Virus record (IMG/VR): IMGVR_UViG_3300042569_001270
Coordinates: 17,340-81,339 of that record
From: a virus
DNA: 64,000 nucleotides
Strand: one strand, 5' to 3'
Part shown: piece by piece, positions 1 through 64,000 of the stretch
How the letters are laid out: each line of letters opens with the position of its first letter
How positions within the stretch are numbered: the first letter of the stretch is position 1
Translations under genes and position numbers: made by a program
Notes under the pieces: model-generated
What the model was told of the DNA's origin: nothing
Seen by the model: only the letters and a program-made list of their open reading frames with translations
The model's database searches: none

Positions 1-3000
1 TTTCACGTTTTGCCAAAGATGACGATTGATCAGTACCCTGAGCAGCTCAGGACTTTCCTTGGTCCCAGCTTCCAGTACCGCAGCATCGCCACGCAGGACA
101 TCTCCACCCGAGGCGTGGACTACCCAGAGGCTCTTGCCACGCTAGAAGCCATCTTGGCGGGCAAGAAGCAGTTTGCTCCCAACGTGATCATCTCAAACTC
201 TTGGCTGGACGGTGGCCGGGAGTTGGAGGACTTGAAGCGTGCTGAGGGGTTGAACGTCTACGACAGCAAGACAAACCAGTTCATCCCAAACCCCGCACTT
301 TCTGAGCAGGAGTACGAGGACCGTCTGGACAAGCTGATTCCCCAGCTTCGCTTCGTGCAGCTTATTAAAGCTATTCAAGAGAAGTACGGCGCGGCGTTTA
401 TTATTGACGAAGCTCACTCACCGGGCGCGGGTCTTCGTAACGAGAAGAACATCGCCTACAAAGTTTTCCGTCACATGACGGAAGGTGCTGACCACGTTCT
501 GGGTATGACGGCAAACGCTGCGTCGAACGGTGTCAAAGACATCGTGACGATGATGGGAGCGATCAACCCAGAGGCTGTCACCGAAGACGTGCGCAGACTG
601 CAGGAGCAGTATGCCTCCGTTTCGATAGTCCCTAAGCTGGATGCTGACGGAAACCCGACTGGACAGCGGGTTCGTCAGTACAGCAACCTCGACAGCTTCA
701 TGCGCGGCTCAAAAGACTTGATGCCGTTCTTTTATCAAAAAGTAAAAAGCGATCCTGACGTGCGGGCGGAGCTTGAGTCTGCAGGCTTTACAGTCCCGCA
801 GATGCGCATCCGTCGGCGCAACCACCCAGTGAGTCCCCTTCTGTCACAGTACCTCTCGATGGCCGAGAACGGGCACGACGACTACGTTCGGCTTGAGAAG
901 GCTCGCATCCGTAACGAACGCAATATCAATCGTTATCGCAATTTTCTTGCAGGCCACAATCCTTATTACGCAGACAAGAACCTCTACCCAGACGAGGCTC
1001 TTTGGTCTCTTCGTACTGTGACTCGTGCGCAGAAGGACGACGATGGTAATTTTTATCGTGATCCCGTCACGGGTGAGTACGCACTCTACGAACAGCCTGT
1101 CGCACAGGACTACAAGTTCAAGCCTCCGCGTAAAGACGTTCCCCTTCGCTGGGACGATGTGAAGGACGACAACACCAAAGCTGCCTTGTACAAGTACAAT
1201 CTTGCTAAAAAGATTCGTCTTGACCCCGCTATGGTCTGGGGCAACGCCATGCCCGAGGCCCATCGTGGGGCCGCGTTTGGCAAGGTTGAAGCTGCTGTCG
1301 AGGCAGTGCTTGAGCACATGAACAGCCCCGTCACGAACGACGGCTGCATCATCTTGGCCGTCGAAAGCGTGCAGGCGATGAAGGTGATTCGCGACCGGCT
1401 TCGCGAGGAGGGCGTTGACAGCCCGCTGATCGCTGAGTTCCGTGGTGACGGAGACAGCACCGTCGTTGACAAGCGCTTGGCTTCAGACCGTGACGCTGCT
1501 GCTAAGCTTATTAACAAGAAGCAGATAAAAGTCGCGCTGATGTCCATCCGACTGGCCGTCGGTCTGAACCTTCAGCACGCCTCCAAGATGGTGATGATTG
1601 AAGAGCCGAGCACCGTGCACCACATGGATCAAACTTTGGGGCGCATCAGCCGCATCGGCGGTAACTCACTGGCAGAGATTGAAATCCTGAACCTGAACAC
1701 AGACGTGGACTTTAAGGCTCTCCGCAACCGTTATGAGAAAGCCTTGCAGGTCCTTCCGCTGTTCCAGCACGACGAGTTGCTGGCCACTTCCGACGCGCTA
1801 CCCGCCCTCATCAACCACATCGAGGCGGGGCTTGAGCGGCTGGGCCTGCCGACGGGTCCTGACTACCACGACGAGATGAAGCCGGTGGCCGACCGCGTAG
1901 CCCTTGCAGAGCAGCAGGACCGTCTCGGGCTGGGGGGTATCCCTCACGATCTTTCGCGCTTCAAACAGGTTATTAACGGTCCTGCCTCAAAGTTCTTGCG
2001 TATTCCTGCTTCAGCCACCGAGCAGGTCATCCGCTACGCTAAGAACGGCCTCAGCATGATTAACCAAAAAGCTGAAGCAAACGAAATTCTTTATCAAGAA
2101 AAAAAGCGCAGCAAGGACGACTACGAAAAGGTTAAAGAGGCTGTTGATCGCGACCGTGACTTGTTTATGATGACAACGTCTTTGTTTGGGCAGCAGAACA
2201 TCGTTGTACCGGGCAAGTACAGTGCCGTCGTTCCTCAGTACGCGAGCTTCGAGTCCACGAGCGACATCAACCCGTTTGCGGTTCTGGTTTCACAGGCCCA
2301 GACACCGGATGCTCGACTCAAGCGCAAGGTCGTCACGAGCTTGATTGATACGCCTAATTCTGTGATCTCAGACTCAGACGTTCCGGGCGGCAACGACATT
2401 TACATTCACTACTACGCGTGGGAGCTTATTCATAAGTACGGTCTGAAGTCTGTTGCGGAGCTTGTTGAAGGACACGAGCGACAGATCGCAGAAGCTATGG
2501 GGCTTTGGAACGACACCTATCGACTGACTCGGTATGTGAAGTACACCAACATGCTGCGAGACTGGGCGAAGCAGGGCTACATTCGCTGGACGGGTACTGA
2601 GCCTGCACAGCTGCCGTTGAAGACCCCAGAGCTTGGCGAGGTTCGTGGGATTCGGCCCGCAAGGCCTCCGCCTTACCTGACTGCGGAAGAGGCCCTCCTC
2701 CGCTTCATGCTGGCCACGTCCAAGGACCCAAACATGCTTGAGGCCATGCGGCAGTCGCCGGGCATCCAGCAGGAACTGAAGCACCTTGGACTTGAGCACA
2801 AGGACCCCGAGAAGACAGTGCTGACGCCGGGGGCCGCTGCTCACACCCCTACATTTGATCCTGTTTCTGTGTGGGACGGACGGCAGCACCTCACGGTGAC
2901 GCCTGCGGAGTTGGGTCAGTTCTGGAGCAACGTGAAGGCGTACCTCGATGGCGGAGGCTCAATCAGTAGCGTGGACGAGGCGCATCGTGCGTTGACGGGC

Positions 3001-3354
3001 AGCACTGGTCCTGTAGGGGAAAGTGCTCAAGCAACGCGCATTATTATGTACGAGTTCGAGAAGCGTGGACTGACTCGCTCGACGTACACGCCAAGCGTTC
3101 CTCAGATTCGCGTCTCTCGTATCGGCAAGCACAACCTTCCCAACTTTGAAGACCTTCCTGCAGAGGGCAAAGTTATTAAAGGCGACGACCTTGAACACTA
3201 CTGGGAGACGCTCTACAACTACTTGGACGCAGGCAACAGTCTGACGAGCCACGAAGGCCTCGCATCCGTTCTCGGGCTGAAACCAGAAGACCAATCACTG
3301 ACACGCCACATCATGGACGAGTTCATCCGCCAGCGACTCGTCGTGAGGAGCTAA
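1..3354 (+). CDS. Superfamily 2 (SNF2/DEAH-like) helicase, large phage protein, 5' end outside window
   Basis: The frame is open from base 1, so the gene begins left of the window; 1114 residues are visible from the first TTG at base 10. A Walker B/DEAH box (IIDEAH) lies near residue 135, a motif III-like LGMTA near 163 and a motif VI-like QTLGRISR near 540. The Walker A motif is not visible and should lie upstream. The C-terminal half is not helicase-like and ends in two copies of a roughly 60-residue unit (about 966-1030 and 1053-1114; shared pattern FW/YW..YLD.G.S..S...A...L...T..IM.EF..R.L), which resembles a winged-helix duplication. It sits directly upstream of head genes, as do ejected antirestriction proteins such as P1 DarB, which also carry a helicase domain; that assignment is inference. 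It could also be a plain replication/repair helicase. Confidence 0.75.
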   Translation, partial: FHVLPKMTIDQYPEQLRTFLGPSFQYRSIATQDISTRGVDYPEALATLEAILAGKKQFAPNVIISNSWLDGGRELEDLKRAEGLNVYDSKTNQFIPNPALSEQEYEDRLDKLIPQLRFVQLIKAIQEKYGAAFIIDEAHSPGAGLRNEKNIAYKVFRHMTEGADHVLGMTANAASNGVKDIVTMMGAINPEAVTEDVRRLQEQYASVSIVPKLDADGNPTGQRVRQYSNLDSFMRGSKDLMPFFYQKVKSDPDVRAELESAGFTVPQMRIRRRNHPVSPLLSQYLSMAENGHDDYVRLEKARIRNERNINRYRNFLAGHNPYYADKNLYPDEALWSLRTVTRAQKDDDGNFYRDPVTGEYALYEQPVAQDYKFKPPRKDVPLRWDDVKDDNTKAALYKYNLAKKIRLDPAMVWGNAMPEAHRGAAFGKVEAAVEAVLEHMNSPVTNDGCIILAVESVQAMKVIRDRLREEGVDSPLIAEFRGDGDSTVVDKRLASDRDAAAKLINKKQIKVALMSIRLAVGLNLQHASKMVMIEEPSTVHHMDQTLGRISRIGGNSLAEIEILNLNTDVDFKALRNRYEKALQVLPLFQHDELLATSDALPALINHIEAGLERLGLPTGPDYHDEMKPVADRVALAEQQDRLGLGGIPHDLSRFKQVINGPASKFLRIPASATEQVIRYAKNGLSMINQKAEANEILYQEKKRSKDDYEKVKEAVDRDRDLFMMTTSLFGQQNIVVPGKYSAVVPQYASFESTSDINPFAVLVSQAQTPDARLKRKVVTSLIDTPNSVISDSDVPGGNDIYIHYYAWELIHKYGLKSVAELVEGHERQIAEAMGLWNDTYRLTRYVKYTNMLRDWAKQGYIRWTGTEPAQLPLKTPELGEVRGIRPARPPPYLTAEEALLRFMLATSKDPNMLEAMRQSPGIQQELKHLGLEHKDPEKTVLTPGAAAHTPTFDPVSVWDGRQHLTVTPAELGQFWSNVKAYLDGGGSISSVDEAHRALTGSTGPVGESAQATRIIMYEFEKRGLTRSTYTPSVPQIRVSRIGKHNLPNFEDLPAEGKVIKGDDLEHYWETLYNYLDAGNSLTSHEGLASVLGLKPEDQSLTRHIMDEFIRQRLVVRS

Positions 3355-3355
3355 C

Positions 3356-3766
3356 ATGGGCAAGGCCAAAGACCCGTCGATACTCAACGAGCCTGCCTAC
3401 GCTGTTGAGATCATACTTAAAGGAGAGAAACCATCTGTGCGGCTCCTCAGCGTAGAGAAGGTTCTTGGCGGACGTGTGCACGACAAGGAAAGCCTGCTGT
3501 ACGAACTGGTCAAGCGTCAGCACAACTCGCTGAACTTCCACCACTCGGACATCACGTCTCGACGGTGGCACCTTGAGTACGAACGACCTGCCCTCCGTTT
3601 TTATTGTAAACACTACGGGGTGCCGGTTCCGGGGTGGCTTGAAGGCTGCGGAGGCTACGAAGACTGCAGTGAGGAGACTTTCACGCGTCTGTTTGGTACT
3701 CGTCCCCTACACCCCGTCGAGTTCAAGACGTGGGGCGGTCTGTTTCCCGAGTTGAAGCCTCAATGA
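3356..3766 (+). CDS. Hypothetical protein, 136 aa
   Basis: The ATG lies 1 base after the stop of the helicase gene, behind a GAGGAG ribosome site, so the two are co-translated. The product is soluble, with no signal peptide or membrane segment, and mixed charge. No family recognised. Four cysteines (two in a GCGGYEDC stretch near residues 98-105) could bind metal but do not form a recognisable motif. Its place between the helicase and the kinase suggests a late virion-associated or head-related role, but nothing in the sequence shows this. Confidence 0.7.
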   Translation: MGKAKDPSILNEPAYAVEIILKGEKPSVRLLSVEKVLGGRVHDKESLLYELVKRQHNSLNFHHSDITSRRWHLEYERPALRFYCKHYGVPVPGWLEGCGGYEDCSEETFTRLFGTRPLHPVEFKTWGGLFPELKPQ

Positions 3767-3797
3767 TCTTCCAGTACTTTCACGTTTGGAGCCACCC

Positions 3798-4667
3798 GTG
3801 ACCCAGTTTGCTGAGGGCGTAAAGTCTGGCGAGGTTCAGCTGGAGCACCCGACTGAACACGGGCGCAACGGCGCGAAGATCGTCACGTTCGTGAACGGCG
3901 CAAAGGCCGTGGTGAAGGAGCGCTTCTTCGGGGACAAGGTCTTTCGCGGTGTACCGAAGCGTTTTGATCACCTAAATGAGGTGGCGGCTTACCAGCTTGA
4001 CCAGCGGTTGTTCCGCTTCAACCTCGTGCCTGAGACGCTGCTCACCAAGCACAACGGCACCACTGCCAGCGCACAGGAGTTTCACAAGGGTGCCACCGCC
4101 CCGGACATCTCCCCCGGCGTGTTCAACTCCGACGACCCGAACTGGAAGTCCAAGATTGCCAAGTTTTTCTGTCAGGTTGATCCTGACCGTCTTGCTCAGG
4201 TGGTGGTGTTTGACCTCGTGCTCAACAACACCGACCGGCACGGACGCAACCTGCTCTTCACGAAGGGCAAGGATGGGCTGGTCAGCGGTGGCAGGGTCTG
4301 GGCCATCGACAACGGCGGTATCTTCGGTCAGGACTTGAAGTACTACCGGAACGTGTACCACAAGTATTTGTTTCGTAATAACTTTCCGTTTCACTCTTCT
4401 TTGTTTGATCTGCTTCACAGTTTCAAGCTGGAAGACTTTGAGGCCATCCTGAAGCCTCTGTACGGCGACAGCCGGTTCGCAGAGGACTGCATGGCTCGTA
4501 CTCGGTGGATTATTCGGCACCGACGTCACTTGGCCTTCAAGATCGTCTCAGAGGGTCACTTTGACAAAAACGACTTTCCTTCGCACAAGGAAGAACTGGA
4601 CGCGCTTCGCCACACTCGCGGCCTCGTAGCAGACGAAGGCGTCTTTGGAGCGTCAGATGCAGCTTGA
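3798..4667 (+). CDS. PI3/PI4-kinase- or HipA-like protein kinase in the head gene cluster
   Basis: The 289-residue product has the layout of the atypical kinase group that includes HipA and phosphatidylinositol-kinase-like bacterial proteins: a candidate ATP lysine at K40 (AVVKE), a helix-C glutamate at E61 (HLNEVAAYQLD), a catalytic loop NNTDRHGRN at 143-151 with D146 and N151, and a metal-binding IDNGG at 170-174 with D171. I chose the GTG at 3798 because a GGAG ribosome site lies six bases upstream; the frame is also open from a TTG at 3786. It overlaps the protease gene by 11 bases. Neighbours imply expression with the head genes, so it may phosphorylate a capsid or host protein. All key residues are present, so it looks active; the substrate is unknown. 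Confidence 0.75.
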   Translation: MTQFAEGVKSGEVQLEHPTEHGRNGAKIVTFVNGAKAVVKERFFGDKVFRGVPKRFDHLNEVAAYQLDQRLFRFNLVPETLLTKHNGTTASAQEFHKGATAPDISPGVFNSDDPNWKSKIAKFFCQVDPDRLAQVVVFDLVLNNTDRHGRNLLFTKGKDGLVSGGRVWAIDNGGIFGQDLKYYRNVYHKYLFRNNFPFHSSLFDLLHSFKLEDFEAILKPLYGDSRFAEDCMARTRWIIRHRRHLAFKIVSEGHFDKNDFPSHKEELDALRHTRGLVADEGVFGASDAA

Positions 4668-5484
4668 TGACATCGTCAAAGCAGATGGGTCCTTCACAGC
4701 TTGGCAGCCCGTGGATGGCACGCTGTTGAAGGCAGAGCCGAAAGGCTCTCCGTACCTCGCCAAGATTCAGGGCTACTGCTCCACGGAGAAGAAGGATCGT
4801 CAAGACGAGGTCCTGCTTCAGCGCGGCCTCGACTTCGACGACTTCGTCAGGTACGGCTTCTTCAACGATAACCACGCACAGGAGACCGGTGCGCAGGTGG
4901 GTGTTCCGCTGATGGCCGAGTACCACCCCGGACGAGGCTGGTACACGGAGGGCTACCTCCTGAAGTCTCCGAGATCAGAACGCATTTATGATCTTGCAAA
5001 AGCCTTGGTCGGTACCAACCGGAAGCTGGGCTTTTCGGTCGAGGGCAAGGTCGAGGGCCGCGAAGGCAAGACCATCGTTAAGGCAAAGATTCGTCACGTC
5101 GCAATCACCCACTGCCCTGTAAACCCTGAGTGCACATGGGAGATCGTGGCAAAGGCACTCAGCGCCGGAGGCACTGCCGGAGGTAGCGCCAACGGTGCTA
5201 CGATCTACAGCAACGGTGATACTGATCTCGAACGCGACAGCCCTCTTCCCGGCGAGGATGGCAAGCACCGTTGTCATCACAAAGGCTGTCGCACTGTTAA
5301 GAAGTCTCAGAAGGCCCTTGATCTTCACCTCAAGGAAGTGCATGGTCAGGCCCACGGCTTGAAAGTGAAACGTGACAGTGACATTGTGAAGGGCTACAGT
5401 CGGGAAGAGGCGCTAGAGTTTATCCGTCGAGTGCGACCAAACTGGCCCGAAGGATTGATTATTAACGCGTTGTCGAGGCGCTAA
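4657..5484 (+). CDS. Prohead maturation protease with C-terminal C2H2 zinc finger
   Basis: Residues 1-165 match the HK97/U35-type prohead protease fold: a catalytic His in FNDNHAQ (H73), catalytic Ser in LGFSVEG (S127), and the following HVAITHCPVNP strand typical of this family. It would cleave scaffold and capsid N-termini during head maturation. Residues 200-235 are unusual: C206, C211, H224 and H229 form a classical C-x4-C-x12-H-x4-H zinc finger, followed by a short helical tail. The ATG at 4657 is chosen over an upstream in-frame TTG because GGAG lies just before it. It is followed by the scaffold-like and capsid genes, the expected order. Confidence 0.88.
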   Translation: MQLDDIVKADGSFTAWQPVDGTLLKAEPKGSPYLAKIQGYCSTEKKDRQDEVLLQRGLDFDDFVRYGFFNDNHAQETGAQVGVPLMAEYHPGRGWYTEGYLLKSPRSERIYDLAKALVGTNRKLGFSVEGKVEGREGKTIVKAKIRHVAITHCPVNPECTWEIVAKALSAGGTAGGSANGATIYSNGDTDLERDSPLPGEDGKHRCHHKGCRTVKKSQKALDLHLKEVHGQAHGLKVKRDSDIVKGYSREEALEFIRRVRPNWPEGLIINALSRR

Positions 5485-5502
5485 CTCGACGAGGAGAAGC
5501 AG

Positions 5503-5793
5503 ATGGCTGATTTCGCTCGCTCTAAGCATGATCCGGTTCTTGCGTCTGGCACGGTTGTGACCAGCGCCTCGACCGGTTCGGTCCAGTTCGCCAGCCCCTT
5601 TCCGGGGCAGGACATCAGCGTGGGTCTGACCCAGAAGGGTGCTTCGGCCCCCGCTGACGCGCTCTCCTACGAACTCGACGCGTCCAAGTCGTTGATCACG
5701 GTCTACGCGTGGAAGTCCACTGCGGCGGACAACACTGCGCTGATCGCTGCCTCGACTGCCGTCACGGTGGACGTGCAGGTCATTCGGCAGTAA
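5503..5793 (+). CDS. Small beta-rich head protein, possible decoration protein
   Basis: This 96-residue product has no signal or membrane segment and is rich in Thr, Ser, Ala and Val in alternating patterns, as expected for a beta-sandwich. It lies between the protease and the scaffold-like gene, where many phages place a capsid-decorating or stabilising protein. It starts behind GAGGAG. No specific family was recognised; a decoration role is inferred from position and composition only. Confidence 0.6.
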   Translation: MADFARSKHDPVLASGTVVTSASTGSVQFASPFPGQDISVGLTQKGASAPADALSYELDASKSLITVYAWKSTAADNTALIAASTAVTVDVQVIRQ

Positions 5794-5831
5794 CAACACC
5801 CACGGGCCACGCCCAAGAAAGGATGTCTCAC

Positions 5832-6830
5832 ATGTCTGACGTGATTGATGATTTCTTCTCCGACGAGGAGCTTCTGAAGTCGATCTCAGAGCTTGACAAC
5901 GAACTGGTCAAGGGCGTGAAGGGCTACGGCGGCGACGACGACTCCGGTACGCCGGAAGGCGACAGCGAGTCTGATGACTCGTCGGACGAGTCGGACGAGT
6001 CGGACTCGTCGATGACTGCCGACGGCGACAGCGAGACTGCCTCGCCTCCCCCCTTCGCCAAGAAGTCGGTCAAGAAGGGCCTGCTCGGCGGCAAGGTCGT
6101 GAATCAGTCGAAGGACGGTCACGGTCCCGTTGACGAGGACGCCCCGAAGAACGAGATCACCCACGGTGGCCACAAGGGCAACAACATGGGCAAGGCGAGC
6201 CTGCCTGCCCAGAACGCTGCTCCGGGGATGGTCGCTCCGGGTTCCAAGAAGAAGGAACTCTTCCGCTCGCAGGACGAGGCTACCTCGGACGACGAGTCCT
6301 CGACCGGTCACGGCAAGGGCGGCCTCGCCAAGTCGTTCAGCGACGTGGCTTCGCCGGAAGCCGAGCGCACGCTCGACGTCACCCCGTTCCTCGCCGCGCA
6401 GGCTGAGACCCTCGACAGCATCGCGGAGGGGATCAATGCCCTCGCGAAGTCGCTCGACGGCTTCGGTCAGCAGGACGCCCTCGCGAAGTCGGTCGTTGAC
6501 CTTGGTCGCGGGATGATCGACACTCGCAACCAGATCAAGGAGCTGTTTGAGTCGATCAACGACATCCGCAAGGGTCTTCGCCTGCCGGTTCGTCAGGCCC
6601 CGAAGGCTTCGCTCTCGAAGAGCGTGAGCGCGGAGCAGGTCGAGCGGTTTGAGCAGAGCGCTCCGTCGCTCAGCAAGTCGCAGACGGCGGCCATCATCAG
6701 CGACCTCGTCATCAAGGGTGATGTTGATCCGATGGCGGTTTCGGCTTACGAGGCCACCGGCTGGATGGATCGGGCCACGGAGCAGGCGGTTCAGGCGGCA
6801 ATTTCGGCGCGGTTTGCGCGCAGGGCGTAA
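5832..6830 (+). CDS. Acidic capsid assembly scaffold-like protein
   Basis: The 332-residue product has a very acidic Asp/Ser-rich N-terminal third (residues about 35-75), a basic/glycine-rich middle and a predicted coiled-coil C-terminal half (about 185-260, repeated LAKS.D...LA pattern). Size, composition and position between the prohead protease and the major capsid gene fit an internal scaffold that is cleaved and expelled. The ATG at 5832 is preferred because AAGGA lies eight bases upstream; an ATG nine bases earlier directly abuts that site. The long overlap with the previous gene in the maximal frame is not needed. Confidence 0.65.
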   Translation: MSDVIDDFFSDEELLKSISELDNELVKGVKGYGGDDDSGTPEGDSESDDSSDESDESDSSMTADGDSETASPPPFAKKSVKKGLLGGKVVNQSKDGHGPVDEDAPKNEITHGGHKGNNMGKASLPAQNAAPGMVAPGSKKKELFRSQDEATSDDESSTGHGKGGLAKSFSDVASPEAERTLDVTPFLAAQAETLDSIAEGINALAKSLDGFGQQDALAKSVVDLGRGMIDTRNQIKELFESINDIRKGLRLPVRQAPKASLSKSVSAEQVERFEQSAPSLSKSQTAAIISDLVIKGDVDPMAVSAYEATGWMDRATEQAVQAAISARFARRA

Positions 6831-6889
6831 GGGTCAGAGGCAACTTTCACAAAGGTGGTCTCTGACCACCAGACAGACAGGAGAGATCG

Positions 6890-8386
6890 ATGGACAACAT
6901 GGTTTCGATGAATGACTACGCCGATCTGCTCGGCGGAGCCGTCGCTGGTGGCGCTGCCTCCCCGGAGCAGGTCGATCAGCTGAACAAGGCCCTCTCGGCT
7001 GGTACCGCCCGTGGCGGTAACGAAGGAAGCGCGAACGCTGGCGACGGCTCGTCGCTCCGCATGGAGTCCCTTGAGGAGACCCTCAAGGTGATCACCTACC
7101 GCGAGGAGATGATCAAGCTCTGGCGGCGAGTGAAGAAGAAGGCCGCGTACAACACGGTCGAGGAGTACAACCTTCTCAAGGAGTACGGCGGCGACGCTGG
7201 CGTGTTCACCCTTGAGGGTGAGCTTCCTGAGACGGTGGACTCCACGCTGGAGCGCAAGACCGCTCTGGTGAAGTTCCTCGGCGTCGTGGGCGAGGTCACC
7301 CACCCGATGATGCTCGTGCGTTCGGCGCACGGCAACGTCGTGGCGCTTGAGATTCAGAACAAGACGCGCCACCTCCTCCGCCAGATCGAGGTCTCGCTCT
7401 TCAACGGGCGTCAGGACAACGTCTCGGTCGAGTGGGACGGCTACTTCAAGCAGATTTTCGACGGCATTGGGATCACTGATCTCAACACCGGTCTGTACTC
7501 GGCCACCGACGTCATCGGTGGTGACTCGACCTACGGCAAGACGGTCGTGATCGACTGCCGTGGTGGCAAGATTGACGAGGAGAAGATCGAAGCCGCGTCG
7601 AACTTCGGTCTCCAGAACTACGGTCAGCTGAACACCCTGTGGCTCGCGCCGCAGGCCAAGTCGGACCTCGTGAAGGAGTTCTACCCCCGTCAGCGCGTTC
7701 AGCTGCCCCCGCCGGTCAACGGCAAGGTCGGCATGAGCGTCAGCGAGGTCGAGACCTCGGCTGGCCTGATCTCGCTTGAGGCCGACATCTTCCTCCGCTC
7801 GGGAGCGAAGCACGGCGTCAAGACGGCCCCGGTGGCGGCGACGTCGTCCAAGGCCCCGAACGCCCCGTCGAACGCGATCTGGGCGGCTGCCGCGACGAAC
7901 ACGAAGTCGATGTTCAAGGCGGCGGACGCTGGCCTCTACAACTACTCGGTCACGGCTGTGAACCGCTACGGCGAGTCGCTTCCGTTCTCGGTGGTGTCCT
8001 CGGTTGCGCACGAGGCCGGTAAGGCCGCTGTGCTCACGATCACGGACGGTGGCTACGGCTCGGGCGCTGCTGCCGCGACCTGCTACAAGATTTACCGGTC
8101 GGCAGTCGGCGGCGCGGGTGATCGCCAGCTGCTCACCACGGTGAAGCGCGATGCGGCCACGACGGCGTTCACGGACTACAACTGGTTCCTCCCCGGCACG
8201 TCGATGGCGTGGATGAGCGAGGAGGATGACGCGGAGCACCACAGCTTCCGTCAGCTCGCCCCGCTGATGCGCATCCCGCTCGCGACGGTTGCGGCCAGCA
8301 TGCGCTGGATGCAGCTGCTCTACGGCACGCCGCTGCTCTACAAGCCGCGCCAGAACGTGGTGTTCGTAAACGTGAAGGACAGCTAA
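6890..8386 (+). CDS. Major capsid protein with an inserted Ig-like domain
   Basis: The 498-residue product follows the protease and scaffold-like genes and starts behind a strong AGGAG. Residues about 55-300 and 440-498 look like the two parts of an HK97-fold shell protein (long helix ITYREEMIKLWRRVKKK; A-domain-like strands; C-terminal LMRIPLATVAASMRWMQLLYG). Between them, residues about 310-430 form a Thr/Ala/Ser-rich beta module (YNYSVTAVNRYGES..., YKIYRSAVGG) resembling fibronectin III or Ig-like repeats that decorate phage shells. A strong hairpin follows the stop codon. A long minus-strand frame over this gene is a compositional shadow. Confidence 0.85.
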   Translation: MDNMVSMNDYADLLGGAVAGGAASPEQVDQLNKALSAGTARGGNEGSANAGDGSSLRMESLEETLKVITYREEMIKLWRRVKKKAAYNTVEEYNLLKEYGGDAGVFTLEGELPETVDSTLERKTALVKFLGVVGEVTHPMMLVRSAHGNVVALEIQNKTRHLLRQIEVSLFNGRQDNVSVEWDGYFKQIFDGIGITDLNTGLYSATDVIGGDSTYGKTVVIDCRGGKIDEEKIEAASNFGLQNYGQLNTLWLAPQAKSDLVKEFYPRQRVQLPPPVNGKVGMSVSEVETSAGLISLEADIFLRSGAKHGVKTAPVAATSSKAPNAPSNAIWAAAATNTKSMFKAADAGLYNYSVTAVNRYGESLPFSVVSSVAHEAGKAAVLTITDGGYGSGAAAATCYKIYRSAVGGAGDRQLLTTVKRDAATTAFTDYNWFLPGTSMAWMSEEDDAEHHSFRQLAPLMRIPLATVAASMRWMQLLYGTPLLYKPRQNVVFVNVKDS

Positions 8387-8408
8387 GCCTCGGCTGCTGA
8401 TCCCTAAT

Positions 8409-8452
8409 GCGAGCGGGCCGGTAGCTGGGAGACTGGCTACCGGCCTTCTCGC
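8409..8452 (+). terminator. Hairpin terminator after the capsid gene
   Basis: A perfect 10-bp stem (8416-8425 with 8436-8445) and 10-base loop lies 22 bases after the capsid stop; five more outer base pairs are possible (8409-8413 with 8448-8452). The following tract is TTCTC, not a clean U run, so termination may be partial. This is the usual way to express capsid protein above its downstream neighbours. Confidence 0.6.
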
Positions 8453-8469
8453 TTGATAAGGAGTCTGAG

Positions 8470-8697
8470 ATGGGTGTGAAGATCAAGTTTGTGCCTCACG
8501 CGTTCTCTGGCAGTGTCGTCACCTCTGCCGGTGAAGTCGTCGTCGTGGACAACGAGGCCGAGGTGTCGTCGGAGCAGGCAGCTGCTCTCGTTGGCACGGG
8601 TCTCTGGGTGAAGGCGAACTCGACCGCTGGCCTCCCGAAGGTCAACGACCAGATCACCGACGCCGTGACGGCTGCACCGTCGAAGAAGAAGCAGTAA
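8470..8697 (+). CDS. Small head protein, hypothetical, 75 aa
   Basis: The product begins with short beta strands (VKIKFVPHAFSG, GEVVVVD), includes the segment SSEQAAALVGTGLWVKA and ends in a lysine tail (SKKKQ). The gene starts behind AAGGAG just after the capsid terminator. Short proteins with a similar layout follow capsid genes in several phages, but no named family was recognised. Confidence 0.6.
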   Translation: MGVKIKFVPHAFSGSVVTSAGEVVVVDNEAEVSSEQAAALVGTGLWVKANSTAGLPKVNDQITDAVTAAPSKKKQ

Positions 8698-8718
8698 GCT
8701 CGTCGCGAGGAGAGGCCA

Positions 8719-9531
8719 ATGGCGATCCATTCTCTGTTCGGTAAGCTCAGCGATCTCACGCCCGCCTACGTCAAGGGGCGGTACCTTATTGATCTCGCTG
8801 ATAGGCTTGTCCTGCAGGATGGGTCGCCTTGGCCCGACCTTGCTTACGATCACGCCATCGAGACGGCCATCGTGCGGTTTCAGGAGGCGACACAGGTCAA
8901 CATCCTGTCGACTCCCATTGAGCGTGATCCCTACGATTTTGATCTTCGCGACTACAACAACTTCGCGTACTTCAGCCTCAATCAGCGACCCGTAAAGCAT
9001 CTCACCAAGTTCGAGGTGAAATGGCCCTCGTCCGACATCTACACGGAATGGCCTCTGGCGTGGGTGAAGCTGCAGCCCATGAGCGGGCAGCTTCGCCTCG
9101 TGCCCACGGGCGGTACCATCGCGCAGGTGCTGCTTGGGCAGGGATCGCAGTATCTCCCGCTTCTGGCGGGCAACTACTCGCTGGTCCCTCAGCTGTTCTA
9201 CATCAGCTACGTTCCCGGCTTCCCCAACGACGACATTCCGAAGACGATCCTCGACTGCATCTGCAAGATGGCGGTCATCGAGCTTCTGACGGTCGCCAGC
9301 GACACGATCTACAAGCCCGGCGTGACGAGCTACAGCATCGGTAAGGACGGCGTCACTGAGAGCATCGGTATTATGAATAACGGTCGCCTGCCCGCAGTCT
9401 TCGGCAGCCGGATCGGGTTCTACATGCGCCAGTTGTATGGGAACGTCGATTCGTCGATGTGGGACGGCAACGGCGGCGACCTCGGGCACATCAGGAAGAC
9501 GTACCGCACGATGTCGATGTCCGTGGCGTAG
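8719..9531 (+). CDS. Neck / head-tail connector protein, hypothetical, 270 aa
   Basis: The product is soluble, rich in aromatic residues and without signal or membrane segments. It lies directly after the capsid genes and before the tail sheath, with a GAGGAG ribosome site. The segment near residues 165-215 (LSYVPGFPNDD-like, then a helix with two cysteines) resembles head-completion adaptors that bind portal rings, but similarity is weak. Assignment rests mainly on gene order. Confidence 0.55.
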   Translation: MAIHSLFGKLSDLTPAYVKGRYLIDLADRLVLQDGSPWPDLAYDHAIETAIVRFQEATQVNILSTPIERDPYDFDLRDYNNFAYFSLNQRPVKHLTKFEVKWPSSDIYTEWPLAWVKLQPMSGQLRLVPTGGTIAQVLLGQGSQYLPLLAGNYSLVPQLFYISYVPGFPNDDIPKTILDCICKMAVIELLTVASDTIYKPGVTSYSIGKDGVTESIGIMNNGRLPAVFGSRIGFYMRQLYGNVDSSMWDGNGGDLGHIRKTYRTMSMSVA

Positions 9532-9539
9532 GAGGCAGC

Positions 9540-10292
9540 ATGGCTCTTCTCTCCAAGAACCCCTTCAGCCCGTTCGGCGGCCCTCGTCTGTCTCAAAAGG
9601 ACTTCGAGTCGCTTGGGCGTGAGCAGGGCTATCGGGTTAAGTGGGAGAAGGCGATGTACTGCCCTCGCCGCATCAACAACGACTTTGATAAGCACGACAT
9701 GAACTGCCCTGTGTGCGAGTCGCGCTTTGGTATTATTTATTTTGACCCTAAAGTGACTGACCCTTACGGACAGGACCTTCGGGCCATCGTGACCGGTATT
9801 CCGCAGGAACAGCAGTACCGAGCAGAGGGCTACACCGACGCAGGTTCTGCCTATGTCAGCCTGCCGCCCAAGATGACGCCCAACTACGGCGACCGCATCT
9901 GGCTCCTTGAGTCCCGTATGCGCGTGTCACAGGTCCTGAAGCGCGGTCCTACGGACATCGACAAGCTCAAGTACAAGGCCATCCCTGCGAGCCAGAACGG
10001 CGGCATCCTGTACGTTGTGGACGGCAACGGCGTGAACCACACGGGCAACGTGGTCCTGACACCGGGGAGCGGACAACAGGACGGCTGTGATCTGCAGTGG
10101 GTGCAGAACGCTCCGCCCGAGGGTGCCACCTTCTCTGTGATGTACTACCGTACGCCCGCATACATTATTGTTGATCTTCCTCACATCATCCGCGACAACC
10201 TGCGCGAGGGAGACGACGTTAACGAGGACCTCGGTACGCAGGCGCTTTGCAAGCTCGACTTCCTCATCAGGGACGAGTCTCTCGGAGGCTGA
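9540..10292 (+). CDS. Head-tail joining protein with CxxC zinc-site candidate
   Basis: The 250-residue product starts at the ATG behind GGAGG; an upstream frame extension lacks a ribosome site. Residues C41, C56 and C59 (CPRR...CPVC) sit in an N-terminal module typical of a structural zinc ribbon, followed by beta-rich segments. It lies eight bases after its upstream neighbour and one base before the next gene, so the neck genes are one translational unit. The family is not recognised; a connector or head-closure role is inferred from order. Confidence 0.6.
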   Translation: MALLSKNPFSPFGGPRLSQKDFESLGREQGYRVKWEKAMYCPRRINNDFDKHDMNCPVCESRFGIIYFDPKVTDPYGQDLRAIVTGIPQEQQYRAEGYTDAGSAYVSLPPKMTPNYGDRIWLLESRMRVSQVLKRGPTDIDKLKYKAIPASQNGGILYVVDGNGVNHTGNVVLTPGSGQQDGCDLQWVQNAPPEGATFSVMYYRTPAYIIVDLPHIIRDNLREGDDVNEDLGTQALCKLDFLIRDESLGG

Positions 10293-10293
10293 C

Positions 10294-11100
10294 ATGGCTT
10301 CGCGCGACGTTGACGACATTGTTAAGATGGTCGAAGACTTCGCTACCGAGCGGGCGCTAGAGGCTGTTCGTAACTTTATCAACGAACAGCTTGCTGCTTC
10401 TCATGTTGGGGAATGGCGTCGCAAGAAGTACCTCGACGGTCTGCAGCTTCGGTACGACACGCAGAGCAGGGCACTCGACTTTCACTTTACAGACTCGAAG
10501 GCTGAAGAGGTCGAGAAGGGCGTTCCCCCTATTGATCTTAAAAAGCACTTTGCTAAGTCCCCCAAGCTCAAGAAGACGATTTCGACCGAGGCCGGTGAAA
10601 CGAAGAACGGCTGGTACGTCGATGTGCCTTTCTACTTCGCCTCCTCGTCAGAGATGGCCGCTTTCAAGTCAGGCTCTCTGGACGTTGGTAGGAATCTTTT
10701 TTATCAAGCACGCGAAGACACTGAAGCAGCCATGCTGAAGCTCCCTGATGCACTGAAGGAGCGACTGCGGGCTGACAAGGCAACCAAGAAGGGTCCCGCA
10801 ACCGAGGGCACTGAGGTGAAGCTTCGACCAGAGCACCGCGTCGGGCTGCTCGCGGACGTGATGCTTCAGCCCAAGGCAGCGACTGTTATGGGTGGTCTGT
10901 CCATCGACAACCACAAGGGCAACCGCTCGGTTGGTCGTGATCTTGGCCCGATGCACTTCAACACGATCCGCCGCATCGGTAGCGAGTCTCCCGCAGAGTC
11001 TTGGTGGGTCCCGGCTCAACCCGGCCTGAACTTGGAAGACGCAGCACAACGATTATTCTACGACGTCGCCAGCGGGATCATCGACGGCGTAATGACCTGA
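10294..11100 (+). CDS. Tail completion / neck protein, hypothetical, 268 aa
   Basis: Begins one base after the previous stop, behind CGGAGG. An N-terminal helical segment (about residues 1-45) is followed by a mixed charged region and a C-terminal portion with WWVPAQPG followed by a helix. No signal peptide, membrane segment or catalytic motif seen. Position between connector-like genes and the sheath suggests a tail-completion protein. The function is not shown by the sequence. Confidence 0.55.
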   Translation: MASRDVDDIVKMVEDFATERALEAVRNFINEQLAASHVGEWRRKKYLDGLQLRYDTQSRALDFHFTDSKAEEVEKGVPPIDLKKHFAKSPKLKKTISTEAGETKNGWYVDVPFYFASSSEMAAFKSGSLDVGRNLFYQAREDTEAAMLKLPDALKERLRADKATKKGPATEGTEVKLRPEHRVGLLADVMLQPKAATVMGGLSIDNHKGNRSVGRDLGPMHFNTIRRIGSESPAESWWVPAQPGLNLEDAAQRLFYDVASGIIDGVMT

Positions 11101-11108
11101 GGTTAATA

Positions 11109-11753
11109 ATGGCTGCTGTCGCACCAGAAATACTGCTGAGCAACCTGCTCAACGGCGGGTTCGCTGCTCTGAAGGCCGACTACGACCTCGTGTCCGACGT
11201 CTTCTCAACCCTCTCGTCGGGCGAACGCGCAGAGTTGCGGGAGTTCTTTAGTAAAGAGATCATCACCGTCCGCATCGGAAAGCCTCCGCGCGGCCCTGAC
11301 TACCGAGTTCCGCTGGTCGTGATTGAGGCCATCAGCGACGAGGAAGTTGCTGAGCAGGACTTGCTTGGCGATCAACTGTACGACTTTGAAGACAGCATGG
11401 AGTACGGGGCCGCCGAAGGGGTCCGTCTCAGGAGTACCTACAACCTCGTCATGGTCGGTAAGGACAACCGGCAGGCCCGTATCCTCTACAGGACGACAGT
11501 TGCACTGTTGATCCTTTACAGGTACGACCTAGAGAACGCTGGCTTCCAAAACCGGCGAATGAGTGGTAACAGGGACGTTGTCGTTGATCTAGGTGCTGAC
11601 CCGCTTGAAGGCAAAGTGATGAGCATCACGGGCGAGCACTGGTTTTCAGTCAGAAGGTCAGAGAGGCTTTCCCCGTTGGTTATTAACGTTGCAATCACCA
11701 GCGAGGTCCCCGACATCGGCGGGGTCAGTTCGGACGTCAACCCGACTGTGTAG
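11109..11753 (+). CDS. Tail terminator-like protein, hypothetical, 214 aa
   Basis: The ATG at 11109 lies just after TGAGG and follows the previous stop by eight bases. The product has an N-terminal helix and alternating strands (VRIGKPPRGPDYRVPLVVIEAI, STYNLVMVGKDN, ARILYRTTVALLILYRY), and ends in a Thr/Ser/Val-rich strand region. Proteins of this size and arrangement lie directly before the sheath gene in many contractile-tailed phages and cap the tail. No direct motif proves this. Confidence 0.55.
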   Translation: MAAVAPEILLSNLLNGGFAALKADYDLVSDVFSTLSSGERAELREFFSKEIITVRIGKPPRGPDYRVPLVVIEAISDEEVAEQDLLGDQLYDFEDSMEYGAAEGVRLRSTYNLVMVGKDNRQARILYRTTVALLILYRYDLENAGFQNRRMSGNRDVVVDLGADPLEGKVMSITGEHWFSVRRSERLSPLVINVAITSEVPDIGGVSSDVNPTV

Positions 11754-11797
11754 ACAGTCACGCTTGGTAGCGGTAGCCTTTAACAGAGGAGAGTCCC

Positions 11798-13636
11798 ATG
11801 TCGCAGATCGTCTATTTCAACGGCACTAGGTTGGTTCGCCCCGGCGGTGCCTCGAAGCTCGACGCTTCATCCTTCGAGGGCGTGACTGTCGAGGGCATCG
11901 GCAGCATCGGGATCATCGGTGAGGCCGACAACGGTGAAGATGGTGTCGCCATCGCCTTCACCAACGCCTCCGCGATGGAGCAGTACTTCGGCAGCGGCGC
12001 TCTCGCCAACGCCGCGCGTGTGGCCTTCAGGCCGCTGAGCGACGCTCGCGTGGGCGACGCCAAGGCCCAGACGGTCTACGCCTACAAGACCAACGCGGGT
12101 ACGGCGGCTTCGCTGAACCTCGCTGACGGTACCTCCGTGGTGAAGCTGACGGCTGCCAAGAAGGGCACCATCGGCAACACCTACACGGCGCTGGTCTCGT
12201 ACGACGGCACCACCAAGCGGCGGACGTACACGATCACCCCCAACAGCAGCTCCGGCCTCAGGCAGGAGAGGATCGTTGTTAACGAGGGTGCCAAGCTCAA
12301 GATTTGGTACAAGGGCGCGGGTACGGTTCCCAAGGTCTTTACGACTGCCGACTCGACGAACATCGGCTGGCTGCAGAAGATCACCCTGAACGCGACGACC
12401 ACGCCTGCGGATCAGGACAAGCTGGAGATCGCGTTTGACGACGGGACGATCTCGTCCATTCAGGACCTTGCCACCCGCATCAACGGGTCGCTGAACACCG
12501 CTGGCACCCCTGTGAACGTCTGGGGTGCCACGGTCGTCAGCACGTCGGACGCCCTTCGCTTCCACCCGCGCACGCTCGACACCATCGCTTCCCCCGGCCC
12601 CACCGTGGGTACGGCGGAGGTCAGCGCGACGGACATCTCGGGTCTGCTGCAGGACTCGCTGGATGCGATCAACAACAGCCTGACGCTGGTGACGGCGGCC
12701 CTGCCTGCTTCGTTCACGAAGCGCTCTGTGCCGGTGGCGTTCACCGAGCCGCTGCAGCTGACCGGCGGCGCACTCGGTACGACTGCTGTGGGTGCTCTCC
12801 AGACCGCTCTGGACAGATTCAAGGCCATCGACGTTCCGGGCCTTGTGATCACCAGCACGGACGCTGCGAGCATCAAGCTCCTTGCGAATCACTGCACGGA
12901 GATGTCGAGCACCGGATCAAGCAAGAAGGAGCGCACGGGCTACGCGGGCGTCACTGGCTCCAAGGCGGAGATTCTTGCGTGCGCTGGGCAGAACGCTGGG
13001 TGCGCCGACCTCGTTCTGACCTGTCAGAAGTGGCACACGGTTGATCGCTTTGCGAACAACGTGGTCTACCCTGAGTGGGCTTCCGCTCTTGCTCTTTGCT
13101 CCGCTCGCGCGGGCCTTGAGCCGGGCGAGCCGCTGACGTGGAAGTTCTTCTCGGCCACCGACATCTCGTCGGCCAACACCGCTTGGACTCCGCAGGGCGA
13201 CGCTGAGGACCTCATCCTCGGTGGTGTGTGCGTGTTCGAGCGCAACCGCTCGGGCGTCAAGCTGCTGAAGGGCATCACGACCTACACGCAGTTTGATAAC
13301 GACGTGTTTGTCGAGGAGTCCATCATCACGAACGTGAAGGCCATGTCGAAGGAGTTCCGTGAGCTTCTGGAGCTTCGCTACACGGGCCGCAAGGCCACTC
13401 CGGCGATCCTCGGAGATATGCGGGCCACTGCCGTGGAGTTCTGGGGTCAGAAGCGTGCGCAGGGCCGGATCGTGGACTCCGTCGTCAACGGGCAGACGAC
13501 GAAGTTTGCCTACCGGAACCTCTTGATCTCAGCCAACCGTGATCAGGTGTTCGTGGACGTCGAGATCAGCCCGGTCTCCGGCATCAACTTCCAGCTTGAG
13601 ACGATCCGTCTCGTCCCGGCGACGCTGAGCGTCTAA
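11798..13636 (+). CDS. Contractile tail sheath protein
   Basis: The 612-residue product has the sheath signature at its C-terminus: a segment with conserved layout of acid/aromatic strands, LLKGITTYTQFDND, then a helix KEFRELLELRYTGRKATP and the final strands FVDVEISPVSGINFQLETIRLV, which form the handshake domain of sheath subunits. The N-terminus begins with the SFEGVTVEGIGSIGIIGEA strand typical of sheath domain I. It is immediately followed by a 169-residue tube gene. It starts behind AGAGGAG. This gene defines the phage as contractile-tailed. Confidence 0.9.
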   Translation: MSQIVYFNGTRLVRPGGASKLDASSFEGVTVEGIGSIGIIGEADNGEDGVAIAFTNASAMEQYFGSGALANAARVAFRPLSDARVGDAKAQTVYAYKTNAGTAASLNLADGTSVVKLTAAKKGTIGNTYTALVSYDGTTKRRTYTITPNSSSGLRQERIVVNEGAKLKIWYKGAGTVPKVFTTADSTNIGWLQKITLNATTTPADQDKLEIAFDDGTISSIQDLATRINGSLNTAGTPVNVWGATVVSTSDALRFHPRTLDTIASPGPTVGTAEVSATDISGLLQDSLDAINNSLTLVTAALPASFTKRSVPVAFTEPLQLTGGALGTTAVGALQTALDRFKAIDVPGLVITSTDAASIKLLANHCTEMSSTGSSKKERTGYAGVTGSKAEILACAGQNAGCADLVLTCQKWHTVDRFANNVVYPEWASALALCSARAGLEPGEPLTWKFFSATDISSANTAWTPQGDAEDLILGGVCVFERNRSGVKLLKGITTYTQFDNDVFVEESIITNVKAMSKEFRELLELRYTGRKATPAILGDMRATAVEFWGQKRAQGRIVDSVVNGQTTKFAYRNLLISANRDQVFVDVEISPVSGINFQLETIRLVPATLSV

Positions 13637-13663
13637 GCCCTTCACACGAGAGAGAGGTGACAC

Positions 13664-14173
13664 ATGGCTGTCCTTACTGGTTCACGAGCGTTGTTCAAGA
13701 TGAACGTTGCTGGAGGTGCTGAGGCCAAGGTTGGCTACGCCTTCGGCGTAGACATCGACGAAGAGATCATGCACGAGGAGGTCCAGACGCTGGACTCCCT
13801 CTCGGTCACGGAGCACGTTCCCGTTGCCTACCGCGTGAACATGTCCGCCGAGTTGTTCCGCACCATCCCCACGGGCGGTAAGACCGTCGTCGGTGAGGAC
13901 GGCGTGTCGAAGGACTCGACAGCGCTCGCGCAGGGCATGAAGGAAGCGGGCCTGATGGCGAGGATCGGTAACGGTGACTCTGCCGCCCTCACGCAGGCGC
14001 TTCTCGTGGCCAAGCTGTACGATGCGGGCGCGAACAACGCTGCCATCGGAGAGGTCTCTGGCGTGCGCGTGGTCAGCAATCGCTTCTCGGTGCGTGCCCG
14101 CCAGATCGTTGCTGACAACGTCCGCTTCGTCGCTCGGCGCTTCAAGGACTACTCGGAGTTGTTCCCGACGTAG
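13664..14173 (+). CDS. Tail tube protein
   Basis: The 169-residue product follows the sheath gene by 27 bases and precedes the tail-assembly chaperones, the canonical order. It is beta-rich with a central helix-forming segment and no signal. It includes FGVDIDEEIMHEEVQTLDSLSVTEHVPVAYRVNM, the acidic/hydrophobic strand pattern seen in tube subunits. A rho-independent terminator lies 30 bases downstream, likely to keep structural subunits in excess over chaperones. Confidence 0.85.
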   Translation: MAVLTGSRALFKMNVAGGAEAKVGYAFGVDIDEEIMHEEVQTLDSLSVTEHVPVAYRVNMSAELFRTIPTGGKTVVGEDGVSKDSTALAQGMKEAGLMARIGNGDSAALTQALLVAKLYDAGANNAAIGEVSGVRVVSNRFSVRARQIVADNVRFVARRFKDYSELFPT

Positions 14174-14203
14174 TGGCGTTATCAAGACGGTTCTGGTAGA
14201 AGG

Positions 14204-14232
14204 AGCCTGCGGAGAAATCCGCAGGCTTTTTT
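14204..14232 (+). terminator. Rho-independent terminator after the tail tube gene
   Basis: A perfect 9-bp GC-rich stem (14204-14212 with 14219-14227) with a six-base loop is followed by five further Ts. It separates the abundant sheath and tube genes from the tail-assembly chaperone genes. Confidence 0.9.
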
Positions 14233-14250
14233 CTTAACAAGGGAGCAACC

Positions 14251-14691
14251 ATGACGACCGAGAACGACATCGAGCTGAAGGAAGAGATCGCAGAATACGC
14301 CGAGATCGGTGAGGACCTGAAGCCGGGGCAGACTCGTGTGCAGGCCATCGAGGCCGACGCGAAGGTCAAGCGCTTCAAGAACAGTCACACGTTCCTGTTC
14401 GAGCACAACTCCGCTCTTGATAAGCGCGTGTTCTCTGGGACGATCACAATCAAGCGCCTCAACATCGGTGAGCTGGCTCGGGCCGAGACGGAGATCGCTC
14501 GCCGCAACACTGGCCTCAACCCTAGCGATCCGATTTCGTTCTTCAACGAGCGGCTCATCACTGTGACCTCGCGCGTCGTCGATGGACCGGACTGGGCGAA
14601 GAACGTCGAGAACAGCGACGAGCTTCACGATCCTCTTGTCGTCCAGCGCTTGTGGGAAGAGGTGCAGAAGTACGAAAACTCGTTTCGTTGA
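14251..14691 (+). CDS. Tail assembly chaperone, first frame (G-like)
   Basis: The 146-residue acidic product lies between the tube and tape measure genes. Its frame ends at a TGA that overlaps a second open frame continuing to 15073 without its own credible ribosome site at the junction. This is the classical G/G-T organisation in which most ribosomes stop and a fraction shift into the second frame. The chaperone would coat the tape measure protein during tail assembly. Start ATG follows AAGGGAG. Confidence 0.82.
   Translation: MTTENDIELKEEIAEYAEIGEDLKPGQTRVQAIEADAKVKRFKNSHTFLFEHNSALDKRVFSGTITIKRLNIGELARAETEIARRNTGLNPSDPISFFNERLITVTSRVVDGPDWAKNVENSDELHDPLVVQRLWEEVQKYENSFR
14680..14691 (+). 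promoter_or_regulatory. Candidate +1 programmed frameshift site
   Basis: The zero-frame codons here are TCG TTT CGT TGA. The downstream frame is +1 relative to the first. If the Phe-tRNA on TTT slips forward one base it re-pairs with TTC, leaving GTT GAG TTT in the new frame, two codons before the zero-frame stop. A -2 slip has no good re-pairing nearby. The predicted fusion is about 273 residues. Confidence 0.6.
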
Positions 14692-15073
14692 GTTTTATCA
14701 ACAACGACTCAAGGGTCTTCGTAAGATCGCTGAAGAGAATCTGAAGAGCGAGTTCCTCCGTCGGTACATCTGCAAGAAGTACATGATGCCACCGACGGAC
14801 CCTCGCTACCTCGCCTACACGCCAGAAGCCCTCTGGATCGAGTGGTTCGAGGACATGCTGGAGAAGGACCCTGACAAGCTCAAGGAAGCCTTCGTCACCA
14901 AGGAAGAGGCGAACGGAGCGGTCTTCACTGGGAACAAGGCCTTCGACGAGGCTGAGGCTCTGGCCGTGAGCGGCGACTACGCTGCTCTGGACAGGCTTAC
15001 GTCGTCTTGGGACACTGGATCGTCACCCGTCGAAGAGCCTCCAGAAGAAGGGTTTGTCGACGTCTACAAGTAG
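14684..15073 (+). CDS. Tail assembly chaperone, frameshift extension (T-like)
   Basis: This open frame is +1 to the first chaperone frame and supplies about 128 C-terminal residues (VEFYQQRLKGLRKI..., ending VDVYK). The part upstream of 14684 in this frame is overlap with the first gene and has no good start site. The sequence is helical and charged, with a conserved-looking LKSEFLRRYICKKY segment. It ends nine bases before the tape measure start. Independent initiation cannot be excluded but no ribosome site was found. Confidence 0.75.
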   Translation, partial: FVEFYQQRLKGLRKIAEENLKSEFLRRYICKKYMMPPTDPRYLAYTPEALWIEWFEDMLEKDPDKLKEAFVTKEEANGAVFTGNKAFDEAEALAVSGDYAALDRLTSSWDTGSSPVEEPPEEGFVDVYK

Positions 15074-15082
15074 GGAGCTTCG

Positions 15083-17440
15083 ATGGCAGCGCCTTCTCGT
15101 CCTCTTAATAAAAGGCATGACACCCTTATTCAAGAGGCTCTCAAGCAGCAGAACACCATCTACACTGAAGAGCAGCAGGCTCATGTAGATTACAAAGCTG
15201 CGCTGAAGAACCGCGACAAGGACATCGGGACGTTCCGCGATGCACGGCATAAGCTCAAGCGTGCGGAGGCCGCGTCTAACAAGTACAGCTCTGCCCTGAT
15301 CGACTCTATTAAGACAAACGCCGCTGCGTTTGAGGGCATCTACGATACTTGGGAAGACCTTATTAAAGCCAACCGCCGCTTTGAAGCAAACATGAAGCAG
15401 GCGGGAGGCGACCTCCGCAGGTCACAGCGGAAGAACTCCCAGCAAGGCTTCCAGCGGCAGATGATGCTCCAAGCCGGAGCGCAGGGCGTCAACGCTATCG
15501 CGGAACTGAGCACCGTCAATAGGCTCCCTGTCATCGGTGGTGCCATTCAGAGCGGTGTCGGTACTGCCGTCAACGCGGGCCTCATGGGAGCGGGGGCGAC
15601 AACAGCAGCGGCGATGGGCGGTTTGGCGTTCTTAGGTGCTGGGATCGCTGGAGGCGTTGCTAACGCCTACAACCAGTTCGAGAGCGAGGAGGCTCTTGAG
15701 CGTCAGCTTGGGCAGCGTATGGGCGTCGGCGCAGGCCGAGGCTTCATTCGCGACATGCGCAAGCAGGGTCTCACCCGCGAGCAGATCGGTGGGCTTGGTA
15801 GCGGGCTGTCCCAGACTGTTGGATCAACCAGCGAGGCTGTAGGCGTCTATCAGATGCAGACGGCTTTTGGGATCAATCCAATGGGGGCGATGGGGGCGAT
15901 GGCCTCCACTGGTCAGGGTAGCCAGCTCCGCATGGTTCAAAACGCGATCAGCGTAGGCATGGCGCAAGGCCTTGCTCGTGGTCGCTTTGGCGAGATGGTG
16001 GACGGACTGCAGCACCTCGTTCGTCAGCAGGGGATTGGCGTCGGTGTTGGCGGTGAGGAGCTTGGCGGGACACTCGGCTACATGGGTGCGCTGGGCAGCC
16101 GCATGGGTATCAAGGGTTCACAGTTTATGGGCGTGATGGGGCAGCTGGACGCCTCTGCTCGCGGCAAGACTGGTGGCCTGTCTGAGAGCATTAGCTTCCT
16201 CTCGGCCTACAACTACTTGCAGGCTGGGGGTCGAGGTGCGCTGGAGGGTCTCGGCTCTTCCGGTTCTGGTGGTCGGGTTACACCCTTTGACGTTCAGGAG
16301 ATGATGGAGCGGGGATCAACCGGCAAGGGGGGTATGGGTCGTATTCAAATTACTAACATGCTGGAACAGTACCGGCGCATCGCTGGTACGTCCGCTGCTG
16401 ATATGGAGATGTCAGCACGCAGGGCGAAAACTCCTGAGGAGCAGGCGCAGATTGACGCTGCCAAGGGGCGCTACCAGATGATGCAGCAGGGTCTGGTGAC
16501 CGGTGGCGCTGCTGCCAACCTGACAGTTGCTCGCCAGTTGACCGACGCTTTCCTCACAACCGGAAACATTAGTGATAAAGACATCAAGACTGCGCAGGAC
16601 GCTGGTAAGTCTCAACAAGAAAAGTCGTTCGACGAGATTCACGAGCAGACCGGTCTACAGCAGCGCATTGCCTACGGTATCGAGGCCCTTGGGCGCAGCA
16701 TGCCGGGCACAGGCGGCACGTTTAATCGCACGTTTGAGGGCCTTTTGGCAGGGCTTAACGGTGAAGCCGCTACTAGGTTTATCACTCCGGGCGAGCGGGC
16801 AGCAGGGTACTTTAACAATGACGACTCATCATACGGTGAGGCTCGCTTTTCTGAAGGGCGTGTAAAGCTTTATCAAGAAGCTCAAGCTCGCCGTCGTGCA
16901 GAGTTTAAGAAGCAAGGGTGGGATTACTGGGAAGACCCAAGTGACTTTAACCTTGTTTACGAGCCTTCTAAAGAAGGTCGCGCACTACAAGATTTTAACA
17001 AAAACGGTGTAACCGAGGATTTTAAGTCTCTGCTCTCGACGTTTACTGAGACCATTACTAACGACCCTGCCGTAAGTGAGGAAATGAAGGCCGCCGCTCA
17101 GGCGGCACAAGGTATGCTGCTTCGTGAGATTGCTGACCCCGCAACGGAGCTTCGTAACTTTAAGGGTATGGGCGGCGGCGTAGTCCCCCTCAAGGACTCT
17201 GCAGGCGGACAGTTTACGCCCGAGCAACTGGCAAATATCGCTAACGTTGGCGGCGGACTTGCCGACGTCTTTGTTGGTGGTGTGGGTAGTAGGAGTATTG
17301 AGGACTTGCGGGCTTTGACCTCTCAGTTGGCGAGGGGTGAACTTTCCCTCCCCAGTATTCAGCGGTCAGAAGATGTGATCCAATTTTACGTTAAAAGGCT
17401 CCAAGAGCTTCAGCCCCTCCCCGGTCAAGCCACGAGGTAG
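15083..17440 (+). CDS. Tail tape measure protein
   Basis: The 785-residue product follows the chaperone pair and precedes the baseplate genes. It has a charged helical N-terminus (about residues 1-130), a small-residue hydrophobic segment at about 150-195 (AGLMGAGATTAAAMGGLAFLG) and long Gly/Ala/Met-rich helical repeats. This is the expected composition of a tail length ruler that is ejected and crosses membranes. At about 1.5 angstrom per residue it predicts a tail near 120 nm. It starts behind AGGGAG. Confidence 0.88.
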   Translation: MAAPSRPLNKRHDTLIQEALKQQNTIYTEEQQAHVDYKAALKNRDKDIGTFRDARHKLKRAEAASNKYSSALIDSIKTNAAAFEGIYDTWEDLIKANRRFEANMKQAGGDLRRSQRKNSQQGFQRQMMLQAGAQGVNAIAELSTVNRLPVIGGAIQSGVGTAVNAGLMGAGATTAAAMGGLAFLGAGIAGGVANAYNQFESEEALERQLGQRMGVGAGRGFIRDMRKQGLTREQIGGLGSGLSQTVGSTSEAVGVYQMQTAFGINPMGAMGAMASTGQGSQLRMVQNAISVGMAQGLARGRFGEMVDGLQHLVRQQGIGVGVGGEELGGTLGYMGALGSRMGIKGSQFMGVMGQLDASARGKTGGLSESISFLSAYNYLQAGGRGALEGLGSSGSGGRVTPFDVQEMMERGSTGKGGMGRIQITNMLEQYRRIAGTSAADMEMSARRAKTPEEQAQIDAAKGRYQMMQQGLVTGGAAANLTVARQLTDAFLTTGNISDKDIKTAQDAGKSQQEKSFDEIHEQTGLQQRIAYGIEALGRSMPGTGGTFNRTFEGLLAGLNGEAATRFITPGERAAGYFNNDDSSYGEARFSEGRVKLYQEAQARRRAEFKKQGWDYWEDPSDFNLVYEPSKEGRALQDFNKNGVTEDFKSLLSTFTETITNDPAVSEEMKAAAQAAQGMLLREIADPATELRNFKGMGGGVVPLKDSAGGQFTPEQLANIANVGGGLADVFVGGVGSRSIEDLRALTSQLARGELSLPSIQRSEDVIQFYVKRLQELQPLPGQATR

Positions 17441-17443
17441 CCC

Positions 17444-19195
17444 GTGACCGTCTACGCACAATCTTCGTCCGTCATTGTTAACTTTTTTGGCGGCAGGTCC
17501 ACTGATACCGGCGCTACCAAGAGCAGGCTCGGTGATGTGTCTGCTGACGTCGTAGGGGCGCAGGTACGGCTTACTCGTGCTCCCGCAGAGACTGGCGGTA
17601 ACGGCTTCTCTCTGACCCTCGTCCCTCGCAACCACGACTACCTTGAAGAGGTCTCCGTAGGTGACTGGGTCAGCATCAGCATGTCCAACGGTGAGGTGAC
17701 CGAGTGCCTTATGCTTGGGGTTGTTGATCTTGTAAATAGCAGCGTTAAGACGGCCTCTACCGGCGCTGTCGAGAGCGTCGTCACAATCGCAGGCCGGGAC
17801 TGGTCCAAGGTCCTTGCTGCGACCGAGATGGTCTACGACACCTTCATCGGCTCAGGGATTGAGAAGCAGTACCTCATGCTCGAAGCCGCAAAGTGGATGA
17901 ATTCCCAGAAGGGCGTGAAGTTCTCTCCCTCTGAGTTTGTTGAGTTCCTTCTGCCTTTGTACTTGGGTGGCTCGCTGCCAAAAGCAGGCGGTACTTCTTT
18001 GATCCGACAGTTCTTGGTGCCCACCAATGGCGAGAACGTCATGTCCGCTAAGGGAGAGACCGCCGCTATGGCGGGTACTCTGCTTAACCTCAAACTTTCG
18101 CCCACAAGGGGCAAGGCCCCGCTTATTGTTCAAAACACCTCGCAGAACCTGCTGAGCATGCTCAGGGAAGTCTCGCACCCTATTCTTAATGAGCTTTGGT
18201 ACGAGACTGATCCGAAAGGCCTCAGCGCTGCAAAGCCTTTCGTCGCTACTATGCGCGAGTACCCTTACGCGCGAGACGCTTTCTCTAAACTTGATAATTT
18301 TTCTCTCTCCGACGCTGAGTGTATGTCGGTGTCTCTGGGTGCGCAGAGCGCAGATACTTACAACTGGTTTCGTCTCAGGGCGACGGGTGGTATCGGTGAC
18401 GACTCTGATCTTCTTCAGGGCGCACGACCGGGCGTTTATGTTAAAAACTCTATTCAGAAGTTTGGCCTTAGGCGCTACGAGGCTGCCACCCCTTTTGCCG
18501 TGTTCGCGGACTCGCCTTCAGCCGCTCCAAGCTCAAGCAGCAGCCGAGCTACGGTTGTGCAAGTGGTCGAGCAGTGGGTTGATCTTATTACTTCTTGGTA
18601 CGCTCTCGCCTACACTTACCGGTCTGGTCAGTTCATCTGCCGCTTCCGCCCAGACATTCGGCCGGGACGCAGGCTGGACTACAGCAGCCCGTTCGAGCCG
18701 CATCAGGCAGGCAAGTATTACATCGACGCGGTCACACACAACTTCACCTATCCGGGCGCGGCCACAACTTCAGTGATCGTTTCTCGCGGCGTAGCGTCTG
18801 AAGCACAACTTGATCGCAGTAACGTAGACAGCCTCAGGAAGTGGGCTGGCTACGTTAGGATCAACACTACTGCGCTGACGACAACCGCTGGTGTGGCGAC
18901 TGGTGGAGCCGGTGCACCTACTGAAGGTCGTGTTGATCGCACCCCTGACATGGCCGTCACGTTCACAAACGCCTCTCACGACTGGGTCATTCCGGGTCTT
19001 AACGGTGCTGCCGGTGGGAGCTACCCGAGCAACGCGAACATCCCTCTTGCCAGCAGTCAGAAGGTCAACGTTCAGCGTTGGACCACAGGGCCTTCCGGTA
19101 CGGTGTACGAGGAGGCGTTCTTCACAACAACTGCTGCAGGCTCTAACCAGACTGTTGACTGGAATACTCTGACTTGGAAGCCCACCGGAGGGTAG
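17444..19195 (+). CDS. Baseplate hub protein (gp27/gpD-like)
   Basis: The GTG start lies three bases after the tape measure stop, behind GAGG. The N-terminal 120 residues are beta-rich (VSADVVGAQVRLTRAPAE, VGDWVSISM, VTIAGRDW), typical of hub barrels in which DFS/VSIAGRD motifs recur. The C-terminal 80 residues form a separate Thr/Ser/Gly-rich beta module after a linker. The next gene encodes the OB-fold spike that trimerises on hubs. Assignment comes from layout and order. Confidence 0.7.
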   Translation: MTVYAQSSSVIVNFFGGRSTDTGATKSRLGDVSADVVGAQVRLTRAPAETGGNGFSLTLVPRNHDYLEEVSVGDWVSISMSNGEVTECLMLGVVDLVNSSVKTASTGAVESVVTIAGRDWSKVLAATEMVYDTFIGSGIEKQYLMLEAAKWMNSQKGVKFSPSEFVEFLLPLYLGGSLPKAGGTSLIRQFLVPTNGENVMSAKGETAAMAGTLLNLKLSPTRGKAPLIVQNTSQNLLSMLREVSHPILNELWYETDPKGLSAAKPFVATMREYPYARDAFSKLDNFSLSDAECMSVSLGAQSADTYNWFRLRATGGIGDDSDLLQGARPGVYVKNSIQKFGLRRYEAATPFAVFADSPSAAPSSSSSRATVVQVVEQWVDLITSWYALAYTYRSGQFICRFRPDIRPGRRLDYSSPFEPHQAGKYYIDAVTHNFTYPGAATTSVIVSRGVASEAQLDRSNVDSLRKWAGYVRINTTALTTTAGVATGGAGAPTEGRVDRTPDMAVTFTNASHDWVIPGLNGAAGGSYPSNANIPLASSQKVNVQRWTTGPSGTVYEEAFFTTTAAGSNQTVDWNTLTWKPTGG

Positions 19196-19196
19196 C

Positions 19197-19934
19197 ATGC
19201 CCCAGATACCTATCGGACCCTTCGCAGGCTGGCTTGTCGAGGGCGTTGTTGTTAACTTTCGCCCTGCAGGCCACCCGCAGAACATCTACCGAGGTGAGGA
19301 CGAGTACGTCGTTCGCGTGCTCTCCCATGCGAACTTCTTGGACCTCAACCACTGCCGTCTGGCCCAGCGGGTCGGGTACGACAACGGGCAGCAAGAGCAC
19401 CTGCGCGTCGGCACCATTCGTGTAGACCAAAACTCAAACCAGTACGCCTCCAAGGTCCCTGAGACCTCGATGGACGGTGATCGAGTTCTGGTTCAGTTCA
19501 TCGAAGGCGACGTCAACCGTTCGGTGATCACCCACGTTTTGACCCACAGCTTGAATAGGTGGGGAGACACTCACGACTCCTTCCGGGGGGCCGTGGTGCG
19601 CCGCAGGCACGCAGGCACCGAGGTGCTCTACGACGCCAACGGCAACATCGTGGTGACCTTGGGCGACAGCACCGTCCCCGACGTGAAGGGGGCCTCCAAG
19701 ACTGCTACAGTCTTCATGGACGGCACGCAGGCGGCCAAGCTGGAGAAGGACAAGCTCTCGATCTTCAACGGGGACAAGGCCGTGGCTCGCAAGGATGACG
19801 AGGTTACGATCACCGTCAGTGCCGCTGACATCACCGCTCTGGGGTTGGTCAGTCCGAGCGGGAGTGTCACAGGTTCGGGTGGCACCTTGAAGGGTACAGT
19901 CACCGCTGGGTCAGCCAAGTTCTTCACGGAGTAG
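19197..19934 (+). CDS. Baseplate spike with OB-fold (gp5/gpV-like)
   Basis: The 245-residue product contains the spike OB-fold signature near residues 95-120: DGDRVLVQFIEGDVNRSVI, close to the G.rVlV.f..GD...p.v pattern of gp5, gpV and VgrG proteins. The C-terminal third is a Thr/Ser/Gly-rich strand region expected to form the membrane-piercing beta helix. It begins one base after the hub gene's stop. No lysozyme insertion is present, unlike T4 gp5. Confidence 0.8.
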   Translation: MPQIPIGPFAGWLVEGVVVNFRPAGHPQNIYRGEDEYVVRVLSHANFLDLNHCRLAQRVGYDNGQQEHLRVGTIRVDQNSNQYASKVPETSMDGDRVLVQFIEGDVNRSVITHVLTHSLNRWGDTHDSFRGAVVRRRHAGTEVLYDANGNIVVTLGDSTVPDVKGASKTATVFMDGTQAAKLEKDKLSIFNGDKAVARKDDEVTITVSAADITALGLVSPSGSVTGSGGTLKGTVTAGSAKFFTE

Positions 19935-19937
19935 ACG

Positions 19938-22226
19938 ATGAGCATTATTGCTAAAGCCACAGGTCTTGTCGCTCAGACGGCTCCTTCCGCCCAGCAGGCC
20001 TTCTCGGGAGGACTGAACTACGGCTTCTCTGTCTACAACGGGTCTACTGATGCAGGCTCCTTCACACTGCCCGTACCTCCGCAGGAGATCATCGTAGACG
20101 AGCCTCTTGCTACGTCTCTCGTCCCTACGATTGGGGCGTCGAAGTTCGTCGAGCGTCGGGGCAGCATCTTCAAGACTCTGTCAGTCTCCGGCACTTTTGG
20201 TAGTCAGCTTGGTCTGTTTCCTGAGAACTTGGACGAGAACAACACTCGCGTCAGCTCTTATGATAAAGACGGCAACTTTGTACTTGTTCCTCCTTCTGGT
20301 GTAAAGGACGACGTTAGCCTTCGCGCTGATGACGCGGATTCAAACAGGCGCACTATCACCACGTTCAACTCTGCCCGCGCTATCGTCGTTGACTACGGTA
20401 AGACCGCTTACGCAAAGTTTATGGAACTGCGTAACTTCTTCCGTTCTTACGGCTCTCATTTTAACAAAGCAGGTTCGCACACTGGGTACTACATGGTGTG
20501 GACCAACAACAAAGACGGAGACAGCTTTGTAGTTGAGCCTCTCAGCTTCAAGGTGTCCCGCGTCAAGGCTCACCTGTACAGGTATCAGGTTGATCTTCGT
20601 GTTATTGGTAACTACGACGCTATTAATTATCCAGCTGACACGACAGAGAAGACCGTTATTACTAAAGCCAAGGAGGTTCTGACCTCCGTCACTGCGCTAC
20701 AGGCTCTCGCCGCCCCCAAGAAGCCGGGCGACTACTCCCCACCGACAGCCAGTCCATTTCAGCAGGCGCTGGCCTTGGCTACAGGTCCTGCGACCAAGAT
20801 GGCGAACGGTGCGACACAGGTGCAGGCCAACGTCCAGAGCTACGCAGGCAACGCTGTGCTGGTCGCTGGCGTCGTAAACGCGTACCTCAACTCGGTAGCC
20901 CGACTGATGTCAGCTGTGTTTGGTTCTTTTGATAACCTTGCTAACACCGGACAGGCGTTTGTCGGGTTGCTTAGGACCACGGGTTCACTGGCCCAGTCGG
21001 CGGTCAATCAGGCCACGCTTCTCAACAGCAACATTCTGGCGTTCAAGGACACTGGAAAGCAGATTAAAGACGCTTTCAACATCGACACTTCGGCACTGAA
21101 GGGCTTTTGGGGAGACGAGCCTTCCTACAGCAACGCTTCGAGCGAGACGAATAACGAGACGGTGAGCCAAGGAGCAGCCCTCACCGGCACCTCCACCGTG
21201 TCGACGAGCTACGACTCTGCTGGTAACCCCACGAGGCCCGCCACCGCAGGGGGCAACGAGATCGTTGAAACAGGTATCGACTCTTCCGCCGTGACGAGCG
21301 TCAGTACCGTCAGCGTCCTGCCCGACGAAACGGGGGACCGTTTTGCCGCCCGCACTGTCGGCAACCCTGCACTGTGGCCGTTCCTTGCCGCGTTTAACAA
21401 CCTCAAGCCGCCGTACTTTAGCAACGGGCTGGACCGTCTTCCCAACACCGTTCGTCCCGGTGACACACTTTTGATCCCTGTGTTTGGCGGAGCGCCCTCT
21501 CCGACAAACACGATCTCGGCAGGCGACATTCCGAACTTCTCGGAGTTCTCTGTCACCGTGGGCAGGTACACGGTGCAGGGCGGCAAGGGTTACATCTTCG
21601 TGGACGACTATCCGTCGTGGCGGCCTAACCGATGGCTCGGATTCGTTGCAGAGTCCCCCTCCGGCGAGCGCCGACTCGTGGTTGGCAACACGGAGACGTC
21701 TATCATCGTTGCGTCCCCGTTCTCGACGGCTCTTACGCCTCAGGACACCATCGTCATTCGCTCGTACACGGCTGTCGCGCGGCAGGCACAGGCTTTCCAG
21801 AAGTCCTCGGCCATTCGGTCCCTTGGGCGTGATCTGCAGATTCAGTCCGTGGGTGCGGGCGTCAGCAGTCGCGAAGAGCGCACGTTTGATCTTGTTGTTG
21901 GCTCGGGCGATGTCTCCACCGTTCAGGCGGAAGCAAACTTCGTGCAGGCAATAGGGATCAAACTTAGGACACAGATGGGCGATCTTCCTGCACACATGGC
22001 TGGGGATGCCGTGTTTGGTCTTCCGTCACTCATCGGTTTGCCAGTCGATGCCAACTTGCTGTTCGCCTACACGACGCGCCTCAGGACCCAGTTCCTGCGT
22101 GACCCACGGGTTGTCGCTGTTCGGAACGTCAGCGTGGTGGTAGATCGTGACGTTGCGAAGGTCGGTTTGGACGTCTTGCCTCGTGGTGGAACTGAGTACC
22201 AGAGCTACACGGGCAACATCCTTTAA
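19938..22226 (+). CDS. Baseplate protein fusing LysM (gp53-like) and gp25-like domains
   Basis: The 762-residue product has an N-terminal baseplate module (TLPVPPQEI near residue 35), a middle helical part, a LysM-like segment at about 455-515 (GDRFAARTVGNPALWPFLAAFN...RPGDTLLIPVFGG) and a C-terminal GPW/gp25-like domain at about 640-750 (FDLVVGSGDVSTVQAEANFVQAIGIKLRTQMGDL..., DPRVVAVRNVSV). In T4 these functions are separate wedge proteins gp53 and gp25, and gp25 nucleates the sheath. Here one chain would do both. The J-like gp6 homologue follows directly. Confidence 0.78.
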   Translation: MSIIAKATGLVAQTAPSAQQAFSGGLNYGFSVYNGSTDAGSFTLPVPPQEIIVDEPLATSLVPTIGASKFVERRGSIFKTLSVSGTFGSQLGLFPENLDENNTRVSSYDKDGNFVLVPPSGVKDDVSLRADDADSNRRTITTFNSARAIVVDYGKTAYAKFMELRNFFRSYGSHFNKAGSHTGYYMVWTNNKDGDSFVVEPLSFKVSRVKAHLYRYQVDLRVIGNYDAINYPADTTEKTVITKAKEVLTSVTALQALAAPKKPGDYSPPTASPFQQALALATGPATKMANGATQVQANVQSYAGNAVLVAGVVNAYLNSVARLMSAVFGSFDNLANTGQAFVGLLRTTGSLAQSAVNQATLLNSNILAFKDTGKQIKDAFNIDTSALKGFWGDEPSYSNASSETNNETVSQGAALTGTSTVSTSYDSAGNPTRPATAGGNEIVETGIDSSAVTSVSTVSVLPDETGDRFAARTVGNPALWPFLAAFNNLKPPYFSNGLDRLPNTVRPGDTLLIPVFGGAPSPTNTISAGDIPNFSEFSVTVGRYTVQGGKGYIFVDDYPSWRPNRWLGFVAESPSGERRLVVGNTETSIIVASPFSTALTPQDTIVIRSYTAVARQAQAFQKSSAIRSLGRDLQIQSVGAGVSSREERTFDLVVGSGDVSTVQAEANFVQAIGIKLRTQMGDLPAHMAGDAVFGLPSLIGLPVDANLLFAYTTRLRTQFLRDPRVVAVRNVSVVVDRDVAKVGLDVLPRGGTEYQSYTGNIL

Positions 22227-22237
22227 CGGAGAAAACG

Positions 22238-24169
22238 ATGCTCACCATCAAGGCTTTTGATCAACTTTACGCGGAGATGAAGGACCGGGTGACCTACGCC
22301 TCCGGTGGAAAGATCACTGACTTCAACGTGGGCAGTGTGATTCGGTCGCTCCTTGAGGCTGCAGCCCTCAACGACTTCGAGCTTTACCTCGGCCTCGCAC
22401 AGCTGAAGCAGTTTAACAACATCAACGCTGTCTTTGGTGACGATCTGGACGAGCGGGCCGTAGAGTTCAACCTGACTCGACTGCCTCCGACGCCGAGCAT
22501 CGCTTCTGTCGTGTTCAGCCTGCCCAACACCATCACGGCTGCCTCCACCGTTCTCAGCACGGCAGTTACGGCTGGAAGCACACCCACGTCACTCGTTGTC
22601 GCTTCCACCAGCGGCTTCCCCTCATCGGGCTTCCTCGTGATTGATCGCGGCTATTCCATGCGTGAGCGCGTTCGCTACACGGGGAAGGCTGCAACCAGCT
22701 TCACTCTGGCGACGGATGCCTTCGCTTGGAACGGGAACTCCCCCTCTCCGACGTTCAACCACAGCGTAGGTGCAGTCATCAGGAGGAGCACGCTCGACAA
22801 CGGGGTTGATCTCGTCATCCCCGCTGGTGCCTCTCTCACCGCGCCTCCGACGCTCGCAGAGCCTGCTGAGGTGCGGTTCTCCACCAACGCCGTTGTCACG
22901 ATCCTCGACGGTGACACTGCGTCCTCCGCTGTGGCGTGCACTTCGCAAGCTTCGGGTCTGTCGCAGAACGTGTCTGCAGGCCGCATCAACGTCATCGACT
23001 CCACGCCCCTCAACGGCTTGCTTGTTACCAACCCGACTGGGAGCGTCGGTGGTGATGAGGTTGAGAGCGACATCAAGTTCAAGAGCCGTCTGGCCCTGTT
23101 TGCTCAGAGTCGGTACGGCGGCACCGCTTACGCTATTGAGCAAGCGGTTAATAATCTCACCTACACCGATCCGCTGACCGGCTCTGTCGCCACTTGCAGG
23201 CTTGCGCAGCTCGTGGAGTCGTTCAGCCCCGAGTTGTACCCCTCGTATCTGTACGTTCACGACGGATCAGACAGCCTCACCTACAAGACCACTGGCTCTG
23301 TCACTACCCCTGAAGCGTTGATCTCTAACGCAGCGTCCGGGCAGCGCCGGGGACGGACCAAGAACCGGCCTTTGCTGTCAGGCTCTCTCGCATCGCCCTC
23401 GCTCCGTTTGATGCTTGCTGTGGACCGCACCGAGCCTGCGTCGAAGCGAGGCTTTGGTAGCGGTGTCGTCAGCGGGCGTGTTCTCACCGACGGGTCGAAA
23501 AGCTGGACGACTAGCTTCGTGGGCTACAAGCTTGTTGATCGGAGCAACAACTTCTTCGACATCGTGGCAAGCAACAGCAACTCCGTGACGGTGGACAGTT
23601 CGACCGTGCTGACGCCTTCCAGCGGGCCGTATGCGCTTATTAATCCGGCTGGTGCTCCTGTGGCGTTTGGCGACTACGTTGCAAACTACTCAAGCGGTGA
23701 GATTGAACTCGTCTCCTCACTGGCGCTGCAGGCTGGTGAGTGGCTTGTGGCAATCGCTGATCCCGCTGTGAGCGGAAGCGCGTCCTACACCTACTACACG
23801 GGATTGATCGCTGAAGTTCAGGCAGTTCTGAATGGGAAGAGCGACGATCCTGAGAACTACCCCGGTGTGAAGTCCTTCGGGTGCGCTGTGTACGCCAGAG
23901 AGCCAACCCTCTCGTTCGTAAACGTCGTGGTCTCGACGACCACGGGGGAGGGCGTGCTTGAGACACAGGAGCAGCAGAACCGAGTTGCCGCCGCCGTTCG
24001 CCAGTATTTTGGGGAGTTGGCCATCGGTGGAAGTTTGATCTACGCTGAGCTTCTGGCTCGTTGTCAGCAGGTCTCAGGGGTCTACGACACGCAGGTTGTC
24101 AGCCCGTCGGCAAACGTGCAGGCTCTTCCGGGCCAGCTGCTTCGGCTTGGAACCCTCACGATCCAGTAA
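22238..24169 (+). CDS. Baseplate wedge J-like (gp6-like) protein
   Basis: The 643-residue product carries the J-like signature at its N-terminus (ITDFNVGSVIRSLLEAAALNDFELYLGLAQLKQ, then DDLDERAVEFNLTR) and its middle (GGDEVESDIKFKSRLALFAQSRYGGTAYAIEQAV). The C-terminal region (LSFVNVVVSTTTGEGV..., NRVAAAVRQYFGEL.IGGSLIYAELLARCQQVSGV) matches the end of this family. It starts behind ACGGAG and follows the gp25-like gene, as expected for wedge assembly. Confidence 0.88.
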   Translation: MLTIKAFDQLYAEMKDRVTYASGGKITDFNVGSVIRSLLEAAALNDFELYLGLAQLKQFNNINAVFGDDLDERAVEFNLTRLPPTPSIASVVFSLPNTITAASTVLSTAVTAGSTPTSLVVASTSGFPSSGFLVIDRGYSMRERVRYTGKAATSFTLATDAFAWNGNSPSPTFNHSVGAVIRRSTLDNGVDLVIPAGASLTAPPTLAEPAEVRFSTNAVVTILDGDTASSAVACTSQASGLSQNVSAGRINVIDSTPLNGLLVTNPTGSVGGDEVESDIKFKSRLALFAQSRYGGTAYAIEQAVNNLTYTDPLTGSVATCRLAQLVESFSPELYPSYLYVHDGSDSLTYKTTGSVTTPEALISNAASGQRRGRTKNRPLLSGSLASPSLRLMLAVDRTEPASKRGFGSGVVSGRVLTDGSKSWTTSFVGYKLVDRSNNFFDIVASNSNSVTVDSSTVLTPSSGPYALINPAGAPVAFGDYVANYSSGEIELVSSLALQAGEWLVAIADPAVSGSASYTYYTGLIAEVQAVLNGKSDDPENYPGVKSFGCAVYAREPTLSFVNVVVSTTTGEGVLETQEQQNRVAAAVRQYFGELAIGGSLIYAELLARCQQVSGVYDTQVVSPSANVQALPGQLLRLGTLTIQ

Positions 24170-24178
24170 GGAGCGTCC

Positions 24179-24844
24179 ATGCGGTCGCGCTACGGGAAAG
24201 TCCCCTACGGTCTTGGTCCCTACGGAAGAGAGGTGGTCATCGCCTCCATCTCTTCCGTCGTGCCCGTGTCGCCTCCGAGCGGCGGGACCGGCGTTCCCCG
24301 TCGCCCCCGCTTCGTCGTTGTCGTGCTGCCTCCAGACGGTGCTGCCTTTGACCTGACGCGATTCTCCCTGTCTGCCGGAGGCTTGAGCCTCGTGGTCGCG
24401 GGTGTGCCCGCTGTGGGTTGGACGATTCGTGTTATTAAGGTCGGTACCGCCTATCGCGTGATCGTGGAAGTTTCAGACTACGCGACAGCCGCCTACCTGC
24501 CCGCTTCTGCTCTGGTCTCGGCGCAGGCGGCCTACAACGGTGTTACGGCAAACTGGGCGTTCACAACCGTAGCACCGTTCTTGTTTACTAAGATTGAAGC
24601 CATCGCAGACTCGCTGGTCCGGGTCTGGTTCAACCGGCCTCCTGCGGACAACAACGTCACTCGTAATCCGAGCAGTCACAGCTTCGTGGCTCGCGGTAAC
24701 GCCTCACCGGTCAGCGCCCGAGCGGTACGCTACAACGCTGGTGATCTTTTTATTCTCCTCCCTCTGGCACGCTCGATCCAGAAGACCGGCCTCTACACGT
24801 TCAAGACAGCACTCACGGACGTCAACGGCGAGAGCGTGGAGTAG
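24179..24844 (+). CDS. Baseplate/tail protein, hypothetical, 221 aa
   Basis: Starts behind AAGGAG ten bases after the J-like gene. It begins MRSRYGKVPYGLGPYG, a short aromatic/glycine arm, then contains two beta-sandwich-like repeats with PPSGG.G and NRPPADNNVTR loops. The second half (IEAIADSLVRVWFNRPPADNNV) resembles a bacterial Ig or fibronectin-like domain. No named family. Its place in the wedge operon suggests a baseplate-to-fibre linking subunit. Confidence 0.6.
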   Translation: MRSRYGKVPYGLGPYGREVVIASISSVVPVSPPSGGTGVPRRPRFVVVVLPPDGAAFDLTRFSLSAGGLSLVVAGVPAVGWTIRVIKVGTAYRVIVEVSDYATAAYLPASALVSAQAAYNGVTANWAFTTVAPFLFTKIEAIADSLVRVWFNRPPADNNVTRNPSSHSFVARGNASPVSARAVRYNAGDLFILLPLARSIQKTGLYTFKTALTDVNGESVE

Positions 24845-24847
24845 CCA

Positions 24848-25831
24848 ATGCCCGATACCCTTCCACTCGTAGCCCAGTTCGGTACGCACTATCAGACAGA
24901 AAAAATTATCAACAACTGTCCCAGCTGGTGGGACACCACCCCCGGCGGCGGAGAGGATTCCCCCGGATCAAACTTTTACGCTCTTCTCTCTGCGGTAGGT
25001 GAGTCTGACTGGGGCGTAGGAGGCTTCGAGCCGAGGGCCATCGTCGACACGGGTCTGGCGACCTCTGTGGCAGCCAACACGCTGAACGACACCAGCAAGT
25101 CGTGGGACGGCAACAAGTTCGTCGGCATGTGGCTGGAGGACATGTACACGCTGGGTCACACGAAGCGCGTGAAGTACCGCATCACTGCCAACACCGCGAC
25201 GTCCCTGACCATCCAGACAACGACAGCCGCCGACGGCACGGTCATCACGACGCCCCTCAAGGGCGCATACCGGATCATCACTGACAACTCCGCGATGTCC
25301 GACTTGCGGGCCGACATCTTCTTGCGGACGGCTGAGTATCTTGATCTCGACAACAAGGGGTTCAACGTCGCTGTGACCCGGCCCTCGACGGGTATGAGCG
25401 ACACGTTGTACCGAAAGTTGATCCCTCTGCTGTCTTGGGGCCAGAAGCTTCTCAGACCCAGCATCGAGAACGTCCTCGCCGTGCTCTTCGGTACCGCTAA
25501 GGGTGATGGGTGGGACTGCTTTGAGATTCGCAACCGTGAGATTGTTATCGACATTTACACGACAAGTGTCGGCCTTCCGAACGGTCTCGCGTTCTACATG
25601 CGAAGCTCAGTGTCTGTCGCAGGTACCACCAATCCGGTGACCAGCTACCTCGTGTCCGACGTGTACCAGCGGACGGTTCCAGATGGGCTTACTGCTCGCG
25701 GGGCGTTCTTGGCTGGAAAGCTCGTTCTTAATAACGGTGACGTCATTGACGAACGACTGATCCAACTGATACTCAGGCGGTACTGCCGCGCAGCCGGAGT
25801 GGCCGTTAAGGTCAACTTCTTGGGAGCCTAA
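24848..25831 (+). CDS. Baseplate/tail fibre attachment protein, hypothetical, 327 aa
   Basis: Begins three bases after the previous stop. The product starts with a Trp-rich segment (NCPSWWDTTPGGGED), has a central beta module with repeated Ser/Thr strands (VAANTLNDTSKSWDGNKFVGMWLED) and ends in a helical, Arg-rich part (IQLILRRYCRAAG). Mixed layout fits a structural adaptor between wedge and fibres. No catalytic motif or family was recognised. Confidence 0.55.
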   Translation: MPDTLPLVAQFGTHYQTEKIINNCPSWWDTTPGGGEDSPGSNFYALLSAVGESDWGVGGFEPRAIVDTGLATSVAANTLNDTSKSWDGNKFVGMWLEDMYTLGHTKRVKYRITANTATSLTIQTTTAADGTVITTPLKGAYRIITDNSAMSDLRADIFLRTAEYLDLDNKGFNVAVTRPSTGMSDTLYRKLIPLLSWGQKLLRPSIENVLAVLFGTAKGDGWDCFEIRNREIVIDIYTTSVGLPNGLAFYMRSSVSVAGTTNPVTSYLVSDVYQRTVPDGLTARGAFLAGKLVLNNGDVIDERLIQLILRRYCRAAGVAVKVNFLGA

Positions 25832-27427
25832 ATGTCCACCTCACAGCTCAAGTTCCCCTTCGTCTCGGTGAATCTCCAGCGCTGGGATGCCGCAGATCAG
25901 GCTCTCCTGACCGACTACACCTCCGCACTGGTGCGTGAGTGCTTGAAGGACGTGGTCGTCGGGGACGCTCTCGGGAGGGTCTTCAAGGGCTTTCAGCCGG
26001 TGGTGAACGTTCCGAACAAGACGGTCACGTTCTCGGGCGAAGGCGTGGCCGTGGACAAGGACGGCAACCTGCTGGTTGCCATCTCGTCGTTCAACACCGT
26101 GCTGTCCCTCACTGGGCTGGCTGCCACGAAGCAGTTTTACGTCTTCGCGTACGCCAAGCCCGTGATCGACACTGTGAACAAGGCTGACCGAAAGATTTGG
26201 AACACGAGCACTACTTCTGAGAGTCAGGCGTCTGTTCCTGTCTTCAAGGACTCTGTTATTAACGTTGTTGTAAGCGACGCCTACACAATCGCCCCCAACA
26301 ACGTCAGTGGTTGCCCTGTCAGCTACGTTGATCCGCTCGACGGCAACACCTACACGACGCTGCCGCTGGCTTCCTTCAACACGGACGGCTCCGCAGGGAT
26401 CGTTGACTTTAGGGACATTCGCAAGATGTACGCCGTGGACGGCAACGTCGAGGCGGGCGTCACTGGGTTGCTGACTGAGCTTCCCCATGATTTTACTAAT
26501 ACCGACAAGACGCTTGGCATCAGGACGGTGCGGGACTTCTTCAAGGCCATCGTCAGCCGAGTGAAGGACATCGTCGGCAAGCCGAACTGGTACGACGCCC
26601 CTGATCCCATCAGCCTGTCTTCTATCTACGGACAGATTGGACCCTTTGGGTCAGGCGTCAACCGAGTCCCTTTTGTCAGCAGCACTGCCAGCCTTCCTGC
26701 TACTCCCAACAACCGTGATATTGTCTGGTACACGACCTACAGAAGCCTGTACGTCTATGACTCGTCCTCCACTCAGGGGCCTGATACGGGGGGCTGGTCA
26801 CAGACCCGACGAGTCCTCAAGCGCGATGCCCTCTTGGACACCGATCCGGGTAGGTGGTTCCTGCTGGGATCGGGGTACGGTCTGCTCAAGGCTGTTAATG
26901 GCGTTGCCACGCTTGACGCCAACGCTCTGCTTGAGCAGGACGTTAGGCCCAACTCGATAGGGTCAAACAAGCTTATTAAAGGTGCGTACTTCGTTACTGG
27001 AGTAGTTAGGATCACTCGAACCGGTATTTCTTCCTACACCGCTGAGGTTATTTATAACACTGACCATCCTAGCAATATGGCTGCTACCGTAACTGTTTCT
27101 GGGCAGGGCTTTAGTAAGGTGGCCGTAACTTGGGACGACACCTCTACAGAAGCGAAGTACGGTCGCATTTTGCGTAATCTTCAAGTATCGGACATGTACT
27201 TAGAGACCGACGCTGCAAACCACCTGTTTGAGGGGGCCAGAAGGCTCGTTCCTTACGCTGATACTGGTGATGCAGCCTCTAAACTCGGCCAGTTCTCAGA
27301 CTTTAGTAAGGGTTTTTCCGTTCAGCTTTATGACTACCCTAACGGTGTCCCCACTGCTCTTGTCACTGGCACCCCTTACGGTCCTCAGGCGTGGTTTACA
27401 TTCAGCGTTTTCTCGATGTCAGCCTAG
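25832..27427 (+). CDS. Tail fibre/baseplate periphery protein, hypothetical, 531 aa
   Basis: The ATG follows the previous TAA with no gap, with no clear ribosome site between, so translation is probably coupled. N-terminal 160 residues are mixed strands (VTFSGEGVAVDKDGNLLVA); residues about 200-260 include a helical hinge; the C-terminal 180 residues are Gly/Ser/Thr strands typical of fibre shafts or tips. No receptor-binding family could be named. It is one of four consecutive genes likely building the adsorption apparatus. Confidence 0.55.
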   Translation: MSTSQLKFPFVSVNLQRWDAADQALLTDYTSALVRECLKDVVVGDALGRVFKGFQPVVNVPNKTVTFSGEGVAVDKDGNLLVAISSFNTVLSLTGLAATKQFYVFAYAKPVIDTVNKADRKIWNTSTTSESQASVPVFKDSVINVVVSDAYTIAPNNVSGCPVSYVDPLDGNTYTTLPLASFNTDGSAGIVDFRDIRKMYAVDGNVEAGVTGLLTELPHDFTNTDKTLGIRTVRDFFKAIVSRVKDIVGKPNWYDAPDPISLSSIYGQIGPFGSGVNRVPFVSSTASLPATPNNRDIVWYTTYRSLYVYDSSSTQGPDTGGWSQTRRVLKRDALLDTDPGRWFLLGSGYGLLKAVNGVATLDANALLEQDVRPNSIGSNKLIKGAYFVTGVVRITRTGISSYTAEVIYNTDHPSNMAATVTVSGQGFSKVAVTWDDTSTEAKYGRILRNLQVSDMYLETDAANHLFEGARRLVPYADTGDAASKLGQFSDFSKGFSVQLYDYPNGVPTALVTGTPYGPQAWFTFSVFSMSA

Positions 27428-27445
27428 CAGTCGAAGAGGTGATCA

Positions 27446-28588
27446 ATGTCCGCTAACACCGTGACCGTGAACCAGAACGACGTCTCGCAGGTGCCCCTCG
27501 GTGCCAGTGTGCAGATGGTGCACAACCAGTCTGCCACCACCCGCGAGTGGATGATCCTCTCTGTTCCCGTGGACGCGCCTCAGCCCACGCTGACGGTCTC
27601 CACGACGACGCAGCAGGACGACACGGCGACGTTCGTGGCCGCACGAGAGGGCAGTTACCTGCTCAAGCTGACCGTGGACTTCGGTCTTTCGACCCAGTTC
27701 ATCGGTACGCTCGCAGTGAGCGTTCGTGAGGCTGAGACGGGCGACCGGCTGCCTGCTGTCGGTGAGACGCTTGAGAACGCCGACTGGGCGCACAGCGCCG
27801 TTGATCGCGTTCTTCGTCGGGTCACCCGTCACTCGGACAACGGGACTGTCTTTGGTGTTGTGCCACCCGACCTTGAGCTTGGCTCTGTGGTCTACGCCTA
27901 CAGCACGACCACGATTGGTGATGACAACCGTGTCGTGCCGTTCTTCCTGCAGGCGTTCCCTACCAGCCTCTTCAACATGGCCTACGTCTCTGGCTTCCTC
28001 GGGGTCTACGAATCCGCCTCCGGTGTGGGCGCACGCATCCGTCACACGGGGCTTGTTCGTGGCGTCGTGGACAGCAGCCAGCCTGCACGACAGACGAAGG
28101 TTTACCTCGGCAACGATGGCAAGCCCTCGCTGACCGCCGGTACCATCGAGAGGATCATCGGCTACGTCGTGGGGAGCACCTCGACGACCTTCGACTTCAT
28201 GCTGGCGACATCCACCGCCCAGAGGCCTGCGTCGAGCGGTAACGCCTACGACGTTATGAGCTTTCACAACGGCTTCGTGGGTGCTGGTCAGATTATCATG
28301 GATTTCAAGGCCGTCAGGGCGTTCACGCTCTCTGACGTTATGAGCGAGCACAAGATGTACGCGCTCACCAACGCGCAGCAGGAGGCGGTGTTTACGCTGA
28401 CGCGCAACGGTAACGTCATCTTGATTATGACTTTTGCAGCAAGCTCTGGCATCCCGACTTTCAGCCGCCCATCAGGCAACCCTTCTCTTACGATCAATGC
28501 AAACGACCTCGTGCGACTGACCGGTCCAGCTGTCGCAGACGTCGGTCTGAGCTTCCTGCGCTGGTCCTTCAAGGGCGCTACCGTATGA
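27446..28588 (+). CDS. Tail fibre/adsorption protein, hypothetical, 380 aa
   Basis: Starts behind GAGGTG. The product is beta-rich throughout, with a jelly-roll-like C-terminus (MYALTNAQQEAVFTLTRNGNVILIMTF ... LSFLRWSFKGATV). The middle contains a repeated Val/Thr strand pattern and no coiled coil. Its stop overlaps the next start as ATGA, so it is coupled to the small cassette gene that follows. Family not recognised. Confidence 0.55.
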   Translation: MSANTVTVNQNDVSQVPLGASVQMVHNQSATTREWMILSVPVDAPQPTLTVSTTTQQDDTATFVAAREGSYLLKLTVDFGLSTQFIGTLAVSVREAETGDRLPAVGETLENADWAHSAVDRVLRRVTRHSDNGTVFGVVPPDLELGSVVYAYSTTTIGDDNRVVPFFLQAFPTSLFNMAYVSGFLGVYESASGVGARIRHTGLVRGVVDSSQPARQTKVYLGNDGKPSLTAGTIERIIGYVVGSTSTTFDFMLATSTAQRPASSGNAYDVMSFHNGFVGAGQIIMDFKAVRAFTLSDVMSEHKMYALTNAQQEAVFTLTRNGNVILIMTFAASSGIPTFSRPSGNPSLTINANDLVRLTGPAVADVGLSFLRWSFKGATV

Positions 28589-28857
28589 GTACGCTCATCT
28601 TCATAACCCCAAGCGAAAGCGAGGGGCCTGCGTCTCCCGCGTACTTGATCATGCACGGGAGTGTAGACTTCCTCGGAAGCTCTCTCGACCTACGCAACAA
28701 CCCCGAGTTCTTCTTACCGGGTACCTACGCGCTGTTCGACGTTGCTGACTGCACCAGCGTTACTAACGAAGCGTCACTGGTTGTCACGCCTCACCCACCG
28801 CGTACGGCAGGGGTGCCGTTCCGCGTTGGTAATCTTATTTGTGTGACGCTGACTTGA
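28585..28857 (+). CDS. Small tail protein, copy 1 of a duplicated cassette gene
   Basis: The 90-residue product is a paralogue of the protein at 35199-35480: both share the pattern G[ST]VDF..S..DL, then L.G.Y, a V..CT or V.LCTYS strand with NE/NES, and a C-terminal F..G..ICV....LT. Each copy is followed by a larger protein that begins with a Trp/Asn-rich stretch. Here the start overlaps the previous stop (ATGA). The family is unknown; probably a structural cap or chaperone for the following protein. Confidence 0.6.
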   Translation: MSTLIFITPSESEGPASPAYLIMHGSVDFLGSSLDLRNNPEFFLPGTYALFDVADCTSVTNEASLVVTPHPPRTAGVPFRVGNLICVTLT

Positions 28858-28865
28858 GGTGATCC

Positions 28866-29972
28866 ATGACTGCCTTCTTGTGGAACGGTCCAAATCCCGA
28901 CATCTTTTGGCCCGGAACACTCAACTGGAACGAGCCTCGCAACTGGAACCGCCAAGACCCGTTGAATCCTCCGAGCGGAGGGTTGCGTTTCCCAACCAAC
29001 GGTGACGACGCAGCGTTCGAGTTTGCACCTCCCGGCACCGTCACCGGCAGCATCGCTTTTCAGAATCTCAACGCGGGCGTACCGTCGGGCGGCAGTGGCT
29101 TTGAGGTAAAGCTGTCGGGGGTTAACTGCATTGACGGCTACATCGGTCCTAGTGTTGGTACCGAGATTGATATTGTAGATGGTCGAGGTCAACTCACCGC
29201 CTTTATGCAGGGCGGCAGCGTTGGATCATCGGGACTGATTCAGGGTTGTATTCTTACAGTTAAAAACGCTCCTCCTCTTGATACAGGGCTAGGGGGCAAC
29301 ATCTTTCAAAATTTTGATGACGTAGTTTTTAAGCTTATTAATCCAGGTGGGTTTGTCGAGATTTTTGGTAACGTTACTGGGTTCTCCCCCCTGCAAGTTG
29401 GCCTACGAACATCAGCCTTCAGCAACGGCAGGAACGCAGAGCTTGACGTGTGGGGCGGCGGATCATTTACGGGAGGAGTCACTTCCGAGTTTTATTACGG
29501 TCTTGTTGATGATCTGCCGTCACTCAACCTCAAGAGCAACGCTGCAGCGGGTGCTGCCGGTCAACCAATTAAACTTCGTGGCGGTAAAGTCACCTTCGCT
29601 GCCAACGGCGGCTACACCACTGCGTGGGCGGGTCACCCGTTAGTCCTCGACGTTGGGGGGTACATTGGTCCCGGCCCCACTGCTGGTCAGTACGGCGTCC
29701 CTCTGGCTGCCTACCTGCCCGACATCAGGTTTACTAACGTCCGCAACTCAGGGGCGACGTGGCACTTGAACTGTTTTGCTGCTGTTGAGCAGCTGTGCGG
29801 TACGGGCAACTTGACCAACGGGTTCGTGGGGCGTAACGACCAGATCAGCGTGAAGCCAACGGGGGCACTGGTTGCCCTCAAGCGAGGGCAGCACTTCCAC
29901 GGAACGCTGTCGTTCGACGGCACTGGAGGCAAGTTCATCTTCCCCAACCCCGCGCTTCCGTACATGCCGTAG
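28866..29972 (+). CDS. Tail-associated beta-helix-like protein, copy 1 of cassette
   Basis: The 368-residue product opens with WPGTLNWNEPRNWNRQDPLNPPSGGLRFPTNGDDAAFEF, a W...NW....P..GD.A.F layout seen at the start of extracellular beta-helix and autotransporter-like modules. The rest is Gly/Asn/Val-rich short strands consistent with a right-handed beta helix. It has the same order and opening style as the 319-residue protein at 35477. Likely a fibre or spike component that binds or trims cell surface polymer; no catalytic residues can be named. Confidence 0.6.
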   Translation: MTAFLWNGPNPDIFWPGTLNWNEPRNWNRQDPLNPPSGGLRFPTNGDDAAFEFAPPGTVTGSIAFQNLNAGVPSGGSGFEVKLSGVNCIDGYIGPSVGTEIDIVDGRGQLTAFMQGGSVGSSGLIQGCILTVKNAPPLDTGLGGNIFQNFDDVVFKLINPGGFVEIFGNVTGFSPLQVGLRTSAFSNGRNAELDVWGGGSFTGGVTSEFYYGLVDDLPSLNLKSNAAAGAAGQPIKLRGGKVTFAANGGYTTAWAGHPLVLDVGGYIGPGPTAGQYGVPLAAYLPDIRFTNVRNSGATWHLNCFAAVEQLCGTGNLTNGFVGRNDQISVKPTGALVALKRGQHFHGTLSFDGTGGKFIFPNPALPYMP

Positions 29973-30002
29973 TGCAGGCGTCCCGCCTGCTTGGAGGTCC
30001 GT

Positions 30003-30674
30003 ATGAGTCTGAGTCTCGCGAAGCCGCTCCCCAAGGGAGCCGAGTACCTTGCCGATGTCGCCGCCAAGGCTGGCGCTGACAACGGGATCAGTCCGTACCT
30101 GCTGCTGGGCATCTGCTACGCCGAGAGCAACTTCGGCGCGGCCCTGAAGCCCCCCGGACCCACTGGGACGGGTGACTTCATCCCTCGCGTGGCCGACAAG
30201 GACACGAACGAGAAGATGGCCAAGAACCCCCTGCCCGGCGTCGAGAAGAAAGTCCTGCCCGACGGGATCAAGGCTCGCAAGGTTGCTGGTCCTGTCGAGG
30301 CTTGGGTGCCGACGCACACCGGCTGGGGCTGCGGTCTGCTCCAGTTTGATTACGAAGCGCACTACGAGTTCTGCAAGAGCGGCGCGTGGAAGGAGCCTGC
30401 CAAGGTGTTTGATCAGGCGTGCAAGCTCCTCAAGGGCAACCGCTCGTTCCTCGCCAAGAAGCACCCCGAACTGACGGGCATCGCTCTCGACCGTGCGATG
30501 ATCGCTTCGTACAACGCTGGGGCTGGTCGGGTGAGCAAGTTCCTCACCGACAAGAAGAGCCTTGACGAGTGCACGTTCCATCCGGGCTACATTGATAAGA
30601 TTTGCAAGAAGGCCGATGAGTTTGCCGGTGCCTCCGGCGCGTTCGCCACCCCCTCCACCGCTCCGGTGGCCTAA
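30003..30674 (+). CDS. Endolysin: lysozyme-like (SLT/goose-type) transglycosylase fold
   Basis: The 223-residue product has the lytic transglycosylase/goose lysozyme motifs in order: catalytic Glu in CYAESNFG (E41), GWGCGLLQFD at 107-116 and SYNAGAGRV at 169-177. It would cut the peptidoglycan glycan strand. There is no signal peptide, so a holin is needed for release. I chose the ATG at 30003 because GGAGG lies eight bases upstream; the frame extends four codons further. Two candidate membrane lysis genes follow directly. Confidence 0.85.
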   Translation: MSLSLAKPLPKGAEYLADVAAKAGADNGISPYLLLGICYAESNFGAALKPPGPTGTGDFIPRVADKDTNEKMAKNPLPGVEKKVLPDGIKARKVAGPVEAWVPTHTGWGCGLLQFDYEAHYEFCKSGAWKEPAKVFDQACKLLKGNRSFLAKKHPELTGIALDRAMIASYNAGAGRVSKFLTDKKSLDECTFHPGYIDKICKKADEFAGASGAFATPSTAPVA

Positions 30675-30676
30675 CC

Positions 30677-31021
30677 GTGGGCGAGCAGCTTCTGCAACTC
30701 CTGATGACGGTCATCGGTGTGCTTGGCAGCACAACGGCTTTCCGTTTTTATGATCGAAGGGCTGCTCGCAGGGTGAAAGAGGAAGCGGATATGCGGAAAG
30801 GCGAGCGCGACGATCATAACGCGGTCAGAGATGACCTGCGTGAGCGCGTCGCGTCCCTTGAGAGCAAGCTTGAGGCCGAATATCGGGAAAAGTTCGACCT
30901 CCTCAAGGCGATAGCCGACTTGAAGGCTGAAGTCGCCTCTCTGCGTACAAAGCTGGAGTTGCTGTCTATTCCTCAACCTGCGAAGAAAGGAGCAGCGCCG
31001 AAGCGCAAGAAAGAGAGGTAG
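30677..31021 (+). CDS. Holin-like membrane protein with coiled-coil tail, 114 aa
   Basis: A GTG start lies two bases after the lysozyme stop. The N-terminus has one membrane segment (about residues 4-22, LLQLLMTVIGVLGSTTAF), followed by a highly charged coiled coil (about 35-95) and a Lys/Pro-rich tail. One membrane segment plus a long coiled coil could be a class III holin or an inner spanin. Which one cannot be decided from sequence. Coupling to the lysozyme supports a lysis role. Confidence 0.6.
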   Translation: MGEQLLQLLMTVIGVLGSTTAFRFYDRRAARRVKEEADMRKGERDDHNAVRDDLRERVASLESKLEAEYREKFDLLKAIADLKAEVASLRTKLELLSIPQPAKKGAAPKRKKER

Positions 31022-31024
31022 CGC

Positions 31025-31792
31025 ATGGCTGTCTGCAACTGGAAGCTGGACAAGGAGGGCCTCGCGCCCGGCAACAGTCTTTCCCCCGGCGAGGTGTGTG
31101 ATCCTCCTGAGGGCTTCAAAGGCTTCGTTATCGGTTCCGAGATCGTAGACGAGCATGGTCACAAGCTCGACGGCGACTGGGACCCGAAAGGGCGAAACGG
31201 GTGTCAGCACACGGACACCCCAGAGTGGAAGGCGGCCCACAACCAGCACCTCAAGGTGCGTCGCAAGGAGAAGGTCATGGCTGACCATGCTGAAGTCCCC
31301 GTTCCCGTTTCAGTTCCCGTTCCCACCCCCGCGCCCGAGGCCCCTGCCACGGTAGCGAGCGTCGGTGCGCCTGATCTCGTCGGTCAGGTCCAGCAGCTGA
31401 TGCCGAAGGACGGCAACGCCACTGCGGTCACTGCCGTCATGGCGGCTCTCGTGGTCGTCGGTGGCCTGCTCTACAAGCTGGGTCCCAACCTTCTGAAGGC
31501 CCGCAACGAGCGGGAGATGAAGAAGCTGGAGCTTGAAGAGAAGAAGCTGGAGAAGCAGGACGATCAGCACCAGCAGTGCAACGCGGCCCGGCTGCAGCTG
31601 GACGCGAAGATCACCGAGCTTTCGGGTAAGGTGGAGGCTCTGGCTGCGAAGGCCGAGAAGCTGTCTTCGTCCTCCTCGACCCTCGCGTTCGGTGAGGACT
31701 TCGACGCCGAGGAGTTCGTTGACTGGCGCGAGCAGGTCGATAAGGCTCTGAAGCTGAAGACTGCGAAGAAGGGCAAGAAGCTCGAAGACTAA
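31025..31792 (+). CDS. Membrane/coiled-coil protein of the lysis region, 255 aa
   Basis: The product has a soluble Cys-containing N-terminal domain (about residues 1-85), a Pro/Val-rich linker of alternating VPVP repeats, one membrane segment (about 136-162, ATAVTAVMAALVVVGGLLYKLG), then a charged coiled coil (about 165-225) and Lys-rich tail. It starts three bases after the preceding stop. No family recognised. The arrangement suits a spanin-like or holin-regulating protein, or a tail-membrane contact protein. Confidence 0.55.
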   Translation: MAVCNWKLDKEGLAPGNSLSPGEVCDPPEGFKGFVIGSEIVDEHGHKLDGDWDPKGRNGCQHTDTPEWKAAHNQHLKVRRKEKVMADHAEVPVPVSVPVPTPAPEAPATVASVGAPDLVGQVQQLMPKDGNATAVTAVMAALVVVGGLLYKLGPNLLKARNEREMKKLELEEKKLEKQDDQHQQCNAARLQLDAKITELSGKVEALAAKAEKLSSSSSTLAFGEDFDAEEFVDWREQVDKALKLKTAKKGKKLED

Positions 31793-31814
31793 GTTGATCT
31801 AAAGGAGACACCGC

Positions 31815-34800
31815 ATGTCCTCAATTGTCACTCTGATCCCTGTTCCCACTGATGGCAGTGGTCCGGGTACCGGCGGTGTCTCCGTAGTCAACACGGGCGC
31901 AGGCCTCGTTGGCGGCCCCATTACCGACGTCGGCACCATCGCGATGCCGAACGTCGGTACTCCCCGCACGGGCTACGGCTCTCCGTCCAAGACTGTGACT
32001 GCCAGCACGGACGCGCAGGGCCGTGTCGTCGCTCTTGACGAGAACCCGATCCAGCTTCCGCAGTCGCAGGTTGATAATCTTTCAACCGACCTTTCGACGC
32101 TGACCTCAGCAGTGGCCACGAAGGCTGCAGACTCTGCTGTTGTTCATAACACTGGCGATGAGACGATTGCTGGCGTCAAGACGTTCACTGTTGCCCCTGT
32201 CGTCCCTGCGTCGTCGTTCCCGATTTCGGCTACCGGTGGTCTGCAGGACGCCCTCGACGCGACCGTCCACCTCGCTGGGGCAGAGACGATCACGGGACTC
32301 AAGACGTTCTCAGTGGCCCCTGTTGTCCCCGACAACTCGTTCGCTATCGCCAAGACTGCGGGCCTGCAGACCGCTCTTGACGGCAAGGTGGGCACGAGTG
32401 ATCCCCGCCTGACCGACTCCCGCACTCCGAGCGGTACGGCTGCTGGCGATCTCTCCGGTAGCTACCCCAGCCCTACTGTCGCGAAGATTCGTAACATTCC
32501 CGTGACAGACGTTATGCCCACCGTCGGTCAGCAGATGACCTACGACGGGGACAGCATCGTTTGGGGTTCCCCTGCTGCAGGTGGTTCTGGCGGCGGCGGA
32601 GCCACGGTGTACTTCAATGGCGGCACCGCTGGTGCTGCCCCGATTACTAACCTTCCCACGAACGCCAACACCAAGACCCTGAGCACTGCCCCTGAGGCGA
32701 CTCAGTCTACGATCACCTCTGGCACGCTTCCGCAGGGAGGGACCTACGCCGACGTTGCAGGCTTCGTGTCCGCCGTGGGCTATCCGGGGGTCACTTCCCT
32801 CCCTGCTGGCCTCTGGGACATCAACTTCTGGGCGCTGTCCGCCACGTCCACGGTGCCCAACCAGATTCTGGTCCGTGCGCGTCTGTACAAGTACGACGGT
32901 GTGAACGCACCGACACCGATCACCGAGTTCTCCGACTCGAGTGCGCTCACCTCGCCGACCGTTTCCACGCTGTCAACGGTTGATCTCCTTGTGCCTGCGG
33001 GCGTGACCCTTCTGCCTACTGATCGTCTTTTCGTTCTGTTCAGTGCGACGGCCACGGCGAACAACAAGACCGTCAGCCTGCAGTTCGGTGACGGGACGCC
33101 CTCGCACGCCCACACGACTCTCCCGCTGGTGCGCGGTACCGGCTTCCAGCGTGTGGTCGGCGGGGTGCTTCAGGACAACGCGGCTGCTGTTGATCTCGCT
33201 GGTGGCAGCACCAACGTCACGGGCGTTCTGCCTGTTGCCAACGGTGGCACGGGGCGGACCACCGACACGGCTGGTGGTGATCTCACGGGGACCTACCCCA
33301 ACCCGACCATCGCCGCTGGCGCGGTGACGGACACGAAGGTCGCTACTGCGAACAAGGACGGCCTCCCAGCCACGCCCTCGATGCGTACTCTGGGCACAGG
33401 GGCGCAGCAGGCCGCTGCAGGCAACGACAGCCGCCTCTCCAACGCTCGTACGCCCACTGCTCACGCCTCGACGCACCTCCCCGGTGGCACGGATGCACTG
33501 ACGACTGCCGCCGCCGTTGAGCTTACCGACAGCACCAACTCGGAAGGCGCAGCCGCCAGCTACGCTCGCTCGAACCACACGCACGCCCACGGCAACCGTG
33601 GCGGTGGATCACTGCACGCTGCGGCAACCCAGTCTGTGGCGGGCTTCCTGTCCGCTGCTGACAAGGTCAAGGTCGATACGGCTCTCCAGCCGAGCACGAC
33701 GCCCACTGGAGTTCTCGCCTACCCCGGCAGCACCTACTCTGATCTGAAGGGGCTTGCTCCAGTCAGCAACAGAGTTCCGATCAAATCTTCGGGTGCGGGC
33801 ACCACGACCACGGTCGCGCCGGATGACGAAGCCTCTGGCACTGGTGTCGCGATGGACTATCGCGGCGGCAAAGGAGCCATCGGCGGCAACATCACCGTCA
33901 AGGGCGGTCAGGGCACTGCGGGCAAGGGCGGTGACGCTGTAGTTGATGCAGGTACTGGATCAACTACAAACGGTGTTGTTTCTATTGGCGAAAACGACGC
34001 CACGGCTGTCAACGTCGGGCGTACCGGCACGCAGACCAACCTGCGTGCACGAGTTGCCTTCCGCCCGAGTGACACCATACAGGACATCACCGGCAGCAAC
34101 ACCGTCACCCCCGCGTCGTCTACCGTCAAGCTCAGGTCGGCCAGTGATGTAATCTTTAATGGGGTGCTCTCCTCCACCAACTTTAATGAAGGAGCGCTGG
34201 TTCACCTTGTTAACATTGGCGCGTTCAACATCACGCTTCTGAGCCACGCAACAGGCCAGACCACCAACATCGTTCTTGCTGAGGGCCGTCCGCTGGTCCT
34301 CGGCCCCAACGAGATGGTGACGTTGATGGTTATTAGGAACAACGCCAACGTCACAAGGTGGTGGCAGGTCGATGCGCCTCACGCTGATCTGCCGGGCGGT
34401 AACCTGCACGAGGTCGCCACTCAGTCCGTCGCAGGCTTCCTCTCGGCTGCGGACAAGACCAAGCTCGACAGCGTTGATCCTCTTCTGGCGTACGACTTTC
34501 AGGGCAGTGCTCCTGCCCCGCTTGCTAACGAGGTGCTGTCGCGTTGGCAGGCGACGCGGGACTTCTACCTCGACAACCCCTCTACATGGCGAGCGTACGC
34601 CTCGACGGCTCCCAGCTTCACGACGCAGGTTGCCGTCCTCGTGGACGGTGTGGGTGTCGGTCTCTTCACTTGGGCGGCGGGCGCTACCACGCCGACGATC
34701 ACTCCGTACTTCGGTCAGACGTTCCCGAAGCTTGTGACCGAGGGCCAGCGCGTCACGGTGCAGGTCTCCGGCGGTAGCAACGGAATTGGATCAATATCGT

Positions 34801-35198
34801 GGTCGGTCAAGGGGTACATGACGGGCTACACGTCCGTCGCTAAGCCTTATGATCTCTACGGCTACGCTCCGGGCCTCGTTGGCATCGGGCAGGTCCTGCA
34901 CAGGGACATCTTGGTTCGAGCCGCTTCTTTGGTCTCTCCGGCGGCCTTTGGTAAGGCCTACGCTATGGGCGGACCCAGCGGCGGCGACGTGCGGTTCGAC
35001 CTCAAGCTCAACGACTCTACGATCCTCGCCTACTTTACGATCACCAACACCTCAGGCTCTCCGAGCGGTGGTGTCTGGACGAACGTCGCGACGTTCCCCT
35101 ACGCCTTGGCCGCAGGAGACCGGTTGTCTGTGGTGCAGGACGGCGGCTCTGTGTACGGTATCTCCGAGGTCTTTTTCGGTACGCGAGGGGAGGCCTAA
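31815..35198 (+). CDS. Long tail fibre protein with collagen-free repeat shaft
   Basis: The 1127-residue product is built of fibre repeats: two GLQ.ALD units with TIAGVKTF/TITGLKTF motifs (about residues 105-200), two GDL[ST]G[ST]YP[SN]PT motifs (about 210 and 490), and two ATQSVAGFLSAADK motifs near 605 and 870. Such repeats form trimeric fibre shafts in many tailed phages. The C-terminal 230 residues (YDFQGSAPAPLANEVLSRW...) look like a globular receptor-binding tip. It starts behind AAAGGAG and is followed by cassette copy 2. Confidence 0.82.
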   Translation: MSSIVTLIPVPTDGSGPGTGGVSVVNTGAGLVGGPITDVGTIAMPNVGTPRTGYGSPSKTVTASTDAQGRVVALDENPIQLPQSQVDNLSTDLSTLTSAVATKAADSAVVHNTGDETIAGVKTFTVAPVVPASSFPISATGGLQDALDATVHLAGAETITGLKTFSVAPVVPDNSFAIAKTAGLQTALDGKVGTSDPRLTDSRTPSGTAAGDLSGSYPSPTVAKIRNIPVTDVMPTVGQQMTYDGDSIVWGSPAAGGSGGGGATVYFNGGTAGAAPITNLPTNANTKTLSTAPEATQSTITSGTLPQGGTYADVAGFVSAVGYPGVTSLPAGLWDINFWALSATSTVPNQILVRARLYKYDGVNAPTPITEFSDSSALTSPTVSTLSTVDLLVPAGVTLLPTDRLFVLFSATATANNKTVSLQFGDGTPSHAHTTLPLVRGTGFQRVVGGVLQDNAAAVDLAGGSTNVTGVLPVANGGTGRTTDTAGGDLTGTYPNPTIAAGAVTDTKVATANKDGLPATPSMRTLGTGAQQAAAGNDSRLSNARTPTAHASTHLPGGTDALTTAAAVELTDSTNSEGAAASYARSNHTHAHGNRGGGSLHAAATQSVAGFLSAADKVKVDTALQPSTTPTGVLAYPGSTYSDLKGLAPVSNRVPIKSSGAGTTTTVAPDDEASGTGVAMDYRGGKGAIGGNITVKGGQGTAGKGGDAVVDAGTGSTTNGVVSIGENDATAVNVGRTGTQTNLRARVAFRPSDTIQDITGSNTVTPASSTVKLRSASDVIFNGVLSSTNFNEGALVHLVNIGAFNITLLSHATGQTTNIVLAEGRPLVLGPNEMVTLMVIRNNANVTRWWQVDAPHADLPGGNLHEVATQSVAGFLSAADKTKLDSVDPLLAYDFQGSAPAPLANEVLSRWQATRDFYLDNPSTWRAYASTAPSFTTQVAVLVDGVGVGLFTWAAGATTPTITPYFGQTFPKLVTEGQRVTVQVSGGSNGIGSISWSVKGYMTGYTSVAKPYDLYGYAPGLVGIGQVLHRDILVRAASLVSPAAFGKAYAMGGPSGGDVRFDLKLNDSTILAYFTITNTSGSPSGGVWTNVATFPYALAAGDRLSVVQDGGSVYGISEVFFGTRGEA

Positions 35199-35480
35199 AT
35201 GCCGGTTTCTACAGTTCAGAGATCGCTGTCCAATGCTGAGCGTGACATCGGCAGCATGCTGACCCTCACGGGCACAGTGGACTTCACCAGCTCGTTTGTC
35301 GATCTCACGTCTGTCGCGGGTCTTAGTGAGGGCGTCTACCGGATTATCAACGTGTCGCTCTGCACCTACAGCAACGAGTCGTTGATCTCAATCTTTCTGC
35401 CCGTAGGCTTCCTTGCAACCGGTCCTGCCTTTGCGAGCGGTGGCTTCATCTGCGTGGCGATTCGCCGGAGGCTGACATGA
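35199..35480 (+). CDS. Small tail protein, copy 2 of the duplicated cassette gene
   Basis: The 93-residue product is a paralogue of the 90-residue protein at 28585 (shared G[ST]VDF..S..DL, central L..G.Y and FxxGxxICV end). It begins directly after the fibre stop and its own stop overlaps the next start as ATGA. Because it lies next to the receptor-binding fibre, it may be a fibre assembly partner, but no function is shown. Confidence 0.6.
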   Translation: MPVSTVQRSLSNAERDIGSMLTLTGTVDFTSSFVDLTSVAGLSEGVYRIINVSLCTYSNESLISIFLPVGFLATGPAFASGGFICVAIRRRLT

Positions 35481-36436
35481 GCATCTACAAGTGGGCCAAC
35501 CCTTACGGCGGGGAGTGGGAGAACACTTACAACTGGCGCGACGCAGACGGTAACACTGTCTACCAGTACCCCGGCCAGTACAGTGGGCAGGGGGACATTG
35601 TTTACTTTGACTATGGTTCTAACTTTTTTGTCTACAGTAACAACCCGTTTTCTGATCTGCATCTTCAGGCTGTGTACTTTAGTAACTCCGTCACCAACGT
35701 GGACTTCCGACAGATTCGGTTTGCTGTTGATACTGCCGCAGGTCTTTCGTCGCTGATTTTTGGTAAAGACCCGTCAGTAGGCGACACCTCTGTTTGCTCC
35801 GCCACGTTCGGTGACGGCACCAACACCGGCTACAACTGCAAGCTGATTGGTCCTGCGCATGTGTTTCAGGGGGAGGGCTTCTCCGCGACGATCAGCTCCA
35901 ACTACGGCGAGGTGGATCAAGACGTAGGAGCGATTCGCGCCGTGAACATGGCGACACTCGTTATCCAGTGTGCGCTTAGCGGTACATCGTCACTGACTGT
36001 CGAGGCGCAGGACAACGGTACGAACCTGACGGTGGCAGGCACGGTGACTCGCCCGAGCATGACGTACAGAACTGCCGTCAGTGCTGTGCTTCACTTCGCC
36101 ACCGTGTTCCTTGGTACCGGCGGGGTAATGCAGCATGCTGGCGGCACCTTTGACTTTATGGGTCAGTCAGGCATCCCGTGGACGGCGTTCACTCAGATGA
36201 TCATGGGAGGCATCAGCCTGCAGGGTATCGCCAGCGGCGAGGAGCCTGTGGGCAAAGGCGTCAGCTGGCAGCTGTTGTTTGATCTTGCCCCTTACGTTCT
36301 GTCTCCCTACATGATCGCAGGTGACTCTTTGCTCGTGCGGCAGGGTGGCCGATTGAACATGGTGCAGGATGACACGCTGGCCTGTAACTTGGCGTTTACA
36401 GCCGGTGAGCAGGGCATCATCAAGTACTTCAGCTAA
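35477..36436 (+). CDS. Beta-helix-like tail protein, copy 2 of cassette
   Basis: The 319-residue product opens with IYKWANPYGGEWENTYNWRDADGN, the same Trp/Asn-rich style as the 368-residue protein at 28866 (aromatic W..P..G.W...NW). The remainder is short Gly/Thr/Val strands. It follows its small partner by ATGA overlap, as in copy 1 where the partner precedes by eight bases. Sequence divergence between the two copies is large, so duplication is old or the tips were exchanged. Confidence 0.55.
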   Translation: MSIYKWANPYGGEWENTYNWRDADGNTVYQYPGQYSGQGDIVYFDYGSNFFVYSNNPFSDLHLQAVYFSNSVTNVDFRQIRFAVDTAAGLSSLIFGKDPSVGDTSVCSATFGDGTNTGYNCKLIGPAHVFQGEGFSATISSNYGEVDQDVGAIRAVNMATLVIQCALSGTSSLTVEAQDNGTNLTVAGTVTRPSMTYRTAVSAVLHFATVFLGTGGVMQHAGGTFDFMGQSGIPWTAFTQMIMGGISLQGIASGEEPVGKGVSWQLLFDLAPYVLSPYMIAGDSLLVRQGGRLNMVQDDTLACNLAFTAGEQGIIKYFS

Positions 36437-36449
36437 CTGGGAGGTTGTC

Positions 36450-36752
36450 ATGGATAAGCTGGGTTCGCTTCTCGCAGTTGTTCTGAACGCCCTGAAGGGG
36501 CTTGGCAATCTGGTGGGCAGTCTGCTCGGGAGCTTCCTGCGAAAGACCGACGCGCAGGCGGCCTCTGAGAAGATCAACGAAGCAGTGAAGAACGCCGAGG
36601 CTGCTGCCAACCTCCGTGCGAAGATCGCGGAAGTGAAGCACGCCAAGGTCGAGGCCAAGCTGGCCGAGGAGAAGAGCCGTGATGCAGTCGAAGGTGCGAA
36701 TGATCTGCTTGGTCGTCTCCGTGCTGGTGCTGGCGAGGACAGCAAGGGCTGA
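36450..36752 (+). CDS. Amphipathic helical protein, possible holin or lysis regulator, 100 aa
   Basis: The ATG follows GGGAGG. Residues 4-28 (LGSLLAVVLNALKGLGNLVGSLLGS) form a hydrophobic helix with Gly spacing and flanking charge; the rest is a charged Ala/Glu/Lys coiled coil. This resembles small holins or pinholin-like proteins but is soluble-looking overall. Its 3' end overlaps the next gene by 74 bases in another frame. No family is recognised. Confidence 0.6.
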   Translation: MDKLGSLLAVVLNALKGLGNLVGSLLGSFLRKTDAQAASEKINEAVKNAEAAANLRAKIAEVKHAKVEAKLAEEKSRDAVEGANDLLGRLRAGAGEDSKG

Positions 36753-37107
36753 TTGCCGGGAGCCGACGCCGGGGCAGGTCGTGTGCGACAAGGAGTCGTT
36801 CACTCTGCTCTACAAGGCGGCCCTCGACGGTGAGGCGGCCCCCAAGAAGGCCAAGATCGAGGCCGAGAAGACCTCTGCGGACCTCGCAGACGCGCGCAAG
36901 GTCACTGAGCAGTGTCAGAAGGCTCTGGCTGCTGTTCCGGTGCCTCCCAGCCCGAGGCGACTCGCTCTGGGTTACGGGCTTGGCGTCCTGAGCGCGGTCA
37001 CCCTGACGGTCTCTCCCCTTCCCGATTCTACGGACCTGCGCGTTGGACTTGCAGCGGCAGGATTGGCTGGACTGATTAGCGGGTATCTGCTTACTACGCA
37101 TTATTAA
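36679..37107 (+). CDS. Signal-peptide membrane protein, spanin-like candidate, 142 aa
   Basis: Starts at GTG 36679 (or ATG 36682) behind GAGGAG inside the previous gene. An N-terminal signal segment (MICLVVSVLVLARTARA) is followed by a short Cys-containing region and a charged coiled coil (about residues 50-85), then two C-terminal membrane segments (LALGYGLGVLSAVTL and VGLAAAGLAGLISGYLL). An exported coiled coil anchored in membrane is spanin-like, but the C-terminal membrane pair is atypical. The overlap with the upstream gene mimics Rz/Rz1 nesting only in general form. Confidence 0.55.
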   Translation: MMQSKVRMICLVVSVLVLARTARADCREPTPGQVVCDKESFTLLYKAALDGEAAPKKAKIEAEKTSADLADARKVTEQCQKALAAVPVPPSPRRLALGYGLGVLSAVTLTVSPLPDSTDLRVGLAAAGLAGLISGYLLTTHY

Positions 37108-37120
37108 GCACCCGTTCTTA

Positions 37121-37150
37121 TTGCTTTCCACCTTGTGCCCGTGCTACCGT
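37121..37150 (+). promoter_or_regulatory. Possible promoter before the UvsW-like gene
   Basis: TTGCTT at 37121-37126 and TACCGT at 37145-37150 are separated by 18 bases. The -10-like box ends seven bases before the ATG at 37158, so the transcript would be leaderless, in line with the lack of a clear ribosome site. The match is only moderate, so this is tentative. It marks the switch from lysis to replication genes. Confidence 0.3.
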
Positions 37151-37157
37151 TGGTGGC

Positions 37158-38642
37158 ATGGGCACAACCGTTACTATCGTTAACAACACTCGCGCACTCC
37201 TTGAAACTGATCACGAACTCGTCCGAGACGTAGTGGACGACGCTTTGTCGATCACAATACCCAACGCTTGGAGGTCACCTCAGTACAGGTCTGGACTCTG
37301 GGACGGGAAGAAGCACCTGCTGACCCCGAGCGGCAGCTTCCCTCTGGGTCTGCTGCCTACGGTCGAAGAGGCTCTGACAGCCCAGAAGACCGCCTACGAC
37401 GTGAAGGACGACCGAGACGAGATGCTGCGGTTCCGTGTTCACACGGTGCCGGATCAACTGCTTCAGGCCTCGCCTGCAGACGCCAAGCGCGGTGCGTGGC
37501 AGGACGCCTCTGGGACTTGGTGGCTCAAGCTCGAACTCCACCAGAAGCAGGCCATCGCTGCGGCTCTGAACGAGGGCAGCGGGATCATCTTCTCTGCGAC
37601 GGGTACAGGGAAGACCGAGGTCGCCTGCGGCATCGCTGCGCTGTCTAAGCGGCTGACGAAGGACAGGGTGTCGATCCTGTTCTTCACCCATCGCAGGAAA
37701 CTGGCTCGTGACACCCGGAAGCGCTTCGCCACCCGTCTGGGCATGCCTCTGGAGGACATCGGCCTCATCGCCCACGGCAAGTGGGAAGAGGGCCGGTCGG
37801 GCGTCTACGTTGCGCTGCTCGACACCCTCAAGCAGCCCAAGTACGCCAAGCAGCGGAAGCAGCTATTCAAGGACGTGGACATTCTGATCATCGACGAGTG
37901 CCACCACGCCTCTGCGACCACTTGGTATCAGCTGATCCAAAAGTGCGATGCGCCTCTGCGTCTTGGGTTGTCTGGCACCCCGCTGCATCGGAGCGACCAG
38001 AAGGACGCCATGCTGATTGGGGCCACTGGGAGAGTCATCTTCCAGATGGACATGAAGCAAGCGCAGGCGGCTGGAGTCATTACCCCTGTTGAGATCACCA
38101 CCGTTCCCGTGCGTGACACCACCGTCCCCATGAGTTTCAAGGACGAATGGCGAGACATCTACGTTAAGGGTGTCGTTGATAACTTTGCGTTCCACGAAAC
38201 CGTGGCAGAGAACGTTGAGAAAGACGTTGCGTCAAAGAGGACTACTCTTGTTCTCGTGCAAGAGATCAAACACGCCGAGAACCTGCTCACCGTCTTCGAC
38301 GACTGGGGCATCCGGGCGGAGCTTGTCCACGGGCAGCTTCACGAGACAGAGCAGGACGACGTGGTCTCGAAGTTCGGCAAGGGAGTCTTTCCTGTGTTGA
38401 TCGCAACCACGTTCCTTGGGGAAGGCGTCGACATCCCAGCCGTCGACTCGGTCCACCTGTGCAACTCCGAAAAGGCTGTTATTCCGGTTATTCAGAAGAT
38501 AGGCCGAGGCGTTCGCAAGGGTGTGACCGGCAAGGTCTGCCGTGTGACGGACTACCTGCACATGACCCACAAGACGCTGGCGAAGCACTCGCTTGAGCGC
38601 TTGAAGATTTACAAAGAATGGGGCCTGCTGGGCGAGGAGTAG
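37158..38642 (+). CDS. uvsW: UvsW-like DEAD/DEAH-box helicase
   Basis: The 494-residue product has an N-terminal DNA-binding region (about residues 1-120) and complete superfamily 2 motifs: Walker A ATGTGKT at 147-153, DECHH at 246-250, LSGTP at 271-275 and motif VI QKIGRGVR near 450. Layout and size resemble T4 UvsW and phage type III restriction-like helicases, which process recombination intermediates and replication forks. The gene starts a new transcription unit after the lysis genes, with no clear ribosome site. Confidence 0.82.
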   Translation: MGTTVTIVNNTRALLETDHELVRDVVDDALSITIPNAWRSPQYRSGLWDGKKHLLTPSGSFPLGLLPTVEEALTAQKTAYDVKDDRDEMLRFRVHTVPDQLLQASPADAKRGAWQDASGTWWLKLELHQKQAIAAALNEGSGIIFSATGTGKTEVACGIAALSKRLTKDRVSILFFTHRRKLARDTRKRFATRLGMPLEDIGLIAHGKWEEGRSGVYVALLDTLKQPKYAKQRKQLFKDVDILIIDECHHASATTWYQLIQKCDAPLRLGLSGTPLHRSDQKDAMLIGATGRVIFQMDMKQAQAAGVITPVEITTVPVRDTTVPMSFKDEWRDIYVKGVVDNFAFHETVAENVEKDVASKRTTLVLVQEIKHAENLLTVFDDWGIRAELVHGQLHETEQDDVVSKFGKGVFPVLIATTFLGEGVDIPAVDSVHLCNSEKAVIPVIQKIGRGVRKGVTGKVCRVTDYLHMTHKTLAKHSLERLKIYKEWGLLGEE

Positions 38643-38685
38643 AAACCCTTTGCCTTCAGGGCTTTGCGACTCGTGCGTTCTTCGC

Positions 38686-38714
38686 TTGCGGAATGAGGCC
38701 GACCTCTGTACTGT
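38686..38714 (+). promoter_or_regulatory. Possible promoter between helicase genes
   Basis: TTGCGG at 38686-38691 and TACTGT at 38709-38714 are separated by 17 bases, in the 111-base gap before the gene at 38754. The -10-like box resembles the TACCGT box at 37145. No experimental signal can be inferred, so it is tentative. Confidence 0.3.
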
Positions 38715-38753
38715 GGCGTTGCGTCAACCCACCTACCGAGAGGCATACCCCGC

Positions 38754-39329
38754 ATGCGACCGTCATGGGCCAAGAACTACAAGCGCAAGACAGCAGTGAC
38801 CGTGACGCCCGAGATTGAGAGGACCGCAAACAGCGTAGCGGCTGCGTACCGCACCTTCCTCAAAACCAATCAGCCTTTCGCACAGCCGTGGCACCCCTCG
38901 ACGCCCCCCAAGGACACTCAGTTCTGGGGGGCTTTCGTTAAGGCCGCTGAGATCATCATCGAGCTGGGTGCCACTCCTCACGACTACGTTCAGGCTCAGT
39001 GGGAGGGGATCAAAAAGATTGCCAAGCACCGCTCAGACCGGATGCTGTTCCCTCAGATGCTCATCACCGACAACGCTCGCCTCCGCTACCTCAGCTTCGC
39101 GGACACGCAGACGAACAAGGCGAAGCGTACCGTCACCAAGAAGCAGCTGGTCAACGCGGACCCGTTCATGCGGGACAACCGCCGCCTCAAGAAGCTGATG
39201 AAGGACTACGACGGTGTTGAGGAGTGCGAGGTGATCAAGCTCCACTGCCTCGACTTCTCGCGTGGCTTCCTCAAGAGCAAGGGCGTCTGGTCAGACGTTG
39301 CCTCCGAATACGAATCCTCCCTGTCCTAA
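38754..39329 (+). CDS. Hypothetical replication-region protein, 191 aa (possible helicase loader)
   Basis: The product is basic at the N-terminus (PSWAKNYKRKTAV) and contains a helical stretch followed by charged segments; no motif or metal site seen. It lies directly before the DnaB-like helicase gene and its stop is 12 bases upstream of that start. Small helix-rich proteins placed here in phages often load the replicative helicase, but that is only a positional inference. A GAGAGG site is present but spaced 13 bases from the ATG. Confidence 0.6.
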   Translation: MRPSWAKNYKRKTAVTVTPEIERTANSVAAAYRTFLKTNQPFAQPWHPSTPPKDTQFWGAFVKAAEIIIELGATPHDYVQAQWEGIKKIAKHRSDRMLFPQMLITDNARLRYLSFADTQTNKAKRTVTKKQLVNADPFMRDNRRLKKLMKDYDGVEECEVIKLHCLDFSRGFLKSKGVWSDVASEYESSLS

Positions 39330-39341
39330 GGTTCACAACTA

Positions 39342-40787
39342 ATGTTCACAACTGCCACGCTTCAGAAGCGTAGGAAGGGTCTTCCCTTCGACGCTGACTT
39401 CCAAAGGCGTCTTGTCCGCACCCTCTATCAGGACGCTGCCTTCGCAGCCTCGCTTGTCGGTCTCCTCGACGCAGAGGCTTTCGAGTCGCGTGTTCTTCGA
39501 TGGGTGATTGATAAGATTTTCTGGTACCACGATCAGTACAAGACTCACCCCACCAAGATGGTGCTGGAGCGGGAGGCCAAGAAGGCCGTCCGCTTCGGTG
39601 CCGTTCAAGGTGCCGACATTACGGCTCTCGCCCGTACGCTGGACACGCTCGACAACCCGACCCCTGACCGCTCGTACCTTGAGGACGAGGTCTACAAGTT
39701 TATCAAACGGTCTGAGACTGCGAAGGCTCTGCACGCTATCGAGAAGGCGATACGCACCAACGACTTTGACGCCGTTGATGCGGAGATGACGAAGGCCTCC
39801 TCGTTCAAGCCTGCGAGGACCAATGAGTTCGGTAAGACCGCTGCGCACAACGTGAAGGAGCGCGTGAAGCGCCGCCTCCGGCAGCAGGAGTTCGGCATCA
39901 CGAGCGGTACGCCCATTGATCGCGTAATGAAGTCTGAGGGCATCCAGCGCAAGCAGGTCGGCATCGTCATCGGTCCCACGGGTCGCGGTAAGACCGCCAC
40001 GCTGGTTCACAACGCCTGCGCCGCTGCGGAGGACGGGAGCAAGGTTCTCTACATTTCGCTGGAGCTTGACGAGGACGACATTCTTGATCGTATCGACGCT
40101 CGCCTCTGCAGCATCGACATGAACAATCTCAAGAAGAAGCCCAAGACGATTCAGGAAATGTACATGAACAAGCTTGCCACCGTGGGCGAGCGCATCCACA
40201 CGAAGTACTACCCACCGGGATCACTGTCTGTGGGTGGCCTCCGCGCCTACATCAAGAAGCTGGAGACCATCGGCTTCTACCCTGACCTGATCGTCTGCGA
40301 CTACGTTGACCTTATGAAACCGACGCTGCGCTTCGAGGCCGGTGACGACTACGCCGCCCAAGGCTCCGTCGTCCGTGAGATGCGCGGTCTCATGGGTGAG
40401 CTGAACATGGCTTGCTGGACCGCCTCACAGGCCAACCGTGGCGCTCTGGACGTTGAGGTTGTTGATAAACAGCACGTCGCTGACTCGTTCCAGAAGATGT
40501 TTATCGCAGACGTGGTCGTGACCCTCTGTCAGACCTTGGAAGAGAAGAACCGTGGGATCACCCGACTCTTCCTCGCCAAGAACCGAAACGGCTACGACGG
40601 CATGGAGTTCTACGTTAAGCTCAACACCGCGCAGTGCCGCATCATCGAGATGCCCACGCCGGTCAAGCAGCAGGTCAAGCCGAACCAGCCCAAGGCCGCC
40701 CAGAAGATTGGTCAGGCTCTGCGGTCAGGCCCTGTCATCACCCCGACGATTCGACGCAAGAAGACAACCCCTTCCTTGGTGGCGTAA
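39342..40787 (+). CDS. dnaB: DnaB-like replicative DNA helicase
   Basis: The 481-residue product has an N-terminal helical domain and a RecA-like ATPase core: Walker A GPTGRGKT at 211-218 and Walker B LIVCDYVDLM near 315-325, with a conserved CWTASQANRG near 360. This is the DnaB/T4 gp41 layout. The start ATG TTC ACA ACT is preceded by a copy of GTTCACAACT, and the following methyltransferase gene starts with the same 12 bases. Its TAA stop shares an A with the next ATG. Confidence 0.9.
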   Translation: MFTTATLQKRRKGLPFDADFQRRLVRTLYQDAAFAASLVGLLDAEAFESRVLRWVIDKIFWYHDQYKTHPTKMVLEREAKKAVRFGAVQGADITALARTLDTLDNPTPDRSYLEDEVYKFIKRSETAKALHAIEKAIRTNDFDAVDAEMTKASSFKPARTNEFGKTAAHNVKERVKRRLRQQEFGITSGTPIDRVMKSEGIQRKQVGIVIGPTGRGKTATLVHNACAAAEDGSKVLYISLELDEDDILDRIDARLCSIDMNNLKKKPKTIQEMYMNKLATVGERIHTKYYPPGSLSVGGLRAYIKKLETIGFYPDLIVCDYVDLMKPTLRFEAGDDYAAQGSVVREMRGLMGELNMACWTASQANRGALDVEVVDKQHVADSFQKMFIADVVVTLCQTLEEKNRGITRLFLAKNRNGYDGMEFYVKLNTAQCRIIEMPTPVKQQVKPNQPKAAQKIGQALRSGPVITPTIRRKKTTPSLVA

Positions 40788-41656
40788 TGTTCACAACTTC
40801 CTCGCTCACTCGTAAGCTGACCAGCACGCTGAAGCGCAAGTCTTCAGTCGTCCTCGAAGGAGACGCCTTCGAGTTGATGTCTAAGATCAAAGACAACTCT
40901 GCCGCTGCTTGGATTTTCGACCCTCCGTTCCCGAAGGTTGAAGAGCACAGGGCCACGGGCACGACCACGCGCCTCAAGATCAGCAAGTCCAGCCACAACC
41001 CGTGGTTCGACGCTGCCAAGTTCGCCTACGAGAAGCTGCCTGCCCTCCTGCGACACGCCGACCGAACGCTGGTTGCCGGTGGGCACTTCCTGATGAAGTG
41101 TGACTTTGATCTTCTGCAGGAGGTACTGAAGCTCTACCCTGCCGCCGGAGGTGCTCTGCCGTCGGTGGGTAGCGAGACCAGCCTCGTCCCTCAGAAGCTG
41201 TTGCTCTGGGACAAGCAGGCTCTGGGCACCGGCTACGTCTTTCGATCCCGTCACGAGTACTGGCTTTGGATGGTGAAGGGTTCCAAGCGTCGTCGTGTGC
41301 CGAACGAGAACATGTCCCTCTCGGACGTGTTCCGTTACAAGCGGCTCAAGGGGAAGAAGTACAGCCCTGCTCAGATGCCTCTGGCGATGGCCTACGACTT
41401 GGTCAGTCAGGTCACTCAGGTAGGGGACCTCGTTGTTGATCCGTTCTGCGGTGGCGGCGGGACGGTGCCGGTGGTCACCTCCGTCCTCGGTCGTCGCATC
41501 TGGGCCTGTGAGTTGGACCCCAGCTTCGCCAAGCTTGCCAACGAGAGGGTCGCTCGCGCCCTGTCGAAGAAGGACGACCTCCGGTCAGAGCTTCGTGGCC
41601 TGTCACTTGCTCACCAGCAAGGAGCAGTCCCCGAACACTCAACGATCATGGAGTAA
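40787..41656 (+). CDS. DNA methyltransferase (N6-adenine/N4-cytosine type)
   Basis: The 289-residue product has a DPPF catalytic motif at 45-48 and an AdoMet motif DPFCGGGGT at 218-226, with the catalytic motif before the AdoMet motif (beta-class order). It would methylate phage DNA, possibly for protection from host restriction or for replication timing. The ATG overlaps the helicase TAA by one base. The target sequence cannot be deduced here. No cognate restriction enzyme gene is nearby. Confidence 0.87.
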   Translation: MFTTSSLTRKLTSTLKRKSSVVLEGDAFELMSKIKDNSAAAWIFDPPFPKVEEHRATGTTTRLKISKSSHNPWFDAAKFAYEKLPALLRHADRTLVAGGHFLMKCDFDLLQEVLKLYPAAGGALPSVGSETSLVPQKLLLWDKQALGTGYVFRSRHEYWLWMVKGSKRRRVPNENMSLSDVFRYKRLKGKKYSPAQMPLAMAYDLVSQVTQVGDLVVDPFCGGGGTVPVVTSVLGRRIWACELDPSFAKLANERVARALSKKDDLRSELRGLSLAHQQGAVPEHSTIME

Positions 41657-41658
41657 CA

Positions 41659-42693
41659 GTGCGAGCACCGATCACCAGTCAGCTGCGGGACGCCATCAAG
41701 GCCTTCGACATCGAGAAGTTCCTCAGTGAGCATGCCTCTCTCAAGCCTGCGGGTGACGAGAGGATCATGGACTGTCCTGTCTGTGGAGAGGACGGGCACA
41801 GCGACAAGCTTTGGTTCAATGTTAAGAAGAAAACGGGGTGGTGTTATGTGTGCGAGGAGTCGTGGTCGCTCGTCAAGGTCGTCGGACACTTTCTCAACCT
41901 CGACCTGCGAAAGCCCTCGCAGTACATCAAGATTTGCCAGTTCCTTTATGACGCGACGGGTGTCACGAACACGTCCACATTACGAAGGACGCTCGAAGCT
42001 TCCCAAGCCGCCCTCGCTCCTGAAGAGGTTGAGGTTGAGACTCCGCGTTATGTCGCGCCGCCTGCTCTTGATCTACCTGCGGAATTTGTGACTCTGCCGA
42101 AGAAGCTCCCCGCGTACTTCGCCACACGCAACATCACGAAGGAGCAGGTCAAGCGTCACGGAATCGGCTGGTGTGAGCGCGGGTACTTTAAGAACCGTAT
42201 GATTATTCCAGTCGTTATGAACAAGAAGGTCGTCAGCTACATCGCTCGCTACATGGGCAAGCCGCCCGAAGGCGTGAAGAAGTACCTGTACCCAAAAGGG
42301 AACCCGACCGGTAAGACGTTCTTCAACTTTGATAACGCCAAGAAGTTCAAGACCGTCGTGCTGACGGAGGGCTACCTCGACGCTGTTGCAGTCGGTCTCG
42401 ACGCGATGGGGCTGGGCGGCAAGAGCCTTTCAGACCAGCAAGCCCTGCTGCTGGCGAGTCTCGACTTGGACGAGGTCATCGTCATGCTGGACGGCGATTC
42501 TGCGGGGCGGGAGGGGGCCACGAAGGTGGCTCGCAAGCTGTCGTCGTTCGTGCCATCTGTGCGCATCGCCTCGCTGCCGGATGGCAAGGACCCCGACGAG
42601 TTGACCGAGGAGGAACTGGCCGCTATCCGAGAGGACGCTTTGCCTCTGAACAGCACGGTTCCTAAGATCAAAATTGACCTAGAAGATTTTTGA
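41659..42693 (+). CDS. dnaG: DNA primase (zinc-binding plus Toprim)
   Basis: The 344-residue product has a CHC2-like zinc ribbon (C39, C42, C62, C65) and a Toprim domain with TEGYLDA at 236-242 and LDGDSAGREGA at 277-287, followed by DGKDPDEL. This is a compact phage primase with T7 gp4 N-terminal or DnaG layout. It starts at GTG two bases after the methyltransferase stop, so the helicase, methyltransferase and primase genes are one unit. No helicase domain is fused. Confidence 0.9.
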   Translation: MRAPITSQLRDAIKAFDIEKFLSEHASLKPAGDERIMDCPVCGEDGHSDKLWFNVKKKTGWCYVCEESWSLVKVVGHFLNLDLRKPSQYIKICQFLYDATGVTNTSTLRRTLEASQAALAPEEVEVETPRYVAPPALDLPAEFVTLPKKLPAYFATRNITKEQVKRHGIGWCERGYFKNRMIIPVVMNKKVVSYIARYMGKPPEGVKKYLYPKGNPTGKTFFNFDNAKKFKTVVLTEGYLDAVAVGLDAMGLGGKSLSDQQALLLASLDLDEVIVMLDGDSAGREGATKVARKLSSFVPSVRIASLPDGKDPDELTEEELAAIREDALPLNSTVPKIKIDLEDF

Positions 42694-42768
42694 CCTCTAC
42701 AGGTTGTGGTGCTGAGGAGCACCTACACAAGGGGCAGCGGACCCTTATTTCCGCGCAGGAGTGATCCC

Positions 42769-44730
42769 ATGCAGCCTTCTCAGCAGTTCGTCTACGTCCG
42801 CACCTACGCCCGCTGGCTCCCCGATCTGGAGCGTCGGGAACTCTCGTGGGAGGAAACGGTTGATCGCTACCTCAGCTTCATGCGTGGCACCTACGGCGAC
42901 AAGGTCCCTGCGAAGGTTTGGGACAAGATCGCCAAGCACATGAAGGAGCTTGGGTCTGTCGGCTCGATGCGGGCGACGTGGACTGCTGGGTCGGCCCTGA
43001 GCGAGAACCACATCTCGGCGTACAACTGTGCCTACCTGCCCTACATTGATCTCAAAGCAGTGGCCGAGCACCTCTACATTCTCATGCATGGGACAGGCGT
43101 CGGCTTCAGCACCGAGAAGGAATACATCGATCAGATGCCTGAGGTCCCGATGCAGTCTTCTGCGGGGGCTGGTGTTCATGTCGTGGCCGACTCCAAGGAG
43201 GGCTGGGCTGAGGCCCTGCATTTCGGTCTCTCGGCTTGGTTTCTTGGGCTGGACGCCGAGTTCGACTACTCACAGGTCCGCCCCCGTGGTGCACGGCTCA
43301 AGAAGTTTGGGGGCCGCGCCTCTGGACCGGACCCGCTGAAGAAGCTGCTGGAGTTCGTGCGCGCCACGATCATGGGTGCACAGGGTCGTAAGCTCACTTC
43401 GCTGGAGTGGCTCGACATCGGCAACATGATCGGTGAGGTCGTCGTCGTTGGCGGCGTTCGTCGCTCTGCGGAGATCAACTTCAGCGATCTCAACGACCAG
43501 CTCATTCGGGACGCCAAGAAGCACCCGTTCCCAGTGCACCGCTACATGAGCAACAACAGCGTGGCCTACAAGGTCAAGCCCTCCGTCGTGGAGTTTATGA
43601 AGGAGTGGACGGCTCTGGCCGAGAGCGGCTCCGGTGAGCGCGGCATCTTCAACCTGCACGCCATCGAGAACCATCTCGCCAAGCATGCCAAGCGGCGTAA
43701 GTTTGATGCCGACTTCCGCTCGAACCCGTGCGGAGAGATCATTCTTCGCCCGTTCCAGTTCTGTAACCTCTCGGAGATTATCGTTCGCTCTGACGACGAC
43801 TTCGACAACTTGATCGAGAAGGTCGAGGTGGCGACGTGGCTGGGCACCATGCAGGCCGGTCTGACGGACTTCAAGTGGTTGCGTCCTGAGTGGAAGAAGA
43901 ACTGCGAGGAGGAAGCCCTCCTCGGCGTCAGTCTCACCGGTCAGATGGACAACATGGAGCTGATGACCCCAGAGAAGCTCGCCATTCTCAAGGCCTATGC
44001 AGTCAAAGTGAACGCCAAGGCCGCTGCGGCTATCGGGATCAACGCTTCTGCGGCCATTACCACCGGCAAGCCCTCGGGCACGGTCTCCCAGCTGGCTCTC
44101 TGCGGCTCGGGGGCGCACCCGTGGTACGACCAGTACTTCATCCGTCGGTACCGGATCAGCGCTACTGATCCCGTCTTCCGCATGCTGCGCGATCAGGGCT
44201 TCAAGTTCGTCCCTGAGAACGGGCAGGGGCCGCTGGACGTTGAACGCCGACGGCACGCCCTCATGGGAGAAGGCTGGTCTCCGTCGCAGATTGAAGCCCT
44301 TGCCCCAGCGTGGACCGAAGAGCAGGTCAATACTTGGGTGGTCGAGTTCCCCACGGAGGCCCCTCAGGGCGCAGTCACCCGTCACGAGGTCTCCTGCATC
44401 GACCAGCTGGAATGGTACCTGCGGATTATGAAGCACTGGTGCGAGCACAACCAGTCGATCACCGTTTATGTGAAGGACGACGAGTGGTTGAAGGTCGGTG
44501 CTTGGGTTTACGATCACTTTGAGGAGCTAGTCGGTGTGAGCTTCCTCCCGTACGACGGCGGCAACTACACGCTGGCTCCATACGAGACGATCACGAAGGC
44601 GGAGTACTTCCTTCTGAAGGGCCGTCAGCCCGAGATCGACTGGTCGCAGCTTCCCGTCTACGAGAAGATGGACATGACCGAGGGGGCCAAGACGCTCGCC
44701 TGTACTGGAAACACTTGCGAGATGACTTGA
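42769..44730 (+). CDS. nrdJ: Adenosylcobalamin-dependent ribonucleoside-triphosphate reductase (class II)
   Basis: The 653-residue product matches monomeric class II reductases (Lactobacillus leichmannii RTPR type): the NPCGEI motif with C321, C332 (FCNLSEI), C87 in AYNCAYLP, and the C-terminal CTGNTC pair (C645, C650) that passes electrons to the active site. It makes dNTPs from NTPs and needs coenzyme B12 and no oxygen. The ATG at 42769 follows GCAGGAG; an earlier in-frame start lacks a ribosome site. It is followed by a terminator and by thyX. Confidence 0.92.
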   Translation: MQPSQQFVYVRTYARWLPDLERRELSWEETVDRYLSFMRGTYGDKVPAKVWDKIAKHMKELGSVGSMRATWTAGSALSENHISAYNCAYLPYIDLKAVAEHLYILMHGTGVGFSTEKEYIDQMPEVPMQSSAGAGVHVVADSKEGWAEALHFGLSAWFLGLDAEFDYSQVRPRGARLKKFGGRASGPDPLKKLLEFVRATIMGAQGRKLTSLEWLDIGNMIGEVVVVGGVRRSAEINFSDLNDQLIRDAKKHPFPVHRYMSNNSVAYKVKPSVVEFMKEWTALAESGSGERGIFNLHAIENHLAKHAKRRKFDADFRSNPCGEIILRPFQFCNLSEIIVRSDDDFDNLIEKVEVATWLGTMQAGLTDFKWLRPEWKKNCEEEALLGVSLTGQMDNMELMTPEKLAILKAYAVKVNAKAAAAIGINASAAITTGKPSGTVSQLALCGSGAHPWYDQYFIRRYRISATDPVFRMLRDQGFKFVPENGQGPLDVERRRHALMGEGWSPSQIEALAPAWTEEQVNTWVVEFPTEAPQGAVTRHEVSCIDQLEWYLRIMKHWCEHNQSITVYVKDDEWLKVGAWVYDHFEELVGVSFLPYDGGNYTLAPYETITKAEYFLLKGRQPEIDWSQLPVYEKMDMTEGAKTLACTGNTCEMT

Positions 44731-44747
44731 TAACTGGCATGGTTATC
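44729..44747 (+). repeat. Short inverted repeat after the reductase gene
   Basis: GATAAC and GTTATC form six-base arms around a seven-base centre, beginning at the last two bases of the reductase stop region. It lies between nrdJ and thyX and could be an operator or part of an RNA structure. With only six-base arms it may be chance. Confidence 0.3.
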
Positions 44748-44788
44748 GACGCGGGCATTGAGGCCTACGTCGCCTAACCGCACTTTCT

Positions 44789-44820
44789 GGGCCGCCTCCG
44801 GTTGTGGGGCGGCCCTTTTT
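44789..44820 (+). terminator. Rho-independent terminator between nrdJ and thyX
   Basis: A perfect 8-bp GC stem (44789-44796 with 44808-44815) with an 11-base loop is followed by five Ts. It lies 58 bases after the nrdJ stop and 20 bases before thyX, so thyX probably has its own promoter or depends on read-through. Confidence 0.85.
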
Positions 44821-44840
44821 CAATCACAGAGGATCACATA

Positions 44841-45704
44841 ATGAGTTTCATGCACGCCAAGATTGTTAAGGATTCTATCAGCGAGGCTGGCCGGAGGATC
44901 ACAACCTTCGAGTTGAAGTACCCTCGGATCATTCATGCTGAGCTGAAGACCCACCGCATCCTCAGCACCAACTCGGCTTCGTCGAGGGCCATCCCCGTGA
45001 AGAGGATGATCCAAGGTGTCATCGAGGAGACGTTCATCCCTTGGCACTGGGGTGCCAACCAGCCGGGGATGCAGGCGCGGCAGGAGATCGGTGAGTCCGC
45101 TAAGTCCCTCGCCAAGTCCATCTGGGTCGCTTCTGCGAACGACGCCATCCACACGGCACGGAAGCTGGCTGACCTTGGGCTTCACAAGCAGATCGTGAAC
45201 CGTGTGCTGGAGCCGTACCAGTACATCACGACCCTCGTCACCGGCACTGAGTTCAACCACTTCCTCGCTCTGCGGAACGACGAGGAGGCAGAGGACCATT
45301 TCCATGATCTCGCGTTCATGGTGAAGGGCGAACTGGACCGGAGCACTCCGACCCTCTTGCCGGTGGGCGGTTGGCACCTTCCGTACATTGACGAGGACGA
45401 CCGCGACTTCGTCTGGATGCACAAGGGCGACGTGAACGGTGACCTCACGGAGATGCAGGCCCTGCTGGTGAAGCTGTGCGTGGCCCGCTGCGCCCGTGTC
45501 AGCTACCTGACCCACGACAAGAAGCGGCCCTCTCTGGAGGAGGATTTGGCCCTCTACGAGCGATTGACGAGCCACTGGCCCATCCACGCCTCCCCGCTTG
45601 AGCACGCTGCCTACGCCCTGCCGGATGCGAACGAGCAGAGCGGTAACTTCAAGGGCTGGTTCCAGCACCGGAAGCAGCTTCAGAAGGAGTTCGTACCGGG
45701 CTGA
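44841..45704 (+). CDS. thyX: Flavin-dependent thymidylate synthase-like protein (ThyX)
   Basis: The 287-residue product has the ThyX motif in variant form at 37-49, THRILSTNSASSR instead of RHRxxSxNExSxR, and further typical segments LVTGTEFNHFLALR and SPLEHAAYAL. ThyX makes dTMP from dUMP using FAD and methylene-tetrahydrofolate. The first Arg of the motif is a Thr here, as in some phage members. The ATG at 44841 follows AGAGGAT. It is longer than the common size of about 220-260 residues. Confidence 0.85.
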   Translation: MSFMHAKIVKDSISEAGRRITTFELKYPRIIHAELKTHRILSTNSASSRAIPVKRMIQGVIEETFIPWHWGANQPGMQARQEIGESAKSLAKSIWVASANDAIHTARKLADLGLHKQIVNRVLEPYQYITTLVTGTEFNHFLALRNDEEAEDHFHDLAFMVKGELDRSTPTLLPVGGWHLPYIDEDDRDFVWMHKGDVNGDLTEMQALLVKLCVARCARVSYLTHDKKRPSLEEDLALYERLTSHWPIHASPLEHAAYALPDANEQSGNFKGWFQHRKQLQKEFVPG

Positions 45705-45720
45705 GAAGCGGAGAAATAGA

Positions 45721-45764
45721 AAAAAGCCCCCCGCCTACGATGTTCCGTAGGCGGGGGGCTTTTT
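45721..45764. terminator. Perfect bidirectional terminator between convergent operons
   Basis: A flawless 19-bp inverted repeat (45721-45739 with 45746-45764) with a six-base loop carries five As on one side and five Ts on the other, so it works on both strands. It lies between thyX (plus) and the last minus-strand gene, ending both transcripts. Confidence 0.95.
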
Positions 45765-45765
45765 A

Positions 45766-46152
45766 TTACTTGATGTTGACGATACGACCGACCGGATGCT
45801 TCGAGTCACCGCAGGACTTCACGGTGGACTTGGTGTCACTTGCGATCAAGCAACCGCACTTCAGCTTGAGCTTCTTCGCCGGAGGAGCGGATACCGTGAG
45901 TCCCTGAGCAGCGGCACGGGCTGCGTAGTCCTTGCCAAGTACCTCTTCAGCGGTCTTCCAGCCCCGCATCTTGTACTTGTTCTCGTACCACTCCTTGGCT
46001 TGGTTGTAGGCCTTGATCGAGTGAAGGTTCTCTTGGAGCCCCTTCTCCGTGTCGATGCGAGAGATCGTCAAGCTGCAGGAGTTGAACAGCTCTTTGATCG
46101 CATGAGAGTCTTGGCTGGTCTCAATCGCCAGTCGCATCTTCTCAACGTCCAT
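45766..46152 (-). CDS. Hypothetical protein with C-terminal Cys cluster, 128 aa
   Basis: The last gene of the leftward block. The ATG at 46152 overlaps the stop of the Tad2-like gene (ATGA), so the two are translationally coupled. The N-terminal 80 residues are helical and charged; the C-terminus has KLKCGCLI and SCGDSKHPVGRI, giving three Cys and a His that could hold a zinc. It ends two bases before the bidirectional terminator. Function unknown; coupling suggests it may assist the Tad2-like protein. Confidence 0.65.
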   Translation of the reverse strand: MDVEKMRLAIETSQDSHAIKELFNSCSLTISRIDTEKGLQENLHSIKAYNQAKEWYENKYKMRGWKTAEEVLGKDYAARAAAQGLTVSAPPAKKLKLKCGCLIASDTKSTVKSCGDSKHPVGRIVNIK

Positions 46153-46814
46153 CAGTCGGCCTCTTCCCAGTCCGTAGAGAGCATGTCGGTCTGCGAGGCG
46201 AGCCAAGGAACGTAGTCACCCTGCGCCGTGTGCATGAAGATGTACGGGAGGGTCATCTTGCTGAGATCAGTCGGGCGCTGCAGTCCGATGAACATACCCT
46301 TGCCGTTCCAGCCCTTACGACGGAACACCCACCTGTTGTCGTTGAGGTTGTTGAGGCACCGCAGCACCCAGCCAAAGGAGCCGTGGTCCCGCTCCTTGAG
46401 GTAGTTGATCTCATCCCTCTGTCGCCGGATGGTCTCGGTGAGGTTGGTAGCCTGCAGGGCCATCGCCTCCTCACCCATCTTGAGGTTCGCACGGAGCATC
46501 TCGATGGTACTCGTGTGGCTGATGATCTCGGCGCGGAGCTTGGCGGACGCTGCTCCGAACTCCGCCTTCGCGGCGTACCAGTCTTTCTTGTAGGTCTCTG
46601 CCTTGGCTTCTGCTGCAAGGCACTGTTCCTCGGCTGAGGCCCGCTCTCGCTCTGCGTCGAGGGCGCGGGCCATCCACGATCCTTCCTTAGAGGCGTCCAG
46701 CACGTTAGCCAGCTGGGCTGTCAGCTTCTCGATGGTGACTCCCGCCATGCGGAGCCACTCCTCGTTGCTGATCACAACCGGTGTCATATCTTCCGTCTTG
46801 GTCTCTTCAGACAT
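46152..46814 (-). CDS. tad2: Tad2-like (DUF2829) anti-Thoeris domain fused to an N-terminal coiled coil
   Basis: Residues 145-220 match the Tad2/DUF2829 family closely: [10 protein letters not shown] at 146-155, then [14 protein letters not shown] at 165-178, [16 protein letters not shown] at 189-204 and [10 protein letters not shown] at 207-216. Tad2 proteins are known to bind and sequester the cyclic ADP-ribose-type signal made by Thoeris ThsB, blocking this anti-phage defence. Known Tad2 proteins are about 90 residues; here about 140 extra residues form a charged coiled coil (about 50-140). The start follows AAGGAG. The long N-terminus may add oligomerisation or another target. Binding-site residues appear conserved, so activity is likely but untested. 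Confidence 0.82.
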
Positions 46815-46941
46815 TGGTCTTCTCCTTCAAAAGCGTTTTTAGACGTTTGATCTCTTCAATCAACCTCTGAGCCGTTTGCGTCGAAACCGCATGCCACCGG
46901 CTCAGGCCCTTTTCGATCTCCAACAGTTCCTGCTCGCTCAT
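46807..46941 (-). CDS. Small helical protein, 44 aa, overlapping gene
   Basis: A short frame starting at ATG 46941 behind a strong GAGGAGGG site, ending in TGA at 46807 after overlapping the Tad2-like start by eight bases. The product is a charged amphipathic helix with a heptad-like [11 protein letters not shown]...[15 protein letters not shown]. It also overlaps the end of the preceding 86-residue gene by 86 bases in another frame. The ribosome site and coupling support a real gene. Confidence 0.6.
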
Positions 46942-47116
46942 TCGCAGCCCTCCTCACCCTCTCGATCTCGTCCTGCAGACGAGACTGGTTGTGAACAACC
47001 TCGACCAGTCGGACAGAGAAGGTTCGCATGTCCCAGAGAAGCGAACTGATCTTCTCCGCAAGCTGCTGCATCTGCACAACCTTCTCACCGAACTCCTGCA
47101 TCTCTTCTCTCGTCAT
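46856..47116 (-). CDS. Small coiled-coil protein, 86 aa, hypothetical
   Basis: Starts at the first ATG of the coding frame (47116); only a weak GGTGGG site lies upstream, and the frame continues further without a better start. Residues 5-62 form a coiled coil (MQEFGEKVVQMQQLAEKISSLLW..., RLQDEIERVRRAA). The last 25 residues overlap the 44-residue frame and may be a tail. It also overlaps the 3' end of the small lipoprotein gene. Function unknown. Confidence 0.5.
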   Translation of the reverse strand: MTREEMQEFGEKVVQMQQLAEKISSLLWDMRTFSVRLVEVVHNQSRLQDEIERVRRAANERAGTVGDRKGPEPVACGFDANGSEVD

Positions 47117-47234
47117 CGCAAACCCACCGTCCGTGAATGTCGTGTTGAAGGGTGTTCTTGTAGGGGGACTCCCACCTGCACTTTCGGGAGCCACACCCTA
47201 CCGCGAGTAGGGCCACCACGAGAAGCCGGAGCAT
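47085..47234 (-). CDS. Small lipoprotein candidate, 49 aa
   Basis: The ATG overlaps the previous stop as ATGA. The product begins MLRLLVVALLAVGCGS, a short signal with a lipobox-like AVGC, then a Cys/Trp/Lys-rich segment of about 35 residues. Short phage lipoproteins often block superinfection or act as outer spanins. It lies far from the lysis genes, so an outer-membrane exclusion role is more likely. It is too short for a domain search to help much. The 3' end overlaps the next gene by 32 bases. Confidence 0.5.
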   Translation of the reverse strand: MLRLLVVALLAVGCGSRKCRWESPYKNTLQHDIHGRWVCDDERRDAGVR

Positions 47235-47842
47235 CACCGCTCGCCCATGAAGATCGCGTTGTCGTCGTCCATGTGATCCACAAGAGAAAGGATACGCTGT
47301 GCCCGCCCTTCAAAGTCCTCACGGACCTCAAGGATGGGGCCGTGGTAGCTGAAGCCGTTGCGCCGGTTGGGGATACCGTGACCGTCGAGCGTCCTCTCCA
47401 GCCAGCCAAGCTTGGGGTCCTCGGTGCGCTTGCAGAGGACGACCCACTTCTTGGCGTTGTCGCTCTCCATCTTGAGCCGCATCTCCTCCAGCGTTGACTG
47501 CGCCCGTCTGAAGGCTGCCGACGCTGCAGTGCCGAAGTCGATGTCACGCTCCTCTTCCTCTTCCTCAGCCTCCTGAGTCAGAGAGAACATGACCGACTGC
47601 ATCGACTGGCTGGTGTTGGCCAGTTCTTTGGGATCAAGTTTTTCTCCGAGCACTGCAGCTTTCTCTACGATTACTTTGATCTTGTCTCCGGGCTGAGCGG
47701 TCGGGACAATGGACTTCTGTGCCTCGACGAGCTTCTCGATGTTCTCGTTCAGCTTCTCAAGCTGCTTGACGAGGCGGGGCATGGTGCCCTCGTAGAACGT
47801 GCGACCCATGATCGTCTGGAAGAACTCGGGACCGTTAGCCAT
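47234..47842 (-). CDS. Hypothetical protein, 202 aa, two-part layout
   Basis: The ATG follows AAGGAG and overlaps the previous stop by eight bases. The N-terminal half is helical (LVKQLEKLNENIEKLVEAQK) with a poly-Glu patch (EAEEEEEE), and the C-terminal half (about residues 125-195) is a compact mixed domain with WVVLCKRTEDPKLGWLERTL and IPNRRNGFSYHGPILEVR. No family could be named. Its stop overlaps the lipoprotein start. It is the largest of the unknown genes in this island. Confidence 0.6.
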   Translation of the reverse strand: MANGPEFFQTIMGRTFYEGTMPRLVKQLEKLNENIEKLVEAQKSIVPTAQPGDKIKVIVEKAAVLGEKLDPKELANTSQSMQSVMFSLTQEAEEEEEERDIDFGTAASAAFRRAQSTLEEMRLKMESDNAKKWVVLCKRTEDPKLGWLERTLDGHGIPNRRNGFSYHGPILEVREDFEGRAQRILSLVDHMDDDNAIFMGER

Positions 47843-48032
47843 TGGGAAACTCCTTGAGGATGCGGGTGGGGAGGATGACTGCGTTGTCGATGATCTGAGC
47901 GAGGTTCTTCTTCTGCTCTTCGTTGAGCCGAAGGTTGTCGATCACAAGGGTGTGCAGGCGGAGGTAGCTCCGCATGTCATCCACACCCATCTGATGGGCC
48001 TTCATAAACTTCAGCATCTGTTCTTCGTTCAT
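47835..48032 (-). CDS. Small hypothetical protein, 65 aa
   Basis: The ATG at 48032 is used because it overlaps the upstream stop (ATGA) and follows CGGAG; a longer GTG-started version lacks a ribosome site. Product is helical, hydrophilic, with LRLNEEQKKNLAQIIDNAVILPTRIL. No family. Its start defines coupling with the 59-residue gene before it. Confidence 0.55.
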   Translation of the reverse strand: MNEEQMLKFMKAHQMGVDDMRSYLRLHTLVIDNLRLNEEQKKNLAQIIDNAVILPTRILKEFPNG

Positions 48033-48208
48033 GGCTTGCTCCGGTTGAGGGCTTTCTTCTTCTTGCTGAACACTCGCTTGACCCGTGGTCTCTTCCACGG
48101 ATCAAACTTCCAAGGAAGGTCATAGACACTGATGAGCTTGGTCCCTTCTGGGAACGTCGGCAGAGCCGTCAGCAGCCTTTGCAACTCACGGTCGATGTCG
48201 TCGCTCAC
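48029..48208 (-). CDS. Small basic protein, 59 aa
   Basis: A GTG start at 48208 overlaps the stop of the preceding gene (GTGA), and the TGA stop overlaps the following ATG. The product is strongly basic at its end (KRPRVKRVFSKKKKALNRSKP), suggesting nucleic acid or membrane-surface binding. Both junctions show translational coupling, which supports that it is real although it is short. Confidence 0.6.
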   Translation of the reverse strand: MSDDIDRELQRLLTALPTFPEGTKLISVYDLPWKFDPWKRPRVKRVFSKKKKALNRSKP

Positions 48209-48693
48209 GGCTTGCCTCCTTCGACCATGTAAACCGAAAACCTGTGCCCTATGAGTGAGTCGTCTTCTCTTTTGATCTGAAACACGGCGGCCTTGTTGAA
48301 CTTCTCAGCCCCCATGACGTACGCCTCAGCCATGCTCCTGTGAGGGAACGCGTTGAGCAGCGTCGTCGTGGTCACTTCCACCTTCTCGGGGCTGTTATCC
48401 ACGATGGGAGGCATCTCAAGAGACGGCGGCTCGTAAGGCGGAACAGGCACTCCGATAGCCTGAAGACCAGCGTAGGCCGCTGCTTCCGGTGTCTTCTTTG
48501 TGCCAGTAGCCGACGGATGGGAGAGGCTCTTACTACCGGCCTGCCAAGACCAGTAGGTGTCGAGATCATCTCTACCTCGCATGACGCTGACGACGACCTT
48601 GGCAAAGGTGTCCTCATAGACGTAGACAGGGTCGCCGAAGGGGTCTCTTAAAACTTTCCAGCCGGGCATACGGGACATGAAGCCGTTGTTCAT
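48205..48693 (-). CDS. Hypothetical protein, 162 aa
   Basis: The ATG at 48693 overlaps the upstream lipoprotein stop (ATGA). The product has an N-terminal beta stretch (GDPVYVYEDTFAKVVVSVMRG), a central Pro-rich linker (PVPPYEPPSLEMPPIV) and a C-terminal segment that looks like a second strand/helix unit. No motif or family recognised. It is one of the coupled chain of small genes in this island. Confidence 0.55.
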   Translation of the reverse strand: MNNGFMSRMPGWKVLRDPFGDPVYVYEDTFAKVVVSVMRGRDDLDTYWSWQAGSKSLSHPSATGTKKTPEAAAYAGLQAIGVPVPPYEPPSLEMPPIVDNSPEKVEVTTTTLLNAFPHRSMAEAYVMGAEKFNKAAVFQIKREDDSLIGHRFSVYMVEGGKP

Positions 48694-48932
48694 CACTTGC
48701 CTCCGTTGTCTTCGAGCATCGTGGGGGGTTCGTACTCGTCTTCGATGTGCCGGATGCAGAAGAGGCCGTTGCTGCTGTAGACACAGGTTGCCCTCGTGCC
48801 GTCCAGCAGTTTGATCTCTTTTGTACTCAGCGCATCAGGACCTTTTGCAGTCATCACACACCCGTCGCAGCTTGCGATTGCCAGCAACGCACTGAGGATC
48901 ATAATGACTCCGTTTGGGTTGAGACCGTTCAT
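48693..48932 (-). CDS. Lipoprotein candidate, 79 aa
   Basis: The start follows AAAGGAG. A hydrophobic stretch MILSALLAIASC ends in a lipobox IASC (Cys at residue 22), after which a 57-residue exported part has three more cysteines. The layout fits a phage lipoprotein such as an outer spanin or a superinfection-exclusion protein. It lies in the accessory island and not in the lysis cluster, so exclusion is more likely. Stop overlaps the next start. Confidence 0.6.
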   Translation of the reverse strand: MNGLNPNGVIMILSALLAIASCDGCVMTAKGPDALSTKEIKLLDGTRATCVYSSNGLFCIRHIEDEYEPPTMLEDNGGK

Positions 48933-48943
48933 GTTGATCTCCT

Positions 48944-49204
48944 TTAGTCGTCGTCTTCGTTGTATCGGTTCCAGTTGTCGGGCAGGAGTTCGCGTAGCTT
49001 ACCCTGCAAGGCTGAGTTCTCTCCCTTGAGAGGGGGCGCAGCCTTCTTCCGCTTCTCCAGTGCCTCCTCGCACTTCCCGCAGTAGCCCTTCTCGATTCGG
49101 TTTTTGCCGACGAGATTGGCTCCGTCACAGGCCACCATCTTCGTGCAGATGGGAGTGCGGAGGTTGGTGCTGGAGTAGGACGGCTTTTTCTTCGGCTGTG
49201 TCAT
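48944..49204 (-). CDS. Zinc-ribbon-like protein, paralogue B, 86 aa
   Basis: Four cysteines (C20, C26, C42, C45) form C-x5-CDG...RIEKGYCGKCE. The same pattern and wording occur in the next upstream gene (49201-49398): CDG...RIEKG.C..CE...RK.K. The ATG overlaps the upstream stop (ATGA). It has a longer C-terminal tail ending DNWNRYNEDDD. Likely a small metal-binding regulatory protein, for example a nucleic-acid or RNA-polymerase-binding factor; this is inference. Confidence 0.65.
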   Translation of the reverse strand: MTQPKKKPSYSSTNLRTPICTKMVACDGANLVGKNRIEKGYCGKCEEALEKRKKAAPPLKGENSALQGKLRELLPDNWNRYNEDDD

Positions 49205-49398
49205 ATCTTGGCCCTCAGTCCTCGGGGTTCAACTGCCTTGCCACGCTTCCTCTGAGCATCCTCGCACGCTGTACAGAGGCCCTTCTCTATCCGTGCCCCT
49301 CGCAGTGTCGTTCCGTCACAGGCGATGGCGACTGGGCATCCGATAGCTCGTGCGAACTGCGTGATTGGATCATGTCTGTGCCGACTGGTGTTGCTCAC
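49201..49398 (-). CDS. Zinc-ribbon-like protein, paralogue A, 65 aa
   Basis: Cysteines C21, C27, C42 and C45 match those of the neighbouring 86-residue protein, with shared CDG and ARIEKGLCTACE. The GTG at 49398 is chosen because GGAGG lies five bases upstream and it shares one base with the upstream TAG stop; an earlier in-frame GTG at 49410 lacks a ribosome site. Tandem duplication of a tiny metal-binding gene inside a coupled operon is the main feature. Confidence 0.6.
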   Translation of the reverse strand: MSNTSRHRHDPITQFARAIGCPVAIACDGTTLRGARIEKGLCTACEDAQRKRGKAVEPRGLRAKI

Positions 49399-49685
49399 TA
49401 GCCCCTCCACTTCCGACCACGCCGGATAGTCCCTGCTGTTGCGGGATCAAAGTTACCCAAGGTGTCCCTCCCGAGCCAGTCACCGGTCTTGAGCTTGTCG
49501 ATGTACCGGGTGGCTCGCTCCCTCATGGCGGCAAGTTCTTTGTGAGCATTGAAGTCGTCGATAGAAAGCTTTTTGATCATGTGGCAGTGCTGACACTCCT
49601 CGACGTTCATGTTCAGGTCCATCGTGTCGAGGACCTCGTCAATCGAAGCACGCAGCAAAATGAGACGTTCGATGGGTGTTGTCAC
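49398..49685 (-). CDS. Hypothetical protein with CxxC, 95 aa
   Basis: The GTG at 49685 follows AGGAGG; this is the first gene after the recA terminator, so it may open a separate leftward unit. The product has a helical N-terminus with CQHC (C31, C34) and a basic C-terminus (TIRRGRKWRG). Two cysteines alone do not make a full zinc ribbon; a partner may be needed. Function unknown. Confidence 0.6.
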   Translation of the reverse strand: MTTPIERLILLRASIDEVLDTMDLNMNVEECQHCHMIKKLSIDDFNAHKELAAMRERATRYIDKLKTGDWLGRDTLGNFDPATAGTIRRGRKWRG

Positions 49686-49716
49686 GGTGAGCCTCCTGTC
49701 CAGCGATGCTGGACGT

Positions 49717-49751
49717 AAAAGTGCGGCAGACAGATCACTCTGCTGCCGCAC
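49717..49751 (-). terminator. Terminator after recA (minus strand)
   Basis: On the minus strand a 9-bp perfect stem (49751-49743 with 49729-49721) is followed by TTTTA. It lies 22 bases beyond the recA stop and isolates recA from the downstream accessory island. Confidence 0.8.
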
Positions 49752-49772
49752 AGGTACTTGCGAACTTCGTGC

Positions 49773-50753
49773 CTACTTGCGCTTGTACTTCGCCTTCTTG
49801 GCTTCCTTGGCCGCTTCCACTTCCTTGGCCGAAGGAATCTTCACACCCTTGCCCCACACCACGTCGAAGATGGTCTCACGGAACGACGTGGGAGCCACCT
49901 TGTTTTTGATGATCTTGGCGCGGACTCGGATGCCGGTAGGCTGGTTGTTCGTCTTGAGAATGTCGATCCTGCGAAGGTCCATACGAACCGACGCGTAGAA
50001 CTTGGGACCGAAGCCGCCCGAGGTAGTCTCTGGGTTGCCGAACACCATGCCGACCTTCATGCGAATCTGGTTCGTCATTATGAACAAGCAGTTACGCTTG
50101 CTCGCAATAGACGAACAGGACCGGCACAGCTCGCTGATCAAACGAGCCTGCACGCCCATGCCGCTCTCACCGTCGAGAACCTTCTGAGGCACCATCGCGT
50201 CGAGCGAGTCGAGAACGACGATGTCACAGAGGGCTGCAAGGCTCTTGGAAGCCTCGACAGCCTGCTCTCCGTTGTCCGGTGTGATGACCAGCAGCTTGGA
50301 CACGTTCACACCCAGCTTGCTGGCGTAATGGAGGTCCAGTGCGTGCTCTGCGTCGATGAAGCCGCAGACCGCGCCGTGCTTCTGAGCGGTGGCAATCGTG
50401 GACAGGGCGAGCGTCGTCTTGGAGACCGACTCCGGCCCGAAGATTTCCACCATGCGGCCCTTGGGAAAGCCTCGACCGCTCCCCTTGACGATCTCACCGT
50501 CCTTATCAACGGTGCCGCTGATGAAGTCGTCAATGCCTTGGTGGCCGGTGCTGAAGCACTCCACCTGTGCGAGGTCCTCAAGGGCTTGGACCTTAGCAAA
50601 CTCACTCAGGCCCTTCATCTTGCTGATGGCCTTGAACACCGAGTCAATGTCGATCTCAACCTCCTCCTCGCCAGCAGGAGTCTCGGGAGCCTCCTTCTTC
50701 GTGAGCTTCGCGGTGAAGGTTCCGTGCGCTGTCTTCTTCCTTGGTCTCGGCAT
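49773..50753 (-). CDS. recA: RecA/UvsX-like recombinase
   Basis: The 326-residue product has the RecA core: Walker A GPESVSKT at 106-113, a Walker B-like DIVVLDSLDAM near 180, and FIMTNQIRMKVGMVFGNPETTSGG near 225-250. The usual glycine before the Walker A lysine (GPESSGKT) is Ser, as glycine is also absent there in T4 UvsX. The ATG at 50753 follows GAGGAGACG; a longer upstream frame is not supported. It would catalyse strand exchange in recombination-dependent replication with the SSB encoded just before it. Flanked by terminators. Confidence 0.9.
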   Translation of the reverse strand: MPRPRKKTAHGTFTAKLTKKEAPETPAGEEEVEIDIDSVFKAISKMKGLSEFAKVQALEDLAQVECFSTGHQGIDDFISGTVDKDGEIVKGSGRGFPKGRMVEIFGPESVSKTTLALSTIATAQKHGAVCGFIDAEHALDLHYASKLGVNVSKLLVITPDNGEQAVEASKSLAALCDIVVLDSLDAMVPQKVLDGESGMGVQARLISELCRSCSSIASKRNCLFIMTNQIRMKVGMVFGNPETTSGGFGPKFYASVRMDLRRIDILKTNNQPTGIRVRAKIIKNKVAPTSFRETIFDVVWGKGVKIPSAKEVEAAKEAKKAKYKRK

Positions 50754-50766
50754 GGTCGTCTCCTCG

Positions 50767-50800
50767 AAAGAAAAGTGGGCGGCCCGTCCACTCCGCCCAC
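50767..50800 (-). terminator. Terminator between SSB and recA (minus strand)
   Basis: A perfect 8-bp stem on the minus strand (50800-50793 with 50782-50775) and a 10-base loop are followed by TTTTCTTT. It lies between the SSB stop and the recA start, probably lowering recA relative to SSB. Confidence 0.8.
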
Positions 50801-50840
50801 CACGCTGGCTCCTTATCAACCAGCTCCCTTAGTCTGTGAT

Positions 50841-51824
50841 CTACTTCTTGGACTTCTTACCCTTGGCGACCGACTGAAGCTCCTCCTCCAGCGAGGACTT
50901 CTTGGCGACCTTCTTGGGGGGAGGAGCGACCTCTTCCTCCTCCTCTTCCTCAACCTCTTCCTCCTCGACCACCTCGTCTTCCTCTTCCTCGACCGGAGCC
51001 GCCTTCTTCTTCGGCAGCTTGACCTGCAGCTTCTTGGGCTGCTCCTCTTCCTCCTCCTCGACCTTCTCCTCAAGGGCCTCGCCGTTCAGGAGAGCCTCAA
51101 TCTCGTCGGGGGTGTTGGAGGTGATCAGCTTGTCGAGGTCCTTGAGGTCCGTCAGTTCGCTGGTATCGACGCTGGCGAACTTGCGGGTCGGCATGACCTT
51201 GTACTCGGTGTCCATGTCGGAACCGATGCGCTCGATCACGAAGTCGTAGACCGACTCCTCGTCGTAGAAGACGCCCCACTCGATGGTGTCGGTGAAGTAC
51301 GTCAGGACCTGAGTCATGATCTGAGGACCGAAGCTGAACGTCATCCACTCAGCCTCGACTGGCTTCTTGGTAGCCTGATCAATCTCGACAGCGTTGACAG
51401 TGTAACGGGTCTTGCCGCCGACGCGGCCAGCCTGATTCCACTGCTTCTTCATGTTGTTCATGGCCTCCTTGACGGCGGCCTTCTTGTCGCAGGGCTTGCC
51501 CTTCGCCTTGAGGTCAGCAGCCGCCTTCTTGATCAGCTGCTCACGGTCGTTCCACACCTTCTTGCAGGCGGGGCACTCATCACGACCGGGGCAGTTTGCG
51601 GGGGTCTTACCTTCCGGCCCAAGGCCGAAGTGCTGGACAGATTCCTTGTAGAACTCGACGTCGTCCGCCCACGGCGGGGCGAACCGGATGATCTTCTTGT
51701 CGCCGTCGTCCAGCTTGATGTACTTGCCGCCACCGCCACCCTTGCCACCGCCCTTGTTGGCCTTCATGGCGGCGAGCTTCTTGAGGGCAGCCTGCTGTGC
51801 AACCGAACCAATCTGCTTAGCCAT
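50841..51824 (-). CDS. Single-stranded DNA-binding protein (T4 gp32-like)
   Basis: The 327-residue product has a basic, Gly-rich N-terminus, an OB-like core and a zinc site with H65, C78, C84 and C87 in CPGRDECPAC, close to the His-Cys3 site of T4 gp32. The C-terminal third is extremely acidic with long Glu runs (about residues 240-310), the usual partner-binding tail but longer than in gp32. It would coat single strands for the polymerase, helicase and RecA. The start follows AGGAG. Confidence 0.82.
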   Translation of the reverse strand: MAKQIGSVAQQAALKKLAAMKANKGGGKGGGGGKYIKLDDGDKKIIRFAPPWADDVEFYKESVQHFGLGPEGKTPANCPGRDECPACKKVWNDREQLIKKAAADLKAKGKPCDKKAAVKEAMNNMKKQWNQAGRVGGKTRYTVNAVEIDQATKKPVEAEWMTFSFGPQIMTQVLTYFTDTIEWGVFYDEESVYDFVIERIGSDMDTEYKVMPTRKFASVDTSELTDLKDLDKLITSNTPDEIEALLNGEALEEKVEEEEEEQPKKLQVKLPKKKAAPVEEEEDEVVEEEEVEEEEEEEVAPPPKKVAKKSSLEEELQSVAKGKKSKK

Positions 51825-51841
51825 TGTCTTCTCCTGTGCTC

Positions 51842-52348
51842 TTAGCGAGCGATGTCTGCAGCCTTGCGCTTGAGACTCTCAATGGGCTTCTCCCCGAAAG
51901 AGTCTTTATTAAGCGTCGAGTTTATGCTCTGAAGCATGCTGCTCCGTTGCCTAAACGCTTCTGTGAGGGCAGCGAGTTTTTCGGCTCGCTGTTCAGTGTT
52001 CATAACCTTCGCATGCGCCAATCGCATCTTCGGGTTTTTCTGAACAAGTTGGTTAATGCGGGCCTCACTGACTCCGCCTCTCCCACCATTGGGGTACTGC
52101 TGCCTTAGCTCCTCGTACAGGTCCTCTTCTAGGCAGTGCCTCTCAAACCGTGCCTGTTTCGCCGCAGCGTTGGCCGTTGCTGACAGCTGGGCGTAGTACG
52201 CAAACAGGGACGGCTGCTCTGCCATTTCCTCCAGTAGCTTTGATCGGTCGACGGCCAAGTCTTCCGACGGGTTCACTGCAGACTTCGCGCCAGTCGGTGT
52301 GACTGCTTTTACCACACCGAGTTCTTTGTTATCAAGTTTCTTCGACAA
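51842..52348 (-). CDS. Hypothetical replication-operon protein, 168 aa
   Basis: I place the start at TTG 52348 because CAGGAG lies seven bases upstream; the longer open frame would overlap the neighbour and lacks a ribosome site. The product is soluble, helical and charged, with RHCLEEDLYEELRQQYPN and a C-terminus rich in Arg/Lys. It lies between PolA and SSB genes. A helicase loader or SSB partner is possible but not shown; no motif was recognised. Confidence 0.55.
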   Translation of the reverse strand: MSKKLDNKELGVVKAVTPTGAKSAVNPSEDLAVDRSKLLEEMAEQPSLFAYYAQLSATANAAAKQARFERHCLEEDLYEELRQQYPNGGRGGVSEARINQLVQKNPKMRLAHAKVMNTEQRAEKLAALTEAFRQRSSMLQSINSTLNKDSFGEKPIESLKRKAADIAR

Positions 52349-52362
52349 GCTGTTCTCCTGTT

Positions 52363-52581
52363 CTACCACGGGGGGCGGACATGGCTGGTTTGGGGGCGGG
52401 CTGGTGCCGACGGTGACTGCACTCCGGCCAGTCCTTTTAAGGCTACTCGTATGGAGATACCCAGCTGTGTGAGCCTGATTTTCACAAGGCGAGTGTTGGG
52501 CAGTGCCTGTAGTCCTAGCTTGGCTGAGCGCCAAGCCATTCGCACACCGCTGCGCACCATCGGCCAGTTGGGTTTGATCAC
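52363..52581 (-). CDS. Small basic protein, 72 aa
   Basis: A GTG start at 52581 overlaps the polA TGA stop (GTGA) and lies behind GGAGG, so it is translated after the polymerase. The product is rich in Arg/Lys with few acids (MVRSGVRMAWRSAKLGLQAL..., LVKIRLTQLG) and ends Pro-rich. Its high charge suggests DNA binding. It could be a polymerase accessory factor, but no family is recognised. Confidence 0.6.
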   Translation of the reverse strand: MIKPNWPMVRSGVRMAWRSAKLGLQALPNTRLVKIRLTQLGISIRVALKGLAGVQSPSAPARPQTSHVRPPW

Positions 52582-54590
52582 TTTGCCTCCCTCCAGTTGC
52601 TTGCAATCGAGCCGCCAACGCCAATCGGTACCTGCAAGTTCAGTACCCGCATCGGGGCCTCAATCATAATCTTGTTGATCTTGGCCTCGTCTTCCTTGGC
52701 GTCCTTCTCGTCGCACTCGAAGACAAGCTCGTCGTGGACCTGCAGGAGCAGCTGAGATTTGATCTCTCCTCGCTGGTAGGCCGCGTCGAGTTCGCACATG
52801 GAGACTTGGATCACTCGTGCAGCCAGTCCCTGAATCGGGGCGTTGATGGCAGCACGCTCAGCGTGTTCCCTGTGCTTACGGCTCTGCGAGAAGATTTCCG
52901 GCAACCGGCGACGAGTACCAGCCAGCGTCGTGACGTAGCCGTCCTTGCGAGCCTGCTTGACCACGCTGTCCATGTAGACCGCGATGCCGCCGTAGGTGTT
53001 GAAGTAGAGGTCCATGCGCTCAGCGGCCTCCTCTTCAGTGATCTTCATACGCTTGGCATAGGTCTGAACGCTCATGCGGTAGTTCAGCGAGAAGTTCGTC
53101 TGCTTGCCGACGGCGTACTCCTTGTCGTGCTCAGCCTTGAACTTTTCCAGCCACGCCTTGTAGTCCTTCGTCACCTTCTTGGTGATGGGATCAACCTTCA
53201 CCTCTGGGTAGGGAAGGCTGAACAGGGCGGCTGCAGTCTTGGCGTGAGCGTTCTCTCCTCGCTGAAGGAGAGCCACCAGCGTAGCGTCCCCGCTGACCTC
53301 TGCGATACCGGTGAGTTCGATACCGCTGTAGTCCTTGACGATCAGGACCTTGCCCTTCCGAGCTGTGAAGGCCGACCGGATACCGTACGGGTCCTTCTCC
53401 TTACGAGCAGGAATGTTCTGAAGGTTGGGCAGCGGCGGGTCAGCGTTACGGTCACCGGAGGACAGGCGGCCAGTCTTGGCACGAGTCTGGTTGAACCTCG
53501 TGCGGCAGATGCCATCACCTTGCGCTCTGACCTTCATCATCAGTCCGTCGATAAAGGTGTTCTTCAGCGTGGTGACGCCAGCGTGATCAAGGAGCCACTC
53601 AGCCAACTCGAAGCCGTGCTCTTCTTTGTAAATCTGCATGGCCTCAGCGTCGAGTGACGGGTTCTTGTCCCCGCTCTTGGTCTCGTTGCCCAGCTTGACG
53701 ATGGGCCATCCAAGCTCATGGAGCAGCAGCTTCTTCTTCTGATCGTTGGACGCCATGTTGAACAGCGGCTTACCGATCTCACTGCGGAAGACGCACTCAA
53801 TGCGAGCCTGTTGAGCCTCGACCTCCTTGCCGATGGCTTCCATCATGCGAAGGTCAAGCCGGATGCCTCGCTTCTCCATGCGGAGAAGGACGAACGTGAA
53901 CGGGAGTTCCCACTTGCGGTACCACTCCCACGTCCCCTCTTCGATCATCTGCTTCTTGTGCTTGAGGTGAACCATCACCGAAGCCCAAGGGTCCTCGCCG
54001 GAGTACTCGTACAGCTGCTCGCGGGTTGTGGAGATCAACGGATTCTTGTTGGCCCACACCGTCCACAGGTCCTCGACCTCCCACTTGTTCTTGGCCGGTG
54101 TCCCGTCCTTCTTCAGCGGGGCATAGCCGAACAGCTGCTTGAACTGGCTCATGGCATAGCCAGTGACCTCCTTCATGTTCTCCTTCAAGCCGTGGGAGAG
54201 CCTGTTCTCGTCGGTGTAGAAGCTCTCCGTCACCGTGTCTCCAACCCACGACTTCTCGGCTACGGGGAACCCGTTTTCGCGGAAGACTTCGGAGTCGAAC
54301 TGGAGGTTTGATCCAACCTTGCGAGCCTTGGGGTTGGCGAGCCACTTGGCGTAGTGGTGCGTGAGGTTTCCGTGAACAACCACGCGTAGCTTGCGGGAAT
54401 GATCATAGTACGACCAGATGATGATCTGACGCTTACAGCCAGCAGGAGCGTCCCATTCTCTATAAGGACTGTTGGGGTTGGCGGTCTCGGAGTCGAGACC
54501 GTAGAGACTGGTTTCGTCCATCTCAGCGACATCAGCGATTGCCTCCTTGTCTGTCTTGATAACTCTCAGCGGCGGTACGGTGATCGACAT
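52578..54590 (-). CDS. polA: Family A DNA polymerase with 3'-5' exonuclease
   Basis: The 670-residue product has exonuclease motifs GLDSETA (D33, E35), SNLQFD (N95, D99) and YSGED, then polymerase motif A DYSGIELTGIAEVSGD, motif B K..NFSLNYRMS and motif C VHDELVFE. Two changes are notable: the usual Q in DYSQIEL is Gly, and the usual YG of motif B is YR. No 5'-3' exonuclease domain is fused; that activity is encoded separately at 62605. It starts behind AAGGAGG. It is the replicative polymerase of this phage. Confidence 0.92.
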   Translation of the reverse strand: MSITVPPLRVIKTDKEAIADVAEMDETSLYGLDSETANPNSPYREWDAPAGCKRQIIIWSYYDHSRKLRVVVHGNLTHHYAKWLANPKARKVGSNLQFDSEVFRENGFPVAEKSWVGDTVTESFYTDENRLSHGLKENMKEVTGYAMSQFKQLFGYAPLKKDGTPAKNKWEVEDLWTVWANKNPLISTTREQLYEYSGEDPWASVMVHLKHKKQMIEEGTWEWYRKWELPFTFVLLRMEKRGIRLDLRMMEAIGKEVEAQQARIECVFRSEIGKPLFNMASNDQKKKLLLHELGWPIVKLGNETKSGDKNPSLDAEAMQIYKEEHGFELAEWLLDHAGVTTLKNTFIDGLMMKVRAQGDGICRTRFNQTRAKTGRLSSGDRNADPPLPNLQNIPARKEKDPYGIRSAFTARKGKVLIVKDYSGIELTGIAEVSGDATLVALLQRGENAHAKTAAALFSLPYPEVKVDPITKKVTKDYKAWLEKFKAEHDKEYAVGKQTNFSLNYRMSVQTYAKRMKITEEEAAERMDLYFNTYGGIAVYMDSVVKQARKDGYVTTLAGTRRRLPEIFSQSRKHREHAERAAINAPIQGLAARVIQVSMCELDAAYQRGEIKSQLLLQVHDELVFECDEKDAKEDEAKINKIMIEAPMRVLNLQVPIGVGGSIASNWREAK

Positions 54591-54620
54591 GCAGTCCTCC
54601 TTGGTGAGCGTTCACTAGAA

Positions 54621-54650
54621 CGCCCCACCCTCCTTGCGGAAGATGGGGCG
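54621..54650 (-). terminator. Hairpin between acidic-protein gene and polA (minus strand)
   Basis: A GC-rich stem (54650-54644 with 54627-54621) lies just after the preceding gene's stop on the minus strand. There is no U run after it, so it may be an attenuating or mRNA-end-stabilising hairpin rather than a full terminator. Confidence 0.5.
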
Positions 54651-54671
54651 CTCCGATCAACGTTCAGCCTG

Positions 54672-55757
54672 TTACTGCGCCTTGACGCGGATCAGCTTCA
54701 GGACACCCTTCTCCTTCAGCTCCTCCGCCACGCCCTTGCACACTTCACCCTGCTCCGCCTTGTCGTCGGAGACAACGAAGACCTTCTGAATGGCCTCAAG
54801 GAAGAGCGGCTGGGTGACGCGCTGGTCCTCAGCAACGCCGTAAAGCTCGTTGACGAGATCAAACGCGCTGTCCGACGCCTTGAGCGGGTTCTCCTCAGAG
54901 ACCAGCTTGACGACGACACCATCACCGAACGGGGCGAAGGGGACGACCTTCTTCGTGAGCGAGGCCGTGACCGACGTAGCCTTGGCAGGGGCAGGAGCGG
55001 CCTTTTCAGCCTTCTTCGGGGCCTCCTTGACGACAGGGGCGGCCTTGGCGGGAGCCTTCTTCGGAGCAGGCTTCTCCTCCTCTTCCTCCTCTTCCTCCTC
55101 CTCTTCGTCCTCGTCGTCGGCTTCCGTGTCCTCGGAACCCTCAAGCTCCTCGTCCTCGTCAACCTCCTCAGCGTCGTCCTCGTCCTCCTCCTCGGTCTCC
55201 TCGACCTCCTCAGCCTCCTCCTCGTCCTCTTCGACCTCCTCGATCTCGTCGTCTTCGAGGGCGATGGTCTCCTCCTCCTCGACCTCCTCCGGCTCGGGGG
55301 CCTTCTTCTTCTTGACCTCCTTGACCGGCTCGACGGGGGCAGCAGCCTTCTTCGCGTTCTTGATGTCCTTGGCCATGATCTTCTTCCTCTCTTCTTTCGT
55401 GAGTCCTTCCTTGGACTCGGTGAGTGACGAACCGCCTTTGATGATTTGCGCTACCGACGTCTGGAGTGTGTGAAAGCACTCAGCGGCGAACGCACACTTC
55501 TCAGCACAGTAAGGCTCCCGTGCAGAAAAGTACCTACCGAAGCACTGCTCTTTACTAACGACGTGTTGTGGTGGCTTCACCTGCTCGTACGGGTGATTCT
55601 TGATTATGGCTCGTCCGTCATCGACTCTCCTATTCTCCATCCATTCCATCATGGTGGAGCGCTGTTCCTCAAGCTCGCCGGTTGCCGGTGTGCCTAGCAG
55701 TCGGACGAGTTTGGGGAGTTGTTCATCGGTGGCTGTTGCGAGTTGTTTGGTGAGCAC
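54672..55757 (-). CDS. Acidic low-complexity protein with N-terminal Cys4 site, 361 aa
   Basis: The GTG start follows AAGG. Residues 70-94 hold four cysteines (C72, C84, C88, C94) in QCFGRYF...CAEKCAFAAEC, a metal-site layout shared with other phage proteins of the CFG..Y type. Residues about 155-240 are almost continuous Glu/Asp, followed by Lys/Ala/Pro repeats and a folded C-terminal domain (about 280-361). The composition suggests a DNA-mimicking or protein-binding scaffold that works with the polymerase. Function not known. Confidence 0.6.
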   Translation of the reverse strand: MLTKQLATATDEQLPKLVRLLGTPATGELEEQRSTMMEWMENRRVDDGRAIIKNHPYEQVKPPQHVVSKEQCFGRYFSAREPYCAEKCAFAAECFHTLQTSVAQIIKGGSSLTESKEGLTKEERKKIMAKDIKNAKKAAAPVEPVKEVKKKKAPEPEEVEEEETIALEDDEIEEVEEDEEEAEEVEETEEEDEDDAEEVDEDEELEGSEDTEADDEDEEEEEEEEEEEKPAPKKAPAKAAPVVKEAPKKAEKAAPAPAKATSVTASLTKKVVPFAPFGDGVVVKLVSEENPLKASDSAFDLVNELYGVAEDQRVTQPLFLEAIQKVFVVSDDKAEQGEVCKGVAEELKEKGVLKLIRVKAQ

Positions 55758-55766
55758 GGCTGCCTT

Positions 55767-55994
55767 CTAACGCTTCTTCGAGGTTGCGTCAAGCAGCGGG
55801 AGTTGGCCGTTGTTGCTAACAAGTGGATCGACACCAGCCACTTGGTCCCGCTGCTTGAGGAGCCACGTTGCAGAGAGCGTGCCATCGAGCAGCTGAGGCT
55901 TGCGTAACTTTATCAACTTCAAGCAGTCAGGACAGTTCACAAGCCGAATGTCCATCGTGCTGTTACGTCCAGCCTTGCTGCAGTCCACGGACAT
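55767..55994 (-). CDS. Small hypothetical protein with CxxC, 75 aa
   Basis: The start is uncertain: ATG 55994, ATG 55955 and GTG 56030 all lack a ribosome site; 55994 leaves the least overlap with the previous gene. The product has VNCPDC and a basic tail. It ends nine bases before the acidic-protein gene. It may be translated by coupling. Function unknown. Confidence 0.45.
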   Translation of the reverse strand: MSVDCSKAGRNSTMDIRLVNCPDCLKLIKLRKPQLLDGTLSATWLLKQRDQVAGVDPLVSNNGQLPLLDATSKKR

Positions 55995-56016
55995 CTTGTT
56001 GTGGAAGGCAACGCCT

Positions 56017-56988
56017 CTACTGTGGATCACTTTCGGGCTGCTCGCCCGGTACCTCGCTGTCCTCACGGCCCTCTCCTCGTTTGGCGTTGCAACCGAAGCA
56101 CTCGTCCAAGTCGCCGTAGGTGGTTGCTCCACACGGGCAACCCCACATCAGCCCTGCCTTGGTTGCAAGCCGGTCGAGCATAGCGCACTCCTCGTCGTCG
56201 GCCACACTGAAGAGTTCTACGAGAGCCTCAAGATTGATCTCGTTATCCTTCTTGTTCGCTTCGAGAAGCTTGAAGCCTGCTTCCATGTCGAGCTTGGCGG
56301 CTTCAACTTTTGCGTATGCCTCAAGCAAGTCCGTTATCGGGATGCGCTTGAGGATAACGTCCACAGGGAGGTCACTGGCATCGTTAATATCCGCGCACTC
56401 ATCGTTGTTGTAGTACTTGCCGTCAATCATCAGTACCGCAGCGTTACCGTCGGTGCTGCTGTACGTCTCCCCGTCGTCAAGGACGAGTAGCGGCATGGGG
56501 TCGTACTCAGGCTCGGCTGTAGGTACCGTGCACTGGTTGTCGGCGTTCGGCGCTTCGTAGGTGGTCACGGCATCGACGCAGTAGACAAGACCGTCGCGGA
56601 AGACGTACCGCCAAGAGGTGCCGTCCTCGCCCTCTGCCGTAACGTGTCCTTTGTTGTACCAGACCTCTTTCGGGTTGTTATTGACGAACTTTGCGATAGC
56701 TGCAAAGAACCGATCATCAACGTCAGAGTCTCGGTTGTCCATACCGTCGGCATAGTCGATGCTCATAACACCGACGGCGCTTCTGCCGACCTCCCAGCCA
56801 AAGTAGCGGAAGGCGAACGGGATCGAAGAGGCGGCGTCGATCTCGGCCTTGTAGTTCTTGAGGACCGATCCTTTGTAAAAGGAGGTCTCCAGCCACTTGT
56901 CGAACTTGGTGAGAGCCTCGATCACAGCGGGAAAGTCTTTCGCCTCGATGACGAAGCAGGTGTCGATGACGTGTGAGTTATAAGACAT
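56017..56988 (-). CDS. YubB-fold-related protein with C-terminal zinc ribbon, 323 aa
   Basis: The ATG at 56988 follows AAGGAG; a longer frame is not used. The N-terminal 150 residues (MSYNSHVIDTCFVIEAKDFPAVIEALTKF..., WYNKGHVT, WRYVFRDG) resemble the YubB ferredoxin-like fold, as does the next gene upstream. The C-terminus ends in a four-Cys zinc ribbon (WGCPCG...DECFGCNAKRG). The middle is acidic and includes a segment rich in Asp and Glu. Known YubB-like proteins are of unknown role on plasmids and phages. Confidence 0.6.
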   Translation of the reverse strand: MSYNSHVIDTCFVIEAKDFPAVIEALTKFDKWLETSFYKGSVLKNYKAEIDAASSIPFAFRYFGWEVGRSAVGVMSIDYADGMDNRDSDVDDRFFAAIAKFVNNNPKEVWYNKGHVTAEGEDGTSWRYVFRDGLVYCVDAVTTYEAPNADNQCTVPTAEPEYDPMPLLVLDDGETYSSTDGNAAVLMIDGKYYNNDECADINDASDLPVDVILKRIPITDLLEAYAKVEAAKLDMEAGFKLLEANKKDNEINLEALVELFSVADDEECAMLDRLATKAGLMWGCPCGATTYGDLDECFGCNAKRGEGREDSEVPGEQPESDPQ

Positions 56989-57001
56989 GTTGATCTCCTT
57001 G

Positions 57002-57514
57002 TTACTGGTTGTTGGTAGTGGTTTCGGTGGCTTCTTCAGTCTCGTCAAGTCCGTCGGTCGAACCGAAGACGAGTTCGTAGATGCGGCGGTAGTCTTCACT
57101 CTGCCGGTCGGGGAACTCGTTGATCTCCCACATCTCCTCGTGCTGAGCCGTGACTTCACCGGCAAAGCACATGGCGTCTTCGACCCATGCCATGTGGAAC
57201 GTGAGCGAGGGGTACTTCCTGTGAGTCTTACGGAGCCAGTCAACAGGGGGTGCCCACGCTGTGTCGAAGCTGTAGGTCACGCCGCTGTCGTCGTCATGCT
57301 CGTGAAGCTCGCTGTCGTCGTTCACGTCCCACTTGGTTCCCCAGTTGGCGATGTGCCAGTCGTACCAGTCCATACCTTCCGGCAGAGGGACAGAGCGGTC
57401 GAAGCTCAAGGCTCCGGCGTCGTCCTTGTCCTTCGGCTTGTTCTCTTCCACAAACTTCTTGATGTCTTCGGCGTTGCCCTTGATCTGCAGTTGGTTCGTG
57501 CACCAGTTCGGCAT
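57002..57514 (-). CDS. YubB ferredoxin-like domain protein, 170 aa
   Basis: Starts at ATG 57514 behind ACGGAG. MPNWCTNQLQIKG followed by AEDIKKFVEEN is the hallmark opening of the YubB/api92 family (DUF1281). A DWYDWHIANWGTKWD segment is also typical. The family is common on conjugative plasmids and phages and has no established function. A tandem related gene follows. The terminator upstream of this gene lets it be expressed apart from the CobT-like gene. Confidence 0.8.
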   Translation of the reverse strand: MPNWCTNQLQIKGNAEDIKKFVEENKPKDKDDAGALSFDRSVPLPEGMDWYDWHIANWGTKWDVNDDSELHEHDDDSGVTYSFDTAWAPPVDWLRKTHRKYPSLTFHMAWVEDAMCFAGEVTAQHEEMWEINEFPDRQSEDYRRIYELVFGSTDGLDETEEATETTTNNQ

Positions 57515-57535
57515 TGTGATCTCCGTGAAAGTTTG

Positions 57536-57589
57536 AGAAAAAAGAAAAAGGCGAGGCACCCTCCTGCCTTACGGTCAGGGTGCCCCGCC
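57536..57589 (-). terminator. Terminator after the CobT-like gene (minus strand)
   Basis: On the minus strand a 13-bp stem (57589-57577 with 57562-57550), with one G-U pair, is followed by TTTTTCTTTTTT. The wobble pair and the U run are both right only for the minus strand. It closes the MoxR/VWA operon, 11 bases past the gene's stop. Confidence 0.92.
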
Positions 57590-57599
57590 CAGTTTGTGA

Positions 57600-60254
57600 C
57601 TACGCGCCGTTACGCTTCATCGCACTCAGCAAGATGCGCTTGAGTTCCGTCGCAGCGAGCAGCGGCGTCTCAGCGACCTCGTTGATAACGATGCATTTGT
57701 CGTAATACTCTTTCGCGGCCTGCTCCTGCATCGACAAGCAGATCACCTCGATACCGGAAGCTTGAACCTGCTTCACGATGTCCTTGAGGTACTGACGGTG
57801 CTTATTGGTGTTGAAGTCTGACGGTTCAGGGATACCGTCGTCCACCATGAAGATCACCTTCCGCTTCTCACGACGAGCAGCAATGTCTTCAGCCACCCTA
57901 CGCAGGGCCTCACCGTCGTAGGTGTTGGAGCGGGGCTGCATGCGGACCATCTTGTGCTTCACAGCGGCCCACCGTTCCTCCCAGCCCTTGTACTCAGTCA
58001 GGATCAGAGCACCGAGTCGGGTGTAGTGGTGAAGCTCACTGCGATTGATGGTTGCCACGGATCGAGCGTTACTGCCGATGACTCCGTACATACCGCTCGC
58101 CGCTGTCGGCTCTGCTGTGTGACCGACGACCCGGAACGGTACGTTCAAGGCCCCCAAGGTCTCACCGAAGATCAACGCCACCTCTCGTGCCAGTTCCATG
58201 CGTGAGAGGTAGCCGTGGCCCATACAGGCACCACGCTTGATGCACTTGGGATCAGTCACAATCCTCTTGGGGCGGTTGTACATGTCCTTTGCGCCAGAAG
58301 GATCAACCACCTCGCACCGAAGATACGAGCCGGTCTGCATTGAACCGGACTCGTTCACACAGAGAGCGACACACACCTCGTTGTTGTTGAAGGTGTACGT
58401 CGTCCGCTTGAAGACCCGACCACTATCGTCGGTGTCTTTCAAGGCGAACTTGTAGAGGTTGGTAAAGTCGAGATCACCATCCTCCAAGTTACGCATGTGG
58501 CGGGGCTTTGACTGCGTGGTCAGGATCGACTGCAGCTTCCGCTTCATCACGCCGATGTGAGCGTCGGCCTTCCTCGACATCTTGTCGTAGGTCGCCTTCT
58601 CTCTCACCTCGTCGATCAGGTAGTTTGGCATGAGGAGTGGCATGAGATCGTCAATGTGACCGACCTTGTCCCACTCGTTGCTAAAGACGCGGTAGCTGTC
58701 GCCGCTGTACTTGCTCTGGCTAAGCTGCGTAGCGGCCTCGTCTTTGATCAAGCTCTCGATGCTGTACTGGTCGCCACTGGTACCGTTGGGGTTGTTCGGG
58801 TCTTCAAGCTCGTCAAAGCCCCACAGATCGTTGGGCCTGACAGGGCTTGCTGACTCCTTGGCGTTAGGATCACCCGCACCTCCCCCTGCGTCGCCTTCCT
58901 CCAAGTTCGCTTTGTACTCCTCGCCGTCCTCGTCCTCGTCGTCACCACCGGACGGGCCTACGCCATCAGAGCCATCACCGTCGTCTCCGTCTCCTCCTTC
59001 TTCGTCGTCCTCTCCATCGCCGTCCTCTCCATCGCCATCATCGTCCTCTTCCTCGTCGCCGCCCCCGCCGCCCTGACCTTCGGCGTCACCATCGCCCTCA
59101 TCACCTTCTCCTTCATCGTCGTCGTCACCGTCTCCATCACTGCCGTCATCGCTTCCGTCACCATCTCCGTCTGAGTCGTCCCCAGCATCTCCCTCGTCAT
59201 CGTCTCCGTCATCTCCGTCGTCATCGTCATCGTCTTCATCATCCCAATCACGTCCTCCACCCTCTGCAGGATCAGAATCTTCTTCATCGTCTCCGTCGTC
59301 TCCGTCGTCGGACTCAGCAGCCACTGCAGATTCGGAAGGCTCGTCTTCATCGTCATTGTCGTTCTCCTGTTGTGCTTGCTTCTTGAGCTTGTTGGCTTCT
59401 TCTTGGATGATCTGTTGAAACGAGGACTGTGCATTGTTGACAAGCTTGAGCTTTTCGATAATCCGCTCAGCGATGTCGTAGCACTCCTTGGTGGACTGCG
59501 CCCTGACACAGGCCGTGATCTCGGGCTTCAGCTCCTCCAGTACCTTCTGGTACAGCGGGTGAAGGCCCTTGAAGTACCAAGACTTTTGGTACTTACCGCC
59601 ACGGTCTGCGATGTCGAGGAAGCAGGTGAGAATCCTCGCAACAGGAGGCAGCTTGCTCCACCTGTCAGGCTCCACCAGCTTCCGTAACGCCCACTCCGAC
59701 TTGTTAGTGAGATCGACAGCAACGCCAGCCCACAGCTCCTTCATCTTCTTCTCGATGAAGGCGTCCTCGACGCAGTTCCAGACGATCTGGTGCATCTTGG
59801 AGCGGTTGACGAACTGACGTTTTTTGATCTCGCTAAAGTCAGTGTAGACGACGTGACCGACTTCGTGGCTCACGAACCCACGGATAGCCTCAAGGAACTC
59901 AGCTGCTCGCTTCTGTTCCTCCGGCGTCATGCCCTTCCGATCAAGGATTGAAAGGTCGGGAATGACGATGAGGTTGCCGTCCGTGTAGCACTCGGTCCCA
60001 CGACAGACCAACCGGACCTTCTTCTTACTGAGAAGACCGGAGAAGACCTCCAGCGCTTTGCGGAAGGTCTGAATCTCGTGGTTGAGGCCGTTGACACCGA
60101 CTCGGGCACCGCGCCCTTGGATGATAATCTCACCCTCAGGCTTCGGCGGCGGCCAGTTGTTGATCTCATCAGCCAGCAAGTTACCGCTTGAGGTCGCTGA
60201 GCTTGATGTTGGTGAAGCTGAACTTGCGCTGTTGGGGCTTTGCGGGCTGCTCAT
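57600..60254 (-). CDS. cobT: CobT-like VWA protein with HExxH motif and long acidic linker
   Basis: The 884-residue product has a Ser/Pro-rich start, a CobT-like N-terminal domain with HEVGHVVYTDF at 130-140 (HExxH), a long low-complexity acidic linker (about residues 295-475), then a C-terminal VWA domain. The MIDAS motif reads VNESGSM near residue 633: Asn replaces the usual first Asp of DxSxS. A second site DDGIP lies near 820. The AAA+ partner is two genes upstream. The ATG at 60254 follows AAGGAG but overlaps the zinc-protein gene by 74 bases; an internal start is possible. Likely partner of the MoxR-type ATPase in remodelling or chelation. Confidence 0.82.
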   Translation of the reverse strand: MSSPQSPNSASSASPTSSSATSSGNLLADEINNWPPPKPEGEIIIQGRGARVGVNGLNHEIQTFRKALEVFSGLLSKKKVRLVCRGTECYTDGNLIVIPDLSILDRKGMTPEEQKRAAEFLEAIRGFVSHEVGHVVYTDFSEIKKRQFVNRSKMHQIVWNCVEDAFIEKKMKELWAGVAVDLTNKSEWALRKLVEPDRWSKLPPVARILTCFLDIADRGGKYQKSWYFKGLHPLYQKVLEELKPEITACVRAQSTKECYDIAERIIEKLKLVNNAQSSFQQIIQEEANKLKKQAQQENDNDDEDEPSESAVAAESDDGDDGDDEEDSDPAEGGGRDWDDEDDDDDDGDDGDDDEGDAGDDSDGDGDGSDDGSDGDGDDDDEGEGDEGDGDAEGQGGGGGDEEEDDDGDGEDGDGEDDEEGGDGDDGDGSDGVGPSGGDDEDEDGEEYKANLEEGDAGGGAGDPNAKESASPVRPNDLWGFDELEDPNNPNGTSGDQYSIESLIKDEAATQLSQSKYSGDSYRVFSNEWDKVGHIDDLMPLLMPNYLIDEVREKATYDKMSRKADAHIGVMKRKLQSILTTQSKPRHMRNLEDGDLDFTNLYKFALKDTDDSGRVFKRTTYTFNNNEVCVALCVNESGSMQTGSYLRCEVVDPSGAKDMYNRPKRIVTDPKCIKRGACMGHGYLSRMELAREVALIFGETLGALNVPFRVVGHTAEPTAASGMYGVIGSNARSVATINRSELHHYTRLGALILTEYKGWEERWAAVKHKMVRMQPRSNTYDGEALRRVAEDIAARREKRKVIFMVDDGIPEPSDFNTNKHRQYLKDIVKQVQASGIEVICLSMQEQAAKEYYDKCIVINEVAETPLLAATELKRILLSAMKRNGA

Positions 60255-60663
60255 TCTTGGTCTCCTTGGCCTCGACGGCCTTCGTGGTTTCCTTGGCAGT
60301 GGTCGTGTTCTTGGTGGGCTGAGTGGGCGTCGGCTCCGGCTCCTTCACGGTGGCCGGAGCGGTGGGAGGTGTCACCTTGGCGGGCTTCTTCCCCCCGAGA
60401 CCCACCGAAACAGTGGGCGGCGGAGGGAAGTTCGGTGTCGTGGTTCCACCGCTAACAGCGATGAAGTCAACGGCGCAGGGGTTGTAGTGCATGATCTTGG
60501 AGGTCGTCTTGTTCCAAGCGATCATGCTCCCTACTGGGGCCGCTGAGCCACACACCGAGCACTTGTTGGGGAACTTTGCATTGATCGGAATCCACCCAGC
60601 GGCTCGAAGGTCCGTTCGAGCCTTGGTGTCTTCCGCTGGCGTCAGGTTCTTAGCTGTCTGCAT
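60181..60663 (-). CDS. Zinc-finger protein with Pro/Thr/Lys-rich tail, 160 aa
   Basis: Three cysteines and a His (C35, C38, H59 and C63 in NKCSVCG...HYNPC) suggest one zinc site, followed by a Pro/Thr/Lys linker and a short basic end (FSFTNIKLSDLKR). It lies between the AAA+ and CobT-like genes, 16 bases after the first. Position implies an adaptor that may bring the ATPase-VWA complex to a target. Its stop overlaps the CobT-like start region. Confidence 0.6.
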   Translation of the reverse strand: MQTAKNLTPAEDTKARTDLRAAGWIPINAKFPNKCSVCGSAAPVGSMIAWNKTTSKIMHYNPCAVDFIAVSGGTTTPNFPPPPTVSVGLGGKKPAKVTPPTAPATVKEPEPTPTQPTKNTTTAKETTKAVEAKETKNEQPAKPQQRKFSFTNIKLSDLKR

Positions 60664-60678
60664 CGTCGGCTCCTTGGA

Positions 60679-61767
60679 TTAGACGGTTCCCGTGTTGCCC
60701 TGCTCCTCCTCTTCCGGGGTGGAGGAAGAGGGGAAGGCGACACGAATGATCTCAGTAACGGCGGCCTTCGTCGCTTCTGACGGGTAGCCGTTGAGGAAGG
60801 TGAAGAGAGCCGCCACCTGAACGTCACCGAGGTTCTGGTAGGTGTCGACCCAAGCGAGCAACTCACGAGGCGACAGGGACTCGTCAAGTTCGCCGGTCTT
60901 GAACTTCGACCGGATGGCGTCGGCCACCTTCACGAACTTCTTGGCCTCGCGCTTACCAAGGTCAGGGAACTCCTCAGTGAGAACCTTGATCTCGTTCTCT
61001 TCGCTGAGGTAGTCCATCTGAATCTTAATCGGGAAACGCTGACGGTCAGGGACGGACATGACGTTCGTGGTGCGGAACAGACCGGTCTCGTCACCGGCAC
61101 CGAACGTGTTGGCCGTGGCGATAATACGAAAGTCGGGGTGCGCCTTCACCAGCTCACCCGTCTCCGTAATCATAATGTGGGGGTTCTCCTCAAGGACCGA
61201 GCGGAGGACGGCCATGACGTCGGGGTTGGCCGAGTCGATCTCGTCGAGGATGATGCAGGCACCGAAGCGCATCGCCCTAACGAGCGGCGAGTCCACGAAC
61301 AGCGTGTTGCCGTTACGGGCCTGCCAACGACCAACCACCTCGGAGCGGCTGGTGCTGGAGTCGAACGACATACGGGTGAACGGGTACTTGATCGCCGTGA
61401 GGACGTTGACGGCCAGCTGCGTCTTACCGGTACCGGCGTAACCGGCGATCCAGATTCGGTTTCGCTTGGTCCGGTTGAGGGAGAGCAGGACCATCAGCGT
61501 CTCGGTCTCGGGGAAGATGTACTTGGAGTCGGGCTTCACAGCGAACCACTCAGCAGGGGGATCATTCTCGAAGACGTCGATGGCCAACTCGTCGCCCTCA
61601 GCGTCGAGGCGGGAGAAGCCGAACAGCGCCTTGACGGTCTTGCTGGTCTTGTCGCGGGTCCAAGTGATGGTCGGGGTCGTGGTGGTCGTCGCGGTCATGG
61701 TGTTCTCCTCTTCGGTCGTGGTGGTGGGCTTACGGGTGAGGGTGTTGGTGCTGTTCGCGGTGGTCAT
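60679..61767 (-). CDS. cobS: MoxR/CobS-like AAA+ ATPase
   Basis: The 362-residue product has Walker A GYAGTGKT at 109-116, Walker B CIILDEIDSA at 171-180, and a sensor segment ATANTFGAGDETG. This is the MoxR/CobS type. Such ATPases work with a VWA partner, here the CobT-like protein two genes downstream. The start follows AGAGGAAA. It may drive metal insertion, as CobS-CobT do for cobalt, or chaperone-type remodelling. Both genes in one operon and the B12-dependent reductase in the same phage make the first idea tempting but unproven. Confidence 0.85.
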   Translation of the reverse strand: MTTANSTNTLTRKPTTTTEEENTMTATTTTTPTITWTRDKTSKTVKALFGFSRLDAEGDELAIDVFENDPPAEWFAVKPDSKYIFPETETLMVLLSLNRTKRNRIWIAGYAGTGKTQLAVNVLTAIKYPFTRMSFDSSTSRSEVVGRWQARNGNTLFVDSPLVRAMRFGACIILDEIDSANPDVMAVLRSVLEENPHIMITETGELVKAHPDFRIIATANTFGAGDETGLFRTTNVMSVPDRQRFPIKIQMDYLSEENEIKVLTEEFPDLGKREAKKFVKVADAIRSKFKTGELDESLSPRELLAWVDTYQNLGDVQVAALFTFLNGYPSEATKAAVTEIIRVAFPSSSTPEEEEQGNTGTV

Positions 61768-61797
61768 TTTGGTTTCCTCTCAGGGGTTGCGGGTTGA

Positions 61798-62298
61798 CTA
61801 GCGCTTCTTGGAGAGGTTCTTGGCCTCTTCCGAGATCATGTCAGCGGTGGAGTGGCTCTTGGTTGCAGCCTTGGGGGGCTGCTTGGTCTTGACCGGCTCG
61901 CTGATGGTGGTGGTGCGGCGGCCAGTCTCCTTGGAAGCCCAAGGGTAGCGGCTCTTGGCCTTCGGAGAGGCCGTACCGCCCAAAGCGGCTTCACGAACAG
62001 CAGCGATCTGTTCGCACTCACGCTTCGCCTTCTGGAACTCAGCGAAGGACATCTCCGGCTTGTGGTCGCTTCGCAGAACACGGGCCTTCTCAGCCTTGGT
62101 GTAAAGCTGATCGACGCCGCTCTGAATAGCCTGCTTCTGGTCGATGGCGATCATCTTGGTCTTGTCACCGAGGAAGACGAGCTTGGTGAAGACCTTGGAG
62201 CCGTCCGACAGGACCTGCATGTTCCACTGGTCGATGCCGGTCTTGTAGGTGCCGCCGTCGAGGGCCTTGAACGTGAAGATGGGTGCTCCGAAAGGCAT
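61798..62298 (-). CDS. Leader gene of the MoxR/VWA operon, 166 aa, hypothetical
   Basis: The first gene of the leftward operon. The ATG at 62298 follows AGGATCACCA and lies about 50 bases below the predicted promoter; the longer frame has no ribosome site. The product begins with beta strands (FGAPIFTFKALDGGTYKTGI), includes a coiled-coil middle and a Lys-rich Ser/Thr tail. No family recognised. It is co-transcribed with the ATPase gene 30 bases downstream. Confidence 0.6.
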   Translation of the reverse strand: MPFGAPIFTFKALDGGTYKTGIDQWNMQVLSDGSKVFTKLVFLGDKTKMIAIDQKQAIQSGVDQLYTKAEKARVLRSDHKPEMSFAEFQKAKRECEQIAAVREAALGGTASPKAKSRYPWASKETGRRTTTISEPVKTKQPPKAATKSHSTADMISEEAKNLSKKR

Positions 62299-62354
62299 TT
62301 GGTGATCCTGTTGCTCCCGATGTGAGAGCGGTGTTGGGTGACTTGCAGGGAAAA

Positions 62355-62384
62355 ACATTACTAACAACTTGCAAAGGCCGTCAA
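62355..62384 (-). promoter_or_regulatory. Candidate leftward promoter of the MoxR/VWA operon
   Basis: On the minus strand TTGACG (62384-62379) and TAATGT (62360-62355) are separated by 18 bases, a sigma-70-like match. Transcription would begin near 62348 and give a leader of about 50 bases before the ATG at 62298. This is the best promoter candidate in the window. Confidence 0.6.
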
Positions 62385-62430
62385 CTCATTTTCGTAACCT
62401 CCTTTTCTTGGGTGGGTGGCACCGTCGCCG

Positions 62431-62546
62431 CCTCACACCACTTGGCCCCGTTGCAACTTCGGCGGCATACAGGTTTCGTTGCGGGAGGCGCTGCTGGCCC
62501 CCTCACACCACTTGGCCCCGTTGCAACTTCGCTGGCATAGAGGTTC
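62431..62546 (+). repeat. Imperfect direct repeat, two 46-base units 70 bases apart
   Basis: Units 62431-62476 and 62501-62546 match over 46 bases with four differences; the first 31 bases are identical. Each contains TTGCAA, and the second is followed 17 bases later by TTCATA, a possible rightward promoter. The period is about seven helical turns, which suits a pair of protein-binding sites. Possible operator, iteron or promoter duplication. Confidence 0.85.
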
Positions 62547-62604
62547 ATAAAAACGCTGGCTGGCCCAAGGCGTGCATGCTACGCTGCCCCAAGGAGGCTC
62601 CAAC

Positions 62605-63519
62605 ATGAGCAAAGACTTCGACCTCGTAGTTATCGACGGCAACAACATGGCCCGCCGCCTTCAGTACGCCCACTCCGACCTGAGCATCAACGTGCCTGAC
62701 GGAGAGGGGAAGGTGCGGCCACTCCCCACAGGAGTCCCTTACGGCTTTGTGGTGCAGCTTGTTAAACTCAAAAAGCTGGCTTCTAGGATTATCGTTTGCT
62801 GGGACGGCGGCAGGAAGATTAGGGCCGACATCTACCCTGCCTACAAGCAGCACCGAGTGGCTCCGCCTGAGGAGGCAGAAAAGCTTTATCAAGAAGCCCT
62901 CGCCCTCACTAAGACGCTGCTCACAGACCTCGGCGTGGCGCAGACCCAGTTGAAGGGGCACGAGGCTGACGACGTGGCCTACTCGCTGGCGAAGGACGCA
63001 GCCACCAGCGGAAAGAAGGCTGTGATCGTCTCCAACGACTACGACTTTCTGCAGGCTGTTACTAAAAATCTTTCTGTCTACGCAGCCCGAAAGGGCACCG
63101 ACATTCTCTACACGGAGCAGAGCTTCACGGAGGAGTACGGGTTTCACCCCAAGCACTGGCTCGACGTCATGTCTCTCTGTGGCGACAGGACCGACAACAT
63201 TCCGGGCGTCAAAGGTGTGGGCGAGAAGTCGGCCATAGACATTGTTAAGAGCGACACCGGCTTCGTGAAGGCTGTCTGTGCTGGCACGGCTCCTGCACCC
63301 TCGTCGCTGCCGAAGCGTTTGCAGACGTTGATGCAGAAGGCCGTGGACGCCGCCGACGATGTTCGGCTGGCTCGTGAGCTTGCAAGGCTGCGTCTGCTGC
63401 GGCCCATAAAGATCACAGAAGGAGCACTCGACGCGAAGAAGGTAAGGCTCACCCTCAACAGGCTCAACATCCAAAGCGTACTCACCGACAACGAGCAGTG
63501 GAACGCACTCATCAACTAG
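62605..63519 (+). CDS. 5'-3' exonuclease (RNase H/FEN family)
   Basis: The 304-residue product has the FEN nuclease motifs: VVIDGNN near residue 10, CWDGGRKIR near 65-73, KGHEADDVA at 118-125, SNDYDFLQ near 143-150, then GDRTDNIPGVKGVG. It removes RNA primers and flaps, complementing the polymerase, which lacks this domain. The ATG at 62605 follows AAGGAGG; the frame is open a little further without a better site. It opens the rightward operon. Confidence 0.9.
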   Translation: MSKDFDLVVIDGNNMARRLQYAHSDLSINVPDGEGKVRPLPTGVPYGFVVQLVKLKKLASRIIVCWDGGRKIRADIYPAYKQHRVAPPEEAEKLYQEALALTKTLLTDLGVAQTQLKGHEADDVAYSLAKDAATSGKKAVIVSNDYDFLQAVTKNLSVYAARKGTDILYTEQSFTEEYGFHPKHWLDVMSLCGDRTDNIPGVKGVGEKSAIDIVKSDTGFVKAVCAGTAPAPSSLPKRLQTLMQKAVDAADDVRLARELARLRLLRPIKITEGALDAKKVRLTLNRLNIQSVLTDNEQWNALIN

Positions 63520-63527
63520 GAGACAAA

Positions 63528-64000
63528 GTGATCATCCCCATCATCTCAGACATTCACGTTCACAACTGGCGGGAGTTCTCGAAGCTGGACTCCGACGGCG
63601 TACCAACCCGACTCAAGGACACACTCAAGCCGTTCCAAGAGCTTCGCGCTTACATGAAGAGGAACGACCTCACCACGGCGTTCTGTGCCGGTGACGTTTT
63701 CCATAAGCGCAACGTGATTCAGACGCAGAGCTTCAACCTCGCCTTCAACACGGTCGCTCGCTTTGCACAGGAGAACCTTGACCTGTTTATGATCCCCGGC
63801 AATCACGACCAAACGACCAAGGACGGGCAGCTTCACTCACTGCAGCCTATGGCCGAGGTCGCTGCGGTGTTCAGTACGCCTATTGAAAAGGACTTCGGGG
63901 ACACGACCGTTGTCTTCATGCCGTTCTTGGACGACGCACAGGCCACGAAGGACTTTCTCAACGGTCTGCAGCGGCCCAAGAAGGCCAAGCGGGTCATCCT
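63528..64000 (+). CDS. SbcD/gp47-like metallophosphoesterase, 3' end outside window
   Basis: Starts at GTG behind AGGAG, eight bases after the exonuclease stop, and runs off the right edge with at least 157 residues. Motifs of the nuclease family are in order: SDIHVH (D8, H10), AGDVFHK (D56) and IPGNHDQ (N92, H93, D94). In T4 the gp47 nuclease works with gp46 ATPase to process DNA ends for recombination; a gp46 partner may lie to the right. Confidence 0.88.
   Translation, partial: MIIPIISDIHVHNWREFSKLDSDGVPTRLKDTLKPFQELRAYMKRNDLTTAFCAGDVFHKRNVIQTQSFNLAFNTVARFAQENLDLFMIPGNHDQTTKDGQLHSLQPMAEVAAVFSTPIEKDFGDTTVVFMPFLDDAQATKDFLNGLQRPKKAKRVI

Follow-up and report, generated by a model that had tools for sequence, protein, structure and literature searches.

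The question raised by this locus is whether a viral gene pair resembling cobS and cobT serves B12 synthesis or a different process. Viral cobST genes of tailed archaeal and bacterial viruses have been read as cobaltochelatase or B12 genes (Liu et al. 2021, PMC8651126; also PMC5083919), and the former study called the cyanophage 'peptidase' label mistaken and put forward a CobN-hijack idea for Druskaviridae. In another line of work, Iyer et al. (2021, PMC7824862) reported a MoxR AAA+ / metallopeptidase-vWA pair from group 2.2 jumbo phages and proposed that it acts in virion assembly. Among open-licence papers, none was found that joins viral cobST with the MoxR/metallopeptidase-vWA pairs or contrasts viral with cellular CobT, and the present analysis brings the two lines together. 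It was carried out on 64 kb (the window) of the virus contig IMGVR_UViG_3300042569_001270 (81,339 bp), where the pair is rather likely to be an AAA+-driven VWA-metallopeptidase machine for remodelling or processing within a phage replication/recombination module, and not a cobaltochelatase.

Gene order and homology of the pair

The ORF list revealed three genes in tandem on the minus strand, encoding an ATPase, a small CCHC protein, and a CobT-like protein (Table 1), which bears out the row of AAA+ ATPase, small protein, and 884-residue VWA protein in the initial annotation. The ATG of the CobT-like gene (60254) overlaps the small CCHC ORF by 74 nt and is preceded by AAGGAG 7 nt upstream. Such adjacency of MoxR-type AAA+ and VWA genes characterizes MoxR AAA+/VWA pairs, and the pairing recurs in reference phage loci.

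Table 1 Features of the locus and its surroundings, in window coordinates
Feature	Position	Strand	Basis
CobS-like MoxR-class AAA+ ATPase, 362 aa	60679..61767	-	ORF and family matches
Small CCHC protein, 160 aa	60181..60663	-	ORF and residue pattern
CobT-like protein, 884 aa: metallopeptidase-like N-domain, acidic linker, VWA	57600..60254	-	ORF and family matches
N-domain, residues 55-290: predicted helix, 3 strands, HExxH helix, Glu helix	59385..60092	-	Alignment and predicted structure
HEVGH, residues 130-134, putative zinc motif	59853..59867	-	Sequence
NCVEDAFIE, residues 160-168, Glu helix with putative third ligand	59751..59777	-	Sequence and alignment
Acidic low-complexity linker, about residues 297-460	58875..59366	-	Sequence
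Pre-VWA region and VWA domain, about residues 540-876	57627..58637	-	PF11775 at 686-876
MIDAS NESGS, residues 634-638, Asp to Asn	58341..58355	-	Sequence and alignment
Cys/His-containing 40-residue insertion after MIDAS loop, residues 642-681	58212..58331	-	Absent from aligned relatives
VDDGIPE, residues 804-810, Asp replacing Ser/Thr before VWA DG	57825..57845	-	Alignment
B12-dependent (RTPR-like, class II) ribonucleotide reductase	42706..44730	+	TIGR02505, phrog_367
RecA	49773..50819	-	Family match
DNA polymerase I-like gene	52578..54590	-	Reading of translated sequence alone
5'-3' exonuclease	62572..63519	+	Family match
SbcD/gp47-like nuclease, running past window end	63498..63998	+	Family match

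Family searches matched the ATPase to AAA_5 (E=1.6e-25) and to phrog_249 'porphyrin biosynthesis' (E=6.9e-61), and the CobT-like protein to phrog_1576 (E=6.2e-73) and, over its VWA domain, to CobT_C PF11775 (E=1.1e-13), so that the naming of a MoxR/CobS-like ATPase with a CobT-like VWA partner is right by homology. Both scored below the equivalog cut-offs of the cellular enzymes, with 135.7 bits against 559 for CobS TIGR01650 and 21.4 bits against 759 for CobT TIGR01651. The ATPase carries Walker A GYAGTGKT and Walker B ILDEID. It is without the CxxC..H..H segment found at the N-terminus of other phage CobS, and it had no close relatives in IMG/VR by single-sequence search. In the small protein, the pattern C35-x2-C38-x20-H59-x3-C63 suggests that it binds zinc; family searches gave no significant match, and a single-sequence search found no relatives in IMG/VR.

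Relatives of the pair

In phage collections, the pair was also found in Rhizobium, Stenotrophomonas, Pseudomonas, Roseobacter, Vibrio, and Gordonia phages, in T4-like cyanobacterial and Pelagibacter phages, and on SSU5-related phage-plasmids of Escherichia, Klebsiella, and Acinetobacter. A single-sequence search of IMG/VR with the window CobT-like protein retrieved one weak T4-like locus. Alignments comprised 18 full proteins and a larger set of 287 CobT-like proteins obtained by dereplication, which was reduced to 236 by thinning of one group and had its N-domain and VWA aligned separately. The phages sampled share ancestry, and counts among them do not represent independent events. In the VWA tree (quick and unrooted, with long branches), the sampled cellular CobT formed one clade (SH-aLRT 99) with the viral copies, including that of the window, outside it, and capture of a host cobT as the origin of the viral gene was rejected on this topology.

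A putative metallopeptidase motif kept in most viral CobT N-domains

The HExxH noted by the initial annotation proved to be HEVGH, followed downstream by N160..E163-D164...E168, and the window protein thus combines HExxH with a putative Glu ligand on a downstream helix, as in gluzincins, according to its sequence and predicted helices. A cellular CobT N-domain, by comparison, is characterized by the lack of HExxH. Among 58 viral CobT chosen through an adjoining cobS, and therefore unselected for the motif, 48 had both HExxH and the downstream Glu. Reference phage and plasmid elements (n=17) gave a similar picture, with HExxH in 15 and HExxH plus Glu in 14, while the second His was present in 61 of 66 proteins of a CobT-pattern sample that was biased, its search pattern including the motif's Glu. 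Both haloarchaeal viruses checked, HVTV-1 and HCTV-1, which belong to Druskaviridae, carry HECGH...N..EDGAIE in the same domain order. Moreover, three Glu residues, one in HExxH and two in ED..IE, were invariant across 54 N-domains.

HExxH was found in none of 79 bona fide cellular CobT, consisting of 30 top and 24 mid PF06213 matches (from a sample of the phylum to which a Sphingomonas genome belongs) and 25 Sphingomonadales proteins; the cellular search used a single cellular CobT as query. Direct inspection of 76 Sphingomonadales CobT agreed, HExxH being absent. About six weak cellular PF06213 matches do carry HExxH, and the metallopeptidase-VWA form is, on these sequences, not purely viral. 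All 54 viral N-domains matched PF06213 at E values up to 1 (best 3.5e-18), and hhalign comparison of the viral and cellular N-domain profiles gave E=7e-6, placing HEVGH against a cellular CobT stretch without HExxH and VEDAFIE against VEQARVE. The viral and cellular N-domains are homologous by these profile comparisons, and the difference in motif between them is therefore meaningful; loss of HExxH on the way to cellular CobT appears likely.

Retention of the motif is not complete. The view that every viral CobT has HExxH was rejected, as Stenotrophomonas phages, hairong-like phages, and some others have lost it, and the HExxH of L301 was set aside as spurious, being positioned downstream of its own E..RVE segment. 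Because about one-sixth of viral copies have lost HExxH but kept the pair and the MIDAS, proteolysis, as judged from conservation, cannot be the sole function of the viral pair.

The AlphaFold2 models of the window N-domain (pLDDT 78.7) and of an Acinetobacter relative (93.8) both showed a helix, three strands, an HExxH-bearing helix, and a Glu-bearing helix. Foldseek comparison of the relative's model with the PDB returned the minigluzincins abylysin 4jiu (E=0.32) and jannalysin 4jix (E=3.2) as the two best matches, neither being significant; no meaningful match was obtained for the window N-domain model. In BFVD, the significant matches bearing names were other viral CobT/VWA proteins. Together, the motif and the models point to a putative gluzincin-like metallopeptidase domain at the N-terminus of the VWA partner.

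Acidic linker and altered VWA site

The huge acidic linker and the Asp-to-Asn change in the MIDAS noted earlier were both borne out. Of the 194 residues from 297 to 490, 96 are Asp/Glu and only 4 are Lys/Arg, and NESGS stands in place of the intact DxSxS that typifies MoxR AAA+/VWA pairs. The MIDAS Asp is present in 235 of 236 aligned relatives, Asn being found solely in the window protein, where it is accompanied by the Asp of VDDG and by the Cys/His insert, neither of which was found in the aligned relatives. It is plausible that these changes reflect a rebuilt metal or substrate site, and a decayed site is plausible as well; the Asn codon may also be a base-calling error, with one contig as its source. 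The altered MIDAS and the non-significant fold matches to solved peptidases (best E=0.32) are observations that weigh against the remodelling/processing machine proposed for the window pair.

Association with replication genes

Genes close to the window pair include a DNA polymerase I-like gene, RecA, a 5'-3' exonuclease, and an SbcD-like nuclease. In all 50 viral cobS loci that remained after dereplication and extended at least 4.5 kb downstream, which form one broad set of related phages, a dnaE-like gene starts 0.6-3.9 kb downstream of cobS. In T4-like phages, cobT-cobS lies between gp46/47 and gp45/44 in the order gp46-cobT-cobS-gp45. Since the dnaE, T4-like, and window arrangements differ from one another, the association of the pair with replication is not a single inherited gene order.

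B12 context

The initial annotation had considered a link to B12 supply attractive, given a B12-dependent reductase in the same phage. That reductase is present and RTPR-like, with 247 bits to TIGR02505 RTPR (under the 340-bit equivalog cut-off) and E=5e-147 to phrog_367 RNR. When a fuller cobalamin set was sought through CobN, PF02514 was absent from the window's record, although this record is possibly not a full genome and the host might supply the subunit. CobN was likewise absent from the other cobST-bearing records searched, i.e., from 19 of 19 including 16 others and two haloviruses. Furthermore, nine of the first 17 cobST records had both NrdA and NrdB families, indicating class I, B12-independent RNR, one had the large RNR subunit alone, and one the small subunit alone; several showed no RNR by the searches used. 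The window RTPR-like RNR was itself missed by PF02867, and a search with it gave one weak further match only.

Phage CobT was matched by 229 Escherichia plasmid records, and an E. coli control genome had no CobN (no PF02514 match). Among genomes with cellular CobT, the CobN/BchH family was found in 60 of 80, and the notion that cellular cobT is always accompanied by cobN was rejected. A general B12 role of viral cobST is unlikely, because CobN is absent, class I RNR is common, and many cobST phage-plasmids occur in E. coli, whose control genome lacks CobN. It is possible in particular virus-host pairs, such as haloarchaea with CobN, and a B12 benefit is conceivable for the window's phage because it carries a class II RNR. 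Thus the naming given by the initial annotation stands, whereas its B12-supply link is weakened and not supported by the comparative evidence (CobN missing from 19 records and from phage-plasmid hosts, RNR mostly of class I, and an HExxH foreign to true CobT), yet this phage does have a class II RNR; that both metal insertion and protein remodelling had been kept open was proper.

Proposed machine and alternative explanations

Because the zinc motif is intact and the neighbours are DNA-replication genes, the pair more likely remodels or cuts proteins in phage replication than makes B12. This reading draws on computed gene order, homologies, motif conservation with absence in true CobT, CobN absence, and replication synteny; the hexamer, docking, zinc binding, proteolysis, and substrate are inferred. 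By analogy with NorQD, the ATPase would form a hexamer in whose pore the VWA domain would dock, with ATP hydrolysis driving it, and the N-domain, carried by the long acidic linker, would act on the bound substrate by clipping or, in copies without the motif, by remodelling alone. An extended version, in which viral 'CobST' is a widespread protease of minigluzincin type, powered by its AAA+ ATPase and working at the viral replisome as a functional analogue of Cdc48-Wss1/SPRTN that strips or digests DNA-bound proteins, with cellular CobT derived by zinc-site loss or sharing a peptidase-bearing ancestor, is based on the synteny, the motif, the sub-threshold fold match, and the Wss1-Cdc48 precedent (PMC4559962), and we regard it as improbable.

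Liu et al. (2021, PMC8651126) proposed a hijack model, by which viral CobS-CobT join host CobN and boost cobalamin for the phage class II RNR. This model fits the homology of both subunits to CobS/CobT, the class II RNR of the window's phage, and the rise of cbi/cobN transcripts in a haloarchaeal host during HFTV1 infection (PMC12542753). It appears unlikely here, as the equivalog cut-offs are missed by both subunits, the 19 cobST-bearing records lack CobN, B12-independent class I RNR occurs in 9 of 17 records, Escherichia plasmids carry matches to phage CobT while the control genome lacks CobN, HExxH is kept in viral but absent in true CobT, and the viral copies fall outside the cellular clade.

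The peptidase motif would also suit a chaperone or protease for the processing or assembly of structural proteins, a role suggested for Acidianus two-tailed virus and for the group 2.2 jumbo phages, where the architecture is the same (PMC7824862); such a role is doubtful, the neighbours in the phage lineages examined being DNA polymerase, RecA, exonuclease, and clamp genes and not head or tail genes. A NorQD-like inserter of a metal cofactor into another enzyme, e.g., the phage's own RNR or another metalloprotein, is more doubtful still: among MoxR/VWA pairs whose mechanism has been studied, the closest, NorQD, is an iron inserter (PMC13036017, PMC9976466), and many cobST phages encode an RNR, but several cobST records show none by the searches used, and a pure inserter would give no reason for a conserved HExxH.

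Should the pair be a replication-linked remodelling or processing machine, claims of viral B12 metabolism need revising, as the pair bears cobalamin or porphyrin biosynthesis annotations in hundreds of phage and phage-plasmid records and is counted among auxiliary metabolic genes in ecological surveys. The remodelling/processing reading also offers a testable origin for the CobT N-domain as a dead metallopeptidase.

Comparison with known systems

The N-domain has HExxH, as do minigluzincins (abylysin 4jiu, jannalysin 4jix) and Wss1/SprT proteases, and its predicted order of helix, small sheet, HExxH helix, and Glu helix fits that type, although the structural match of the relative's model to minigluzincins was below significance; minigluzincins are not known to have a VWA partner. 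Cobaltochelatase CobS/CobT (TIGR01650/TIGR01651; PDB 9uka and kin) is likewise an AAA+ ATPase with a partner of homologous N-domain, acidic linker, and VWA, but cellular CobT lacks HExxH and works with CobN, which is absent from the window's record. In NorQ/NorD, likened to the window pair by MoxR/VWA architecture and having nitric oxide reductase as NorD's substrate, the MoxR hexamer holds a VWA finger in its pore, the VWA takes different rotations relative to the N-domain, and the MIDAS is needed to act on the substrate while being dispensable for ATPase binding, with ATP-driven linker stretching as the published model (PMC13036017, PMC9976466); a VWA finger in the ring pore would be expected for the window pair by analogy. 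The viral cobST of Liu et al. (PMC8651126) is the same gene pair, and its haloarchaeal copies in HVTV-1 and HCTV-1 have HECGH and the domain order of the window protein, but the peptidase motif was found here to be conserved, in contrast to the view of that label as mistaken. Finally, the jumbo-phage pair (PMC7824862) also consists of a MoxR ATPase gene and a vWA protein with an N-terminal metallopeptidase domain, a likeness drawn from its described architecture, whereas the window pair, on an 81-kb record, is surrounded by replication genes, has an altered MIDAS, and encloses a candidate zinc protein between its genes. The window pair is a new, divergent member of the already described MoxR/metallopeptidase-VWA kind.

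CobT-like proteins in cellular genomes and on other elements

CobT-like VWA proteins with an HExxH motif were also found in cellular genomes (loci L302, L303, L304, L306, L307, and L308), and in three of these (L302, L303, and L307) a CobS-like ATPase was encoded near the HExxH-bearing gene. The CobN/BchH family gave no match in 20 of the 80 genomes carrying cellular CobT, and in the Caulobacter control genome, where CobT was present, the CobN search was likewise without a match. Cellular CobST may have a non-B12 role too. Moreover, a Xanthomonas citri plasmid (L023) harbored a gene set that is a further plasmid-borne relative, possibly linked to replication. In both haloviruses with the pair (L336 and L337), a separate SprT-like metallopeptidase was encoded a few kb away from it.

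Features in the window and in compared loci
Feature	Locus	Positions	Remark
Strongly acidic protein, 361 aa	Window	54672-55757	Second such protein in the window; adjoins the DNA polymerase-like gene
VDDG replacing S/T-DG, CobT VWA	Window	57825-57845	
40-aa Cys/His insert adjoining the MIDAS, CobT VWA	Window	58212-58331	
MIDAS Asn, CobT VWA	Window	58353-58355	
Genes for an AAA ATPase, DUF3150, a vWA protein with HELGH, and toprim	L023	694-7082	Xanthomonas citri plasmid
SprT-like metallopeptidase	L336	31534-32250	Halovirus
SprT-like metallopeptidase	L337	33698-34357	Halovirus

Features of the viral proteins

The profile of the viral CobT N-domain matched the anti-CRISPR protein AcrIIA26 (PDB 9zq6_B, E=2.8e-4) across the ED..IE helix, a sequence likeness for which shared origin and chance are both possible explanations. 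In the VWA domain of the window's CobT, three oddities occurred together, namely the MIDAS Asn, the Cys/His insert beside it, and VDDG. For the second acidic protein of the window, family searches gave low-complexity-type matches and nothing beyond.

In addition, most aligned phage CobS proteins (L003, L004, L005, L008, L009, L021, and L022) harbored an N-terminal zinc-finger-like segment (CxxC...H...H), whereas the window's CobS was without it; in the window, a CCHC protein is encoded separately.
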